IMG/VR virus record: IMGVR_UViG_3300034105_002327
Span: 1-42,561 of that record
Direction: 5' to 3' (one strand)
DNA length: 42,561 nucleotides
DNA from: a virus
Part shown: in pieces, positions 1 to 42,561 of the stretch
Position numbering within the stretch: the stretch's first letter is position 1
Layout: each line of letters begins with the position of its first letter
The notes under the pieces: model-generated
What the model was told of the DNA's origin: nothing
Database searches by the model: none
The model's input: the letters and a program-made list of their open reading frames with translations, nothing else
Position numbers and translations under genes: made by a program

Positions 1-135
1 CTGCCAATAGTCCGTGATCTGCCAATACCTCAAATAAAAGTGTTTTTAATTTCACATAAATAAGTATATTATCGTTCGTATAAATACGAACTCTTTTATT
101 TTTAATCAATTACCTACTCTTGCATAAGAGCCGAT

Positions 136-200
136 ATTGTTGCATTCACAACATTTCAATTTGGTTGGACCCAAACCCACTACTGCTATGAAGCAACAAT
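136..200. ncRNA. Inverted-repeat-bounded element upstream of the first genes
   Basis: The 276 bases before the first gene hold no convincing coding region. An 8-bp perfect inverted repeat (ATTGTTGC at 136-143, GCAACAAT at 193-200) encloses about 50 bases, inside which GGTT/AACC can pair. A second perfect hairpin lies near 75-93 (GTTCGTA/TACGAAC). The architecture resembles the inverted-repeat-bounded spacers found later between tRNAs. Function is unknown; calling it an RNA is inference. Confidence 0.3.
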
Positions 201-263
201 CATTGCTAAAAATTTTATAAAAAGTATTATTTTGTTTTTCCTACATTTTTCCTACTTTTACAT

Positions 264-273
264 TATACTTATA
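264..273 (+). promoter_or_regulatory. TATACTTATA motif before the 277 start
   Basis: TATACTTATA ends 3 bases before the ATG at 277. The same or a near-identical motif precedes many other starts in the window, so it is a candidate phage promoter element; a leader would be very short. Confidence 0.4.
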
Positions 274-276
274 TAC

Positions 277-420
277 ATGGGAAGAAAAAAAATATACAAA
301 ACTGTTAAAGAACAAATCGAGGCTAGAAAGGCCCGTCAGATGAGGTACTATGAACGAAACAAAGAGTTAGTCAAGCAAAAAAATATGAGGAGATATTATG
401 AAAAATACTGTAATAAATAA
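277..420 (+). CDS. Small basic protein, 47 aa
   Basis: The product is a short, Lys/Arg/Tyr-rich protein beginning MGRKKIYKTVKEQ and continuing with a helical stretch that includes RQMRYYERNKELVKQ. Such small basic proteins with a KARxMRYYxxNKE pattern occur in viral genomes, but I know no established function; nucleic-acid binding is a guess from the charge. I chose the internal ATG at 277 because it follows a TATACTTATA motif and the upstream extension (from 232) is hydrophobic and low-complexity. It overlaps the following HNH gene by 23 bases, suggesting coupled translation. It is one of the few plus-strand genes in a minus-strand region, which fits a mobile endonuclease cassette. Confidence 0.6.
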   Translation: MGRKKIYKTVKEQIEARKARQMRYYERNKELVKQKNMRRYYEKYCNK

Positions 421-1090
421 AGAAGAACTTTCCGATCTTATCGGGAAAGGATACAATTCTGTTCAGATAGGAACCTATTTTAATAGACATCCAACTACGG
501 TGAGATATTTCATAAAAAAATATTCACTAAAATTAAATTTCACCTCGCTCACTCCAATCGCAAAAGAGAAATTAATAATGCTCATTGAAAAGGGATATTC
601 GGCGTATGATATATCCGAAGAACTTAAACGGAGTAAAACTACAGTGCGATGGTGGTTGAAAAAATACGGGTTGAAGATCAATTGCGGGGCAATGTGTACA
701 ATCAAAACGGGCATCTGTAAATTTTGTAGCAAATTATTTAATTACAGAACTAAAAAAATGTACTGTAGTGTTCGTTGTCACTCTCAGATGAAAGTCAAAT
801 TAATAAAAGAATCTATTAAGATTGGAACTTATCCATCTGTTCCTACGAGAAGATTTATATACTCAATGCTATGTGAAGATTTTGGGAATAAATGTTCTTT
901 GTGTGGATTGAGCGGTAACGATTGGAATTCTAAACCAATAAGACTTTGGGTTGACCATATTGACGGTTGTGCTGCCAACAATTCATACCCAAACTTTAGA
1001 TTAATTTGTCCAAACTGTGATTCTCAACTTGATACATGCCGAGCAAAAAATAAAGGCAAGGGGAGAAAATCTCTTGGATTAAAATGGTAG
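398..1090 (+). CDS. HNH endonuclease with two N-terminal HTH repeats
   Basis: This 230-residue protein probably is a free-standing homing-type nuclease. Two similar helix-turn-helix units lie at about residues 8-45 and 57-93 (GYNSVQIGTYFNRHPTTVRYF and GYSAYDISEELKRSKTTVRWW share GY..., TTVR... and KKY). A Cys cluster (CKFCSKLF and CSVRCHS, about 105-130) looks like a zinc ribbon. The C-terminal part has KCSLCG, VDHIDG and LICPNCDSQ, the cysteines and central His of a zinc-bound HNH domain. A strong Shine-Dalgarno sequence (GAGGAG, 5 bases before ATG) stands out because most other genes here lack one. Its last six bases overlap the 3' end of the convergent tRNA at 1085, a typical niche for phage homing endonucleases. 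Confidence 0.85.
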   Translation: MKNTVINKEELSDLIGKGYNSVQIGTYFNRHPTTVRYFIKKYSLKLNFTSLTPIAKEKLIMLIEKGYSAYDISEELKRSKTTVRWWLKKYGLKINCGAMCTIKTGICKFCSKLFNYRTKKMYCSVRCHSQMKVKLIKESIKIGTYPSVPTRRFIYSMLCEDFGNKCSLCGLSGNDWNSKPIRLWVDHIDGCAANNSYPNFRLICPNCDSQLDTCRAKNKGKGRKSLGLKW

Positions 1091-1178
1091 TCCTAGAGGG
1101 AATCGAACCCCCGCTCGGCACTAATCAGGTGCGCACAGTTTATAAGGCTGTCGGTGCTTCCAGTTACACTATAGGACC
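1085..1178 (-). tRNA. tRNA with long variable arm, anticodon probably UAU
   Basis: Acceptor strands GGTCCTA and TAGGACT pair, discriminator A and CCA are encoded, and the T-arm (GGGGG/CCCTC around TTCGATT) is good. The anticodon arm reads ACAGC-CTTATAA-ACTGT with one C-A mismatch, giving UAU (Ile, AUA). However, a long variable arm (GCAC/GTGC) makes it class II, which is normal only for Leu, Ser and Tyr. Identity is therefore uncertain. Confidence 0.7.
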
Positions 1179-1196
1179 AAAAATATAAAGAACGAG

Positions 1197-1270
1197 GAAG
1201 GCACATATTGCGGTTCGTGTCCTTCGGAGGAAAGCCTACCCGTTACCTCCGTGTGATCAATTCATCACAC
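1197..1270. ncRNA. Three abutting hairpins, candidate structured RNA
   Basis: Three perfect or near-perfect stems follow each other with no linker: 1197-1225 (GAAGGCAC with GTGTCCTTC, one bulged base), 1226-1250 (GGAGG/CCTCC, 15-base loop) and 1251-1270 (GTGTGAT/ATCACAC, 6-base loop). The stretch is in the non-coding gap between a tRNA and the 1323-1574 gene. No U-tract follows, so a simple terminator is unlikely. No known family is recognised. Confidence 0.45.
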
Positions 1271-1322
1271 CCTTTTCTTGATTAAGATAGTGGCAGAATT
1301 TTATCTAAAGTCAATAACTTTC

Positions 1323-1574
1323 TTAATCTTTCTGCTGACCAAACATCAGTTTGTTGGCAACAGCATCAATATTATGATATGCTTGGCTGATAAGATCAAT
1401 CATCCAAGGTTCCAGCTTTACGTTTTCAGATTGAATGATTTCTAACATCTTTTCAGATTTTTGATTCAATCCATTCAACTGTGTGGTTGTCATTTGTTCT
1501 TGCTTTTCTGGATTAAGTTCTACTATTTCATCCATCACTTCTTTGATAAGATTTTTGAGTTCTGATTTCTTCAT
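1323..1574 (-). CDS. Small conserved-type phage protein, 83 aa
   Basis: The product is a short, probably all-helical protein. Its N-terminus (MKKSELKNLIKEVMDEI) matches a pattern that recurs at the start of many small proteins of T4-like phages, often virion-associated or of unknown role. The rest (KQEQMTTTQLNGLNQKSEKMLEI is split here only for description) is Gln/Glu-rich and amphipathic, without a catalytic motif. A TATAAATATA sequence (sense TATATTTATA) ends 7 bases before the ATG. It is a single-gene unit: the gene upstream on this strand ends in a terminator at 1605-1634. No function can be assigned. Confidence 0.65.
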   Translation of the reverse strand: MKKSELKNLIKEVMDEIVELNPEKQEQMTTTQLNGLNQKSEKMLEIIQSENVKLEPWMIDLISQAYHNIDAVANKLMFGQQKD

Positions 1575-1581
1575 AAGTTAT

Positions 1582-1591
1582 TATAAATATA
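1582..1591 (-). promoter_or_regulatory. TATATTTATA motif before the 1574 start
   Basis: In the sense of the minus strand the motif reads TATATTTATA and lies 7 bases before the ATG. It matches the recurring TATAYTTATA class. Confidence 0.35.
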
Positions 1592-1604
1592 TATGAACAT
1601 AACA

Positions 1605-1634
1605 AAAAACCCAACCATTTAAGGTTGGGTTTTT
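1605..1634 (-). terminator. Intrinsic terminator after the TpsA-like gene
   Basis: AAAAAACCCAACC pairs with GGTTGGGTTTTT around a 6-base loop, with A/T tracts on both sides, so it can act in both directions. It follows the stop codon of the 1659-3632 gene. Confidence 0.85.
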
Positions 1635-1658
1635 GAATTATACACTTTATAATATCTA

Positions 1659-3632
1659 TTATGGCTGTGGAGCCTTGTATCCTTTGGCAATGATGCTTGG
1701 GCTCTTGTTATTCAAGTTTGTGATCAAACTCAAATTACTCAAGTCAACATTTCCACCAGACAATACTGTAACAGCATTAACAGCGCGGAAGTTTGCAGCA
1801 GGAACAAAATCCCCACCAACAACAACATTGAATGTATCAGCGACTACTGGCAATATACCAGTTGTAATAACATCGAATGTACTTTTTACGGTTGCATTAG
1901 CAGCGCGAAGAGAAACAAGGTTTAAAGTTGTTTCTTCGGTGATTGTGGCAGTACCGGCAGTACCAACATCAACTGTGATGCCACCAAAGCCGTTGCCAGC
2001 ATTTGATAGCGTCAATCCAGTTCCAACAAAGTTTGATGCACCCAAGGCATATACCTTTGTGTCAACCGCTTGAGCGATTGCTCCAGCAGAAGTAACTGTT
2101 AGTGTGCCACCCGTGGTTGTTGAGCCGAGAGTCACTGCGCCCGTTGATGCAACAGAAGCGTTGCCAGTTGCAGTTGTGGATATAGACAATGCACCGTTGT
2201 TGGTAAACACAACATCATTGCCAACGACTGTGTAATTTCCAGCCGAGTTTGTGGCTGCACCAAGTGTTATATTTCCAGCACCCGCAACAGAAACCAATGA
2301 GCTATTAACTACACCAGTTGTTGGAGTTTGAAAAATATAATCAACAGAACGCAATGTCAACTTTGGAGTGTTGACAACGTTCAGCTGTGTGGCTGCATCT
2401 TCAAAGATCAAGGCTTCGCCGGTAGCAGATACGCTAACTGGACCAAAACTGTGTTGTCCTTTGTCGATAGTAACATTTCCAGCAGTTGCGGTGAAAGATG
2501 TTCCGCCATAAACAAAGATTCTGGACGAAGTGTCAGTCACGGCGGCACCAGTAAAAGAAGCACCAGCCAAACCTTCAACTTGCACCTTGCCCAATATCAA
2601 ATTGCCACCAGCAGATACGCTAGTTGCACCAACACCAGAATTGGTGACATTTACGGCAAGAGATGCGGGAGCGGATATTTGTACTGTGCCATTACCAACT
2701 GCGGTAACAGAAGGCGTACCAGCACCAGAACCAACATTAACAGTGACGTTTGTGCCAGTTACGGTTGTGTTGCTTGTGCTGATACGATCGGCTAGAATTG
2801 TTCCAGCCGTGACGTTCAGCGTCTTGGCTTGTATTGTGCCAGTAGCAACCGAAGAAAACGCACTTGTAGAATTTCCATTGACCACTAGGTTATTGGTGAT
2901 AATTGTGTTGTTGCCAGCAGAACCAATTGTAGTTGTTCCAGTTGGATTATTGATAGTCAAATTGCCAGCGATATAAGCCATACCAGCAGAACCCACAGTA
3001 ACATTACCATCAGCATTGAGCACAAGATTTCCTTGAGACAATACACCATTGATTGTGATGTTCTTGGAAACAAGAGTAATATTTTCGCCAACTGCAATGA
3101 TTGCACCATTGTTGATGGTTGTATTACCAGCAACAGGAACCAGTCCGTCTTGGGACGGAAGAAATCCATTTTGCTGGAAATAAAAACTAGCAAATGATGG
3201 ATTGTCGGATGTGCTCAAGCCCAAACGATTGACATCAATTCGAGCACTGCTACCAATCAAAATGCCATTTGGATTCAGAACATATACATTACCGTTAGAG
3301 GAAAGTGTACCGTTGATGGTTGAAGATGCTCCACCAGCAACAATGTTTAATACAGATGCATTATTGGAAGGAAGTGTATAGTTTAGTGCATCTCCAATAG
3401 CAATAGTATCCGTGCCACTTCCAAAGTTCTGCCATGTAAGCACAGACTTGTTTGGAGCGACGATACTAAGAGTAGTACCTGCACCTGTAACTGTTACACC
3501 CGCAGTTGTTTGTAGGTTTGTGGATGTAATGCCGGGAATGGCAAATACACTGGTCACAGTGACCACAAACAGCATCATAGAAGCAAAGAGCTTCACAAGC
3601 AGCGAGTTATTTTGTGTGTTATTATATTTCAT
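1659..3632 (-). CDS. Secreted filamentous-haemagglutinin (TpsA)-like protein
   Basis: The 657-residue product has a clear signal peptide (LLVKLFASMMLFVVTVTSVFA, residues about 11-31), then a TPS/haemagglutination-activity-type domain: residues about 35-190 include LTWQNFGSGTD, NGNVYVLNPNGILIGSSA and IDVNRLGLSTSD, matching the NPNGI-(F/I)G pattern of that family. The remainder is a low-complexity Thr/Val/Asn/Gly-rich series of short beta strands (for example NLTINNPTGTTTIGSAG), as expected of a right-handed beta-helix. Known TpsA proteins are exported through an outer-membrane TpsB partner; none is seen in this window. The protein is short for the family and has no obvious C-terminal anchor. 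A host-surface or virion adhesin role is inference. It is followed by a terminator and stands as a single gene. Confidence 0.8.
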   Translation of the reverse strand: MKYNNTQNNSLLVKLFASMMLFVVTVTSVFAIPGITSTNLQTTAGVTVTGAGTTLSIVAPNKSVLTWQNFGSGTDTIAIGDALNYTLPSNNASVLNIVAGGASSTINGTLSSNGNVYVLNPNGILIGSSARIDVNRLGLSTSDNPSFASFYFQQNGFLPSQDGLVPVAGNTTINNGAIIAVGENITLVSKNITINGVLSQGNLVLNADGNVTVGSAGMAYIAGNLTINNPTGTTTIGSAGNNTIITNNLVVNGNSTSAFSSVATGTIQAKTLNVTAGTILADRISTSNTTVTGTNVTVNVGSGAGTPSVTAVGNGTVQISAPASLAVNVTNSGVGATSVSAGGNLILGKVQVEGLAGASFTGAAVTDTSSRIFVYGGTSFTATAGNVTIDKGQHSFGPVSVSATGEALIFEDAATQLNVVNTPKLTLRSVDYIFQTPTTGVVNSSLVSVAGAGNITLGAATNSAGNYTVVGNDVVFTNNGALSISTTATGNASVASTGAVTLGSTTTGGTLTVTSAGAIAQAVDTKVYALGASNFVGTGLTLSNAGNGFGGITVDVGTAGTATITEETTLNLVSLRAANATVKSTFDVITTGILPVVADTFNVVVGGDFVPAANFRAVNAVTVLSGGNVDLSNLSLITNLNNKSPSIIAKGYKAPQP

Positions 3633-3739
3633 ATATTATTATTTAGTTTTCGTCTTTAGACGTTTGAACCGATAAATATGATACACGCTTACCAATTTGG
3701 CAAGCTAAATTTTTATATAAAAACTGCGATGTTATATTT

Positions 3740-4414
3740 TTAATCTATCTCTCGTGGATCATATACATTCCAACCATCTGGTTTGCGAGTATCGCCAAAC
3801 TTGCGATTAAACATCCAATATAATTTGGTTAAAAATGACGGCCAAACCCACATTTTTGCTTGTGTACCAACAAGATTGATAGAATCTTTATCAACATATT
3901 TGCCACGAATAATAATTGGACCACCATCTTTATTTTTACAATTGATGAAAGTAAAGCGACGAGCTTTTGGACGATCTTGTTGATCATAGATACTATAATC
4001 ACCTATTAAAATATCATTGAATATGCAACTATGAAATGTTACATCATGTACACCAGCTTTTATACCAATGTCGCATTGTTCTGCTATAGTATACTGTGAT
4101 GCTACAGGCTTGCGTACAGTATTTTCAAATATACATTCAGTGAATGTAACATTGCCACCACGCACCATATCAAATGCTCGTGCAGTGCCATTCTTGAATG
4201 TGCATCTATTATATTCAAGACCAAATGTTAATGAGGCTTTGCCTCCCCAGCGTGCATCTTGACCATCTATGATACAGTCATTTACTTTAGAATCATCATT
4301 TTGACTGAAACAAAGCACAGAAAGACCATCTGTTTGTAGATTTTCTGTGTTTGGATTGAATGAGTCAGATTTGTTGAATGTCTGACCTTTTAATGTTATA
4401 TTATTAGTAGCCAT
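3740..4414 (-). CDS. Beta-helix-like protein, 224 aa
   Basis: The product has repeating short strands of the form xVxFxxCxFxN (for example NVTFTECIFENT, DVTFHSCIFNDI, RFTFINCKNKDGG), about 20-25 residues apart, typical of parallel beta-helix (pectate-lyase-like) folds. Phages use this fold in tail spikes and receptor-binding or depolymerase proteins, but no catalytic residues can be named here and no signal peptide is present. I chose the ATG at 4414 rather than the TTG at 4423. A TATACTTATT motif precedes the start by 7 bases. It is probably a single-gene unit; virion structural use is an inference. Confidence 0.65.
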   Translation of the reverse strand: MATNNITLKGQTFNKSDSFNPNTENLQTDGLSVLCFSQNDDSKVNDCIIDGQDARWGGKASLTFGLEYNRCTFKNGTARAFDMVRGGNVTFTECIFENTVRKPVASQYTIAEQCDIGIKAGVHDVTFHSCIFNDILIGDYSIYDQQDRPKARRFTFINCKNKDGGPIIIRGKYVDKDSINLVGTQAKMWVWPSFLTKLYWMFNRKFGDTRKPDGWNVYDPREID

Positions 4415-4421
4415 AGCTACC

Positions 4422-4431
4422 AATAAGTATA
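4422..4431 (-). promoter_or_regulatory. TATACTTATT motif before the 4414 start
   Basis: The sense motif TATACTTATT lies 7 bases before the ATG and belongs to the recurring TATAYTTATA class. Confidence 0.35.
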
Positions 4432-4500
4432 GTATATATGAACTTATAATATACCAATATGGAGCGGTATTTTTTCCATACGATCAAACATATATCATTT

Positions 4501-5016
4501 TTACGAAGACAATTGTGGTTGTGGTCCTTTTTGACCATTCTTATACCACGCATTCAATTCATCTTTATACACTTGTCGTTTTTGTGCTAAACTTCTTTCC
4601 ATATCGGACATTTTATTTTTTTGACTGCGTTGAATGTCAGATACTGAATTTTTTGTCCAGTTGTTTGATATTTTTAGCACCTGTTCTTTTCTTTTTCCTC
4701 GTATAAAGTTTGCTCTGTCTTCCAATCCCATATCTTTCATTTTTTTGAAGTTTTGTTGTAATTGTTGAGATATTCCACCCAACTCCTTCGTCACAGCTTC
4801 TTTCTCGGAATTTAATTTTTGTATCTCCGGATTGTTTTGTTGTTTGTTCCAATCAAAACCCGTTGATGCGCGAATGTCGGATAATTTTTGTTCAATGCCA
4901 TTGGTACCTTGCAACTTTTTTAAACTTGTCAAGTATTGTTTATATAAATTGGTCAAATCCAATTCAATTTTTTTAGATTCTTCGTTTTCCAATAAAAGAT
5001 GCTTTAAGCTTATCAT
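4501..5016 (-). CDS. Helical phage protein of unknown function, 171 aa
   Basis: The start at 5016 gives the N-terminus MISLKHLLLENEESKK. A short amphipathic LxxLLLE segment at the N-terminus is common in proteins of large T4-like phages and is often linked to head or virion packaging, which is a family-level association only. The rest is Lys/Gln/Glu-rich and predicted helical or coiled coil (for example KLNSEKEAVTKELGGISQQLQ, about residues 50-75). The longer reading frame to 5109 was rejected because it runs through tRNA-Thr. The sense motif TATATTTATA lies 6 bases before the ATG. Confidence 0.65.
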   Translation of the reverse strand: MISLKHLLLENEESKKIELDLTNLYKQYLTSLKKLQGTNGIEQKLSDIRASTGFDWNKQQNNPEIQKLNSEKEAVTKELGGISQQLQQNFKKMKDMGLEDRANFIRGKRKEQVLKISNNWTKNSVSDIQRSQKNKMSDMERSLAQKRQVYKDELNAWYKNGQKGPQPQLSS

Positions 5017-5022
5017 ATATCT

Positions 5023-5032
5023 TATAAATATA
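5023..5032 (-). promoter_or_regulatory. TATATTTATA motif before the 5016 start
   Basis: The motif is 6 bases before the ATG at 5016 and is part of the recurring class. On the plus strand it contains TATAAATA, the T4 late-promoter sequence, but in the wrong orientation for this gene. Confidence 0.35.
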
Positions 5033-5049
5033 AATATAATAATAAAAAA

Positions 5050-5124
5050 TGGAGCAGCATCCGAGAATCGAACTCGGTTTTCAAGTTTACGAAACTTGCA
5101 CATCACCATTTATGTTTATGCTGC
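5050..5124 (-). tRNA. tRNA-Thr(CGU)
   Basis: Acceptor GCAGCAT/ATGCTGC, anticodon arm CAAGT-TTCGTAA-ACTTG (anticodon CGU, reads ACG), T-arm CCGAG/CTCGG around TTCGATT, discriminator U and encoded CCA. Only 6 bases separate it from tRNA-Ser. Confidence 0.93.
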
Positions 5125-5130
5125 AAAAAT

Positions 5131-5222
5131 TGGCGGAAAAAGTAGGATTCGAACCCACGGTAGACTTGCGCCTACTTCCGATTTCAAGTCGGACGCCTTA
5201 GACCGGACTCAGCCATTTTTCC
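5131..5222 (-). tRNA. tRNA-Ser(UGA)
   Basis: Class II tRNA with acceptor GGAAAAA/TTTTTCC, anticodon arm TCCGA-CTTGAAA-TCGGA (anticodon UGA, reads UCA), a long variable arm and encoded GCCA end. It is the first tRNA after the terminator at 5255. Confidence 0.94.
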
Positions 5223-5254
5223 GTAAATTAATAAATATACATATAGTAAATAAA

Positions 5255-5278
5255 AAAGGCTCCATTTCTGGAGCCTTT
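5255..5278 (-). terminator. Terminator-like hairpin after the Ala/Val-rich gene
   Basis: AAAGGCTCCA and TGGAGCCTTT form a 10-bp perfect stem with a TTTC loop. A/T-rich ends allow action in both directions. It separates the 5362-6432 gene from the tRNA pair. Confidence 0.8.
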
Positions 5279-5361
5279 GAGTTTTGATTACACTGACCAG
5301 TTTTTAAACCAGCGTTTGACAGTGGACATTATATTCTCTGTCACGTGTCCTACGCTGGAAC

Positions 5362-6432
5362 CTATTTTCCCAGCAGACCTACTTTTTCTTCAACCTCCGT
5401 CAAACGGCTATTGATAACTTCTAGTTCTGGGTCAGCAGCAACAGCTTCTTCAATTTGAATTTGAACTGCATCTGTGACTTCTTCTACGTTGGTTGCAGTA
5501 GCAATAATTTGAGCAACTGCATCTGCTACGTCAGCTTGCACATCCTCTGATTCTGGTGCTGATAATTCAGCAACGGCTGCTGTGATTGCTTCTGTGATGG
5601 CTTCTGCATCTTGTACCACTTCTGGTTCAGCATTAACAACTGCGGCGACGGCTGCGGCAACTGCGGCAACAACGTCTGGTTGTGTTTCAGCATCGGCGGT
5701 GACAACGGATTCAACGACCAAGTTCACGATTTCGGCGGCGGCTGATACATCAGCACTTGGGCTGTCAGCAACAATATTTTCAATGAGCGTATCCACCACG
5801 GCATCTGGTGCTGCTTCGGATGTAATAACTTCGGATACAGCGGCTTCAACTGGGCAAGATGCTACAGCATCTGTGATTTGTTCAATCACATCTGCTGTTG
5901 GTGCTTCACCTGTTGCGGTTTCAATGATTTGAGCAACTGCGTCAGCAGCAGCTTGTGCTACCGTTGCATCATCAATTGTTGCAACTTCGGCAACAGCTTC
6001 GGTGATGGCTTCAATCAGAGCTTCTGTGTCTGTTACAACATCAGCGGGAGCGGTGAGAATTGCAGTAATTGCAGCGACAACAACATCATTAACTTCTTGT
6101 GATTCTGGTGCGTCAACAGCAGCTTGTGCTGCTATAACTTCAGATACAATTGCAGCGGCGTCTGGAACTGTGGCTGATGGGCTCAGTGCCACAACACTTG
6201 CTACAGCTGTTGGTGCTTCGTCTGCTGGTGCAGCCACCAATGCAGCAACTGCGTCGGCGGCAGGTTTTGCGATCAGTTCATCAACGGTACTTTCAACGAT
6301 GGACAAACGAATGTCCAGTTCTTGGATGCTTGATGCATCAACGCCGCTGGCTTGTAGGCCAGAAAGCGTGGCTAATTTTATTTCAACTGCCGACAATCTT
6401 TCGGCTAGATTTTGAATAGTGATTTTGCTCAT
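5362..6432 (-). CDS. Ala/Val/Glu-rich repetitive helical protein, 356 aa
   Basis: The N-terminus (ITIQNLAERLSAVEIKLATL) and C-terminus (INSRLTEVEEKVGLLGK) are heptad-like and should form coiled coils. Between them lie many degenerate repeats of the type DAVAQIIxTAT, EAITEAVAEV and ADVSAAAEIVN, rich in Ala, Val, Asp and Glu, with almost no aromatic or basic residues. This gives a very acidic, probably helical rod. No family is recognised; a fibre, tether or spacer in the virion is possible. The codons are locally GC-richer than the neighbours because of the alanines. An in-register extension in the -1 frame continues past the stop (see findings). Confidence 0.75.
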   Translation of the reverse strand: MSKITIQNLAERLSAVEIKLATLSGLQASGVDASSIQELDIRLSIVESTVDELIAKPAADAVAALVAAPADEAPTAVASVVALSPSATVPDAAAIVSEVIAAQAAVDAPESQEVNDVVVAAITAILTAPADVVTDTEALIEAITEAVAEVATIDDATVAQAAADAVAQIIETATGEAPTADVIEQITDAVASCPVEAAVSEVITSEAAPDAVVDTLIENIVADSPSADVSAAAEIVNLVVESVVTADAETQPDVVAAVAAAVAAVVNAEPEVVQDAEAITEAITAAVAELSAPESEDVQADVADAVAQIIATATNVEEVTDAVQIQIEEAVAADPELEVINSRLTEVEEKVGLLGK

Positions 6433-6451
6433 ATGATTTTATTTTGGTTGT

Positions 6452-6463
6452 TGTATATATACA
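6452..6463. promoter_or_regulatory. Palindromic site upstream of the 6432 start
   Basis: TGTATATATACA is a perfect 12-base palindrome 20 bases before the ATG at 6432. It could be an operator or overlap a -10 element; no binding protein can be named. Confidence 0.25.
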
Positions 6464-6513
6464 CAACATAACTATCTTCTAAAACTTTTATTCGTTTGTT
6501 ATAAAAACTAAAA

Positions 6514-6657
6514 TTAATAATTTCTGGTATTTTGTTGTTTTACAAGTTGTTTTGCCATTTTACCTATTTTAGTTGGTGAAATTCCTGAATAAAATGCATC
6601 AACAATTTCTTTCATTGATACTCGTTTAATTTTCTTAGATGTTTTTTTCTTTGACAT
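6514..6657 (-). CDS. Small basic protein, 47 aa
   Basis: This short frame starts MSKKKTSKKIKRVSMKEIV and ends VKQQNTRNY. It has a strongly basic N-terminal tail followed by a segment (MKEIVDAFYSGISPTKIGKMAK) that resembles a small helix-turn-helix, which suggests nucleic-acid binding; that is inference. A TATATTTA sequence precedes the ATG by about 6 bases. It lies between the Ala/Val-rich gene and the tRNA array, in a region otherwise without a gene. Confidence 0.55.
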   Translation of the reverse strand: MSKKKTSKKIKRVSMKEIVDAFYSGISPTKIGKMAKQLVKQQNTRNY

Positions 6658-6721
6658 ATCTTTAAATATATACACATCATTGCGATTATTATGTTAATAA
6701 ATTATTGTGTATTGACATAAA

Positions 6722-6798
6722 TGGCAGGTGGGGTGGGACTCGAACCCACAGGGTGGCAGTTTTGGAGACTGCTGCAATACCAATTATGCGACCCACCT
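6722..6798 (-). tRNA. tRNA-Trp(CCA)
   Basis: Acceptor AGGTGGG/CCCACCT, anticodon arm GCAGT-CTCCAAA-ACTGC (anticodon CCA, reads UGG), canonical T-loop TTCGAGT and encoded GCCA. Confidence 0.94.
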
Positions 6799-6809
6799 AT
6801 AAATCAAAT

Positions 6810-6885
6810 TGGGGCGTCCAACGATATTCGAAATCGTCCTTCAAGTTTCACAAACTTGTGTGCGAACCACTACACTATAAACGCC
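6810..6885 (-). tRNA. tRNA-His(GUG)
   Basis: Anticodon arm CAAGT-TTGTGAA-ACTTG gives GUG. The acceptor aligns best with an encoded G at -1 paired to C73, followed by CCA, the hallmark of bacterial histidine tRNA. Acceptor GCGTTTA/TGGACGC includes G-U pairs. Confidence 0.92.
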
Positions 6886-6895
6886 ATAAAAAAAT

Positions 6896-6970
6896 TGGTC
6901 GGTGCGATGTGGATCGAACACACGTGGTCCTGTTCCCAAAACAGGTGCCTGTCCTCTAGGCTACACACCG
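6896..6970 (-). tRNA. tRNA-Pro(UGG)
   Basis: Acceptor CGGTGTG/CGCACCG, anticodon arm CCTGT-TTTGGGA-ACAGG (anticodon UGG, reads CCA), T-loop TTCGATC and encoded ACCA. A second, different Pro(UGG) tRNA is at 10527. Confidence 0.92.
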
Positions 6971-7040
6971 AAAAAACTCTAAAAATTTGACGTGATAAGG
7001 TATATCGTCACCACCAAGGGGCTACCCTCAATATGCTAAA

Positions 7041-7119
7041 TGGTACCAAGGGAGGGACTCGAACCCCCGATTATAGACTGCATGTAAAGCAGTTGTCATA
7101 GCCGCTAGACGACCCTGGT
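7041..7119 (-). tRNA. tRNA-Val(UAC)
   Basis: Acceptor ACCAGGG/CCTTGGT, anticodon arm ACTGC-TTTACAT-GCAGT (anticodon UAC, reads GUA), T-loop TTCGAGT and encoded ACCA. Confidence 0.93.
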
Positions 7120-7139
7120 GTAAAATAATCATTATTAGT

Positions 7140-7198
7140 ACAAGTATAATATACTTGTTCCAGTCCGAACCGCGTGGAGGTTATGATTATACTCGGAC
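7140..7198. ncRNA. Hairpin-rich spacer between tRNA-Val and tRNA-Ala
   Basis: An 8-bp perfect hairpin (ACAAGTAT/ATACTTGT, 3-base loop, 7140-7158) is followed by GTCCGA (7163-7168) pairing with TCGGAC (7193-7198). There is no coding potential. It is likely a structured RNA or processing element; function unknown. Confidence 0.35.
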
Positions 7199-7199
7199 C

Positions 7200-7271
7200 T
7201 GGACCTATGGGAAATCGAATCCCAACCTGTTGAATGCAAATCAACTGTGCTGCCATTATCACTATAAGCCC
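7200..7271 (-). tRNA. tRNA-Ala(UGC), CCA not encoded
   Basis: Acceptor GGGCTTA/TAGGTCC, anticodon arm GTTGA-TTTGCAT-TCAAC (anticodon UGC, reads GCA), T-loop TTCGATT. After discriminator A the sequence continues GGT, so the CCA end would have to be added by an enzyme, unlike most of its neighbours. Confidence 0.88.
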
Positions 7272-7316
7272 ATAAAATATTTACTATCCCAAACTCTAAT
7301 CTTTTCTAATAAAATG

Positions 7317-7601
7317 TCAAGTGTTATTGATTCTTTTTTTTCCTTTTCTTACATTGTCGTTGTGTTTCAATAACTGACAGTTTGCGGGGTGGCGAATATA
7401 TTTCGGATCAATATCATTATCAAATCCCCACTTTACTGACATGATATGATCTCTGCTTACTCCAAATGGATTATTGCCGTGATTTTTTGGTGAATACCAT
7501 CCATGTTTTTCTACCAATGCAAAATCAAATTCGTTTGGATAATTTTTTATTACAAATCTAAACTGGCATTCTATTTTATATTTTTTATATACGGATAACA
7601 T
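7317..7601 (-). CDS. Small HNH endonuclease
   Basis: The 94-residue product (start MLSVYKKYKIECQF) has the phage HNH pattern VSRDHIMSVKWGF, then HPANCQLLKHNDNVRKGK: the DH pair, the central Asn in HPANC and the closing H..N correspond to the catalytic HNH residues. The family includes homing endonucleases and nucleases that nick DNA. It lies between tRNA-Ala and tRNA-Ile, a typical site for a mobile nuclease. A TTGACA/TATATG promoter with an 18-base spacer is visible at 7609-7638. A longer start at 7622 is possible but would begin inside that promoter. Confidence 0.8.
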   Translation of the reverse strand: MLSVYKKYKIECQFRFVIKNYPNEFDFALVEKHGWYSPKNHGNNPFGVSRDHIMSVKWGFDNDIDPKYIRHPANCQLLKHNDNVRKGKKRINNT

Positions 7602-7608
7602 TTGTATA

Positions 7609-7638
7609 CATATACAATACAAAATATGGTTTTGTCAA
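7609..7638 (-). promoter_or_regulatory. Sigma70-type promoter for the HNH gene
   Basis: Sense strand TTGACA, 18 bases, TATATG. The -10 lies about 8 bases before the chosen ATG at 7601, so the leader would be very short. Confidence 0.45.
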
Positions 7639-7745
7639 CGTATAAAAGATTGCCCTATACATATCGTCATATGTCATCATCTGTAGTTTCAGATTGAGTC
7701 CATCATCATTTTTACATGAGATAGGCGGTCTCGGGTGAAGAAAAT

Positions 7746-7823
7746 TGGTGGTAGAGGTGAGACTTGCACTCACTGTCCTTCGTCTATCAAACGAGAGCAT
7801 ATAACTACTTGTGCTTCTCTACC
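7746..7823 (-). tRNA. tRNA-Ile(GAU), atypical T-loop
   Basis: Acceptor GGTAGAG/CTCTACC with encoded ACCA; anticodon arm CTCGT-TTGATAG-ACGAA (one end mismatch) gives GAU, reading AUC. The T-loop is TGCAAGT rather than TTCRANN. Positions 8-9 are AA instead of the usual U8. Confidence 0.8.
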
Positions 7824-7826
7824 ATT

Positions 7827-8027
7827 TTATAAATCAAAATCTGTAAAATCGTTTATTATACCTTCATATTTTCTATCTTGCTTGTATATCTGTAAAATAC
7901 GAGCATGTTCATAATCATCTGTAGGGAAAATTCTTGGTTGTTCTCCTTTTAAAAAAATTGCTGTATAAGATGTTTTCTTATCAATCATTCTGCGTATAAT
8001 CAAATTATTTGATGTCATGTCGCTCAT
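7827..8027 (-). CDS. Hypothetical protein, 66 aa
   Basis: The product (MSDMTSNNLIIRRMIDKKT...) appears to be a small mixed alpha/beta protein with the pattern TSYTAIFLKGEQPRIFPTDDY, without a known motif. The ATG is preceded after 5 bases by a perfect TATACTTATA motif, which supports it being a real, independently transcribed gene. It ends 3 bases from the 5' end of tRNA-Ile. No function can be assigned. Confidence 0.6.
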   Translation of the reverse strand: MSDMTSNNLIIRRMIDKKTSYTAIFLKGEQPRIFPTDDYEHARILQIYKQDRKYEGIINDFTDFDL

Positions 8028-8032
8028 ACTTT

Positions 8033-8042
8033 TATAAGTATA
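8033..8042 (-). promoter_or_regulatory. TATACTTATA motif before the 8027 start
   Basis: A perfect TATACTTATA in the sense strand, 5 bases before the ATG. Confidence 0.4.
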
Positions 8043-8121
8043 CTAATATACAAAAATGGAGAGTATCGAAGTTTTATCAAACACAATTCGAATATGTTTT
8101 TACAACCCGTCAACTATATAA

Positions 8122-8196
8122 TGGCTGGGATGCGTCGAATTGAACGACGATCATGCGGGTCAAAGCCGCAGGTAATAGCCTTTATACGACATCCCA
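8122..8196 (-). tRNA. tRNA-Gln(UUG)
   Basis: Acceptor TGGGATG/CATCCCA, anticodon arm TGCGG-CTTTGAC-CCGCA (anticodon UUG, reads CAA), T-loop TTCAATT and encoded GCCA. Confidence 0.93.
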
Positions 8197-8202
8197 ATAA
8201 AA

Positions 8203-8850
8203 TTATTTTATTATTCTACCTTTTTTCCAACCAACAGCAATCGTAGTATCTCTGTGTATCTTCTTATTGTCAACACCATTTGTTATCCACATTGTTCCAT
8301 ATGATGGATTATCTTTTCCACTCACCTTACCCAATCTCGCTTTTCGCATTTTTTCTTTCGTTAAATCTGAGTGTGACTTTCCTTTGAAAGTGCCCCCATG
8401 CGTCTCTTGAAATAGCCGAATTCCCAACATCCTTTTTACCATGTATTCTTCCCTCTCGTCGGTAGATAAACTTTTAAACCAAATTTTGTATCCCTTACTG
8501 GCTTTTTTTATATTTTCTCGTGCCGCTGCGCGGTGTTTTACTCCGTTGAAAAGGGCATTCTTGTTTATAAAGTCCCATCCACCATTACCGCCGAGCTTTA
8601 TATTATATGTGTCTTGACGAGCTATGAACTCTTCGTCAACTATCTCGGCTTCTCTGCGGTTCATCGCATCCTCGTTTTCACATTCGTAAAGTATTTCTTT
8701 TTGGAAAGCATCCTTACCGTACTTCGTAACGGCCCTCTTAATAATTGCGCCGGACCCTAGATAGCTATCGTTCTTGTCATTTGTTTTATGCTTACCAACA
8801 TAAATTTTATTGTTTACTTTGTTAGTGACCTTGTATATCAAGTAGTGCAT
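8203..8850 (-). CDS. GIY-YIG homing endonuclease (Seg-like)
   Basis: The 215-residue product starts MHYLIYKVTNKVNNKIYVGKH, the GIY-YIG core (here LIY and YVG), followed by the family residues YLGSGAIIKRAVTKYGKD, the EILYECENEDAMNRREAEIVDEE segment with the catalytic Glu, and YNIKLGGNGG. The C-terminal part has NUMOD3-type DNA-binding motifs (GKSHSDLTKEKMRKARLGK and GKDNPSYGTMW). This arrangement is that of T4 Seg-type free-standing homing endonucleases. It lies between tRNA-Gln and tRNA-Glu, 6 bases from the tRNA-Gln 5' end. The start at 8850 is preferred over 8865 because it leads directly into the domain. Confidence 0.9.
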   Translation of the reverse strand: MHYLIYKVTNKVNNKIYVGKHKTNDKNDSYLGSGAIIKRAVTKYGKDAFQKEILYECENEDAMNRREAEIVDEEFIARQDTYNIKLGGNGGWDFINKNALFNGVKHRAAARENIKKASKGYKIWFKSLSTDEREEYMVKRMLGIRLFQETHGGTFKGKSHSDLTKEKMRKARLGKVSGKDNPSYGTMWITNGVDNKKIHRDTTIAVGWKKGRIIK

Positions 8851-8908
8851 ATACATAAATATCATTCAAATCTTGAATTTGAACTAATTTGAACTATTTA
8901 TTATAAAA

Positions 8909-8987
8909 TGGTGGCGATAGTCGGGAGTCGAACCGACCTCTGAATATTGAGAATATCCTGTCCTTTTCAAACATAGACGATATCGCC
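8909..8987 (-). tRNA. tRNA-Glu(CUC)
   Basis: Acceptor GGCGATA/TATCGCC, anticodon arm GGATA-TTCTCAA-TATTC (anticodon CUC, reads GAG), T-loop TTCGACT and encoded ACCA. Confidence 0.9.
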
Positions 8988-9347
8988 ATAAAATTGTTCC
9001 CATGATAGGATAGATGGTTGGCGGTTTCCCGTGCCAAATACCAACTTTCCTGCGTGTGCAGGCATGGGTTATTTTGAAGAGTGTGCTATTACGCCAAAAG
9101 AGCTGATACCGTTTCGCGGCCAAATATATAACAACTATACTTGCGCTTACATTTTCGGCACCGAGCTAAGGTCAATTCCTTAGTTCTTATCGGTTCAATC
9201 GTCTGAATTGCCTCCATGCAAAACCATTATAGTTGGTAATGGAAAATGCAGAATTCAAGAATTCATCGCTGCACTTTTACTTGCTTGGAGTACGGACTCT
9301 ACTCATTATAGGATTGCTGCCTCTAAGCCAACCTCCTCAACAAAAAT
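8988..9347. other. 360-base non-coding stretch with structured RNA candidates
   Basis: No credible coding region lies here. Besides the three-way-junction element at 8999-9068, perfect short hairpins occur near 9173-9190 (CTAAGG/CCTTAG), near 9223-9241 (CCATTA/TAATGG, 7-base loop) and GCAG/CTGC pairs near 9247-9275. The GC content is higher than in the coding spacers. It may be one or more phage ncRNAs. Confidence 0.4.
8999..9068. ncRNA. Three-way-junction element (tRNA-sized)
   Basis: CCCATG (8999-9004) pairs with CATGGG (9063-9068). Inside, GTTGG (9017-9021) pairs with CCAAC (9041-9045), and CCTGC-GTGT-GCAGG (9049-9062) abuts the closing stem directly. The result is a compact 70-base junction resembling a tRNA outline but without anticodon or T-loop. 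Function unknown. Confidence 0.45.
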
Positions 9348-9422
9348 TGGTAGCCCCAGTGGGTAACGCTCCCACATCTCCTGATTGAAAGTCAGGCGAA
9401 CTAACTTCTATTCTATAGGGCC
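9348..9422 (-). tRNA. tRNA-Glu(UUC), atypical T-loop
   Basis: Acceptor GGCCCTA/TGGGGCT with encoded ACCA; anticodon arm CCTGA-CTTTCAA-TCAGG (anticodon UUC, reads GAA). The T-arm GTGGG/CCCAC is perfect but its loop is AGCGTTA, so U54 and A58 are replaced by A54 and U58. Confidence 0.82.
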
Positions 9423-9441
9423 AAAAAAATGAACAGCACCC

Positions 9442-9612
9442 GATTATTCCGCGCACGGTTGCCTGTTGAAAAACATCAATATGATTACACCGACTCCTGT
9501 TTTACAAACAACTAGACTTCTGTTCAAATATTAGAGAGTGTTTGGTCATGTGTGCTTATTACGCTACGTGAACCCACCGCGATAATCCCAGTGGCAGTAC
9601 CCTTTACTCTCT
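9442..9612. ncRNA. Long-range paired spacer, possible pseudoknot
   Basis: GATTAT (9442-9447) pairs with ATAATC (9582-9587) and CGCG (9450-9453) with CGCG (9578-9581), 10 bp with a 2-base bulge. AGAGAGT (9533-9539) can pair with ACTCTCT (9606-9612), crossing the first helix. No gene is seen between tRNA-Glu and 9632. RNA function is inference. Confidence 0.35.
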
Positions 9613-9631
9613 GTAAATTGTTTATATATTA

Positions 9632-9874
9632 TTATCCCAGTTCTTTTAAACATTTTAAAATATGTATAGCTTTGTCAAAGTCTCCACAATTTATTGCAGC
9701 CATCAAAGCTTTTTTAAGATCATGCACAACGTCAGCTTCAGCATTTGCAAAAAATCCAGATGCATTTGTACTGAGTGAGACTGGGCTATTTTTGCTATAT
9801 ATCTTTGCCGCAGCATGCATACTAACTGGTGATTTAATTTGAGTATCAATTGGTTGTGTACTTGATATTTGCAT
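9632..9874 (-). CDS. Hypothetical protein, 80 aa
   Basis: The product begins MQISSTQPIDTQIKSPVS and ends with a likely helical segment (VVHDLKKALMAAINCGDFD then KAIHILKCLKELG), giving a Ser-rich disordered N-terminus and a helical C-terminus. No family is recognised. It is the only frame in the 9.4-10.3 kb stretch with protein-like composition. Upstream sequence is A/T-rich with repeated TATATA but no clean promoter. Function unknown. Confidence 0.5.
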   Translation of the reverse strand: MQISSTQPIDTQIKSPVSMHAAAKIYSKNSPVSLSTNASGFFANAEADVVHDLKKALMAAINCGDFDKAIHILKCLKELG

Positions 9875-10301
9875 ATATAATATATATAGTATATATTATA
9901 TCAAAACTTTATTATAACTCATAAAATTAATTGAATAGGTGTAGTTTTACTTTATATAGCTACACTATAGCGAGTTTCTTAGTTACGCATAAATTCCAAC
10001 ATGTTATTATTTTTCCATTTAACATATTGTTATGAACCTAGAGGCTTTTCGTTGCTTATTTTTCCGCTGATGGTTTAACCCCATGCTCGTACCGGAAAGG
10101 AAAAAACTTTCCTACACTCCGAGCTGCTATTCAAAATTAATTTGAGTCGGATAGGAATTGATACCTATTGATGACATTGAATCTGACCCGCTCTATTAGG
10201 TAGTCATCGCTTCGTTTCAGAGGCACAGCTTTATGTACACTATACTGTGCGTAATAGAACTTCTCAAGGCTGCATGTCCTTCCACGCTGCCGCTCAAAAA
10301 T
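9875..10301. other. 427-base non-coding stretch with several hairpins
   Basis: No credible gene is present. Perfect hairpins are GTGTAG/CTACAC (9939-9965), GGAAAG/CTTTCC (10094-10112), ATAGG/CCTAT near 10150-10170 and GCACAG/CTGTGC (10223-10250). The stretch lies directly 3' of tRNA-Arg on the minus strand. It may encode a large structured RNA; no known family could be confirmed by eye. Confidence 0.35.
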
Positions 10302-10378
10302 TGGTGGAGACGATAGGACTCTAACCTATAGTTATAACTCGTTCGAAGCGAGGTCGGCTCTACTTTGCCAGCGTCTCC
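10302..10378 (-). tRNA. tRNA-Arg(UCG)
   Basis: Acceptor GGAGACG/CGTCTCC with ACCA; anticodon arm CCTCG-CTTCGAA-CGAGT (anticodon UCG, reads CGA). T-loop is TTAGAGT (A56 instead of C56), and the D-loop has GU in place of GG, a possible compensation. Confidence 0.85.
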
Positions 10379-10384
10379 ATAAAA

Positions 10385-10461
10385 TGGCGGGGTGCATCGG
10401 ATTTGCACCGACTTTCTATAGATTGACAATCTATCGCTTGTGCTTCATAAGCTCCCACCCC
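10385..10461 (-). tRNA. tRNA-Asp(GUC), reduced D-loop
   Basis: Acceptor GGGGTGG/GCACCCC (one mismatch at 7-66) with GCCA; anticodon arm ATAGA-TTGTCAA-TCTAT (anticodon GUC, reads GAC). T-loop is TGCAAAT and the D-arm (GCTT-ATG-AAGC) lacks the GG pair. Confidence 0.83.
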
Positions 10462-10469
10462 AAAGTTTC

Positions 10470-10515
10470 ACACAGCCATTATTGACATTGATATAAATCA
10501 AGAATACTGCTGTGT
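10470..10515. ncRNA. Inverted-repeat-bounded spacer
   Basis: ACACAGC (10470-10476) pairs with GCTGTGT (10509-10515); inside, TTGAT/ATCAA can form a small stem. It fills the gap between tRNA-Asp and tRNA-Pro. Confidence 0.3.
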
Positions 10516-10526
10516 ATGTTAAAAAT

Positions 10527-10602
10527 TGGTCAGTGTGATTGGACTCGAACCAACATAATTTCCGTTCCAAGCGGAATCGCCAACCTTTGGCACCACACAC
10601 TG
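10527..10602 (-). tRNA. tRNA-Pro(UGG), second copy
   Basis: Acceptor CAGTGTG/CACACTG, anticodon arm TTCCG-CTTGGAA-CGGAA (anticodon UGG), T-loop TTCGAGT, encoded ACCA. The sequence differs strongly from the Pro tRNA at 6896 outside the anticodon, so it is not a recent duplication. Confidence 0.88.
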
Positions 10603-10609
10603 ATAAAAT

Positions 10610-10688
10610 TGGTGGAACCAGTGGGAGTTGAACCCACACGAATTAACGGTTTAAAAGACCGCTGCCCGTCCACTGTGGCTTTAGTTCC
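10610..10688 (-). tRNA. tRNA-Lys(UUU)
   Basis: Acceptor GGAACTA/TGGTTCC, anticodon arm GCGGT-CTTTTAA-ACCGT (anticodon UUU, reads AAA), T-loop TTCAACT, encoded ACCA. It shares its D- and T-arms with tRNA-Lys(CUU) at 10782, so the two are paralogues. Confidence 0.92.
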
Positions 10689-10695
10689 ATAAATT

Positions 10696-10780
10696 TTTCA
10701 AGTAAGATGTGAATTCACTTATCACCATTTAGCATCTTGTAATGTCCATGCTGACTTTAACAGCCTCTTCTTGCTTGAAA
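10696..10780. ncRNA. Inverted-repeat-bounded spacer between the two Lys tRNAs
   Basis: TTTCAAGTAAGA (10696-10707) and TCTTGCTTGAAA (10769-10780) pair over 12 positions, with one U-G on the plus strand or A-C on the minus strand. The ends fall just outside the two flanking tRNAs. No coding region is inside. Confidence 0.35.
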
Positions 10781-10781
10781 T

Positions 10782-10860
10782 TGGTGGAAGCCGTGGGAGT
10801 TGAACCCACACGAATAGTTCGATTAAGAGTCGAATGCCCGTCCACTGTAGCTTGACTTCC
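10782..10860 (-). tRNA. tRNA-Lys(CUU)
   Basis: Acceptor GGAAGTC/GGCTTCC, anticodon arm TTCGA-CTCTTAA-TCGAA (anticodon CUU, reads AAG), T-loop TTCAACT, encoded ACCA. Confidence 0.92.
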
Positions 10861-10868
10861 GTATAAAT

Positions 10869-10945
10869 TGGCTCCCGCCCTTGGTTACGATCCAAGCTCG
10901 ACATGGTTTAACAGACCACCGGTTGCGCCAGCTTCCTCGACGGGA
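10869..10945 (-). tRNA. tRNA-Asn(GUU), atypical T-loop
   Basis: Acceptor TCCCGTC/GGCGGGA with GCCA; anticodon arm GTGGT-CTGTTAA-ACCAT (anticodon GUU, reads AAC). T-arm CTTGG/CCAAG is perfect with loop ATCGTAA, again A54 and U58 in place of U54 and A58. Confidence 0.82.
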
Positions 10946-11103
10946 ATAAAAATGCCTTTGGGAATCTAACCCATTCAAGATGAGGCTTCACCTTTATATT
11001 ATACTATATTTTTCGCTTCACGTGACATAGTAATTAACTCACGGTATCTTCTACTCATACAGTAACAACTTTTTTGGAATTACTATCTCCGCAGTTGTTG
11101 TAT

Positions 11104-11217
11104 AATAAAATGGTGGGAGCTGTTGGAATTGAACCAATGCTATGAATTTCAGAGACTCTTTTGCTGCCACTACAATATATCTCAATAAAATGGTGGGAGC
11201 TGTTGGAATTGAACCAA
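11104..11217. repeat. 34-base direct repeat spanning tRNA 3' halves
   Basis: Bases 11104-11137 and 11184-11217 are identical. Each copy covers the linker, CCA, 3' acceptor strand and most of the T-arm of a tRNA. The second belongs to an intact tRNA-Phe; the first belongs to a tRNA whose 5' half does not match it. Confidence 0.85.
11111..11184 (-). pseudogene. Chimeric tRNA: Gln(CUG)-like 5' half, Phe 3' half
   Basis: The 5' half has a D-arm (TTGT/GCAA) and anticodon arm AGAGT-CTCTGAA-ATTCA with anticodon CUG (Gln, CAG). From the T-stem onward it is identical to the neighbouring tRNA-Phe. The 5' strand TGAGATA cannot pair with the 3' strand AGCTCCC (only a few of 7 positions). It is probably non-functional or a recombination product. 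Confidence 0.6.
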
Positions 11218-11266
11218 CTTCTTCGCATCTTCAGTGCGACGTGAGGACCGCCTTCACCAAACTCCC
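11191..11266 (-). tRNA. tRNA-Phe(GAA)
   Basis: Acceptor GGGAGTT/AGCTCCC, anticodon arm TCGCA-CTGAAGA-TGCGA (anticodon GAA, reads UUC), T-arm GTTGG/CCAAC around TTCAATT, encoded ACCA. Confidence 0.93.
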
Positions 11267-11275
11267 ATAAAAATA

Positions 11276-11397
11276 TTTGATAATGTATATGGTTGGCTTA
11301 CTCACTCCGCTCAATGCAAAGTGGTCGGACTTTGAACCCGTTACACGTCTTCCATGTGCCGTAAGATTTTAGAGACGAAAACACATACATTATCAAA
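11276..11397. ncRNA. Spacer closed by a 13-bp perfect inverted repeat
   Basis: TTTGATAATGTAT (11276-11288) pairs perfectly with ATACATTATCAAA (11385-11397). Nested inside are CTTAC/GTAAG, a hairpin CAAAGT-GGTCGG-ACTTTG near 11317-11334 and CACGTCTTCCATGTG near 11345-11358. It fills the gap between tRNA-Phe and tRNA-Leu exactly. It is the clearest of the inter-tRNA structured elements. Confidence 0.5.
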
Positions 11398-11399
11398 AA

Positions 11400-11468
11400 T
11401 GGTGGGACTCGAACCCACAGAATTTTCATTTTGAATGAAACACGGTTATCCAGTTACGTCACACGCCC
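11400..11468 (-). pseudogene. Truncated tRNA-Leu(CAA)-like, 3' acceptor strand missing
   Basis: The 5' strand GGGCGTG, D-arm, anticodon arm TTTCA-TTCAAAA-TGAAA (anticodon CAA) and T-arm GTGGG/CCCAC are intact, but the T-stem is followed directly by CA and a T-run. The CACGCCC strand needed to close the acceptor is absent. A slip between two CCCACCA copies would explain the loss. The variable loop is short. Confidence 0.65.
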
Positions 11469-11476
11469 ATAAAATT

Positions 11477-11563
11477 TTTTGTCGTCTCACATGGAGATAA
11501 GTTTTTCCTGTTTGAGATTAAAACTACTTGCGGTCTATCAGTCCGCGTTTTTCGTTGACAAAA
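11477..11563. ncRNA. Inverted-repeat-bounded spacer
   Basis: TTTTGTC (11477-11483) pairs with GACAAAA (11557-11563), exactly filling the gap between the two Leu-anticodon tRNAs. AGTTTT/AAAACT and GCGG/CCGC can pair inside. Confidence 0.3.
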
Positions 11564-11641
11564 TGGTAGCCAAGGTGGGACTCGAACCCACAGAATTTAG
11601 TTTCTAAAACTAACACGTTTATCCAGTTACGTCACATGGCC
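11564..11641 (-). tRNA. tRNA with Leu anticodon UAG, short variable loop
   Basis: Acceptor GGCCATG/CTTGGCT (one mismatch) with ACCA; anticodon arm TTAGT-TTTAGAA-ACTAA gives UAG, reading CUA. The variable loop has only about 5 bases, unlike class II bacterial Leu tRNAs, and the D-loop has GGATA, a feature common in Arg tRNAs. Charging identity is therefore uncertain. Confidence 0.78.
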
Positions 11642-11651
11642 ATAAAATTAT

Positions 11652-11755
11652 TTGTTATGGATGGATTCGAACCATCGGCATCTGCTTTTAGGGAACTTTT
11701 TCGGTGTCTTTTACCATCATATCCCGTCAGTGATCTACCTCTGAACTACACAACA
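11652..11755 (-). tRNA. tRNA-like gene with about 30 extra bases in the anticodon region
   Basis: Acceptor TGTTGTG/CATAACA, D-arm and T-arm (GATGG-TTCGAAT-CCATC) are good and the discriminator is A, but CCA is not encoded. Where the anticodon arm should be there are about 55 bases starting CTGAC. Within them GGGA and TTCCC can pair, and CTG/CAG may mark the original stem. No anticodon can be read. It could be a tRNA with an intron-like insertion or a decayed gene. Confidence 0.5.
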
Positions 11756-11758
11756 AAA

Positions 11759-11834
11759 TGGAGCCGTGTATTGGAATCGAACCAATCTCCTCCCTTTTGC
11801 AGAGGGGTCATCACAACCAGCTATGTCACACGGC
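11759..11834 (-). tRNA. tRNA-Cys(GCA)
   Basis: Acceptor GCCGTGT/ACACGGC, anticodon arm CCCCT-CTGCAAA-AGGGA (anticodon GCA, reads UGC), T-loop TTCGATT, discriminator U and encoded CCA. Confidence 0.93.
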
Positions 11835-11844
11835 ATTTAAAAAA

Positions 11845-11920
11845 TGGTGCAGTAGGCGGGACTTGAACCCGCAGACCTCTTCGTTGGCAACGAAGCATTC
11901 TACCATTGAACTACTACTGC
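11845..11920 (-). tRNA. tRNA-Gly(GCC)
   Basis: Acceptor GCAGTAG/CTACTGC, anticodon arm CTTCG-TTGCCAA-CGAAG (anticodon GCC, reads GGC), T-loop TTCAAGT, encoded ACCA. Confidence 0.94.
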
Positions 11921-11928
11921 ATAAATCG

Positions 11929-12003
11929 TGGAGCCAAATGCGGGAATCGAACCCGCTTATCTAATTTACAAGACTAGCACATTACCATTTATGTTTATTC
12001 GGC
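11929..12003 (-). tRNA. tRNA-Thr(UGU)
   Basis: Acceptor GCCGAAT/ATTTGGC, anticodon arm CTAGT-CTTGTAA-ATTAG (anticodon UGU, reads ACA), T-loop TTCGATT, encoded TCCA. Its D-arm matches tRNA-Thr(CGU) at 5050. Confidence 0.93.
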
Positions 12004-12014
12004 ATATATAAATT

Positions 12015-12102
12015 TGGCGGAAAATATAGGATTCGAACCTATGGACCCTTTCGGATCGGGACTTTAGCAAAGTCCTGCGTTAGACCACTCTGCCAATTTT
12101 CC
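12015..12102 (-). tRNA. tRNA-Ser(GCU)
   Basis: Class II tRNA: acceptor GGAAAAT/ATTTTCC, anticodon arm GGACT-TTGCTAA-AGTCC (anticodon GCU, reads AGC), long variable arm, T-loop TTCGAAT, encoded GCCA. Confidence 0.94.
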
Positions 12103-12113
12103 GTATTCTAAAA

Positions 12114-12200
12114 TGGTGGGCAAGATCGGATTCGAACCAACTCAGCCTTACGGCAACAGATTTACAGTCTGCTCCAACTCTCCAACTTTGGCGCTTGCCC
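12114..12200 (-). tRNA. tRNA-Tyr(GUA)
   Basis: Class II tRNA: acceptor GGGCAAG/CTTGCCC, anticodon stem-loop CAGA-CTGTAAA-TCTG (anticodon GUA, reads UAC), variable arm GCC/GGC, T-loop TTCGAAT, encoded ACCA. Confidence 0.93.
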
Positions 12201-12258
12201 ATTTAAAATTGTCATTTGAGTCAACCTCAATTTCGCCAATGACGTGGCGTTTGCAAAT

Positions 12259-12334
12259 TGGAGCGGCAGACAGGGATCGAACCTGCGACATCAAGTTTGG
12301 AAAACTCGTTCTCTACCAACTGAGATACTGCCGC
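12259..12334 (-). tRNA. tRNA-Gly(UCC)
   Basis: Acceptor GCGGCAG/CTGCCGC, anticodon arm CGAGT-TTTCCAA-ACTTG (anticodon UCC, reads GGA), T-loop TTCGATC, encoded TCCA. It is the first tRNA of the array in the direction of transcription. Confidence 0.94.
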
Positions 12335-12341
12335 GCTTAAA

Positions 12342-12659
12342 TTATTTTTTCTTCAAGAAATCTTCTGGTTTTTTAGCAAACTTCTTTGAAAGAAGTGTTA
12401 TACCTTGAAGGATTTCTGGACTTATCACACCAGTTATACCATAACTGATTGCTTTTGTCAAGCTACTTACTTCTACTTGCTCTAAAATAAACCATGCTAT
12501 TGTTGAACATATTGCTGCTGCTATGATTCGTTTAATTTGTTCTGCACAAGACCGTTTTACACCATCCATGAAAGTTCTTGCCAACATACCCAGTGCTCCA
12601 ATTAGAGCAACAATCCATCCACCTCTTAAAAACTCAACGAGTATATCTTTATCTTCCAT
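12342..12659 (-). CDS. Holin-like membrane protein, 105 aa
   Basis: The protein has two hydrophobic segments, about residues 14-29 (GWIVALIGALGMLARTF) and 44-60 (IIAAAICSTIAWFILEQ), and a third weaker one near 68-85 (KAISYGITGVISPEIL). It ends in a basic tail (SKKFAKKPEDFLKKK). Size, multiple membrane spans and a charged C-terminus fit a phage holin of the LydA-like/superfamily III type. The pattern GGWIV.LIGALGM..R is what I associate with that group, but this is recognition by eye. No endolysin lies next to it. It is followed within 8 bases by tRNA-Gly. A GATATTTATT sequence lies about 20 bases upstream. Confidence 0.6.
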   Translation of the reverse strand: MEDKDILVEFLRGGWIVALIGALGMLARTFMDGVKRSCAEQIKRIIAAAICSTIAWFILEQVEVSSLTKAISYGITGVISPEILQGITLLSKKFAKKPEDFLKKK

Positions 12660-13391
12660 ATTTTTTTAATGTTAATAATAAATATCTATAAAAACTCTTT
12701 TAACTATACTATTCGCACAAAATATTTTTTTATTTTGTCCCGTTCTGCACCACGAGGAGGTTGTATATCACGCAGAACATATGAAGAAAGAAACTCAACA
12801 CGCTAAATACATGTCTTGTTGCTTCTTTCTTCAACTTTATAAATAACATTATATACTTCGGCCTCACATTATGTTTTTCATCTAAACTATCTCTAACCTA
12901 CATAATGATATTGATTCCCACAAAACGGTACCTAAATGGTCCGGTGGCTATTTTATCGCGCTTACAGGTGCGTTTTTACCCATCTAACCTAACCTAAAAA
13001 TTTGAATTGTTAAAAGAACCTAACTTAAATTTGATACTTATTACTCTATTTACTTTTTTTATTTTGTCAATCTTTTTTTCTAACTTTTTTCTAAAAACTC
13101 CAAAAACAAAAAACCCACTCTCTTTTGGAGGGTGGGCTTTTTAGGTTTTGTAAAGTTATTAAACTTTAACTCCTATTATGCCACACCCTGCTTTGTATCG
13201 CCTTTATTGGCTCCACGTGTAGGTTGTGTAATAAAGCACAAACTCCACGAAGTGGCGAGGTTTTGGGATTTGTGTGAATACGAGTTCATGTTTGTTACTG
13301 ATAAATAGAACTATGATAGCAAAAAAATGAAAAGTCAAACACTTTTTTCTAAAAAAGTGACATTTTTTTAGAAAATAGCTTATTATAACAA
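12660..13391. other. 730-base non-coding stretch
   Basis: No protein-like frame is present. Visible structure includes GTTCTGC/GCAGAAC (12742-12778), GAAGAAAG/CTTTCTTC (12783-12842), a terminator at 13109-13142, CCAC-GAA-GTGG near 13232-13242, and CACTTTTTT/AAAAAAGTG near 13341-13360. The centre (12890-13010) has repeated CCTAACCTAA-like words. It separates the curli operon from the holin gene and tRNA array and could hold their promoter or a leader RNA. Confidence 0.5.
13109..13142 (-). terminator. Terminator-like hairpin downstream of the curli-type operon
   Basis: CCCACTCTC (13114-13122) pairs with GAGGGTGGG (13128-13136) around TTTTG, with A- and T-runs outside. It lies 250 bases beyond the cupin stop on the minus strand and could act in both directions. 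Confidence 0.7.
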
Positions 13392-13769
13392 CTATTTGAT
13401 TTGTGTTTGAGAATCACCCGCCATTACACGATAAGAGTCATCTTCAAAATGTTGAGTAGATACTTCAAGAATACGAGTATCTTCAAGAGCATGAACTTGA
13501 TGCGTTTGAAGGCGAGGAATATCTACCATTTCTCCCACGCTAATAATGCGAGAATGTTTTTGGGCGTTGAGTGCGTCCACCCACGAAACGGAAATTTGAC
13601 CGAATAAAATGTACCAAGTTTCGTGTTTCTTGTCGTGAAAGTGCATACTTCCACGAGAATCTTTTTTAAAATCTAAAAATTTAGAACAATAATCAGGACA
13701 ATTAATCAGCCAAGTTTCAGCACCCCAACCTTTGGGATGTACTTCTGGTTTAGGAAATGAAATTTTCAT
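13392..13769 (-). CDS. Cupin-domain protein, 125 aa
   Basis: The product (start MKISFPKPEVHPKGWGAETW) has the two cupin motifs: HFHDKKHETWYILFGQISV, with the His/His/Glu metal ligands, and IPRLQTHQVHALED, with the second His. The fold resembles small sugar-phosphate isomerase or mannose-6-phosphate isomerase-like cupins, so a sugar-nucleotide or sensor role is possible, but the substrate is unknown. Its ATG overlaps the TAA of the cyclase gene (TAATG), so it is the last gene of the curli-type operon. A start at 13802 would overlap the cyclase by more and gives an unrelated N-terminus. Confidence 0.75.
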   Translation of the reverse strand: MKISFPKPEVHPKGWGAETWLINCPDYCSKFLDFKKDSRGSMHFHDKKHETWYILFGQISVSWVDALNAQKHSRIISVGEMVDIPRLQTHQVHALEDTRILEVSTQHFEDDSYRVMAGDSQTQIK

Positions 13770-15847
13770 TATTTTGAAGTAGCACGATACACACCGTCCC
13801 AATCTTTGTCAAGATTTTGAGTACAAAGTTCCAACATTCGTTCAATCATCATTTCATAATACTTCTTTAGTTCTTTATTCTGTGTCATGAGTTCATTGGC
13901 ATGAGATATTGCACTATCCCATCTTTGCATTCTATAATCATCTAGAAAAGCAAAATGACCAGATACAACTGTGTTATATTGACTTTCACTCAATTTATTT
14001 TCAAGAACGGTATAAATTCTCGCGCCATCTTTTTTACCTTTGACGGCGATACAATCAAGTTCAAATAGTTGCATAGTTTTAGCATTTTCTTGTTCTTTTT
14101 TGTATTTTTTTATAGTATTTTCTCCCAAAATAATCAACACGCCATATTCTTTAGTTTGACCCTCTATGCGAGACGCTAGATTCACCGCGTCACCGAGTAT
14201 ATCATAACTAAATCGCTCCGTTGACCCCATATTTCCCACAACAACTTCTCCTGTATTTATTCCGATTCCGATTGATAGAGTTGGGATTCCTTGTGCTTTT
14301 GATTCTTCATTGAGTTTTACCAATGCGATATTCATTTCCTGCGCGGCTTTTATTGCAAGTGTTGCTTGGTCTTTTACATGAATAGGTGCCGACCACCACG
14401 CCATTACAGCGTCCCCTATAAGTTTTCCAACAGTGCCTTCATTTTTCATTACTATAGGCAACATAACATCCATATAACGGTTAATGAGAGATGTTAGCCC
14501 CTGCACATCTTTCCCGAAATGCTCAGACAACGCAGTATATCCTCTTATATCGGAAAATAATATAGTTAGTTCTTTGGATTCGCCACCAAGTTTAAGTAAA
14601 CCCGGATTTTTTTGTAGTTTTTCAACCAGTGCTGGCGACAAATATGTACCAAATTGTTTTTTGATTTGCATCTTCAATTTGAACTCCATCACAAATCTCA
14701 TAAATATTGATCCAACCCACGGCAAAAATGCTGCGAGAGTTGTCCAAGTATAATCAACCAAATAGCCATTGTGCTTGAATAGATACATTCCAATACCAAA
14801 TGACACACAAATCATAAATGACACAAGTATTCCATTATAAACATAACCAAGATATGCAGCAGATGCTACAAGAATCAATCCAAGCAATGTTCCAACCGCC
14901 AACTCATATAAATCAAACTCCGCTTTGCGTTCCAGTCTATTTCCGTCTATCAACATTTGTAGTGTCTGCATACTAACTTCGTGTCCATATGCTGTTCCCA
15001 CAGGAGTTGCTACTGTGTTTGTTAATCCTTCAGCAGTTAATGCTATAACCACAATCTTACCGTTGACTTTACTCCAATCTTTATCTGTATATGAAATATT
15101 ATCAAACTTGTATTTGAAATTTATCCACACTCTACCACTAGCATCTGTATTTATTGGAGCAGAGCCTTTTACTCTTATGGCTTGCACTCCTGCTTCATTG
15201 ATTTTTGCTTGATAGCTCGGTTCATTTCCAAACACTCTCAACACTTCCAAAGGTAAAGTTGGATATGTTTCTTTTTTTACTTGCACAACCAACGGCAAGC
15301 GACGTACCACGCCATCAAGTTCAGGTGCCGTCAATAACATTCCCACACCAGCAGACGATTCACCTATTTCTTTTATCGGTCCAATTGCGTTGGGATAATC
15401 ATACAACCATCCATCTGCACTGCCGCCAATCGTTGCCATACCTCTTGGTACTGGCACGCCTTTGCCCTTTACTGCCGCAGATTGTGCTGTGATTACAGGT
15501 GCTTTTCCCAGTATTTCCACAAATGCTGCGTCTCCACCCATTCTATCTTTTTCTGCAAATATAATTGGCAATACTACAGTGGCTGCTTCATTTTCAAATG
15601 CTTTATTGATACCATCCGCCAGTTCATTTCTTGGCCACGGCCATTGTCCTTTTTCTTCTAAACTTTTTTCGTCGATTTCAACAATAATAATATTTTCACT
15701 TTTTACTTTGTCTTGTGTGCGTTGATAATAGTCCAATCCCTTGAGCCTCATTACTTCTATTGGATATGAATCTTGTATGCGTAGCACAACAAGTGCAGTT
15801 AATATCAGCAAACCGACACCAAATAGTTTAAGAATATGAGATTTCAT
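13769..15847 (-). CDS. CHASE2-domain adenylate cyclase, membrane-bound
   Basis: The 692-residue protein should make cAMP in response to an extracytoplasmic signal. Residues 1-25 form a membrane anchor. About 30-305 is a CHASE2 sensor (VEIDEKSLEEKGQWPWPRNELA is its usual start; GPIKE...GVGM and RRLPLVVQV follow). Three membrane spans lie at about 312-392, followed by the linker QFGTYLSPALVEKL. The class III cyclase domain (about 425-620) has both metal aspartates (FSDIRGY near 429; KLIGDAVMAWW near 475), the adenine-selecting Lys and Asp (GKLIGD, YDILGD) and the catalytic N and R (VNLASR). It thus looks active. Its start overlaps the FecR gene stop by 4 bases (ATGA). Confidence 0.92.
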   Translation of the reverse strand: MKSHILKLFGVGLLILTALVVLRIQDSYPIEVMRLKGLDYYQRTQDKVKSENIIIVEIDEKSLEEKGQWPWPRNELADGINKAFENEAATVVLPIIFAEKDRMGGDAAFVEILGKAPVITAQSAAVKGKGVPVPRGMATIGGSADGWLYDYPNAIGPIKEIGESSAGVGMLLTAPELDGVVRRLPLVVQVKKETYPTLPLEVLRVFGNEPSYQAKINEAGVQAIRVKGSAPINTDASGRVWINFKYKFDNISYTDKDWSKVNGKIVVIALTAEGLTNTVATPVGTAYGHEVSMQTLQMLIDGNRLERKAEFDLYELAVGTLLGLILVASAAYLGYVYNGILVSFMICVSFGIGMYLFKHNGYLVDYTWTTLAAFLPWVGSIFMRFVMEFKLKMQIKKQFGTYLSPALVEKLQKNPGLLKLGGESKELTILFSDIRGYTALSEHFGKDVQGLTSLINRYMDVMLPIVMKNEGTVGKLIGDAVMAWWSAPIHVKDQATLAIKAAQEMNIALVKLNEESKAQGIPTLSIGIGINTGEVVVGNMGSTERFSYDILGDAVNLASRIEGQTKEYGVLIILGENTIKKYKKEQENAKTMQLFELDCIAVKGKKDGARIYTVLENKLSESQYNTVVSGHFAFLDDYRMQRWDSAISHANELMTQNKELKKYYEMMIERMLELCTQNLDKDWDGVYRATSK

Positions 15848-17028
15848 TTTTGAATTATATTAACTTTAAGTTTGGAACCAAAGTTTAATGGATATTCCTT
15901 TGATTCGGTGTTTTGAGTTATATTGAATATAGCATTGGCATCAGCCTTTAAAGTATACCACACCATATTGTTTCCATTGGTTATATACAATATAGCATGA
16001 GTTCCGTTAGTTGTAAATCCATTATTTACTGTAGAAGTTGGTATAGATATAATTGGTGCTATTGGTACAATTGATATTGATGTTGGTTGTACAGATTGTT
16101 TTTCCGCAATTGCATCCATAACAGCAATATTGGTGCTTGGACTTATAGCAGTTATATCAAGCTTTGTGACAATGTTTTCTTGAACTACAACGACTGGTAA
16201 GTTTGTTGCTTCGGTTGCAGATTCGGTTGGACTTTCCTCGACTTGTGCAACTGATGTGCTAGGAGATTTACTATCGGACTTTGTTTCTTTCTTTTCCATT
16301 TTTTTATTTTTATCTTCACCAGTATCTTCTTTTTCTGTATTAATCGCTGCTTTCTTTGCTTCTTTTGCGGCCTGTGTGACATTTTTTGGTGTGTCTATCA
16401 ACAACATATTGTTCACTTTACTTTCGTCGTCAAAATTCAAAAGTACTGGAGAAGATGGTACAACAGAACTTGATGCTACAAATGTAGCTTGATATGCTTT
16501 AGTCAATACAACTGTTCCAAGTCCATTGCTCACTGTTATTTGCCCAATCACTGGGGGTCCGAATTGAGGTTGGGATGGAAGAAGAATAACAAGGCTTCTG
16601 CCCAATTCATCAACTGTCATTGAAAAATCTGTGCCACGTACTGATATAGATGCCGTGGGAGTTTTTACTTTTACTTCTTCTTTATTATTTTTAGCAATCA
16701 ATCCAGAAGCATATCTTACAGTTCCCATTGTTGCCTTCATTGCAAGCTTTCCTTTTCCACTACTTGGATCATACACAAATGTATCTATAACCAGTTTGCT
16801 AAACTCGGTACATTGTACTCTGGTACCATCTTCAAATGTTATACCAACCCGCGATTTGAGAGTTTCGATGGTATCATCTATTTCTATACCCACATCAACT
16901 TTACCCTCAATTTTGGTGCTGGCCCTACTAACTTGTGTAGGACCAGTCACCTCGGTCAATTTACCCACAACGCCATAAACATTGTTCAATATAAAGAACA
17001 TCAAAAACAATGTAACAATTTTGTTCAT
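15844..17028 (-). CDS. FecR-domain secreted protein
   Basis: The 394-residue product has a signal peptide (MNKIVTLFLMFFILNNVYG). The FecR domain (about 20-150) shows GKVDVGIEIDDTIETLKS, VGITFEDGTRV and PTASISVRGTDFSM, the latter being the conserved TP.A.IGVRGT-type motif. After about residue 200 it becomes Lys/Glu/Ser/Thr-rich and probably disordered (residues 215-285). It ends in a short beta-rich domain. FecR domains occur in periplasmic signal-transfer proteins and often sit beside CHASE2 cyclases, so it may relay envelope or fibre status to the cyclase encoded next. It starts 3 bases after the curlin-like stop and overlaps the cyclase start by 4. Confidence 0.88.
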   Translation of the reverse strand: MNKIVTLFLMFFILNNVYGVVGKLTEVTGPTQVSRASTKIEGKVDVGIEIDDTIETLKSRVGITFEDGTRVQCTEFSKLVIDTFVYDPSSGKGKLAMKATMGTVRYASGLIAKNNKEEVKVKTPTASISVRGTDFSMTVDELGRSLVILLPSQPQFGPPVIGQITVSNGLGTVVLTKAYQATFVASSSVVPSSPVLLNFDDESKVNNMLLIDTPKNVTQAAKEAKKAAINTEKEDTGEDKNKKMEKKETKSDSKSPSTSVAQVEESPTESATEATNLPVVVVQENIVTKLDITAISPSTNIAVMDAIAEKQSVQPTSISIVPIAPIISIPTSTVNNGFTTNGTHAILYITNGNNMVWYTLKADANAIFNITQNTESKEYPLNFGSKLKVNIIQK

Positions 17029-17030
17029 TA

Positions 17031-17891
17031 TTACGGATTGCCCATAACGGTTGTTGCGCTGCCCGGACCTTGGGGAGCCAGCTGATTGGTGTTGTTGATT
17101 GTGAATGTTGGAGCAGCCGTTGCTGTTTGTGAAACTCGGACCGTGTTGTTGCTTCCGATCAAACTGTATTGGAAGTATTGTTGAACAGTGCCTTGTTGAT
17201 ATATCATAACATCATTTGCTCCGCCGAGAATGGTAACATCTTGATAGTGACCCGATTGACGAGTTCCGGTACCAGCACTGCCAATTTGTGTAGATTTAAT
17301 AGTGTTGGTATTACCAGTAACATCATACTTCAAATAGTTGTTTAGTCCAGTTGTTGTAGCATAAGCAAACAAGTTATCATTGCCTGCAAATTTAATTTGT
17401 AAATCGGAACTTGCCAATGTTGCTTTGTCTGTTGCGGTATTTTCTCCGCCGTCACGATACACAGTAACATCATTATTTATCCAAAGTCTGTTGGTGTTAC
17501 CATCAAACTTGAAATTCATGTTGTTATTGGCACCGTTGAAGTATATTCTCTGTTCATTGCTGTTTCCCGCAAATGCAGACAATAATTTCGTAGTGTTGGC
17601 TCCTGTAATAGAGAAATCAGTACTATTTGAGTTTCCAATTTGTCTCCATTCCATGAAAATATTATCTCCGGTAATATTGCTTGGAAGAGCAAAAGATCCA
17701 ATTCTATTGGATGCTCCATTTTGTATGAACGTGGTGTCTCCTCCGGTTGTGATTTGATTCACATATATTTGATTACCAGACGAGTTTCCCGCGATGGCAC
17801 CAAGAGCACCGGGTGTTTGAGCATATATGGCCGAAGCAAATCCGAAGACTGCTGTGAGTAGTGTAAACTTTATTATGTTTATTATTTTCAT
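17031..17891 (-). CDS. Curlin-like fibre subunit candidate (CsgA/CsgB type)
   Basis: The 286-residue product has a signal peptide (IIKFTLLTAVFGFASAIYA, cleavage near residue 24). The mature part is Gly/Asn/Gln/Thr/Ser-rich with degenerate repeats spaced about 20-25 residues apart: SGNQIYVNQITTGGD, GASNRIGSF, MEWRQIGNSNSTDFS, NSNEQRIYFNGANNN, DVMIYQQGTVQQY and SLIGSNNTVRVSQ. These resemble curlin N-x5-Q/Q-x-G-x-N strands that stack as an amyloid beta-solenoid, but they are less regular than CsgA. The gene's ATG overlaps the CsgG-like stop (ATGA), and its position directly after export genes supports it as their cargo. Identification as curlin rests on repeats plus context. Confidence 0.72.
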   Translation of the reverse strand: MKIINIIKFTLLTAVFGFASAIYAQTPGALGAIAGNSSGNQIYVNQITTGGDTTFIQNGASNRIGSFALPSNITGDNIFMEWRQIGNSNSTDFSITGANTTKLLSAFAGNSNEQRIYFNGANNNMNFKFDGNTNRLWINNDVTVYRDGGENTATDKATLASSDLQIKFAGNDNLFAYATTTGLNNYLKYDVTGNTNTIKSTQIGSAGTGTRQSGHYQDVTILGGANDVMIYQQGTVQQYFQYSLIGSNNTVRVSQTATAAPTFTINNTNQLAPQGPGSATTVMGNP

Positions 17892-18691
17892 GGTGTTGTG
17901 TTTTGTTTCTTGAACTTCCAGAGGTTCATTTTTTCACCTTGATAAATGATGTCTATCACGGCTTTTTCTATTGCACTGCGGACCGCAATTGTATTGGGTT
18001 CGTTTGCGGTCAGTCCCAATTCAGATTCTATTGACAATGTTCCATGTTCATAGAATTTGAATAAGTTTCCCGACACTGCTACACTGGAAATTGTTTTTGT
18101 TACGGCGGTGCTCAAAAGTATTTCTCCTGTATGCACACTCACCAACCGCAATGATACTGTGACTACGTCTTTGCGATATTGAGTATTTGCTGATATACCC
18201 AGTACGCTGGCACCCGCACCACCCGTCAAAATGTTGCTATCATATCCAATAATTCCGCCTTCAGCAAGAATACCTGCAAATAACATCGGTGTTAGTTTTT
18301 CGGAATTTTTTCCTTGGAATGTTTCTCTGGTTTGTGAAATGAGCTGTCGCTCTTTGATTATATTATCCAAACTTGCACGCTCCAACACTTGAAACCATGC
18401 TCCGCGACCGGATTGTCGTAAAGCATCAATGAGCCAACTTTCTGCACCCTGTGTCACGGCGGAAGAAAATGATGCATAATTATCTGCGGTTTTTCTTGCT
18501 CCGGTTTTATCTGCAAATCCATACACACCTATGGTTATTCTTGGACCGTCAACAGGTGGAATGGATAACAATTCATTCTCCATGGGAGAAGTTTGAGTTC
18601 TTGGTACGTCGAGGATTGCTGGATTGCGAGGAATAGAACCGCAGCCACTCAACAATAACAATGAAATAATAAAAATAACATATTTCTTCAT
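17888..18691 (-). CDS. csgG: CsgG-like curli secretion pore lipoprotein
   Basis: The 267-residue product begins MKKYVIFIISLLLLSGCGS, a lipoprotein signal with lipobox LSGC. It matches Escherichia coli CsgG along its length: ITIGVYGFADKTG for VSVYNIQDETG, LERASLDNIIKERQLI for LERQGLQNLLNERKII, GGIIGYDSNILTGGAGA for EGSIIGYESNVKSGGVGA, ANTQYRKD and VHTGEILLS, and the closing TANEP...SAIEKAVI. CsgG forms the nonameric outer-membrane channel that exports curlins. The start at 18691 is chosen because it begins the signal peptide and overlaps the CsgF-like stop (ATGA). Around the pore constriction the E. coli Tyr51/Asn55 positions are not conserved, whereas Phe56 is. Confidence 0.95.
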   Translation of the reverse strand: MKKYVIFIISLLLLSGCGSIPRNPAILDVPRTQTSPMENELLSIPPVDGPRITIGVYGFADKTGARKTADNYASFSSAVTQGAESWLIDALRQSGRGAWFQVLERASLDNIIKERQLISQTRETFQGKNSEKLTPMLFAGILAEGGIIGYDSNILTGGAGASVLGISANTQYRKDVVTVSLRLVSVHTGEILLSTAVTKTISSVAVSGNLFKFYEHGTLSIESELGLTANEPNTIAVRSAIEKAVIDIIYQGEKMNLWKFKKQNTTP

Positions 18692-19149
18692 CCTGATGGT
18701 ATCGGTGTCAATGAACCGACTGGAACGGTTATTTGAGTGGTACTTCCGCTTGCTGGGTCGTTTATAAAAAGTGTAGCAAAATCGCCATTGCGTTGCCATG
18801 TAACAGTTGCTCCACCTTGAAGATTTATTATACCAAATGTTGCTCCACCAGAATTGAATATCTGGTCTGTAACTTGCGAAGCCAGCTGTGAGTATATTCT
18901 TGCCTGCAAATTGTTTATAAACGTGTTTAACGGTGTGTTTTGAGCCTGTGCTGTTGCTTGTTCAGCCTTTGATACTGCAATGTCTTTGATTGTTTGTTTG
19001 CGAGTGCGTGCCAAGTTCTCAATCGTCATTGCAGTTGCAGAAAAATTGGCTCCGTTGAACGAAGAACTCTTGAAACTATGCACCATATCACTGCCATAAA
19101 CATAACAGAATGGTGCCAATAATAATATAATATATGTTGCGAGTTTCAT
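18688..19149 (-). CDS. csgF: CsgF-like curli assembly factor
   Basis: The 153-residue product has a signal peptide (KLATYIILLLAPFCYVYG), then the mature N-terminus SDMVHSFKSSSFNGANFSA, aligning with the E. coli CsgF pore-binding stretch TMTFQFRNPNFGGNPNN. The middle (TPLNTFINNLQARIYSQLAS) corresponds to the CsgF helix and the end (GDFATLFINDPASGSTTQIT) to its beta domain (GQLQLNVTDRKTGQTSTIQ). CsgF sits in the CsgG channel mouth and couples export to fibre nucleation. It is the first gene of the operon. No CsgE or CsgD homologue is seen. A TATAAT sequence lies 12 bases before the ATG. Confidence 0.9.
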   Translation of the reverse strand: MKLATYIILLLAPFCYVYGSDMVHSFKSSSFNGANFSATAMTIENLARTRKQTIKDIAVSKAEQATAQAQNTPLNTFINNLQARIYSQLASQVTDQIFNSGGATFGIINLQGGATVTWQRNGDFATLFINDPASGSTTQITVPVGSLTPIPSG

Positions 19150-19160
19150 CGCAAATACAT

Positions 19161-19166
19161 ATTATA
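19161..19166 (-). promoter_or_regulatory. TATAAT before the csgF-like start
   Basis: A perfect -10 hexamer in the sense strand, 11-12 bases before the ATG at 19149, embedded in TATATATAATATG. No convincing TTGACA lies at the right distance, unlike the replication genes, so the operon may use the phage's other promoter class. Confidence 0.35.
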
Positions 19167-19225
19167 TATACAACTCAAATCGTAAAAAACTTTTTATATA
19201 TACAGCTTTATATACTATCTGACGA

Positions 19226-20251
19226 TCATTCTTTATACTTCTCAAGGAAGCGATTTGATATTGTTTTAAACGATAGGCGACCTTTGATAACATCGCTGTA
19301 AGTTTCACACATAGAACGCCAAACAATGCCTTCGGCGGGTGTACCATTGTCATAGTTTAGATTGTTGGCAATATTAAGCAAATGATTAACATCTCTTGGA
19401 GCAACAACACCGCCAAAATCAAGACGATGTACGGTTGGAACCACATTCAGTCCATGCTTTTTTGCAAAAACGAAAAGTTCATTATGAGAAAGATATTTCC
19501 CTGTGTCTATATCAAATAGATTGAAAATATACAAATCAACTTCAGATAGTCCAAGTCGATTACCTTGAATACCCGGCCCCGCCATCTCGCCTTGTATGCA
19601 CAAATTCGCTGGTTCGCTACGAAGAATTTCTTCTAGTTTCAACTTACGAGCCATTCTCCAATGAGCATTGCCCTCAGTTTCTTTCAAATCTAAATTTCTG
19701 GAACATACGCCGAAGTCAGCGTCTCTTCTGTATGCAGTAAAACTGGTACCGTCCATTTTGAGTGTGCCAACGAGCACAAGACCTTTGGATATAGCTTCAT
19801 CAAGCACTCTTGGTTCGGATTGTAAACGAGTTTCATCAGTTTTATGTAAAAATGCTGGAAAGTTTCCCTTAGCCATGCCAGATAGGTGAGCGGGCACAAC
19901 GGGTTCGTATTTTTCGACACCAATGAGTGACGTTATGTCTTGACCCACTTCATATTCTCCAGTTGGAATAATAGACAACGGCATAGCCAAACCTTGGCTC
20001 AATTGTCCACGAAGTCGTATAGTTTTTATACGCAATGGCTTATTTGGCTCTTTTCTTAGATGATCATTCCATTGTGCGATAGGAAGAACACTATCTATTT
20101 CAAAATAGACACAACGGTCCCCGACTTGAAATTCTGTCTTTTTCACAACAAGTTCCCAACCAAGTACTTTTGCAAGTAAAATTGCATCAGCACCAACTAT
20201 TGGGCTCAAAGAAAGTATGGTTTGTATAGAAGCTAGTTTGCGTTCACTCAT
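19226..20251 (-). CDS. RNA ligase, DraRnl (DRB0094)-type
   Basis: At 341 residues it matches the length of the Deinococcus DraRnl family. The N-terminal part (about 1-110) is the OB-like domain typical of that family. The ligase domain shows motif I KMDGTS (Lys165, nucleotidyl acceptor), VCSRNLDL, QGEMAGPGIQGN (motif IIIa region), AEGIVWR (motif IV) and LSFKTIS (motif V). Such enzymes seal nicks with 3'-OH/5'-phosphate ends in RNA. With the P-loop kinase at 29697 it suggests a repair route for host-cleaved tRNA. Its own TTGACT/TAGTAT promoter (18-base spacer) is visible at 20259-20288, so expression is probably early and separate from the curli operon. Confidence 0.92.
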   Translation of the reverse strand: MSERKLASIQTILSLSPIVGADAILLAKVLGWELVVKKTEFQVGDRCVYFEIDSVLPIAQWNDHLRKEPNKPLRIKTIRLRGQLSQGLAMPLSIIPTGEYEVGQDITSLIGVEKYEPVVPAHLSGMAKGNFPAFLHKTDETRLQSEPRVLDEAISKGLVLVGTLKMDGTSFTAYRRDADFGVCSRNLDLKETEGNAHWRMARKLKLEEILRSEPANLCIQGEMAGPGIQGNRLGLSEVDLYIFNLFDIDTGKYLSHNELFVFAKKHGLNVVPTVHRLDFGGVVAPRDVNHLLNIANNLNYDNGTPAEGIVWRSMCETYSDVIKGRLSFKTISNRFLEKYKE

Positions 20252-20258
20252 AATGACT

Positions 20259-20288
20259 ATACTATGAACAAAAATATCAACAAGTCAA
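20259..20288 (-). promoter_or_regulatory. Sigma70-type promoter for the RNA ligase
   Basis: Sense TTGACT, 18 bases, TAGTAT, with the -10 about 7 bases before the ATG at 20251. Confidence 0.5.
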
Positions 20289-20310
20289 GGACTTTTTATG
20301 AGGTTTGATA

Positions 20311-20320
20311 TATATTTATT
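20311..20320 (+). promoter_or_regulatory. TATATTTATT motif before the 20333 start
   Basis: A TATAYTTATA-class motif 12 bases before the ATG, on the plus strand, divergent from the ligase promoter. Confidence 0.35.
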
Positions 20321-20332
20321 ATACACAAACTT

Positions 20333-21955
20333 ATGAATCTAAACGAAATGCTTGAACTGAGTGACTTTGAAATTGCCAAGTTGCTTGAAACCATGACTGG
20401 GCCTGAATTTTATAATCAACTTGTGTCTCCAAAATTCAAGTCCAAAGACACATTTCCGGTCAAAGTTGCTTTTAAAGTTGACAACAAATCCATAGAAGTT
20501 GAAATTCCAGTCACATTGGAAATGGGCAATCTGCAAAAAGAAGTGGAAGACTATATTAAAGCTCCACCAGAACTAAAACAAAAGTTGGACACATATGCAT
20601 ATTGGTATGACAATTTTAATAAGTTGATTTTTGAAAACATGGGAGAAACAGATGCTTGTTTATTTCTTGCAGCATGTGCTTATTGTTCAGCCAACACTGC
20701 ATTGGACCAAAATATATTAGAAGCTGCCAAGTTATACACAGCGGTGGCCGCAGATTCCAAAACTCCGGAAGGTATTGATATGCTGAAGCAACTGTCATCC
20801 AATATAAAAAATAACATGGATGTTAAGAGTTTAGAATATCTCAGTAAGTTTCAAAACAAAGGATCAAACTATGCTGACCTGTTGGCTCCAAAGAAAGATT
20901 ATAAAGGTGGTAAAGTAACCCAAGGTGCTCGCAAAGGTCAAGATGACATTTTTAGTGAAATTACCGTTGCCAATGCAAAAATTCCAAACTTCAATCTGTT
21001 TGTGAAATATTATCTGGCTAATGGTACAAGTATCAACAAAGATAAACTATACAAAGATTTACAAGGTGGAGTATTAAAAATTGGTGGAACAAAAATAAAC
21101 TCTTTCTTTCTGAATCTTGTGTTTCCTGGTAAAAAATGGGAAGGTAAAATTGATCCAGCAACCGTTGATCGTTGGATGATACGTGTGTTTTTCGACAAGC
21201 CGTTGCAAAAGATGGTAGAAGAAGATTTATCCAATTGGATTGAATATCTGAGTGCCGAAGATAATGCCAGTAAAGAAATTGACGAAGCCACTGGAAAACC
21301 AAAGAAACCAAAACTTTCTCCAGAAGAAGCTGCTATTGCCAAAAAAGCTGCTCAACTAAAGAAGAAGCAAGACGGTATTGTAAATATAATCGTGATGAAA
21401 CTGTTTGGCAGCGATGTGATACGTCAGAACTTGGTCAAAATTCTGCACGAAGAAGCACAAAAGGTTGGATTGACATCATATCAACTACAAGCATTGGCTT
21501 GGGTCAATATTCGCATTCGTTATAAAGAACCAGCCGCCAAGTTTGCCAAGTTTGAGGACGTTATGGATTATGCTCAAGATGCAGCAAAAAATATCATGAG
21601 TATAAATCCAGATACAAACTCTGTGATGAACACCATCAATATTCTGTCATCCGGTCCACGATTCAAGTTCAAAGATCCACAAACTGTTGTTGACACAATT
21701 GAAAACGCATCTAAATATGAAAAGGTTTATTATCTTCCACCAAAAATAAAGAAACCAGCAAAAAGTAAGGTAGACTACAAAAAAATGAAGGTCGCATTGA
21801 TAGATGACAATAGTGCAGATATATACGACTTGAGTGTATCAAAGAAAAAACCAATACACACTGTTCAAGGAACTGATAGAAAATCTACATTGTCACAATC
21901 ATTGAAATGGATTTTGAGTTATAATCCAACTCCCCAAGCTGCTCCGGCTGCATAA
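20333..21955 (+). CDS. Large phage protein of unknown function, 540 aa
   Basis: I do not recognise this family. The protein has no signal peptide or membrane span. An N-terminal segment (about 1-70) precedes a long helical region (about 80-170). The centre (about 215-330) contains NSFFLNLVFPGKKWEGKIDP followed by ATVDRWMIRVFF, which reads like a helix-hairpin-helix DNA-glycosylase-type arrangement, then a Lys-rich stretch (320-350). The C-terminus has KMKVALIDDNSADIYDLSVS. Its position on the plus strand, between divergent ligase and convergent genes and followed by a strong terminator, makes it a separate unit with the glycosyltransferase at 22005. Any DNA-related function is inference. Confidence 0.75.
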   Translation: MNLNEMLELSDFEIAKLLETMTGPEFYNQLVSPKFKSKDTFPVKVAFKVDNKSIEVEIPVTLEMGNLQKEVEDYIKAPPELKQKLDTYAYWYDNFNKLIFENMGETDACLFLAACAYCSANTALDQNILEAAKLYTAVAADSKTPEGIDMLKQLSSNIKNNMDVKSLEYLSKFQNKGSNYADLLAPKKDYKGGKVTQGARKGQDDIFSEITVANAKIPNFNLFVKYYLANGTSINKDKLYKDLQGGVLKIGGTKINSFFLNLVFPGKKWEGKIDPATVDRWMIRVFFDKPLQKMVEEDLSNWIEYLSAEDNASKEIDEATGKPKKPKLSPEEAAIAKKAAQLKKKQDGIVNIIVMKLFGSDVIRQNLVKILHEEAQKVGLTSYQLQALAWVNIRIRYKEPAAKFAKFEDVMDYAQDAAKNIMSINPDTNSVMNTINILSSGPRFKFKDPQTVVDTIENASKYEKVYYLPPKIKKPAKSKVDYKKMKVALIDDNSADIYDLSVSKKKPIHTVQGTDRKSTLSQSLKWILSYNPTPQAAPAA

Positions 21956-21960
21956 TAAAA

Positions 21961-21982
21961 AAACCCACCTTTCGGTGGGTTT
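21961..21982 (+). terminator. Terminator after the 540-aa protein gene
   Basis: AAACCCACC-TTTC-GGTGGGTTT, a 9-bp perfect stem. The same CCCACC/GGTGGG core with TTTC or GAAA loop recurs at 22837 and 24759. Confidence 0.85.
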
Positions 21983-22004
21983 AAATTATTGCTACTCATA
22001 CACC

Positions 22005-22838
22005 ATGCCGGAAAATAAAATATTATTAGCCGGTCCTTGGGTTGGAGAACTTGGATGGGAACTTTTTTGTTGGCAAGGATATGTACGAAAACTGTCAAGA
22101 AGTTTTGATAAAACCATAATTATTAGCAGACCCGGTCATAAATATTTTTACGAAGATTTTTGCGACGAATATATAGAATTTGATCCACGAAGTTATAAAA
22201 CTAGAAAATATGAATGCTTTGAATTAGATCCGGAACCTGATGATAATAAGGAACAAGTAAAAATTTCAATTGATGTGGCAAAAAATATTATTAAAGATAT
22301 ATCCCATACATTTTATCTTGATGGAAATTTTGATATAAGATCATACAAAAAAGAATCTCGTGATATAAAAAATTTGTTTTCCGAAGAACAGGAGTTTTTC
22401 AAGTACGAATACAAAAATGGAAAAAGTTATGATTTGATTTTTCATTGTAGAAACAAGTCCACCGGAAAAAAAAGAAATTGGGATGAATCCAACTGGAAAA
22501 AATTACTCGATTCCATTCAAGACAATTTAAAAATCGCATGCATAGGAAACAAAGAAGCATTGCACATAGAAAAAACCGATGATCTTCGTGGAATAGAAAT
22601 AAAAGAACTGGTGGGAATATTCAATCAAAGCAAATTGATTGTGGGTCCAAGCAGCGGTCCGATGCACTTGGCAAGTTTATGTGGATTAACTCATTTGGTG
22701 TGGGGAGAAGAAAATTTGCGAAGAACATATGAAATAACTTGGAACCCATTCAAAACTAAAGCTATTTTTTACAGCAACAAAGATTGGATTCCAGAATATA
22801 AAGAAATAGCAAATTTGATTGCTTTGAACTTTAAATAA
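22005..22838 (+). CDS. Glycosyltransferase family 9-like protein
   Basis: The 277-residue product starts MPENKILLAGPWVGELGWEL, with a Gly-rich nucleotide-sugar-type loop. Its second half has IACIGNKEALHIE and LIVGPSSGPMHLASLCGLTH, the donor-binding pattern of heptosyltransferase/GT9 enzymes (GPxSGxxHLAxxxG), followed by VWG. It should transfer a sugar; the acceptor is unknown (DNA base, capsid or host envelope glycan). The ATG at 22005 is preferred over the GTG at 21975, which falls inside the terminator. A 12-bp terminator follows at once. Confidence 0.8.
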   Translation: MPENKILLAGPWVGELGWELFCWQGYVRKLSRSFDKTIIISRPGHKYFYEDFCDEYIEFDPRSYKTRKYECFELDPEPDDNKEQVKISIDVAKNIIKDISHTFYLDGNFDIRSYKKESRDIKNLFSEEQEFFKYEYKNGKSYDLIFHCRNKSTGKKRNWDESNWKKLLDSIQDNLKIACIGNKEALHIEKTDDLRGIEIKELVGIFNQSKLIVGPSSGPMHLASLCGLTHLVWGEENLRRTYEITWNPFKTKAIFYSNKDWIPEYKEIANLIALNFK

Positions 22839-22864
22839 AAAACCCACCGAAAGGTGGGTTTTTT
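22837..22864. terminator. Bidirectional terminator between convergent genes
   Basis: AAAAAACCCACC (22837-22848), GAAA loop, GGTGGGTTTTTT (22853-22864): a 12-bp perfect stem serving both the 22005 gene and the 23654 gene. Confidence 0.9.
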
Positions 22865-22865
22865 A

Positions 22866-23654
22866 TTATCCTTTCCAACCTGTTGGTGGAGTGCAATAAT
22901 TTCCAAATGCTTGTGGCATAGATCCAACCTTTGGTTTTGGATTTATATCCACTCCCATATCTTCAAGTGCATCAATACTGGCATAATACACTGTCATTTC
23001 TGTTAGCATGTCAGATTTTTCAAAATTAACTTTTTCTACGGATTGTTCAACTTTATTGCCCCATCCAGTTCCTGTGTCAAAGTTTGTTGATCTCAATACA
23101 CCACCTGTTTTGGCTGTTGTATGTGAAGATAATGATATGTTCTGTGTATTGTTAAGGTATGATGATATATTGCCCGCAGATCCTATATTTGGCACATACC
23201 AATCATTTGTTGATGTCAATGGTAATGTCGTTGCAGCATATGTCGAATAAATATATGGCAATGTTATTCGGTTTGTCTTTTCGCCAAATGCTCGTAATCC
23301 AATGACACCGCAGTTTGTTGCGTCTCCTTTGGTTTGTTGAACATAACTCTTTCCTTTACTTGTGAAGATAAAAGACGCGCAGTCTTTATCGCTTATTCTA
23401 TAACCTTTTACATCAAGAGTACCATGTGCATCAATGATATATCCAGTATCACTTTCTGCTGCTGTCTTGCCTGATATAACGTCTAATCCATCAACAGATA
23501 CAACAGTCATTATTCTGTATGGATTGTCGTTTTTAATCTTCACGGTATAATTAGTACCGCTGCGAGCCTCAATGAGGCTCATACCATTGTGGGTATATTC
23601 TTTACAAGCACGACCATTTACTTGGACGTGCATACTTACGTTATGCATATTCAT
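22866..23654 (-). CDS. Beta-rich phage/bacterial conserved protein, 262 aa
   Basis: The N-terminal half has the pattern VSMHVQVNGRACKEYTHNG, then SGTNYTVKIKNDNPYRIMTV, VSVDGLDVISGK and GYIIDAHGTLDVKGYRIS, and later DCASFIFTS and NCGVIGLRAFGE. This set of strands is a recognisable family present in diverse phage and bacterial genomes (a jelly-roll-like fold seems likely), but I know no proven function. The C-terminal half is Thr/Ser/Asn-rich and ends with PQAFGNYCTPPTGWKG. It could be a capsid decoration or secreted surface protein. A TTGACA/TATAGT promoter (16-base spacer) lies at 23711-23738. The exact start among the three near N-terminal Mets is uncertain. Confidence 0.75.
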   Translation of the reverse strand: MNMHNVSMHVQVNGRACKEYTHNGMSLIEARSGTNYTVKIKNDNPYRIMTVVSVDGLDVISGKTAAESDTGYIIDAHGTLDVKGYRISDKDCASFIFTSKGKSYVQQTKGDATNCGVIGLRAFGEKTNRITLPYIYSTYAATTLPLTSTNDWYVPNIGSAGNISSYLNNTQNISLSSHTTAKTGGVLRSTNFDTGTGWGNKVEQSVEKVNFEKSDMLTEMTVYYASIDALEDMGVDINPKPKVGSMPQAFGNYCTPPTGWKG

Positions 23655-23710
23655 ATTTCAACCTTTTGTTATTTAGATTACTAGCCGCACAATGCGGACT
23701 TCAATTTATA

Positions 23711-23738
23711 ACTATAAGTTGAAATATGTTATTGTCAA
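23711..23738 (-). promoter_or_regulatory. Sigma70-type promoter for the 23654 gene
   Basis: Sense TTGACA, 16 bases, TATAGT. A small hairpin CCGCA-TTG-TGCGG lies between it and the start codon. Confidence 0.5.
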
Positions 23739-23749
23739 TATATAATAAA

Positions 23750-24718
23750 TTATTTCGTATACAAGTTTTTAAACTTGTTGAATGTAGATTCAAACAATTG
23801 CTCCGTTACTTTGTCTGCGGCGAAATTTATAACGCCGGTTTCCAAAGATTTTTGCGTCGAGGTAGCCTTATCAACTTGTGGCATATCTATTCTCGGGGTG
23901 TCGGTACCAGAAGTTGCGCCTATTATAGTAACTTTGGCATTTCTTGCTATATATTGAGCAACATTATCATTTTGTAATTTGTCAACTCCACGATAGATTT
24001 GATCCTTGTACTGGTTATAAACTGTGAGAAATTCTGATTTTAAATTTTCATTCACGTATGTACGGACTCTTTCTTCGGAACTTTGCATCAGATTTTCTCC
24101 CTTCAATGGTTCAGTTGGCATTCCCTTCAATTCTGCGGCTATTGCCAAATGAAACGCCTTTAGTGCTTTTTCCGGATTTTCTCCAATTGCCTTGTTGTTA
24201 AAATCTAAACATACTACGCTTGCGTTTGGATTTGCACATGCAATTTTGCTCCAACGATGATGTCCATCTATGATATATTTTCCAGCAAACGTTATTATAG
24301 GTATTTTTCCATTGGGTGTGGAAAGAATTACATTTTGACCGGATAGTATTTCATTTAATTCAGAAACAGACGCCCATTTGCTCATTCCGATGATATCATT
24401 TAAACTGTTTCCAAATCCTATTTCGTTTTGACAAGGTATTAGTTTGCTGACTACACCCGACGCTTTTCTGACGGTAAAATTTTCCACATCATCATTATCT
24501 TTTTCTCCCGCCGCAATAAATGCATGAATTTTTGGGTCCGCCATCAAGGTTTTATACTTTTGAACAAATTGGGAAACTTTCATTTCTTCAAAATCATTCC
24601 AAAAATCGGCTTTAAACTTTTGATCCAACTTTTTATCGGCGACTGGTTCGGATTGTTGTTCGGCGGCTTCCAACATCAATTTTTTGTGTTTCTCAAATGT
24701 AGATTCAAATAGATTCAT
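23750..24718 (-). CDS. ParB/Srx-like domain protein with duplicated terminal motif
   Basis: The 322-residue protein has a central segment (about 125-180) KIPIITFAGKYIIDGHHRWSK, the ParB/sulfiredoxin-type motif in which DGHHRW forms the nucleotide-binding loop. ParB-like folds bind or hydrolyse nucleotides. The N-terminus begins MNLFESTFEKHKKLMLEA and the C-terminus ends QLFESTFNKFKNLYTK: the same LFESTF.K.K.L motif at both ends. N-terminal motifs of this kind are common on phage proteins carried into the head, so the motif may be a targeting or dimerisation tag (inference). A TATACTTATA motif precedes the start by 20 bases. Confidence 0.75.
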   Translation of the reverse strand: MNLFESTFEKHKKLMLEAAEQQSEPVADKKLDQKFKADFWNDFEEMKVSQFVQKYKTLMADPKIHAFIAAGEKDNDDVENFTVRKASGVVSKLIPCQNEIGFGNSLNDIIGMSKWASVSELNEILSGQNVILSTPNGKIPIITFAGKYIIDGHHRWSKIACANPNASVVCLDFNNKAIGENPEKALKAFHLAIAAELKGMPTEPLKGENLMQSSEERVRTYVNENLKSEFLTVYNQYKDQIYRGVDKLQNDNVAQYIARNAKVTIIGATSGTDTPRIDMPQVDKATSTQKSLETGVINFAADKVTEQLFESTFNKFKNLYTK

Positions 24719-24738
24719 ATTATTTTATAGGTTATAGG

Positions 24739-24748
24739 TATAAGTATA
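24739..24748 (-). promoter_or_regulatory. TATACTTATA motif before the 24718 start
   Basis: A perfect copy of the recurring motif, 20 bases before the ATG. Confidence 0.4.
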
Positions 24749-24758
24749 TATAAAAAAC

Positions 24759-24786
24759 AAAAAGCCCACCTTTCGGTGGGCTTTTT
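24759..24786 (-). terminator. Terminator of the replication operon
   Basis: AAAAGCCCACC pairs with GGTGGGCTTTT around TTTC; outer A-T pairs extend the stem to 12 bp. It overlaps the stop codon of the 24786-25004 gene. Confidence 0.88.
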
Positions 24787-25004
24787 TACAACCATTTCTT
24801 TACTTCGGTGTCGTTTTTATACCCACCTGATTTAGCAGCTGCTTTAATTTCTTTTAATTTTTCACCCTTGATTTCTTCTGCCATTATGTTTATTGGATGC
24901 ATGTCATAAAACTTCTTGTCATTTGTGAGATAATATCTTTCATCACCAACTTCAAGGCGAACAGTTGTGTTGTCTGTGTAAAATACTGCGTCTGTAATTT
25001 TCAT
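24786..25004 (-). CDS. Small protein of the replication operon, 72 aa
   Basis: The product (MKITDAVFYTDNTTVRLEVG...) has a beta-rich first half (DERYYLTNDKKFYDMHP) and a helical second half (EEIKGEKLKEIKAAAKSGG). No known family is recognised. Its ATG overlaps the TGA of the 2H phosphoesterase gene (ATGA), so it is translated as part of the same unit and is the last gene before the terminator. It might be a partner or regulator of the upstream enzyme, which is only a context-based guess. Confidence 0.6.
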   Translation of the reverse strand: MKITDAVFYTDNTTVRLEVGDERYYLTNDKKFYDMHPINIMAEEIKGEKLKEIKAAAKSGGYKNDTEVKKWL

Positions 25005-25399
25005 TGTAATTCTTTTACTTCTCCGCTCAACTTTATTATTGTATCAATCGTTGTCCAATTTTCAATTTTATTGCTATCAAATGGTTTGCCTCCACCTTTA
25101 ATATTTACAGCCAATGTGATGTGCGGAATTTTATTCTTGCTATCAAATCCAACAACGCGAACAGCAACAGCCTTGTCACTGATACCAATATGTGTCACAT
25201 CCAGTTTATGAATAGTATCAATATATTGTTTCAAATGTTCTGGCAATGAACCCATAGATATTGTCATATGATGATTATACATTTTCCATCCATTGTCTCT
25301 CACAAGCATAGGCAAACGCACACCATTCACTTTGATATCTTCAGCAAGTTTTTCCAGCTTGAGTTGGGATTTTTCGTCCAGTAATATTGCGGAATACAT
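25001..25399 (-). CDS. 2H phosphoesterase-family protein (Acb1-like candidate)
   Basis: The 132-residue protein has two HxT motifs, NHHMTISMG (His44, Thr46) and PHITLAVNI (His93, Thr95), each in a hydrophobic strand, which is the signature of the 2H phosphoesterase superfamily (LigT, cyclic phosphodiesterases, T4 Acb1). These enzymes open 2',3'-cyclic phosphates, seal 2'-5' bonds or degrade cyclic oligonucleotides; T4 Acb1 destroys CBASS signals. Length and the position of the first motif fit a phage Acb1-like enzyme, but the spacing between motifs is shorter. It follows the clamp loader by 6 bases in the place where T4 has the clamp-loader small subunit, which is not apparent here. Confidence 0.72.
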   Translation of the reverse strand: MYSAILLDEKSQLKLEKLAEDIKVNGVRLPMLVRDNGWKMYNHHMTISMGSLPEHLKQYIDTIHKLDVTHIGISDKAVAVRVVGFDSKNKIPHITLAVNIKGGGKPFDSNKIENWTTIDTIIKLSGEVKELQ

Positions 25400-25405
25400 A
25401 TGTTT

Positions 25406-26359
25406 TTATTTAGTTGATCGTAGCAGTTTGATGATTGTACTCATAAAGCAGATTTCTTTATCTACCACAGAAACATCTTGAAACTGACCGTCTGCTATAA
25501 TAATTATAGCATCTGCTACATTATTGGATGCATATTCTTCTACCTTCTCAAACAATATAGTATAAAAATCAGAAAAACTCTTTATGCTGTTGTCTGCTAA
25601 TAGTTGACGAATATCTGCAAATGCTTGTTTCTTATCATCATTCTTGAGCATTTCAATTATCTTGGCTTTTATATCACCCTCCAATACATCTTCACGTGCC
25701 AATGTCAATACTCCATCAACTACATTACGCTGCGCAGTATTGATAATAGCACGAATGTCTGGATAATGAGTATTCACAAGCAATATCACACCATCTTTGT
25801 CCATCTTTACATTTTCTTTCTTGAGAATATTTACAAGATTGGCGGCAACATCTTTCTTGGTCGGCGGATAAATAGCAAATGATTGACAACGCGATTGTAT
25901 AGGTTCAATGATGCGTTCATGATAATTACAAGTCAAAATGAACCGTGTATGCTCACTGAATGTTTCCATTGTATTTCTGAGGGCCATTTGGGCAGCTGGT
26001 GTAAAATAATCAAATTCATCAAGTACAATAACCTTCAATGGATTAAACCCAAGATTGCAAGCGAAATTCTTTATTTTAACTCGTACAGTATCAATGCCGT
26101 TTTCATCCGACGCATTGATATAAAGCATATCACACTTTATGGAGTTTGTAATAAGTTTAGCAAGAGTCGTCTTACCAGTGCCCGCGCTACCATATAACAG
26201 CAAATGAGGAATATCATTGGTTTCAATATATTGTTTTACTTTGGCTTTTAGAGTTTCATTACCAACATAATCTTCTAATTTATTGGGTCTATATCGTTCC
26301 GCCCAAATAGTGTGATTATTGACAGATGGTTCGGAAGGTTCTTCAGTTAGAAAGTTCAT
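25406..26359 (-). CDS. 44: Clamp loader ATPase (T4 gp44/RFC small-subunit type)
   Basis: The 317-residue AAA+ protein loads the sliding clamp on primed DNA. It shows WAERYRPNKLEDYVG (RFC box near 19-33), Walker A GSAGTGKT (57-64), Walker B VLDEFD (112-117), sensor-1 FILTCNY, and the SRC motif IQSRCQSF that supplies the arginine finger. The C-terminal collar region follows. The gene starts 11 bases after the clamp stop, in the order polymerase, clamp, loader. T4 needs a second loader subunit (gp62); none can be recognised next to it. Confidence 0.92.
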   Translation of the reverse strand: MNFLTEEPSEPSVNNHTIWAERYRPNKLEDYVGNETLKAKVKQYIETNDIPHLLLYGSAGTGKTTLAKLITNSIKCDMLYINASDENGIDTVRVKIKNFACNLGFNPLKVIVLDEFDYFTPAAQMALRNTMETFSEHTRFILTCNYHERIIEPIQSRCQSFAIYPPTKKDVAANLVNILKKENVKMDKDGVILLVNTHYPDIRAIINTAQRNVVDGVLTLAREDVLEGDIKAKIIEMLKNDDKKQAFADIRQLLADNSIKSFSDFYTILFEKVEEYASNNVADAIIIIADGQFQDVSVVDKEICFMSTIIKLLRSTK

Positions 26360-26370
26360 TATGTTGCGTT

Positions 26371-27099
26371 TTAAGATTTTGCGGTCTTGAGAAGATAATA
26401 ATTGGCTTCATATTCTGGTGTCTTGAAGTTGATATGACTGATGCCCGCTGTGTTTATCTTATATATCACACCAGTTACATCACGGTTTCTGCTCAAGATT
26501 TCCTTGAAATAGTTGGCATTGAAACTGATTTCTTTGGCTGGCTTGTCTTTGCCCGCCACTGGCTTTACTTCCAGTTTGATACGATTGGTGTTGTTGTCAC
26601 TGTCTCCCACAATCAATTCAACTTTGTCGCCTTTCTTGTTTAGACCCAATGTAAATGTATTAACTTCTGGCAAAGCATTTTTGGCTTTGATGAAACGATC
26701 AATAAAAGCATCATCCAACTCAATCTCCAAATCAAATACACCAAGATTTGCCACAGTTGGCGTCTTGGGAATAACTGACATATTAGCCAGAATAATCAAT
26801 GACTCTGTATTTTTATCCGCAACGGTCAAACTAACCGCACGATCATCTACTTTATTCACTGACATTTCTACTTCTTCATCCAAGATACTCAACATCTTCT
26901 TGAATTGAGCAGTATCATGAATACCATACTCACCTTTTTCCAAAGCAATGCCATTGAATGATACATTACCTGCCAATGTTTTGTCTTCTGTAACAATATT
27001 AGTTTTGATATTTTTGCCATCTGCTTCAAGCTTTACGCGCTCAACTGTTCCGTTAAGATTATAAAGCTCTATGAACTTGATTAGATTTGATTTATTCAT
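26371..27099 (-). CDS. 45: DNA polymerase sliding clamp (T4 gp45/PCNA-like)
   Basis: The 242-residue protein has two similar halves typical of a trimeric processivity clamp: strands and helices such as KFIELYNLNGTVERVKLEAD and GEYGIHDTAQFKKMLSILDE in the first, LGVFDLEIELDDAFIDRFIK, then FNANYFKEILSRNRDVTG and ending YEANYYLLKTAKS in the second. The final pattern N-x-F/Y-K-E-I/L-L is characteristic of gp45/PCNA. It tethers the polymerase encoded just upstream. A TTGACA box with a -10 (CAATAT at 17 bases, or TATAAT at 20) lies at 27108-27139, so the clamp and loader can be made independently of the polymerase. Confidence 0.92.
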   Translation of the reverse strand: MNKSNLIKFIELYNLNGTVERVKLEADGKNIKTNIVTEDKTLAGNVSFNGIALEKGEYGIHDTAQFKKMLSILDEEVEMSVNKVDDRAVSLTVADKNTESLIILANMSVIPKTPTVANLGVFDLEIELDDAFIDRFIKAKNALPEVNTFTLGLNKKGDKVELIVGDSDNNTNRIKLEVKPVAGKDKPAKEISFNANYFKEILSRNRDVTGVIYKINTAGISHINFKTPEYEANYYLLKTAKS

Positions 27100-27107
27100 T
27101 GTAGGTT

Positions 27108-27139
27108 ATTATATTGTCTGGTTATTTGGTATTTGTCAA
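27108..27139 (-). promoter_or_regulatory. Sigma70-type promoter for clamp and clamp loader
   Basis: Sense TTGACA followed after 17 bases by CAATAT, or after 20 bases by a perfect TATAAT. It lies between polymerase stop and clamp start. Confidence 0.5.
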
Positions 27140-27146
27140 TAGCATA

Positions 27147-29657
27147 TTAGAAACTAAAAAACTGTTCAATCGTTGCGTTATTTTCACTATACATATCCCA
27201 TCTCATGGCAGTGTAAAAATCTGTTAGTTTACCTTCAAGTTCAGCATCCCAAATCTTGGTGCGATGAATGTATTTATGAATAAAATCCATAATAACTTTG
27301 GGATCTTTGCCATCGTCCTTGAATGCTATGCCACTCAAACCAAATGGATTTTCTTTGAGATATACCCACTTGATTTTACCACCATGTAAAATAGGTTCTG
27401 TATCATTTAGTTCATATTTACGTAGCATATCATTATATGCCAATGCTGCTTTACATTGAGCAGTTGATCCACCTTCAAAGTTAAATGGTTCGCGATGTTT
27501 TGGATCAAAGTTTATTTTGGCTTCTGTGTTGGATATAAACTTGACCGATGTGTTCTTGGCAATGTCTTCCAGTTCAAAGTCTTTCATTGTATCTTTGAAA
27601 GTTACAATCTTGGCATTGACTATTTTGTTTGGAGTACCTTGAAGAATGTCTGTCAAAATACCTTTCATGAAATCGCGAAACTTCTTTGGATATGACGAAC
27701 GCACCACATCAAGACCTTTGATTTCAATTTCATCCACGTCTTTACTTTCTTCCATGTTGTATACCTTACGCATAGCATAACGCTTTTTCACAACCCAAAA
27801 AGCAGATTGTGCTACAACATCGGCTGCGATTTTGATGCGATTGTCGGTGCTGTTGAACATACGCACCATCATAACTTTATAGAAATCGTTAAGTTCATCT
27901 GACACGGTTCCAATCGTCTTGATTGCAAATGGTTTTACATCTTCAATCTTTTCATGATCGGCCAAGGACTTTATGTCTAAATACAATGAGTCGGTGTCTA
28001 TGTAAATAACATAATCTTTATCTTTGGTGCTGCAACGCTTGTTGAACTTACCATTCACATACTTGGCACTGGTCTTGATGATTTCTTGACCAGTCAATGT
28101 CACCGCAGCAGCATTGTCCAAGTCGTAAAAACGAAATATGCTCAAACCCAGCACACCATACAACGAGTTGAGCAAAATCTTTTGTACATGCTGACGACGC
28201 TTCCAAAAAACATATTGCTCTTTGTCTTTGCGCGTGCTGGCATCTTTCATCTTGGTTTTATATTCTACACGCTCGGCAAACCATGTCTTGAGAATGTCTG
28301 GAATACAACCAAGTTTACTTTGGTCATATACAATACCATTCGCACTAACTGACAAATTATTATCTACAATGATTTTACCAAAATCTTCATATGTATAAAC
28401 TTCATTATCAAATGCGATTTTATCACTGGATTTTTTGACCAACTTTTCACTATCCCAATCTTTGATTATGCCTACTTTAGTTTCCGGACTGATGTTGAGA
28501 CTCATGATCACAGATGGATACAGCGAGTTGATGTCAGCCGAACACACCCAATCATAACGGCCAGGCACAGGATCTTTTACATATGCACCTTCAAATCCAA
28601 CATCGTCAGCCAAATCATCATCTCTATCCACAACTTCCAATTTCAATTTTTTGTTTGGAGCAATCAATTTCTTACGACGAAGATATGTGAGCAAAGCACC
28701 TTCAAGAAACTTGGAAGACATACCAAACTCTTCATAGCCCACATGACAAACATGACATATGCTCATTGCCAACTCAATGAATTGAAGTTGGTCATTCATC
28801 TTCTTGACCAGAATAATGTCATGAAGATTATATTCGATGAACTTCTTTATATCACTCTTCATGAGATCGTTCAACGAACCTTCATATTCAATCTTACCAA
28901 TTTTTAGTTCTTCTTTAGCAACTGTATCTAGACGATAATTGGTTAAATTCTTGCCGCTATATTTCTTATATAATACAAGATAATCCAGTGCATTAACACC
29001 GGCAATCGTCATCTTGTTTTTGTATTTATTGAAATAACAAATATTGATTGGACTCAACGCATTTGCTACTTCTTCACCCAACACTCTAACTAAACGAGCA
29101 TGTAGATATGGAAAGTCAAATCCATCAATGTTCCAGCCACTTACAATAGTTGGCTTAACTTCATCCCACTTTTTTAAGAATGAAACAAGCAAATCTTCTT
29201 CATTTAGATATGGCAAAATGACGGTGTTGTCTTTATTTTCATTTTGTACCACACCATCTTTGTCCAATATAAAACAATAATATGTGTCTTTAACTTCATC
29301 AAGTAAAGCAATAGCAGTTACTTCTTTGATTGGGTCTTCGATGTTTGGATAGCCACCAACCGAATCAACTTCGATGTCAATATATGCTCTACGATGATTT
29401 ATACTAATTTCATCACTATCAGCATATGCATCAATAAGAACTCTAGTATCTACTGGTATATCAGAAGAAAATAAACTAGGATCGCGAAAATTAAATTTTG
29501 TAATTCTTTCAAGACTATCACCAAAAATTGATTTATATTTCCCATTCCTAGACTTCCTGTAAGCATATGGTTCATCTTTGAACGATGTATAACCATGAAT
29601 GTCATCCCAGAGGTGGATGGTTGATGTCTTACGGTCTGCATAAATTGCATGATACAT
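27147..29657 (-). CDS. 43: Family B DNA polymerase (T4 gp43 type)
   Basis: The 836-residue replicative polymerase (start MYHAIYADRK) has proofreading motifs Exo I YIDIEVD (near 94), Exo II SGWNIDGFDFPYL (near 174) and Exo III YNLHDI (near 278). Its polymerase motifs are A ADINSLYPSVIM (near 374), B KILLNSLYG (near 495) and C YIDTDSLY (near 552), with both catalytic aspartates. The C-terminus ends ENNATIEQFFSF, which resembles the clamp-binding tail of T4 gp43 (a QxxFFxF-type peptide). Length is slightly below T4 gp43. I prefer the ATG at 29657 to the TTG at 29693. It follows the kinase gene and precedes clamp and loader. Confidence 0.96.
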   Translation of the reverse strand: MYHAIYADRKTSTIHLWDDIHGYTSFKDEPYAYRKSRNGKYKSIFGDSLERITKFNFRDPSLFSSDIPVDTRVLIDAYADSDEISINHRRAYIDIEVDSVGGYPNIEDPIKEVTAIALLDEVKDTYYCFILDKDGVVQNENKDNTVILPYLNEEDLLVSFLKKWDEVKPTIVSGWNIDGFDFPYLHARLVRVLGEEVANALSPINICYFNKYKNKMTIAGVNALDYLVLYKKYSGKNLTNYRLDTVAKEELKIGKIEYEGSLNDLMKSDIKKFIEYNLHDIILVKKMNDQLQFIELAMSICHVCHVGYEEFGMSSKFLEGALLTYLRRKKLIAPNKKLKLEVVDRDDDLADDVGFEGAYVKDPVPGRYDWVCSADINSLYPSVIMSLNISPETKVGIIKDWDSEKLVKKSSDKIAFDNEVYTYEDFGKIIVDNNLSVSANGIVYDQSKLGCIPDILKTWFAERVEYKTKMKDASTRKDKEQYVFWKRRQHVQKILLNSLYGVLGLSIFRFYDLDNAAAVTLTGQEIIKTSAKYVNGKFNKRCSTKDKDYVIYIDTDSLYLDIKSLADHEKIEDVKPFAIKTIGTVSDELNDFYKVMMVRMFNSTDNRIKIAADVVAQSAFWVVKKRYAMRKVYNMEESKDVDEIEIKGLDVVRSSYPKKFRDFMKGILTDILQGTPNKIVNAKIVTFKDTMKDFELEDIAKNTSVKFISNTEAKINFDPKHREPFNFEGGSTAQCKAALAYNDMLRKYELNDTEPILHGGKIKWVYLKENPFGLSGIAFKDDGKDPKVIMDFIHKYIHRTKIWDAELEGKLTDFYTAMRWDMYSENNATIEQFFSF

Positions 29658-29696
29658 ACCAATTATATTGCCAGAACCAGCAAAGATTGTCAATAA

Positions 29697-30146
29697 TCAA
29701 ATCGTTGTAACACTATCAAAACCTTCCGACTTGGTTGGACCAAACAACTTGCTGGCTTGTTTGTCAATAACCCATTCTGGTACTTTGCGAGTACGTTTGC
29801 TATTCTGTGCTTTACAATCACTTACGGGAGTATCAATAAAATATGCTCTTATTTCAGCATTGTTTGATTTGCCAATATCAATCCAATCTTTGCGTTCTTT
29901 GATATTAATACTTGTGGCATCAATGATAGTATTTTTATCTTGTGATAAATAATCATTTACACGCTTCCTTGCAACTTCAAACACACGACCATTTTGACTT
30001 TGATCTTCGGCATTTCCAGTCAGTTCCACACGAATTGAATCAGTTTCCACCAACTCTGCTTTGAGTGATGTTTTCAAGCCATTTGCATAAGTACTTTTGC
30101 CCGATCCGCTGATGCCGACCATTACTGCTAATATAGGTTTGTTCAT
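29697..30146 (-). CDS. P-loop polynucleotide kinase-like protein
   Basis: The 149-residue product has Walker A GISGSGKST (11-19), then VETDSIRVEL with Asp36 and Arg39 in the place of the T4 Pnk catalytic Asp/Arg pair, NTIIDATSINIKERKDW (a base- or substrate-binding strand typical of the family) and a lid region with KRTRKVPEW. It corresponds to the 5'-kinase half of T4 Pnk; the 3'-phosphatase domain is absent. With the RNA ligase at 19226 it could repair cleaved tRNA, or it could phosphorylate another small substrate. It is the first gene of the replication operon, 31 bases after the glycosyltransferase stop. Confidence 0.85.
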   Translation of the reverse strand: MNKPILAVMVGISGSGKSTYANGLKTSLKAELVETDSIRVELTGNAEDQSQNGRVFEVARKRVNDYLSQDKNTIIDATSINIKERKDWIDIGKSNNAEIRAYFIDTPVSDCKAQNSKRTRKVPEWVIDKQASKLFGPTKSEGFDSVTTI

Positions 30147-30176
30147 ACACTCAAATTATTCAGTTTTTTTATTTAG

Positions 30177-30968
30177 TCAAATATTTTGAGCGGATTTTTT
30201 CAATTCCAACCTCATATTATTAAGCGCGTCTCGGTTGTCCGCGTGCCATTTTCTTGAACCACCGTGTTTATGATCAAACTTATCCCAAATATCTTTTGGA
30301 ATTTTTTCAAAGACTTCGCAACGATACGATTCCCAAAAAAGTTGCCACGAGACATCGGCCAATACATTCAACGTCGTTGGTGCAACAATTTGCCCTGTTT
30401 TGGGGTCTACCTTATGGGCGATTGCCAAATTCATGATATTTGTTGATGGTGTTGCTGAGAATCGCAAATCCATATTGCCGAAAGATAGTTTGCGGTCGTT
30501 TATGAATTTTCTCTCAAATAACAGAATCCACGATGCTGTTCTAGGTAAACAAAACCGATAGTTTCCGTCCTTTGCGTAATGATCGAAATGTGGAGCAAAA
30601 TGTCTGTCGTCAATTCTTCCGAACACTTTATTACTTGTGGTGTTTATTGTATTTTCTATCCATTCAAATACGCCTTTATCTAACACTTTAACGTCAGAAT
30701 CCAAATGCAATACCCAATCGGCAGTGGAATACTTCAACAATTCTTCAATTGCTTGACTATGTGTAAGTATTCTACCGTCGTCAATCAAATTGAATCCAAG
30801 TTCATTTTTTCTGGAATGTAGGTATTCTTTTGTACCGTCGAGTTCCGATGCTTTACTGTCATATACACGTACCTTCCAATTGGGCCTCAATGGAAACCAT
30901 GTTTCCAGACATTCTTTCACAATCGGTAAGTTGCCGTAGGTAGCACTGATAATATCAATAGTTTTCAT
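30177..30968 (-). CDS. GT-A (family 2-like) glycosyltransferase
   Basis: The 263-residue protein starts with the GT2 pattern IDIISATYGNLPIVKECLETW. It then has NWKVRVYDSKASELDGTKEYL and the nucleotide-sugar metal site WVLHLDSDVKVL (DSD, about residues 90-95). KVFGRIDDRHFAPHFDHY and CLPRTASWILLFERKFI resemble acceptor-side strands. It should transfer a sugar from an NDP donor. It heads a cluster of sugar genes down to 34139 on the same strand, suggesting a shared glycan pathway; the acceptor is unknown. Confidence 0.85.
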   Translation of the reverse strand: MKTIDIISATYGNLPIVKECLETWFPLRPNWKVRVYDSKASELDGTKEYLHSRKNELGFNLIDDGRILTHSQAIEELLKYSTADWVLHLDSDVKVLDKGVFEWIENTINTTSNKVFGRIDDRHFAPHFDHYAKDGNYRFCLPRTASWILLFERKFINDRKLSFGNMDLRFSATPSTNIMNLAIAHKVDPKTGQIVAPTTLNVLADVSWQLFWESYRCEVFEKIPKDIWDKFDHKHGGSRKWHADNRDALNNMRLELKKSAQNI

Positions 30969-30991
30969 ATATAATTTTTAATTTTATTTGG

Positions 30992-31744
30992 CTAAATATT
31001 ATGGGACTTCTGACGTATTTTTTTAATTTTGTTGTTTCCGTGTATTGTCAGTTTGACGGGATACTTATTGTTCTGGTTCAAAATGAATTTTGCGATGTCC
31101 GTATCAAGCAAATAGCAGTTTGGTATTATACAATGCCCACCTATCTTACCGTCGCGATGGTTCAAGACATATTTGCTATATTGCGGAAATCCCAACTTCT
31201 TGTATCCCTCATTATATGTTTGATTGCACTTGGTATATACCACATCAAAGTCCAAATCGTGCTTTTTGCAATAAGTCCATATCTCTTTTTCGGCAATGAC
31301 GTTTAGTCCATACAAGGTTGTGCAATATAGTTTCATAACTTCCAGTGTTTCACGTTTATCAACTTCTTCAATCGGTATGCCTACATGGGTGAAGTAATTT
31401 TTGAGATATTTATTTTTTGGTGCAAAATATTTTACAAAGGTCTTCAAACTTTCTTCCAAATGTGGATGTACGCCTCTTACTGGAGAATAATATGCATTAC
31501 ATTTATTGGAAGTTCCAATGGGAACTGTCGAATGAATAATGGTGTATTTTGGACTGTAGAATTTCTGATATTTCTTTACTTCTTGCACAAACTTTTTGCT
31601 GTATGGAAAACATATGTGCATAACATGCGCAGATTGTATATCTGGCATCAATTTTACGTCCTTAACGTATACTTCGTATTTTTTACTCAAGACCTTCTCA
31701 AGAGATTTTCCTATTTCTCCATAACCAATTATTAAAGTTTTCAT
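30992..31744 (-). CDS. Nucleotide-sugar dehydrogenase-like protein, shortened
   Basis: The N-terminus is a Rossmann NAD-binding fold (LIIGYGEIGKSL, residues 4-15), followed by IIHSTVPIGTSNKC, the HSTVxPGT-type motif of UDP-sugar 6-dehydrogenases, and later GKIGGHCIIPNCYLL, matching the GxGGHC motif with the catalytic cysteine of the UDP-ManNAc/UDP-Glc dehydrogenase family. At 250 residues it lacks the C-terminal UDP-binding domain (family members are usually about 400 or more). It may therefore act on another substrate or be a specialised minimal enzyme. It sits inside the glycosyltransferase cluster. Confidence 0.75.
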   Translation of the reverse strand: MKTLIIGYGEIGKSLEKVLSKKYEVYVKDVKLMPDIQSAHVMHICFPYSKKFVQEVKKYQKFYSPKYTIIHSTVPIGTSNKCNAYYSPVRGVHPHLEESLKTFVKYFAPKNKYLKNYFTHVGIPIEEVDKRETLEVMKLYCTTLYGLNVIAEKEIWTYCKKHDLDFDVVYTKCNQTYNEGYKKLGFPQYSKYVLNHRDGKIGGHCIIPNCYLLDTDIAKFILNQNNKYPVKLTIHGNNKIKKIRQKSHNI

Positions 31745-31814
31745 AATATTTTTTAGATGCGCGACGTATGTAAGCTACCCATATTTTATTTTTTTCTTGG
31801 GATTAAAATTTTGT

Positions 31815-32447
31815 TCACATCTTTATATCAGTAGGCCCGATCTTTTTGTCATTGGACTTTATTTTTGACAATTTATTATTGTCATGAATGATCAATTTAA
31901 CAAATCCAGTCCCCAAACTGAACACATTGGGGACTATGCTTGGGAACTTCAAGTGTTGTTCTTGAAGAATATTCTTTGATACATTTTTTTGACACAATGA
32001 TAAAAACATGGATGTGGATGTTGGCTTATATGTTCCGGAAAAATATTCTACCATAGTATAAAAATTTAACTTCGTCGGCTGCGCATGAATAAGAAATTCA
32101 TCGTGGTTTTTTATTTCCCTATCATACATATCGTGTATTGCTTCTATGTAATTTGGATACATGAAATCGTCACAATCATGTCTGGTTTGAATATTGTATT
32201 TTTCTCTCACGACATACTCTTTAAATCCAGTCAATTTCAAGTCCAAATCTACATCACTTCCACTAAATTGTTCTCGTATTAACTCTAGATGATGTGGAAG
32301 TTCTTTGTTTGTGTGTATAAATAATTTAAAGTCTTTGCACGATTGGTTTATAACGGATGGTATATATGCTCGTTTCATCACTTCAAAATATTTTTGAAAC
32401 AAAAACTCGTCTTTAAAATTACATGTCGTTATTATGATGTGTTTCAT
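31815..32447 (-). CDS. Putative rhamnosyltransferase-like glycosyltransferase
   Basis: The 210-residue product has IITTCNFKDEFLFQKYFEVM, FKLFIHTNKELPHHLELI and, at about residues 113-120, TRHDCDDFMYPNYIE. The TRxDxDD motif with the neighbouring R is typical of a small GT family annotated as putative rhamnosyltransferases. The domain ends soon after, so it is compact. Substrates are unknown. It lies between the dehydrogenase-like gene and the two-domain glycosyltransferase. Confidence 0.72.
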   Translation of the reverse strand: MKHIIITTCNFKDEFLFQKYFEVMKRAYIPSVINQSCKDFKLFIHTNKELPHHLELIREQFSGSDVDLDLKLTGFKEYVVREKYNIQTRHDCDDFMYPNYIEAIHDMYDREIKNHDEFLIHAQPTKLNFYTMVEYFSGTYKPTSTSMFLSLCQKNVSKNILQEQHLKFPSIVPNVFSLGTGFVKLIIHDNNKLSKIKSNDKKIGPTDIKM

Positions 32448-32507
32448 ATATTTTTGTTTTGGTTGGTAATAAACGTCTCTAATCGGTTTTTTATAAATTA
32501 TAATTTT

Positions 32508-34139
32508 TCATTGCAACGATTCTTTTTTTCTAAAGGTTAAATATTTTTTCCAATCGGATAGAAAGGCGTCTTCGTCGCGATTCTCAAAATATCCCAGTAT
32601 TTGATCGTAAGTTGACTTTTTTGATATTCCTCGCAATTCTATTATTCTATTATTATTTAGAATGACATTTGTATTCAAATCTATTCTCTCTAATATTTTA
32701 TGGCGAGTGTTGTAACCTCTGTTGTCTCTGTCTCCATGCCATTCATGAATAAATGACCCACTTATATAAGAAACATCTTCCGGTTTAATGTAAGACATTA
32801 TTTTTTTCTTCCAATTAATATATTCCAAAAATGTCGAATTTTCTCCGATATTTAAATGTTCATACGACGCACCAGAAAAATCAAATCCAAATATCGTATA
32901 AATAAACACAGTATCTCCTCCACCCATTATTGCGTATGGATACAATCCGCCCCATTTCCACAAATTTCTATTAGCCCCCCATGCGCCACCGGGATGTCCC
33001 GGATGATGATACCAATCCACCATCGAAACTTTACCATGCATAGACATCAAACTGGGATGAATTCTGTCTATCCTTCCAAAACGATCTGTACCGATTCCTT
33101 TATCATACATCTGAACCAATTTAAATGTGTTCAATTTTTTAGATGTATCATTGTACCAATTCGTATTCGTAAAAGAAAAGTCCGGGTCAATCCATGCTAT
33201 TTTTTTGTATTTTGTTGGGACTAATTTTTCTGCCAGATTTATACACGCTTCTTTTTGAAAACATATATTTTTTTTATCAACTCGGATATGCTTCCAACCG
33301 ACTCTGCCTGTGGTCTCGAATCTATCATTCAATGATAGTTCCACTCCATATACAGGATATCCCAATATATCCATCTGCCGTAGAAATCTATTAAAATTTC
33401 TTGTTGGATTCATAAATCCACACCAATTAAAATAACATGTAATGATCGCCATATCTTTTTCTTCACTATATCCGTGGGTATTATCCAGAAACAAACTGGT
33501 ATTTTTGATTGGATGCCACAAATGAATTCCCTTGAAATCTAATTCTTGTATATCTATTTTTAATCTTTTTACTCGTTCACTCAATTCAATATCTTCTTTT
33601 CCCCAACCAAACAAACTTTCATCCATTCCGCCAATACTTAAAAATGCATTTTTTTCAAATATAAATGACAAAGCTCCATACAAAGAAATATATTCGGCGG
33701 ATTCATCTTCATACGACACATCCAACTTTTTACCACTAAGAATCGTGTTGGTGTCATGCATTGACAACTTTTTTCCACAAGTATACGGTTTTATGAAGTC
33801 TGCATTCCAATCTGCTTCCAATGCATCTGCATATTTCATATAGAAATCTGTGTCATTTATCCATACATACTTTGTATGAACATGATTGTTTGTTGCCCAA
33901 TTTATAATTCCAGTCTTGTGAAATATCTCACTGTTGCTAACATACAATAAATGTTTAACATTTTCGTGTATTGGAACAATATCGGATAAATCTGACAATG
34001 TATCTTTTGACTGTTCTACTATCAAAACTTTGCAACCAGTCTTTAATATATATGGAAGAATAAACTTTAAGTTAAGTTTTCGGTGAGATTCCAGTCGGAA
34101 TATCGGAATAACAAATGTAACATTTTCTGAGAATAACAT
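32508..34139 (-). CDS. Two-domain glycosyltransferase
   Basis: The first half (about 1-230) is a GT-A domain with FVIPIFRLESHRKLNLKFIL, KYVWINDTDFYM (DTD metal site) and FGWGKEDIELSERVKRL, the galactosyltransferase-type ED motif. The second half (about 235-520) begins AIITCYFNWCGFMNPTRNFN and has IAWIDPDFSF (a second acidic site), GGAWGANRNLW, MGGGDTVFI and SGSFIHEWHGDR, resembling another transferase-like domain. A bifunctional enzyme adding two sugars is likely. The 543-residue gene starts 8 bases from the Pro-Thr repeat gene, so the two are probably co-transcribed and the repeat protein might be a substrate. Confidence 0.8.
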   Translation of the reverse strand: MLFSENVTFVIPIFRLESHRKLNLKFILPYILKTGCKVLIVEQSKDTLSDLSDIVPIHENVKHLLYVSNSEIFHKTGIINWATNNHVHTKYVWINDTDFYMKYADALEADWNADFIKPYTCGKKLSMHDTNTILSGKKLDVSYEDESAEYISLYGALSFIFEKNAFLSIGGMDESLFGWGKEDIELSERVKRLKIDIQELDFKGIHLWHPIKNTSLFLDNTHGYSEEKDMAIITCYFNWCGFMNPTRNFNRFLRQMDILGYPVYGVELSLNDRFETTGRVGWKHIRVDKKNICFQKEACINLAEKLVPTKYKKIAWIDPDFSFTNTNWYNDTSKKLNTFKLVQMYDKGIGTDRFGRIDRIHPSLMSMHGKVSMVDWYHHPGHPGGAWGANRNLWKWGGLYPYAIMGGGDTVFIYTIFGFDFSGASYEHLNIGENSTFLEYINWKKKIMSYIKPEDVSYISGSFIHEWHGDRDNRGYNTRHKILERIDLNTNVILNNNRIIELRGISKKSTYDQILGYFENRDEDAFLSDWKKYLTFRKKESLQ

Positions 34140-34147
34140 GACTATTT

Positions 34148-34795
34148 TTATGGAAACGATTCAAATCCACCCGGTGCCGATACAAAAACGTAGTAGTAGT
34201 AGTAGTCGGTTGGTGTTGGTGTTGGTGTTGGCGTAGCAGTTGGTGTTGGTGTTGGTGTTGGCGTAGCAGTTGGCGTTGGTGTTGGCGTAGCAGTAGGCGT
34301 TGGCGTTGGCGTTGGCGTTGGGCGAAGTGGTCGTTCTGGGCATGTTGGGTGCGGTGTTGGCGTTGGTGTGGCTGTTGGTGTTGGTGCGAGAGTATTTGTC
34401 GGTGTTGGCGTAGCGGTGGGTGTCGGTGTTGGCGTTGGCGTAGCGGTGGGCGTTGGTGTAGCGGTGGATGTTGGTGTTGGTGCGTTGTTCGTGCGAATTA
34501 GTGGACTTTTGTTTGATAACAATGTCCAACCATTTTTATTTCCAATTTTAGTGGTTTTTACATACAAAAATGAACCAGTTGCAGTTTGACTCAACGACAC
34601 GTCTTCTGATGTTATGGAATATGTGGGTATACCTAATTGTTGAAAATATACATCTTCCCACCCAGAAGCAACAGAACCGGAATAATTTATCTTATAAAGA
34701 CTACCAGTTTTGTGAAACTGCGATCCTTTGGGACCATCCAATACATTATTTGGATCTCCAAAATATCCTGCGGTATTTCTTATAATAATAGACAT
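34148..34795 (-). CDS. Pro-Thr repeat protein, 215 aa
   Basis: Residues 1-105 form a compact N-terminal domain ([20 protein letters not shown]... [12 protein letters not shown]). Residues about 107-200 are runs of PT, PTPTA and PTPTPT units interrupted once by [11 protein letters not shown]. The end is aromatic ([19 protein letters not shown]). Pro-Thr linkers are rigid, extended and often glycosylated, and they occur in fibre, adhesin and cell-wall proteins. The neighbouring glycosyltransferase fits such a role. A TATACTTATA-like motif lies 7 bases before the ATG. Function is inferred only from composition. Confidence 0.75.
34195..34475. repeat. Short tandem repeats encoding Pro-Thr runs
   Basis: GGTGTTGGCGTAGC-type and GTTGGT units (6-bp and longer multiples of three) are repeated throughout. 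Such sequence can gain or lose units by slippage without changing the frame, altering linker length. Confidence 0.85.
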
Positions 34796-34802
34796 GTATT
34801 GT

Positions 34803-34810
34803 TATAAGTA
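34803..34810 (-). promoter_or_regulatory. TACTTATA motif before the 34795 start
   Basis: The sense motif TACTTATA lies 7 bases before the ATG and belongs to the recurring class. Confidence 0.35.
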
Positions 34811-34853
34811 TCAATTAACTGAGGAATTTTTGCAAAACTGAGCTATGATTCTA

Positions 34854-35072
34854 TCATTTGTGCTCGTCAATACCCTCCTCTTTTTTTGGATATCCTCGAA
34901 TCAATATCGGCAATGTCTTGTTTATAAATTCACCAACCATGCCAAAAAATGCCATTCCAATTGCCGTACCAAGTGTGGCAATAATGATGACAAAAAAGAA
35001 TTGTCCCCAAACATCCCACGCTTGTATCATATGAAGTATATCTTGTATCATATGAATAATACCATACATCAA
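34854..35072 (-). CDS. Small membrane protein, 72 aa
   Basis: The protein has one strong membrane segment (FFFVIIIATLGTAIGMAFFGM, about residues 25-45), an N-terminal amphipathic part with Met and His, and a charged C-terminal tail (GYPKKEEGIDEHK). It could be a holin, antiholin or other membrane effector, but nothing specific shows this. Two adjacent Met codons make the start uncertain by one residue. It sits between the Pro-Thr protein and an unknown gene, with no clear promoter. Confidence 0.6.
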   Translation of the reverse strand: MMYGIIHMIQDILHMIQAWDVWGQFFFVIIIATLGTAIGMAFFGMVGEFINKTLPILIRGYPKKEEGIDEHK

Positions 35073-35100
35073 TATAACGATTGGTCAAACATTTATTTTA

Positions 35101-35445
35101 CTATATTGTTTTTTTATCTGTGTCTTCAGATTTCTTTTTATCAGTCGCAGCTTTCTTATCCGTTGTTTCTGGATTCCAATTAAACAAAACTGGAGGTGTT
35201 TGTTTTTTCCATCCTTGTGTAGCATCTCGTTTGAAATACCATAAAATACATTTCTTTCGTTTTCCTTCTGTTACTTCTGCATTTATGGCTCTTATTGTAC
35301 CAACAACCAAGTTTAAGCTGCCATATGAAACCGGTTCACCCATATCACCATCATATAAAGCATACGTCGATTCTCCCAAATCATACCAGTAAAAAATTGT
35401 TTCGTCGGGGTCTATTTGTTTTAAATGAAGCGGCTTCTTTTTCAT
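35101..35445 (-). CDS. Hypothetical protein, 114 aa
   Basis: The first 80 residues look like a small beta-rich domain (ETIFYWYDLGESTYALYDGD, ILWYFKRDATQGWKK). The last 25 are Lys/Asp/Thr-rich (TTDKKAATDKKKSEDTDKK) and likely disordered. No family is recognised. A TATTTATATAT sequence precedes the ATG within 3 bases. The upstream gene ends in a strong terminator, so this gene is a separate unit. Confidence 0.6.
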   Translation of the reverse strand: MKKKPLHLKQIDPDETIFYWYDLGESTYALYDGDMGEPVSYGSLNLVVGTIRAINAEVTEGKRKKCILWYFKRDATQGWKKQTPPVLFNWNPETTDKKAATDKKKSEDTDKKTI

Positions 35446-35458
35446 ATATATAAATAGA

Positions 35459-35490
35459 AAACCGCCGAAGCTTTTAGGCTTCGGCGGTTT
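35459..35490 (-). terminator. Strong intrinsic terminator after the 131-aa gene
   Basis: AAACCGCCGAAGC (35459-35471) pairs with GCTTCGGCGGTTT (35478-35490), 13 bp with a 6-base loop and A/T ends. Confidence 0.92.
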
Positions 35491-35521
35491 GGTTAATTGA
35501 ACTATAATTATAGTTCTATTT

Positions 35522-35917
35522 TTAGCTTGCGGACGCAGCGACGGTGTTCGTAGTTGCGCTAGTATTTGCAGTAACAGGAACCACAGATTTGTTCTTCTTG
35601 TCGGTCGTCACTTCAGTAACCGAAACGGTTGTCAGCGTGTCGCTGGCGGCAATAACACCAGCAGCTTTTGCGGCTTCAAGCAATTCCTTGCTAGGATTTG
35701 CGCGAGAGAATACAAGCTTTGGGCGACCAATGGCTGGCTTGATTTTGCCAATGACCATAACATCTTTGTTTTCAACAGCCTGCTTTACACGAAAGCGAAG
35801 GGTGATATTGACTGCATCTGGATACTTACCTTGAATGTCCTCAATTGTAAAGTGGCTTGTGGGCCATTCAATGATGAACGAGTTTTTCTTACTTGTCTTA
35901 TTTGTTTTATTTGACAT
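35522..35917 (-). CDS. Hypothetical protein, 131 aa
   Basis: After a basic Asn/Thr/Lys-rich start, residues 15-75 form a domain with FIIEWPTSHFTIEDIQGKYP, NITLRFRVKQAVENKDVMVI and GRPKLVFSRAN. The C-terminus (from about 85) is Val/Thr/Ala-rich and low-complexity. The central part could be a winged-helix-like or small DNA-associated domain, but that is a guess. It lies between rIIB and a terminator, so it is probably the last gene of the rII unit or of its own unit; an ACTAATAAAA sequence precedes the start. Confidence 0.6.
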   Translation of the reverse strand: MSNKTNKTSKKNSFIIEWPTSHFTIEDIQGKYPDAVNITLRFRVKQAVENKDVMVIGKIKPAIGRPKLVFSRANPSKELLEAAKAAGVIAASDTLTTVSVTEVTTDKKNKSVVPVTANTSATTNTVAASAS

Positions 35918-35961
35918 ATATTTTATTAGTTAGTTGATTTATTTTATTTCTGGCAAACTTT

Positions 35962-37185
35962 TTATCGCACGTGATCGTTGAATCCGTCCGAATAACCATC
36001 GCGAAGCTCATCGCTGGCATCGGTGGTTAGATTGGTCTGATATGGAAGATCATATCTGGCATCGTGTTCTCCTTGAATATAACCATCAGTATATTCATCA
36101 TCGTCTGCATCTTCGTCGTCCGGAATATCCGAATCGGCTTGGTTTGTGCGTTGATTATAACCGTCATTATAACCAATACGATAAGAGTTTTCTCGGCTAT
36201 AGTCACGACTGGTTCCATATTGCATGTCGCCGTTGAGGTCGGACTCACCAAGTTCATAACCTTCGCTATAAGCTTCTGCATTCCATGGCGAGGTTGTGTC
36301 AACCTTTGATGTGGTTGAGGATTTACTATCACAAGAAAAATCATCTTCACATGCACCATCGGTGGGTTCTTGATTATAATCCCAATCGGTATTGATCTCT
36401 TCGGCGTTGCTTGTATAAACAACCTTGTCCAACTCTTTGACAACATCAAGGATTTCGGATGCAACGGTATATTCACACACACGCATCTTGGTGTGACCCT
36501 CGTATTTCGGAACGCTCACAACATCCTTGGGGTTGACCTTGACGATCAACAAACGGTTTCCGTTCGCAGAACGGACTTCGCCCTTGACAAAGTGACCATA
36601 ACCAACGACATAATCAAGAGCACCAACATGCAGACCCTTACTGCAATCAATACCATAGTTGTCATCAACCATATTGCGAGGCATAGAAACAACCGAACCA
36701 ACGCTGTTCAAGAACTTACCGGAGTAAATATCGGTATAATCGCTGCGAACCGCTTTATATGCCAAAAAGCAACCATCGTCTGTGATAGGAAGACCATAGT
36801 TCTCAAGGAACCAATAGGTTTCACTCACGCCGCGAGCAGAAGGATTCTGCATAAGATTTTCAAGGAACTTGACCATGTGATCAAACTTGAAACCTTCGCT
36901 CATCATTTTGATGATGCGGTCGGTTAGGGTATTATGAACAACAAAACCACCATACAAGATTTGACCATTCTCAATCTTTACACGATTGCCAGTGTATTGA
37001 GATACAGCCTTGGCAACATTGACAAGATTTTCAATTTTGTTGAAATCTCCCGCTTTGATGCTGTCAATGATTTTATTATAGTTGGGGTGGTCTGGTGCCA
37101 CAGTCAAACACTCGTTCTTTAGATAGAGCGTGACGGAGCCGTTGGTCTTGATGACATACGGAATGCTGTTTTGTGTGTTACTCAT
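35962..37185 (-). CDS. rIIB: rIIB-like protein with acidic C-terminal repeats
   Basis: Residues 1-265 match the T4 rIIB family: an N-terminal domain, then YWFLENYGLPITDDGCFLAY (FLAYKAV), DIYSGKFLNSVGSVVSMPR, GLHVGALDYV and ANGNRLLIVKVNPKDVVSVP. rIIB acts with rIIA at the membrane in phage exclusion and lysis control in T4. The C-terminal 130 residues are not in T4 rIIB: they are Asp/Tyr/Gly-rich with repeats of GYxxGxxD type (EGYELGESDLNGD, RIGYNDGYNQ, DGYIQGEHDARYD, DGYSDGFNDH). A TTGACA-17-TAATAT promoter lies at 37221-37249, so it is transcribed early and also follows rIIA. Confidence 0.88.
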   Translation of the reverse strand: MSNTQNSIPYVIKTNGSVTLYLKNECLTVAPDHPNYNKIIDSIKAGDFNKIENLVNVAKAVSQYTGNRVKIENGQILYGGFVVHNTLTDRIIKMMSEGFKFDHMVKFLENLMQNPSARGVSETYWFLENYGLPITDDGCFLAYKAVRSDYTDIYSGKFLNSVGSVVSMPRNMVDDNYGIDCSKGLHVGALDYVVGYGHFVKGEVRSANGNRLLIVKVNPKDVVSVPKYEGHTKMRVCEYTVASEILDVVKELDKVVYTSNAEEINTDWDYNQEPTDGACEDDFSCDSKSSTTSKVDTTSPWNAEAYSEGYELGESDLNGDMQYGTSRDYSRENSYRIGYNDGYNQRTNQADSDIPDDEDADDDEYTDGYIQGEHDARYDLPYQTNLTTDASDELRDGYSDGFNDHVR

Positions 37186-37220
37186 ATTATTTTTTATTAG
37201 TTAATCTATTCAATGATGCT

Positions 37221-37249
37221 ATATTATGTGGATTATTTATTAATGTCAA
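37221..37249 (-). promoter_or_regulatory. Consensus sigma70-type promoter for rIIB
   Basis: Sense TTGACA, exactly 17 bases, TAATAT: the best promoter match in the window. Confidence 0.65.
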
Positions 37250-37255
37250 TATATT

Positions 37256-39448
37256 TTAGCTATTTTCGTCAATAAAGTTGATGATTTTATAAATCGGTGC
37301 AGAAACTGTGGAGTATTGTTCTCCAATGTCCAGCACACCAAGATACTTTTCAGTCAACATTTTCTTGAACTCAGTTGGATCAATATCCAACTCGGTATGT
37401 TTATTTGCTCTGATGTCAAACAGTTCCAAGAACTTGACATTGTTGGAACTATCTTTGAGCAGTTCGCTATAAGATTTTACAAATGTTTGGAACTTTTTGC
37501 GAGTGTCAATGTTTGTAATATTGCTCACGATTTGCGGACAGCGAGTAAGCTTGTTATAAATACCACTGGCTGTTTCAAACTTAGCACGACTTTGCATGCG
37601 ATACAAATCTTGTTCATGTTTGGCTTTGTCAGCATGCACAGCCTTCTTTACAACATCAAAAATATTGATCCATTTGCCAATCTTGAGCAGATTTTTGTTC
37701 TTTACATTGATGCCATAAATCATGGTTTCAGAACCATTGAGCTTGTTGTCTACAAACAATTTTAATGCTTCAGACATATGATCTTCAATATTCTTACCAT
37801 TGTTCCAAACAGGATCGGCATAAAAGAAATCAACATAATAATATGTACCAGCAGAATCAAATGTAGCGGCTTTTTTGCCAAAATAAGCATGCGGACGATA
37901 ATTACGATCATTCTTTGTGGGTTTGATAAACTCACTGATATCTGCATAGAAAATTTCGTCAGTACCAGCGGTCTTTTTTTGACGAGGTGTTGGCGGCGGT
38001 TTTGGCAAAGACTCAATATTGGTGACAATATTTTTGTTCCAACCAAAATAATTCATATGCTTGTTGAATGTATCATTGTTCTTGGATTCATCTGTGATGA
38101 TATAACAAGTTGGAAATACACCAGTAGCATACTTTGTACGCAAATGATGTCGCAGCCGAGCACTCTTGATTGCGGAAAGATTTGTATAAAAAATATCTAC
38201 ACCACGGTTTTCAGAATACGTAGTATAATTTGAAGTGCGTTTGAAACGACCATTGGCACTATCAAACATATACATCGTAAATCCACCACTAACATTGGTT
38301 GTTGGGTCAATTGCTCCGGTTGCTTTATGCACAGCATTGATATTTTCACTGCCATGAGTTACAGTCAATCCATTATACTTGATTGGAATATCACCAATGA
38401 TATTGCGAACGTGGCTATATTGACTTTGGTAGCCATTATACTTGTTGTATAGATGCATGGCTTCCCAACGACTCTTGGGAGTTTCAATGCTCTTATAAAC
38501 CATATCTTTTAGTTCAGCAACGGCAATTTGAATGGCAGATATAATAGCCAATGTAGTAGCATTATTATCTTCGTACTGAAGCTGTTCTTTATTGGGCGCA
38601 ACTTCCAGTTCGCCAATATCAAAGAAAAAGTCAAAGTTGCCATAGTTCAACGCTTGTTCAATATTGTAAGCATCGTTATTGGGAACATTGCGCAAAGCAT
38701 TTCGCAATGCACTGGTGTTGATAGGATAGCAATAGTTGCCCATGAACGCATTGCATCCACGGTTATAATAGCCGCCATCATTCTTGCGCATAGACCAACG
38801 CTTGCCAGTATAGATATATTCACGCGGCTTATATTCAATATTGACACCAACAATGGTCGGACGATAACGAAACGGTTCATATGCACGAACAATCTTGTCT
38901 ACCCACATACCAATGTCGCCAATCTTTACGCCAAACTTGATTTCCACACCATTATGTTCATTAGAATCTTGTGTAACAACATGCAGAATGCTGGGAGAAC
39001 CAGACTCATCAATAAAGCAGTTGTAAACATGCTTCTTACCCTTATAGAAAGAAGTCACATTGAAATTGTCTGTATAATTGAACGGAGTCTTGCTACCCAG
39101 TCCCATGCAACCATCACTGTCATTATCAGCAGTCTTTGTGGACTCAAAATATGTAGTATAGATAGTGTCAATAGCGTCTGGCGTCAAACCAGTGCCAAAG
39201 TCGCGAACACTGAACCACGGCTCCAGTGTGTTGGGTGCATGAACCTCAAACATCTTTTCAGTGTTCTTGGCCTTGACATGACTGTCCCATGCATTGGCAC
39301 CAAGTTCGCGCGGAATGGCGAGAATTGGTTCGCTATAAAAACCAGACAAAATCTTGAACGCCTTGGCAGACGCCTTGATCTTGAAACGAGTCGGCGCAGA
39401 AAGAATATTGCTGATGACTGGTGAGGATTTTTCTTGTGTGATAATCAT
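37256..39448 (-). CDS. rIIA: rIIA-like GHKL ATPase
   Basis: The 730-residue protein has the GHKL ATP-binding fold near its N-terminus: RELGANAWDSHVKA (N-box, about 46-60), SVRDFGTGLTPDAID (G1, about 78-92) and GCMGLGSKTPF (G2, about 112-122). This arrangement is the same as in T4 rIIA. A long C-terminal region follows without a recognisable enzyme motif. In T4, rIIA and rIIB associate with the membrane and are needed to escape Rex exclusion. It lies directly upstream of rIIB, as in T4. A TTGACT box is at 39494-39499. Confidence 0.9.
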   Translation of the reverse strand: MIITQEKSSPVISNILSAPTRFKIKASAKAFKILSGFYSEPILAIPRELGANAWDSHVKAKNTEKMFEVHAPNTLEPWFSVRDFGTGLTPDAIDTIYTTYFESTKTADNDSDGCMGLGSKTPFNYTDNFNVTSFYKGKKHVYNCFIDESGSPSILHVVTQDSNEHNGVEIKFGVKIGDIGMWVDKIVRAYEPFRYRPTIVGVNIEYKPREYIYTGKRWSMRKNDGGYYNRGCNAFMGNYCYPINTSALRNALRNVPNNDAYNIEQALNYGNFDFFFDIGELEVAPNKEQLQYEDNNATTLAIISAIQIAVAELKDMVYKSIETPKSRWEAMHLYNKYNGYQSQYSHVRNIIGDIPIKYNGLTVTHGSENINAVHKATGAIDPTTNVSGGFTMYMFDSANGRFKRTSNYTTYSENRGVDIFYTNLSAIKSARLRHHLRTKYATGVFPTCYIITDESKNNDTFNKHMNYFGWNKNIVTNIESLPKPPPTPRQKKTAGTDEIFYADISEFIKPTKNDRNYRPHAYFGKKAATFDSAGTYYYVDFFYADPVWNNGKNIEDHMSEALKLFVDNKLNGSETMIYGINVKNKNLLKIGKWINIFDVVKKAVHADKAKHEQDLYRMQSRAKFETASGIYNKLTRCPQIVSNITNIDTRKKFQTFVKSYSELLKDSSNNVKFLELFDIRANKHTELDIDPTEFKKMLTEKYLGVLDIGEQYSTVSAPIYKIINFIDENS

Positions 39449-39469
39449 GTGTTTTTTATTACTATGCTA

Positions 39470-39499
39470 TCAGTATGCCGACATAATATATAAAGTCAA
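39470..39499 (-). promoter_or_regulatory. TTGACT promoter candidate for rIIA
   Basis: Sense TTGACT, 18 bases, TACTGA (weak -10). It is part of the repeated TTGACW class. Confidence 0.35.
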
Positions 39500-39518
39500 G
39501 ACGTTTTGATAAAAAATA

Positions 39519-41531
39519 TCAACTTTCTTTAGAAAGAAACATTTTATTCAATGTATGAGCAATCTGCACAACATTCTGAACATCAATGAATTGTGCATCT
39601 TTGCCATACATGGTACGAAACAAGTTGGAATTTTTATCAGAAAGTTTGCTGTTTGTATTATTACATTCAACAAAATAGCTCAAAACAGATACGCCAATTT
39701 CACGAATTTTATTGATTTGCTTCTTTGTGTGTTGTGCTGCGACGTTTCCATAATAACTCACACCAAATGCAGGTTCGCCATCAGACAGATTTACAAAATA
39801 ACTATCCATTTCATATGTAGAAGCAGGAATATGCTTGATAATTGCCTGAAATGCAAGTCCTTCTGGAGTAGAACCATGTGGAAATAACAATGGAAATAAT
39901 TGAACAATCTTATTGAACTTGTCTTTGCGCGAATCATATGCCAAAACAATATAAGGAGTTTCATATCCACCACGATCTTTAGAAACTCCACTTCTAAATG
40001 AAATACTTAAAGTTACATTATTGATCATACTAACAGCCTTGGCAATTGCAACAAGTGTTGTCATTGTTTTTTCCCACTTTGTTTCCATTGAAGAAGAGGC
40101 ATCCACAGTTACATGCAAATGAGCATTCTTATATTTGTCTGTGGTGGTTTGATAAAACAAATTTTCTCCTTGAAATCCAATAGATGCCAACAAACGTTTA
40201 TCAATCTTACCTTTTTGTAGGCGAGTAAATTTTGTGGTTTTTACTTCACTGCGAATTTGCAATTTTCTACCAAGCATAGTTCCGATAATAATTCCCTGCT
40301 GTACTCCTCGCGAAGAAGCGGGATTTCCAGTTTCGCGAGAAAACTTGATGGTGTAAGGAAATTCCGATGTCATCATGAGTTCACGAGTCATGTTTTTTAC
40401 CACAATACAATCAACCTTTGGAACAGTTTCATCTCCCACCTGTACAATATCAACGGAGCTTTGTTCAAGGATTTGAAGTTTTTTGATTGTATCTTTATCA
40501 AATGCAGATTGCCGAACTTCTCGCGAGACAATTTGTTCTTGTTTATCAATGAGTTTATCGACCTTTTTCTTTTCGGTGTTGGACAAATCTTTGGACGGAT
40601 TTTCATCCGGTGTTTCATCAACGTCGTCTTGAATAGGATTTGCAGAAGACGGAGTTCCGCCCAATACATCATCAACATCGTCGTTGGAATCTGACTGCTC
40701 AGATTTATCATCGGACGATTCATCGCCACCAGATTGCTTATCTTGATTGTCTTTATTTTTGTCTTGTTGCTTGGGATTTTCTTTTTCTTCCACAACACTC
40801 TTGAGTATTTCTTCTGTGATTTGATACGCAAGTTCCAAACGGTCCTTTGGATTCTCAAGTTCAGTCCTAAGAATATTATTCAAATCCAACAATTCGCCAA
40901 TCTTACGCAAAGATGGCAGAGCATCCAAGTCAGTGTTGATATTGGTGATATTGGTGAAACGAAACTTATAGTTTTTGACAGTAGCATTTCTATAAGCATC
41001 GGACTTCAATGCTTCACCAATTTCGGGCAGATTGAAATAACGGTCATATAATGCTTGATAATATCCACGATAGCCCGGCGCACTTTCATATGCACATGCA
41101 TCAATATATCTATCTTCAACTACATTGAGAATATATTTTGCCAAATTACCAATATAGTTTTGATCAAAATGACCTTTGGCAGCAGCAGTCAAACTGCGAG
41201 GAATTTTTCCCCACATGGTCTTGATCAAATCAAAATCGCTTTTGACAATATGCATGGCTTCGTGCAACGACAATCCAACCGTTGGGTCAAATTCACCCTT
41301 GGTCAATTCACCACCAATGTAAATAACTTTACCATCAGTCATGGATGTTGAGTTCTCGGCGAAACGAACGGGAATGTTCTTTCCGGTAAGAATATACACA
41401 AAGTTGCCAATAGCACGGCGATATGCCGAAAGTTTCAGCAACGCCATTGTGGAACTGGCATCAAACTTTTGAGTATTGAAATCGTCGCCAAGCCAAAACT
41501 TGGAATGATCTGCTAAAATTTTTGTTTTCAT
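39519..41531 (-). CDS. VWA-domain protein with HExxH metallopeptidase-like N-terminus
   Basis: The 670-residue protein has LSLHEAMHIVKSDF at residues 88-100; HEAMH is a zinc-metallopeptidase-type HExxH. A long acidic, Ser/Asp/Lys-rich linker (about 240-315) follows. The C-terminal VWA domain (about 470-660) has the MIDAS start TVDASSSMETKWEKT and later NLSDGEPAFG. This HExxH-plus-VWA layout is known from bacterial proteins paired with MoxR ATPases and from jumbo phages, where the pair may act as a chaperone-like remodelling machine. It overlaps the MoxR stop by one base (TGATG), implying coupled translation. Confidence 0.88.
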   Translation of the reverse strand: MKTKILADHSKFWLGDDFNTQKFDASSTMALLKLSAYRRAIGNFVYILTGKNIPVRFAENSTSMTDGKVIYIGGELTKGEFDPTVGLSLHEAMHIVKSDFDLIKTMWGKIPRSLTAAAKGHFDQNYIGNLAKYILNVVEDRYIDACAYESAPGYRGYYQALYDRYFNLPEIGEALKSDAYRNATVKNYKFRFTNITNINTDLDALPSLRKIGELLDLNNILRTELENPKDRLELAYQITEEILKSVVEEKENPKQQDKNKDNQDKQSGGDESSDDKSEQSDSNDDVDDVLGGTPSSANPIQDDVDETPDENPSKDLSNTEKKKVDKLIDKQEQIVSREVRQSAFDKDTIKKLQILEQSSVDIVQVGDETVPKVDCIVVKNMTRELMMTSEFPYTIKFSRETGNPASSRGVQQGIIIGTMLGRKLQIRSEVKTTKFTRLQKGKIDKRLLASIGFQGENLFYQTTTDKYKNAHLHVTVDASSSMETKWEKTMTTLVAIAKAVSMINNVTLSISFRSGVSKDRGGYETPYIVLAYDSRKDKFNKIVQLFPLLFPHGSTPEGLAFQAIIKHIPASTYEMDSYFVNLSDGEPAFGVSYYGNVAAQHTKKQINKIREIGVSVLSYFVECNNTNSKLSDKNSNLFRTMYGKDAQFIDVQNVVQIAHTLNKMFLSKES

Positions 41532-42490
41532 CAGAACGGGGGCAAATCGTCTTTGTTCTGGTTGTTTGTGTTGAACACTTTGTTCAATGGATCGGCTTTG
41601 ACCGCAACATGTTTTTGTACAACTTGTTTGACCATTGTGCGTTCACTGTCCAAACCGCCGTCGTCTGGATAGTCGGGGTAAATGACCATTTCAGCCAACT
41701 CTACCAAGCTAAATCCATCCACGGTAAGTTCAGCCATTTCTACAACAGAACGAGTAGAAACAAAACGACTCAACTTTCCTTGCTTTGTAAACTCACGAGT
41801 TGTAGCAGCAATTTGTGCAATCTTGTCCATGAGATTCATATCAGCGTCAGGACAAACCACCTTTATCAACTTCAATTCTTCTTCAGAAGAAAGAATATCA
41901 ACTTCAATCTTAACCGTGAAACGATCAGTCAAAGCTTTGTCCATGACTCGTGTAGCTGTATAATCATTGCCAATGTTTGCCGTAGCAACAAATGACACAC
42001 CATCAGCAACTTTCACAATCTCACTTCCAATCTTTTCGTCCAAACGTAAATAACGCTGGATATAATCAAGTGGCGTTAACAAAATATTCCAAGCATCTGG
42101 GTGGGCACGTGATAGCTCATCAAGGTGAATAATGCTATTCGGTGTACGCAATGCTTTTACAAATGGGGATTCATCAAACAATGTACCTGTTTCTTTGTTG
42201 AAATGTGTGTTGCCAATGAGTGTGGCACGAGGGTCTTGAGTAGCACCCATGTTGAGATAAAAATAGTTTTCACGTCGCTTGAGTGCGTCAACCAAGCATT
42301 GAACCGCCAATGTCTTGCCTTGACCAGCCGGTCCAAGCAACAGAATATTTTTGCCACGCAAAGCACTGCGTACAAGATACTTCCATTTCAATTCGCCCAT
42401 AAACAGCTTTTCGGGCTTGAGTGAATAGCAAGTATCAATGATGTCTTTGACTTCGTTGATTGAATATTTCTTTGTTTTACTCATGTGCAT
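41531..42490 (-). CDS. MoxR-type AAA+ ATPase
   Basis: The 319-residue protein shows Walker A LLGPAGQGKT (51-60), Walker B SIIHLDELSRAHPD (around 115), sensor-1 FVATANIGNDYTATR and the arginine-finger region KALTDRFTVKIEV, all typical of the MoxR branch. MoxR proteins work with VWA proteins to activate or remodel protein complexes. Here the VWA partner is encoded directly after it. Two starts are possible (42490 or the Met at 42484). A TTGACT box and weak -10 lie just upstream, after the terminator at the window end. Confidence 0.9.
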   Translation of the reverse strand: MHMSKTKKYSINEVKDIIDTCYSLKPEKLFMGELKWKYLVRSALRGKNILLLGPAGQGKTLAVQCLVDALKRRENYFYLNMGATQDPRATLIGNTHFNKETGTLFDESPFVKALRTPNSIIHLDELSRAHPDAWNILLTPLDYIQRYLRLDEKIGSEIVKVADGVSFVATANIGNDYTATRVMDKALTDRFTVKIEVDILSSEEELKLIKVVCPDADMNLMDKIAQIAATTREFTKQGKLSRFVSTRSVVEMAELTVDGFSLVELAEMVIYPDYPDDGGLDSERTMVKQVVQKHVAVKADPLNKVFNTNNQNKDDLPPF

Positions 42491-42519
42491 AACTATGACT
42501 TCTTTTTATAGAAAGTCAA
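42491..42519 (-). promoter_or_regulatory. TTGACT promoter candidate for MoxR-VWA
   Basis: Sense TTGACT, 17 bases, ATAGTT. The -10 is weak and adjoins the start codon, so the match is tentative. Confidence 0.35.
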
Positions 42520-42531
42520 GTACCATATCAT

Positions 42532-42561
42532 AAAAAACCCCACTTTTATATAGTGGGGATT
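42532..42561 (-). terminator. Terminator of a gene beyond the window
   Basis: CCCCAC (42538-42543) pairs with GTGGGG (42553-42558), flanked by an A-run that becomes a U-run on the minus strand. It closes a minus-strand gene lying to the right of the window. Confidence 0.75.

Follow-up and report, generated by a model that had tools for sequence, protein, structure and literature searches.

The tRNA cluster of phage T4 also encodes the small stable RNAs C and D, which are stable RNAs other than tRNAs. More generally, phage tRNA islands are known to hold large RNAs of obscure role, to which the module described here adds a very small one. GOLLD and ROOL are structured non-coding RNAs of phages, often found near tRNA islands (PMC12286853), and theta ribozymes fold as nested double pseudoknots with their cleavage site at the 3' end of a tRNA (PMC10879173). 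In HK022, the sites putL and putR are about 70 nt long and form two stem-loops, with putL lying just downstream of PL (PMC9378689). As for the external transcribed spacers (ETS) of tRNA transcripts, a figure legend in a 2021 review states that no stable 5' ETS has been reported (PMC8166272).

The window analysed here, the whole stretch of 42,561 bases from a virus record, has 24 tRNA genes, every one on the minus strand (ARAGORN). Between tRNA-Ile(UAU) and a small gene, an 83-aa ORF without Pfam or PHROG match (E <= 0.001), lie three hairpins (Table 1), which a sequence-only reading had described as perfectly abutting. Both the position and the abutment were confirmed: the three stems are found exactly, with zero bases between them, in the predicted folds of both strands. 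On the opposite strand, the HNH endonuclease gene runs antisense and extends as far as the 3' end of tRNA-Ile. Elsewhere in this phage genome, positions 1659-3632 (minus strand) encode a protein of 657 aa that combines a TPS (two-partner secretion) domain with DUF5649 repeats.

Table 1. Positions of the hairpin module and its neighbours in the window
Feature	Position	Strand	Remarks
HNH gene, 690 bases	398-1090	+	plus-strand neighbour
tRNA-Ile (UAU)	1085..1178	-	ARAGORN; Rfam tRNA 42.6 bits; gene downstream of the hairpin module
T-rich spacer CTCGTTCTTTATATTTTT	1179..1196	-	resembles the predicted 13-nt tRNA leader of element-free L036
Hairpin C, 5 bp + bulged A + 3 bp, 12-nt loop	1197..1225	-	covariation
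Hairpin B, 5 bp, 15-nt loop containing ACGG	1226..1250	-	central pair A-U in 4/8, U-A in 4/8
Hairpin A, 7 bp, 6-nt loop	1251..1270	-	three pairs with both-sided changes among relatives
Constant 5' tail AAGAAAAGG, 9 nt	1271..1279	-	identical in 8/8 distinct sequences
Predicted transcription start	1279	-	position 36 from first T of TTGAC; from start-codon spacing at G001 sites
-10-like sequence CACTATC	1286..1292	-	putative; by-eye alignment with other motif sites
Promoter-like 17-mer TTGACTTTnnATAAAAT (-35 and A/T-rich spacer)	1298..1314	-	invariant save two n positions, 8/8 elements
83-aa ORF, no family	1323..1574	-	upstream neighbour; bait for relatives

The 74 nt of the three hairpins fold to -24.6 kcal/mol on the plus strand (z -2.98; equalled by 2/200 shuffles) and to -25.5 on the minus strand (z -2.97; equalled by 1/200 shuffles, or, with 1000 shuffles, z -2.80 and seven equally good). 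Among 14,164 sliding windows of 74 nt, 0.68% on the plus strand reach <= -24.6 and 0.66% on the minus strand reach <= -25.5, and at least 24 separate places fold to <= -25.6. As about 0.7% of windows fold as well, energy does not single out this site, and we rejected stability alone as proof of an element. It is the comparative evidence that singles it out.

Relatives were gathered by a search with the 83-aa ORF, which led to 12 IMG/VR records, and with a relaxed loop pattern, whose 13 matching stretches added one new record (L028). The element recurs in 13 other IMG/VR records, and the 14 including the window give 8 distinct sequences. In 8 of the 12 records, the hairpins come directly after the 83-aa ORF; in L009-L012, further genes intervene (a metallophosphoesterase and a glycosyltransferase by Pfam in L012), and the hairpins follow those genes. 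In an alignment of the 8 sequences (A6), 99.3% of 150 cells are standard pairs, the one non-pairing cell lying in a bulged stem of hairpin A in L009, and pairing falls to 38-55% when the partner is shifted by 1-3 columns. Five pair positions have changed on both sides, giving 13 cells against a shuffled mean of 5.1 (0/500 shuffles reach 13), with at least one both-sided change in each of the three hairpins. A6 was fitted to the structure of the model; a plain MAFFT alignment (A4) yields the same 13 cells. Two further measures were not significant, the number of pairs with a both-sided change being reached by 77/500 shuffles and that of further pair types by 439/500. In hairpin C, one A-U pair has changed to G-C and one G-C pair to G-U.

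The minimum-energy folds of the 8 cores have z-scores of -2.39 to -3.83 (1 to 20 of 1000 shuffles as good). Both joints abut with zero nucleotides in 7/8 of these folds and in 8/8 rows of the aligned model; the fold of L003 has its third stem shifted, together with a G-U pair. While the stems drift with compensatory change, the abutment, the 9-nt tail and 11/12 loop positions of hairpin C remain constant, the loop (GAACCGCAATAT, at 1216-1205) being the same in 8/8 sequences except for one C/A position. The sequence-only reading had taken the site for a compact RNA rather than chance and had proposed a covariation search in related phages. That search found the pairing conserved, contrary to one of the outcomes named there as refuting, and the pairing and zero-nt abutment are kept in relatives while stem sequences change, which bears out this view. 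The conserved abutment also supports its suggestion that the stems can stack coaxially. Judged by covariation, the hairpin module is a conserved, real RNA structure in a group of uncultivated bacterial viruses, on a base of one narrow clade, 8 distinct sequences and, by our reckoning, about five independent pair changes.

Two additional contacts were considered. Some folds predict a closing helix, AAGAA/UUCUU, which would give a four-way junction. We consider it unsupported, because neither strand varies, by eye, among the eight sequences (save a G-A mismatch in L006) and because UUCUU sits in a spacer that is also present without the module (L036). A loop-loop kissing interaction of CGG (hairpin B) with CCG (hairpin C) lies beyond the reach of covariation, because both are invariant.

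The RNA is most likely encoded on the minus strand. Two one-sided changes, in hairpin C of L003 and hairpin A of L011, read as G-U pairs on the minus strand but as A-C on the plus strand, and the minus strand folds better in 8/8 distinct sequences. The tRNAs and the 83-aa gene also lie on the minus strand, and the HNH gene on the plus strand. The sequence-only reading was made on the plus strand, and neither the promoter motif nor the position at the head of a predicted pre-tRNA was part of it. Its remark that there is no U-tract holds for the minus strand; on the plus strand it does not, as CCTTTTCTTG comes after the 1251-1270 hairpin, which is flagged as terminator-like. An intrinsic terminator (GC stem and immediate U-run) was flagged on the plus strand only.

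The promoter-like 17-mer precedes the element in 14/14 records, and the -10-like sequence reads CACTCTC, CACGATC or CACTGTC in relatives. In a 297-kb relative (G001), the motif has 36 sites at <=2 mismatches, compared with 3 for the reversed pattern; in the window it is not clearly enriched (9 vs 5 reversed at <=3 mismatches). At 21 of the 29 G001 sites examined, a start codon stands 34-38 nt from TTGAC, as against 817/10,754 control positions, for which the rule differed slightly in asking for ATG or GTG and 20 open codons. The window has an ATG at the same distance from site 42519 (minus strand) and none at site 39499. This spacing suggests leaderless mRNAs, and by the same spacing the hairpin RNA would start at about 1279. 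Hairpin A would then begin 9 nt after the start, and the module would measure 78-84 nt from the predicted start to the end of hairpin C (14 records). Between TTGAC and hairpin A, there are no gaps in any of the eight sequences (44 columns). A likeness of CTCTTAC, in L009-type sequences, to the lambda boxA motif was discarded; CTCTTAC stands ahead of the predicted start, and the window has a different sequence there. G001 187352 (minus strand) and L079 have a G+C-rich stretch after the promoter motif, with no start codon where one usually stands. This is perhaps another non-coding RNA, to which a permissive Rfam search gives sub-threshold matches only.

To the other side of the hairpins, tRNA-Ile(UAU) comes next downstream in 14/14 element records, with L004, L005, L007, L008 and L028 assigned by sequence identity, and the order promoter motif, hairpins, tRNA-Ile also holds in 14/14. 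The distance from hairpins to tRNA varies from 16 to 38 nt, whereas that from promoter to hairpins is constant. In six sister records, a related promoter-like sequence leads, through a predicted leader of 12-13 nt, to tRNA-Ile(UAU), with no hairpins between (L136 assigned by sequence only). Their promoters keep TTGACTT and have partly diverged in the remainder, with at least two positions differing from the 17-mer, and no R1 (covariance model) match better than E 5.7 was found at those of their loci that were searched. The leader of L036 (GTTCTTTACTTTT) resembles the end of the spacer in the window (GTTCTTTATATTTTT); the other sister leaders (GTTAGTTGATTT) have no such match, making one of three distinct element-free leaders that resembles the spacer. 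Given the likeness in L036, the module looks inserted at, or deleted from, the transcript start. On this comparison of loci, it is an optional part at the head of the predicted pre-tRNA, one that a single clade carries and that a sister clade lacks at the corresponding place. Since six sisters have the promoter-tRNA unit without hairpins, the module is probably not needed for tRNA expression.

The tRNA-Ile of the window is a 94-nt form common to the sister clade (in L034, at 10035-10128). It seems to have a long variable arm and differs from the 74-77-nt form of the eight other element loci scanned (L001, L002, L003, L006 and L009-L012). The hairpins are kept across this swap. We rejected a pairing switch between leader and tRNA. 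Such pairing occurs in 4/8 full-length minimum-energy folds (L001, L002, L006 and L009), but the complementarity of the leader to its own tRNA-Ile is not above that of shuffles (z -0.85 to +1.52). The best duplex partners of the leader also differ from locus to locus.

Run over 7 whole element-bearing records, the covariance model R1 gave a single strong match per record. Its 15 weak matches (E >= 0.03) span 33-97 bases, and the promoter motif is present in 8 of the 14 inspected. Three records with more distant 83-aa proteins (59%, 59% and 47%; among the matches listed) have no R1 match at E <= 1 at their loci and, searched whole, a single match (E 0.28) over promoter sequence. A profile search with the 83-aa protein returned at least 8 relatives, with no element outside the clade among the matches listed. 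In the best 80 of 145 relatives found by a glycosyltransferase profile, R1 gives four matches, all in already-known records, the next having E 0.28. L016-L018 match the pattern of hairpin B without any other part of the element. One record with a related glycosyltransferase (L099) carries a permuted tmRNA at 811-1243 (Rfam tmRNA_permuted, 130.9 bits).

A scan of the window at Rfam 15 gathering thresholds reported tRNAs only, and a permissive search of 1080-1330 (E <= 5) added to the tRNA three far-below-gathering matches within 1087-1149, none of them on the hairpins. In five relative loci, no Rfam family, including GOLLD and ROOL, matched the element at gathering threshold. Neither 900-1700 nor 1180-1320 has a blastn match among INPHARED phages. 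In one genome each of 84,980 bacterial and archaeal species, there was no match to the exact pattern and no relative of the 83-aa ORF. Among the top-ranked matches in the literature on phage tRNA arrays, tRNA-cluster RNAs and structured phage RNAs, we found no description of the element, and sections of PMC4496710 and PMC3014915 hold nothing decisive on it. The three-hairpin element looks undescribed.

What might such a module do? We put a rough probability of 0.35 on the reading that it is a small RNA with a U-rich tail, freed by RNase P from pre-tRNA-Ile, whose constant tail and loop bind a partner. RNase P trims the 5' ends of pre-tRNAs. The promoter would drive a pre-tRNA-Ile with the hairpin module as its 5' leader, and RNase P would cut this leader off. 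The product would be a compact small RNA with AAGAAAAGG at its start and the U-rich spacer (CUCGUUCUUUAUAUUUUU) at its end, protected by three hairpins that may be stacked. The constant 5' tail and hairpin C loop of this RNA may be the working surfaces, binding host or phage RNA or protein; both are near-invariant where stems A and B vary, and this points to their being recognised by sequence. The tRNA would serve as a 3'-end-forming device under a shared promoter, and the module would be a functional 5' ETS. We favour the freed RNA because the tRNA is apparently independent of the module, because tail and loop are constrained in sequence, because the spacer would supply a 3' tail rich in U, and because a put-like element would meet few intrinsic terminators downstream. 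Against this reading, the complement of the hairpin C loop (a 17-base pattern), sought in 7 phage records, mostly partial, gave only the element and one 3-mismatch site, compared with 3 control matches. In addition, the module occurs only with this promoter and tRNA, as a single copy per record (7 element-bearing records searched whole), and a free small RNA would not need to be so tied. More tentatively, the module may be a mobile RNA cassette set exactly at +1 of a phage tRNA promoter, and so the first stable, functional 5' ETS, acting in trans. A phage RNA would here borrow a tRNA promoter for its beginning and RNase P for its end.

The constant spacing from promoter to hairpins also fits a cis element that acts on RNA polymerase. 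In this account, which we consider possible if rather doubtful, the hairpins, once folded in the nascent RNA, would work like HK022 put, remaining on the polymerase and allowing readthrough of pauses and terminators along the tRNA island. Tandem hairpins do stand at the predicted 5' end of a phage transcript, at a distance fixed from the promoter and not from the tRNA, and in the 297-kb relative the next such promoter motif lies 4.3 kb downstream on the same strand, with seven tRNAs, including tRNA-Ile, between. The fixed spacing and constant link to one promoter are why we keep the put-like model close behind the freed RNA. However, there is little to read through: L002 has one weak terminator-like site on the strand in the 4.3 kb to its next promoter motif, and in L012 (2.9 kb) and L006 (4 kb) the sole such site falls within tRNA-Ile itself, in scans that are blind to Rho-dependent stops. 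Element-free L034 likewise has no terminator on the strand in 4 kb, so terminators do not separate the two groups. The sister phages also keep the promoter-tRNA unit without the module, which is present in a single copy vs the two put sites of HK022. The absence from the sisters also weighs against a protective or processing leader, an unlikely reading in which the hairpins would do no more than guard the 5' end of the pre-tRNA, or offer it to a nuclease such as RNase P or RNase E, and would have no role of their own. Stable hairpins are a common means of stabilising a 5' end, and the module adjoins tRNA-Ile(UAU) in all 14 records. Yet a plain shield would have no use for a near-invariant 12-nt loop and tail, the distance to the tRNA is variable, and the leader pairs with the tRNA in only half of the folds, at the shuffle-level complementarity given above.

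Two other explanations are much less probable. The hairpin at 1251-1270, followed by CCTTTTCTT, could be a terminator for plus-strand transcripts such as that of the HNH gene, and it is flagged as such in the window and on the matching strand in L002, L006 and L012. We think this very improbable: the two one-sided changes and the better minus-strand folds point to the other strand, and one hairpin would suffice, whereas three are conserved, together with a near-invariant loop, and the U-tract is poor. Moreover, the gap between tRNA-Ile and tRNA-Met is <370 bases in seven of the eight other loci, too short for the 690-base HNH gene, and the longer gap of L006 has no ORF >73 aa. Least probable of all, hairpin C might be an inverted remnant of a tRNA. 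Its GGAnnCGAACC is the reverse complement of the tRNA T-arm consensus, with nine matching positions by eye. In 8/8 loci, the mean complementarity to the phage's own tRNAs exceeds the shuffled mean, although at z -0.37 to -2.31 only and by a duplex score that ignores each RNA's own folding. A permissive Rfam search (E <= 5) of the plus strand at 1195-1270 gave no tRNA match.

Other non-coding candidates lie near these loci. At 7030-7293 in L006, just before tRNA-Met, there is a candidate phage-encoded RNase P RNA, with the same match in the L007 and L008 records. It scores 29.0 bits with Rfam RNaseP_arch (gathering 84), with E 7.6e-7 for a 291-base stretch chosen after the first match, 2.7e-4 for 826 bases and 0.014 over four loci, and it has GAGGAA..CCCC and AACAGAAGGGCGGCUA blocks. 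The candidate is below the cut-off in 18/18 records, and RF00010 gave no match in those records. A second conserved non-coding stretch of 84-109 nt (~94% identity) is found at 208-100 (minus strand) in the window, 8248-8356 in L009 and 8415-8498 in L012; it has a possible GATTGTTGC/GCAACAAT stem and, in L009 and L012, reaches up to or into the start of tRNA-Met. Between tRNA-Ile and tRNA-Met, L006 (about 6566-6663) and L012 (8304-8404) share a conserved non-coding stretch at 80% identity, and L001, L003 and L006 have a conserved non-coding GAGAATA...TATTCTC stretch of ~300 nt by eye after tRNA-Ile. These last two stretches are combined differently from phage to phage and have no Rfam match in L006.

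With a candidate promoter, clear boundaries and natural relatives with and without it, the module lends itself to tests of function by presence and absence. Should RNase P free it, phages would have a new route to a regulatory RNA; should it act on the polymerase, factor-free antitermination would extend beyond lambdoid phages.

How does the module compare with the known systems? Like T4 RNAs C and D, it would be a non-tRNA RNA encoded in a tRNA cluster, a likeness by description with no relation claimed. GOLLD and ROOL are described as large (many GOLLD exceed 800 nt) and as forming cages, whereas the element has 78-84 nt and no Rfam match. The theta (HDV-like) ribozymes are also small structured RNAs adjoining phage tRNA genes, but they consist of pseudoknots, while the element has three plain covarying hairpins on the 5' side of the tRNA. 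By description, HK022 put is again alike, a phage RNA of ~70 nt (vs ~80 nt) with tandem stem-loops after a promoter, which for the element is a predicted one. It differs in having two stems, in an early operon and at two sites, where the element has three abutting ones, would head a tRNA transcript and occurs once. The first stem-loop of put has a triplex, in a V shape, compared with three stems traced by covariation here, and put suppresses termination via the beta' zinc-binding domain. Finally, E. coli 3' ETS-leuZ is likewise a non-tRNA part of a pre-tRNA, freed by processing and acting as an RNA, although for the element such release is only predicted; leuZ is a 3' spacer, whereas the element, structured and conserved, would be a 5' spacer.
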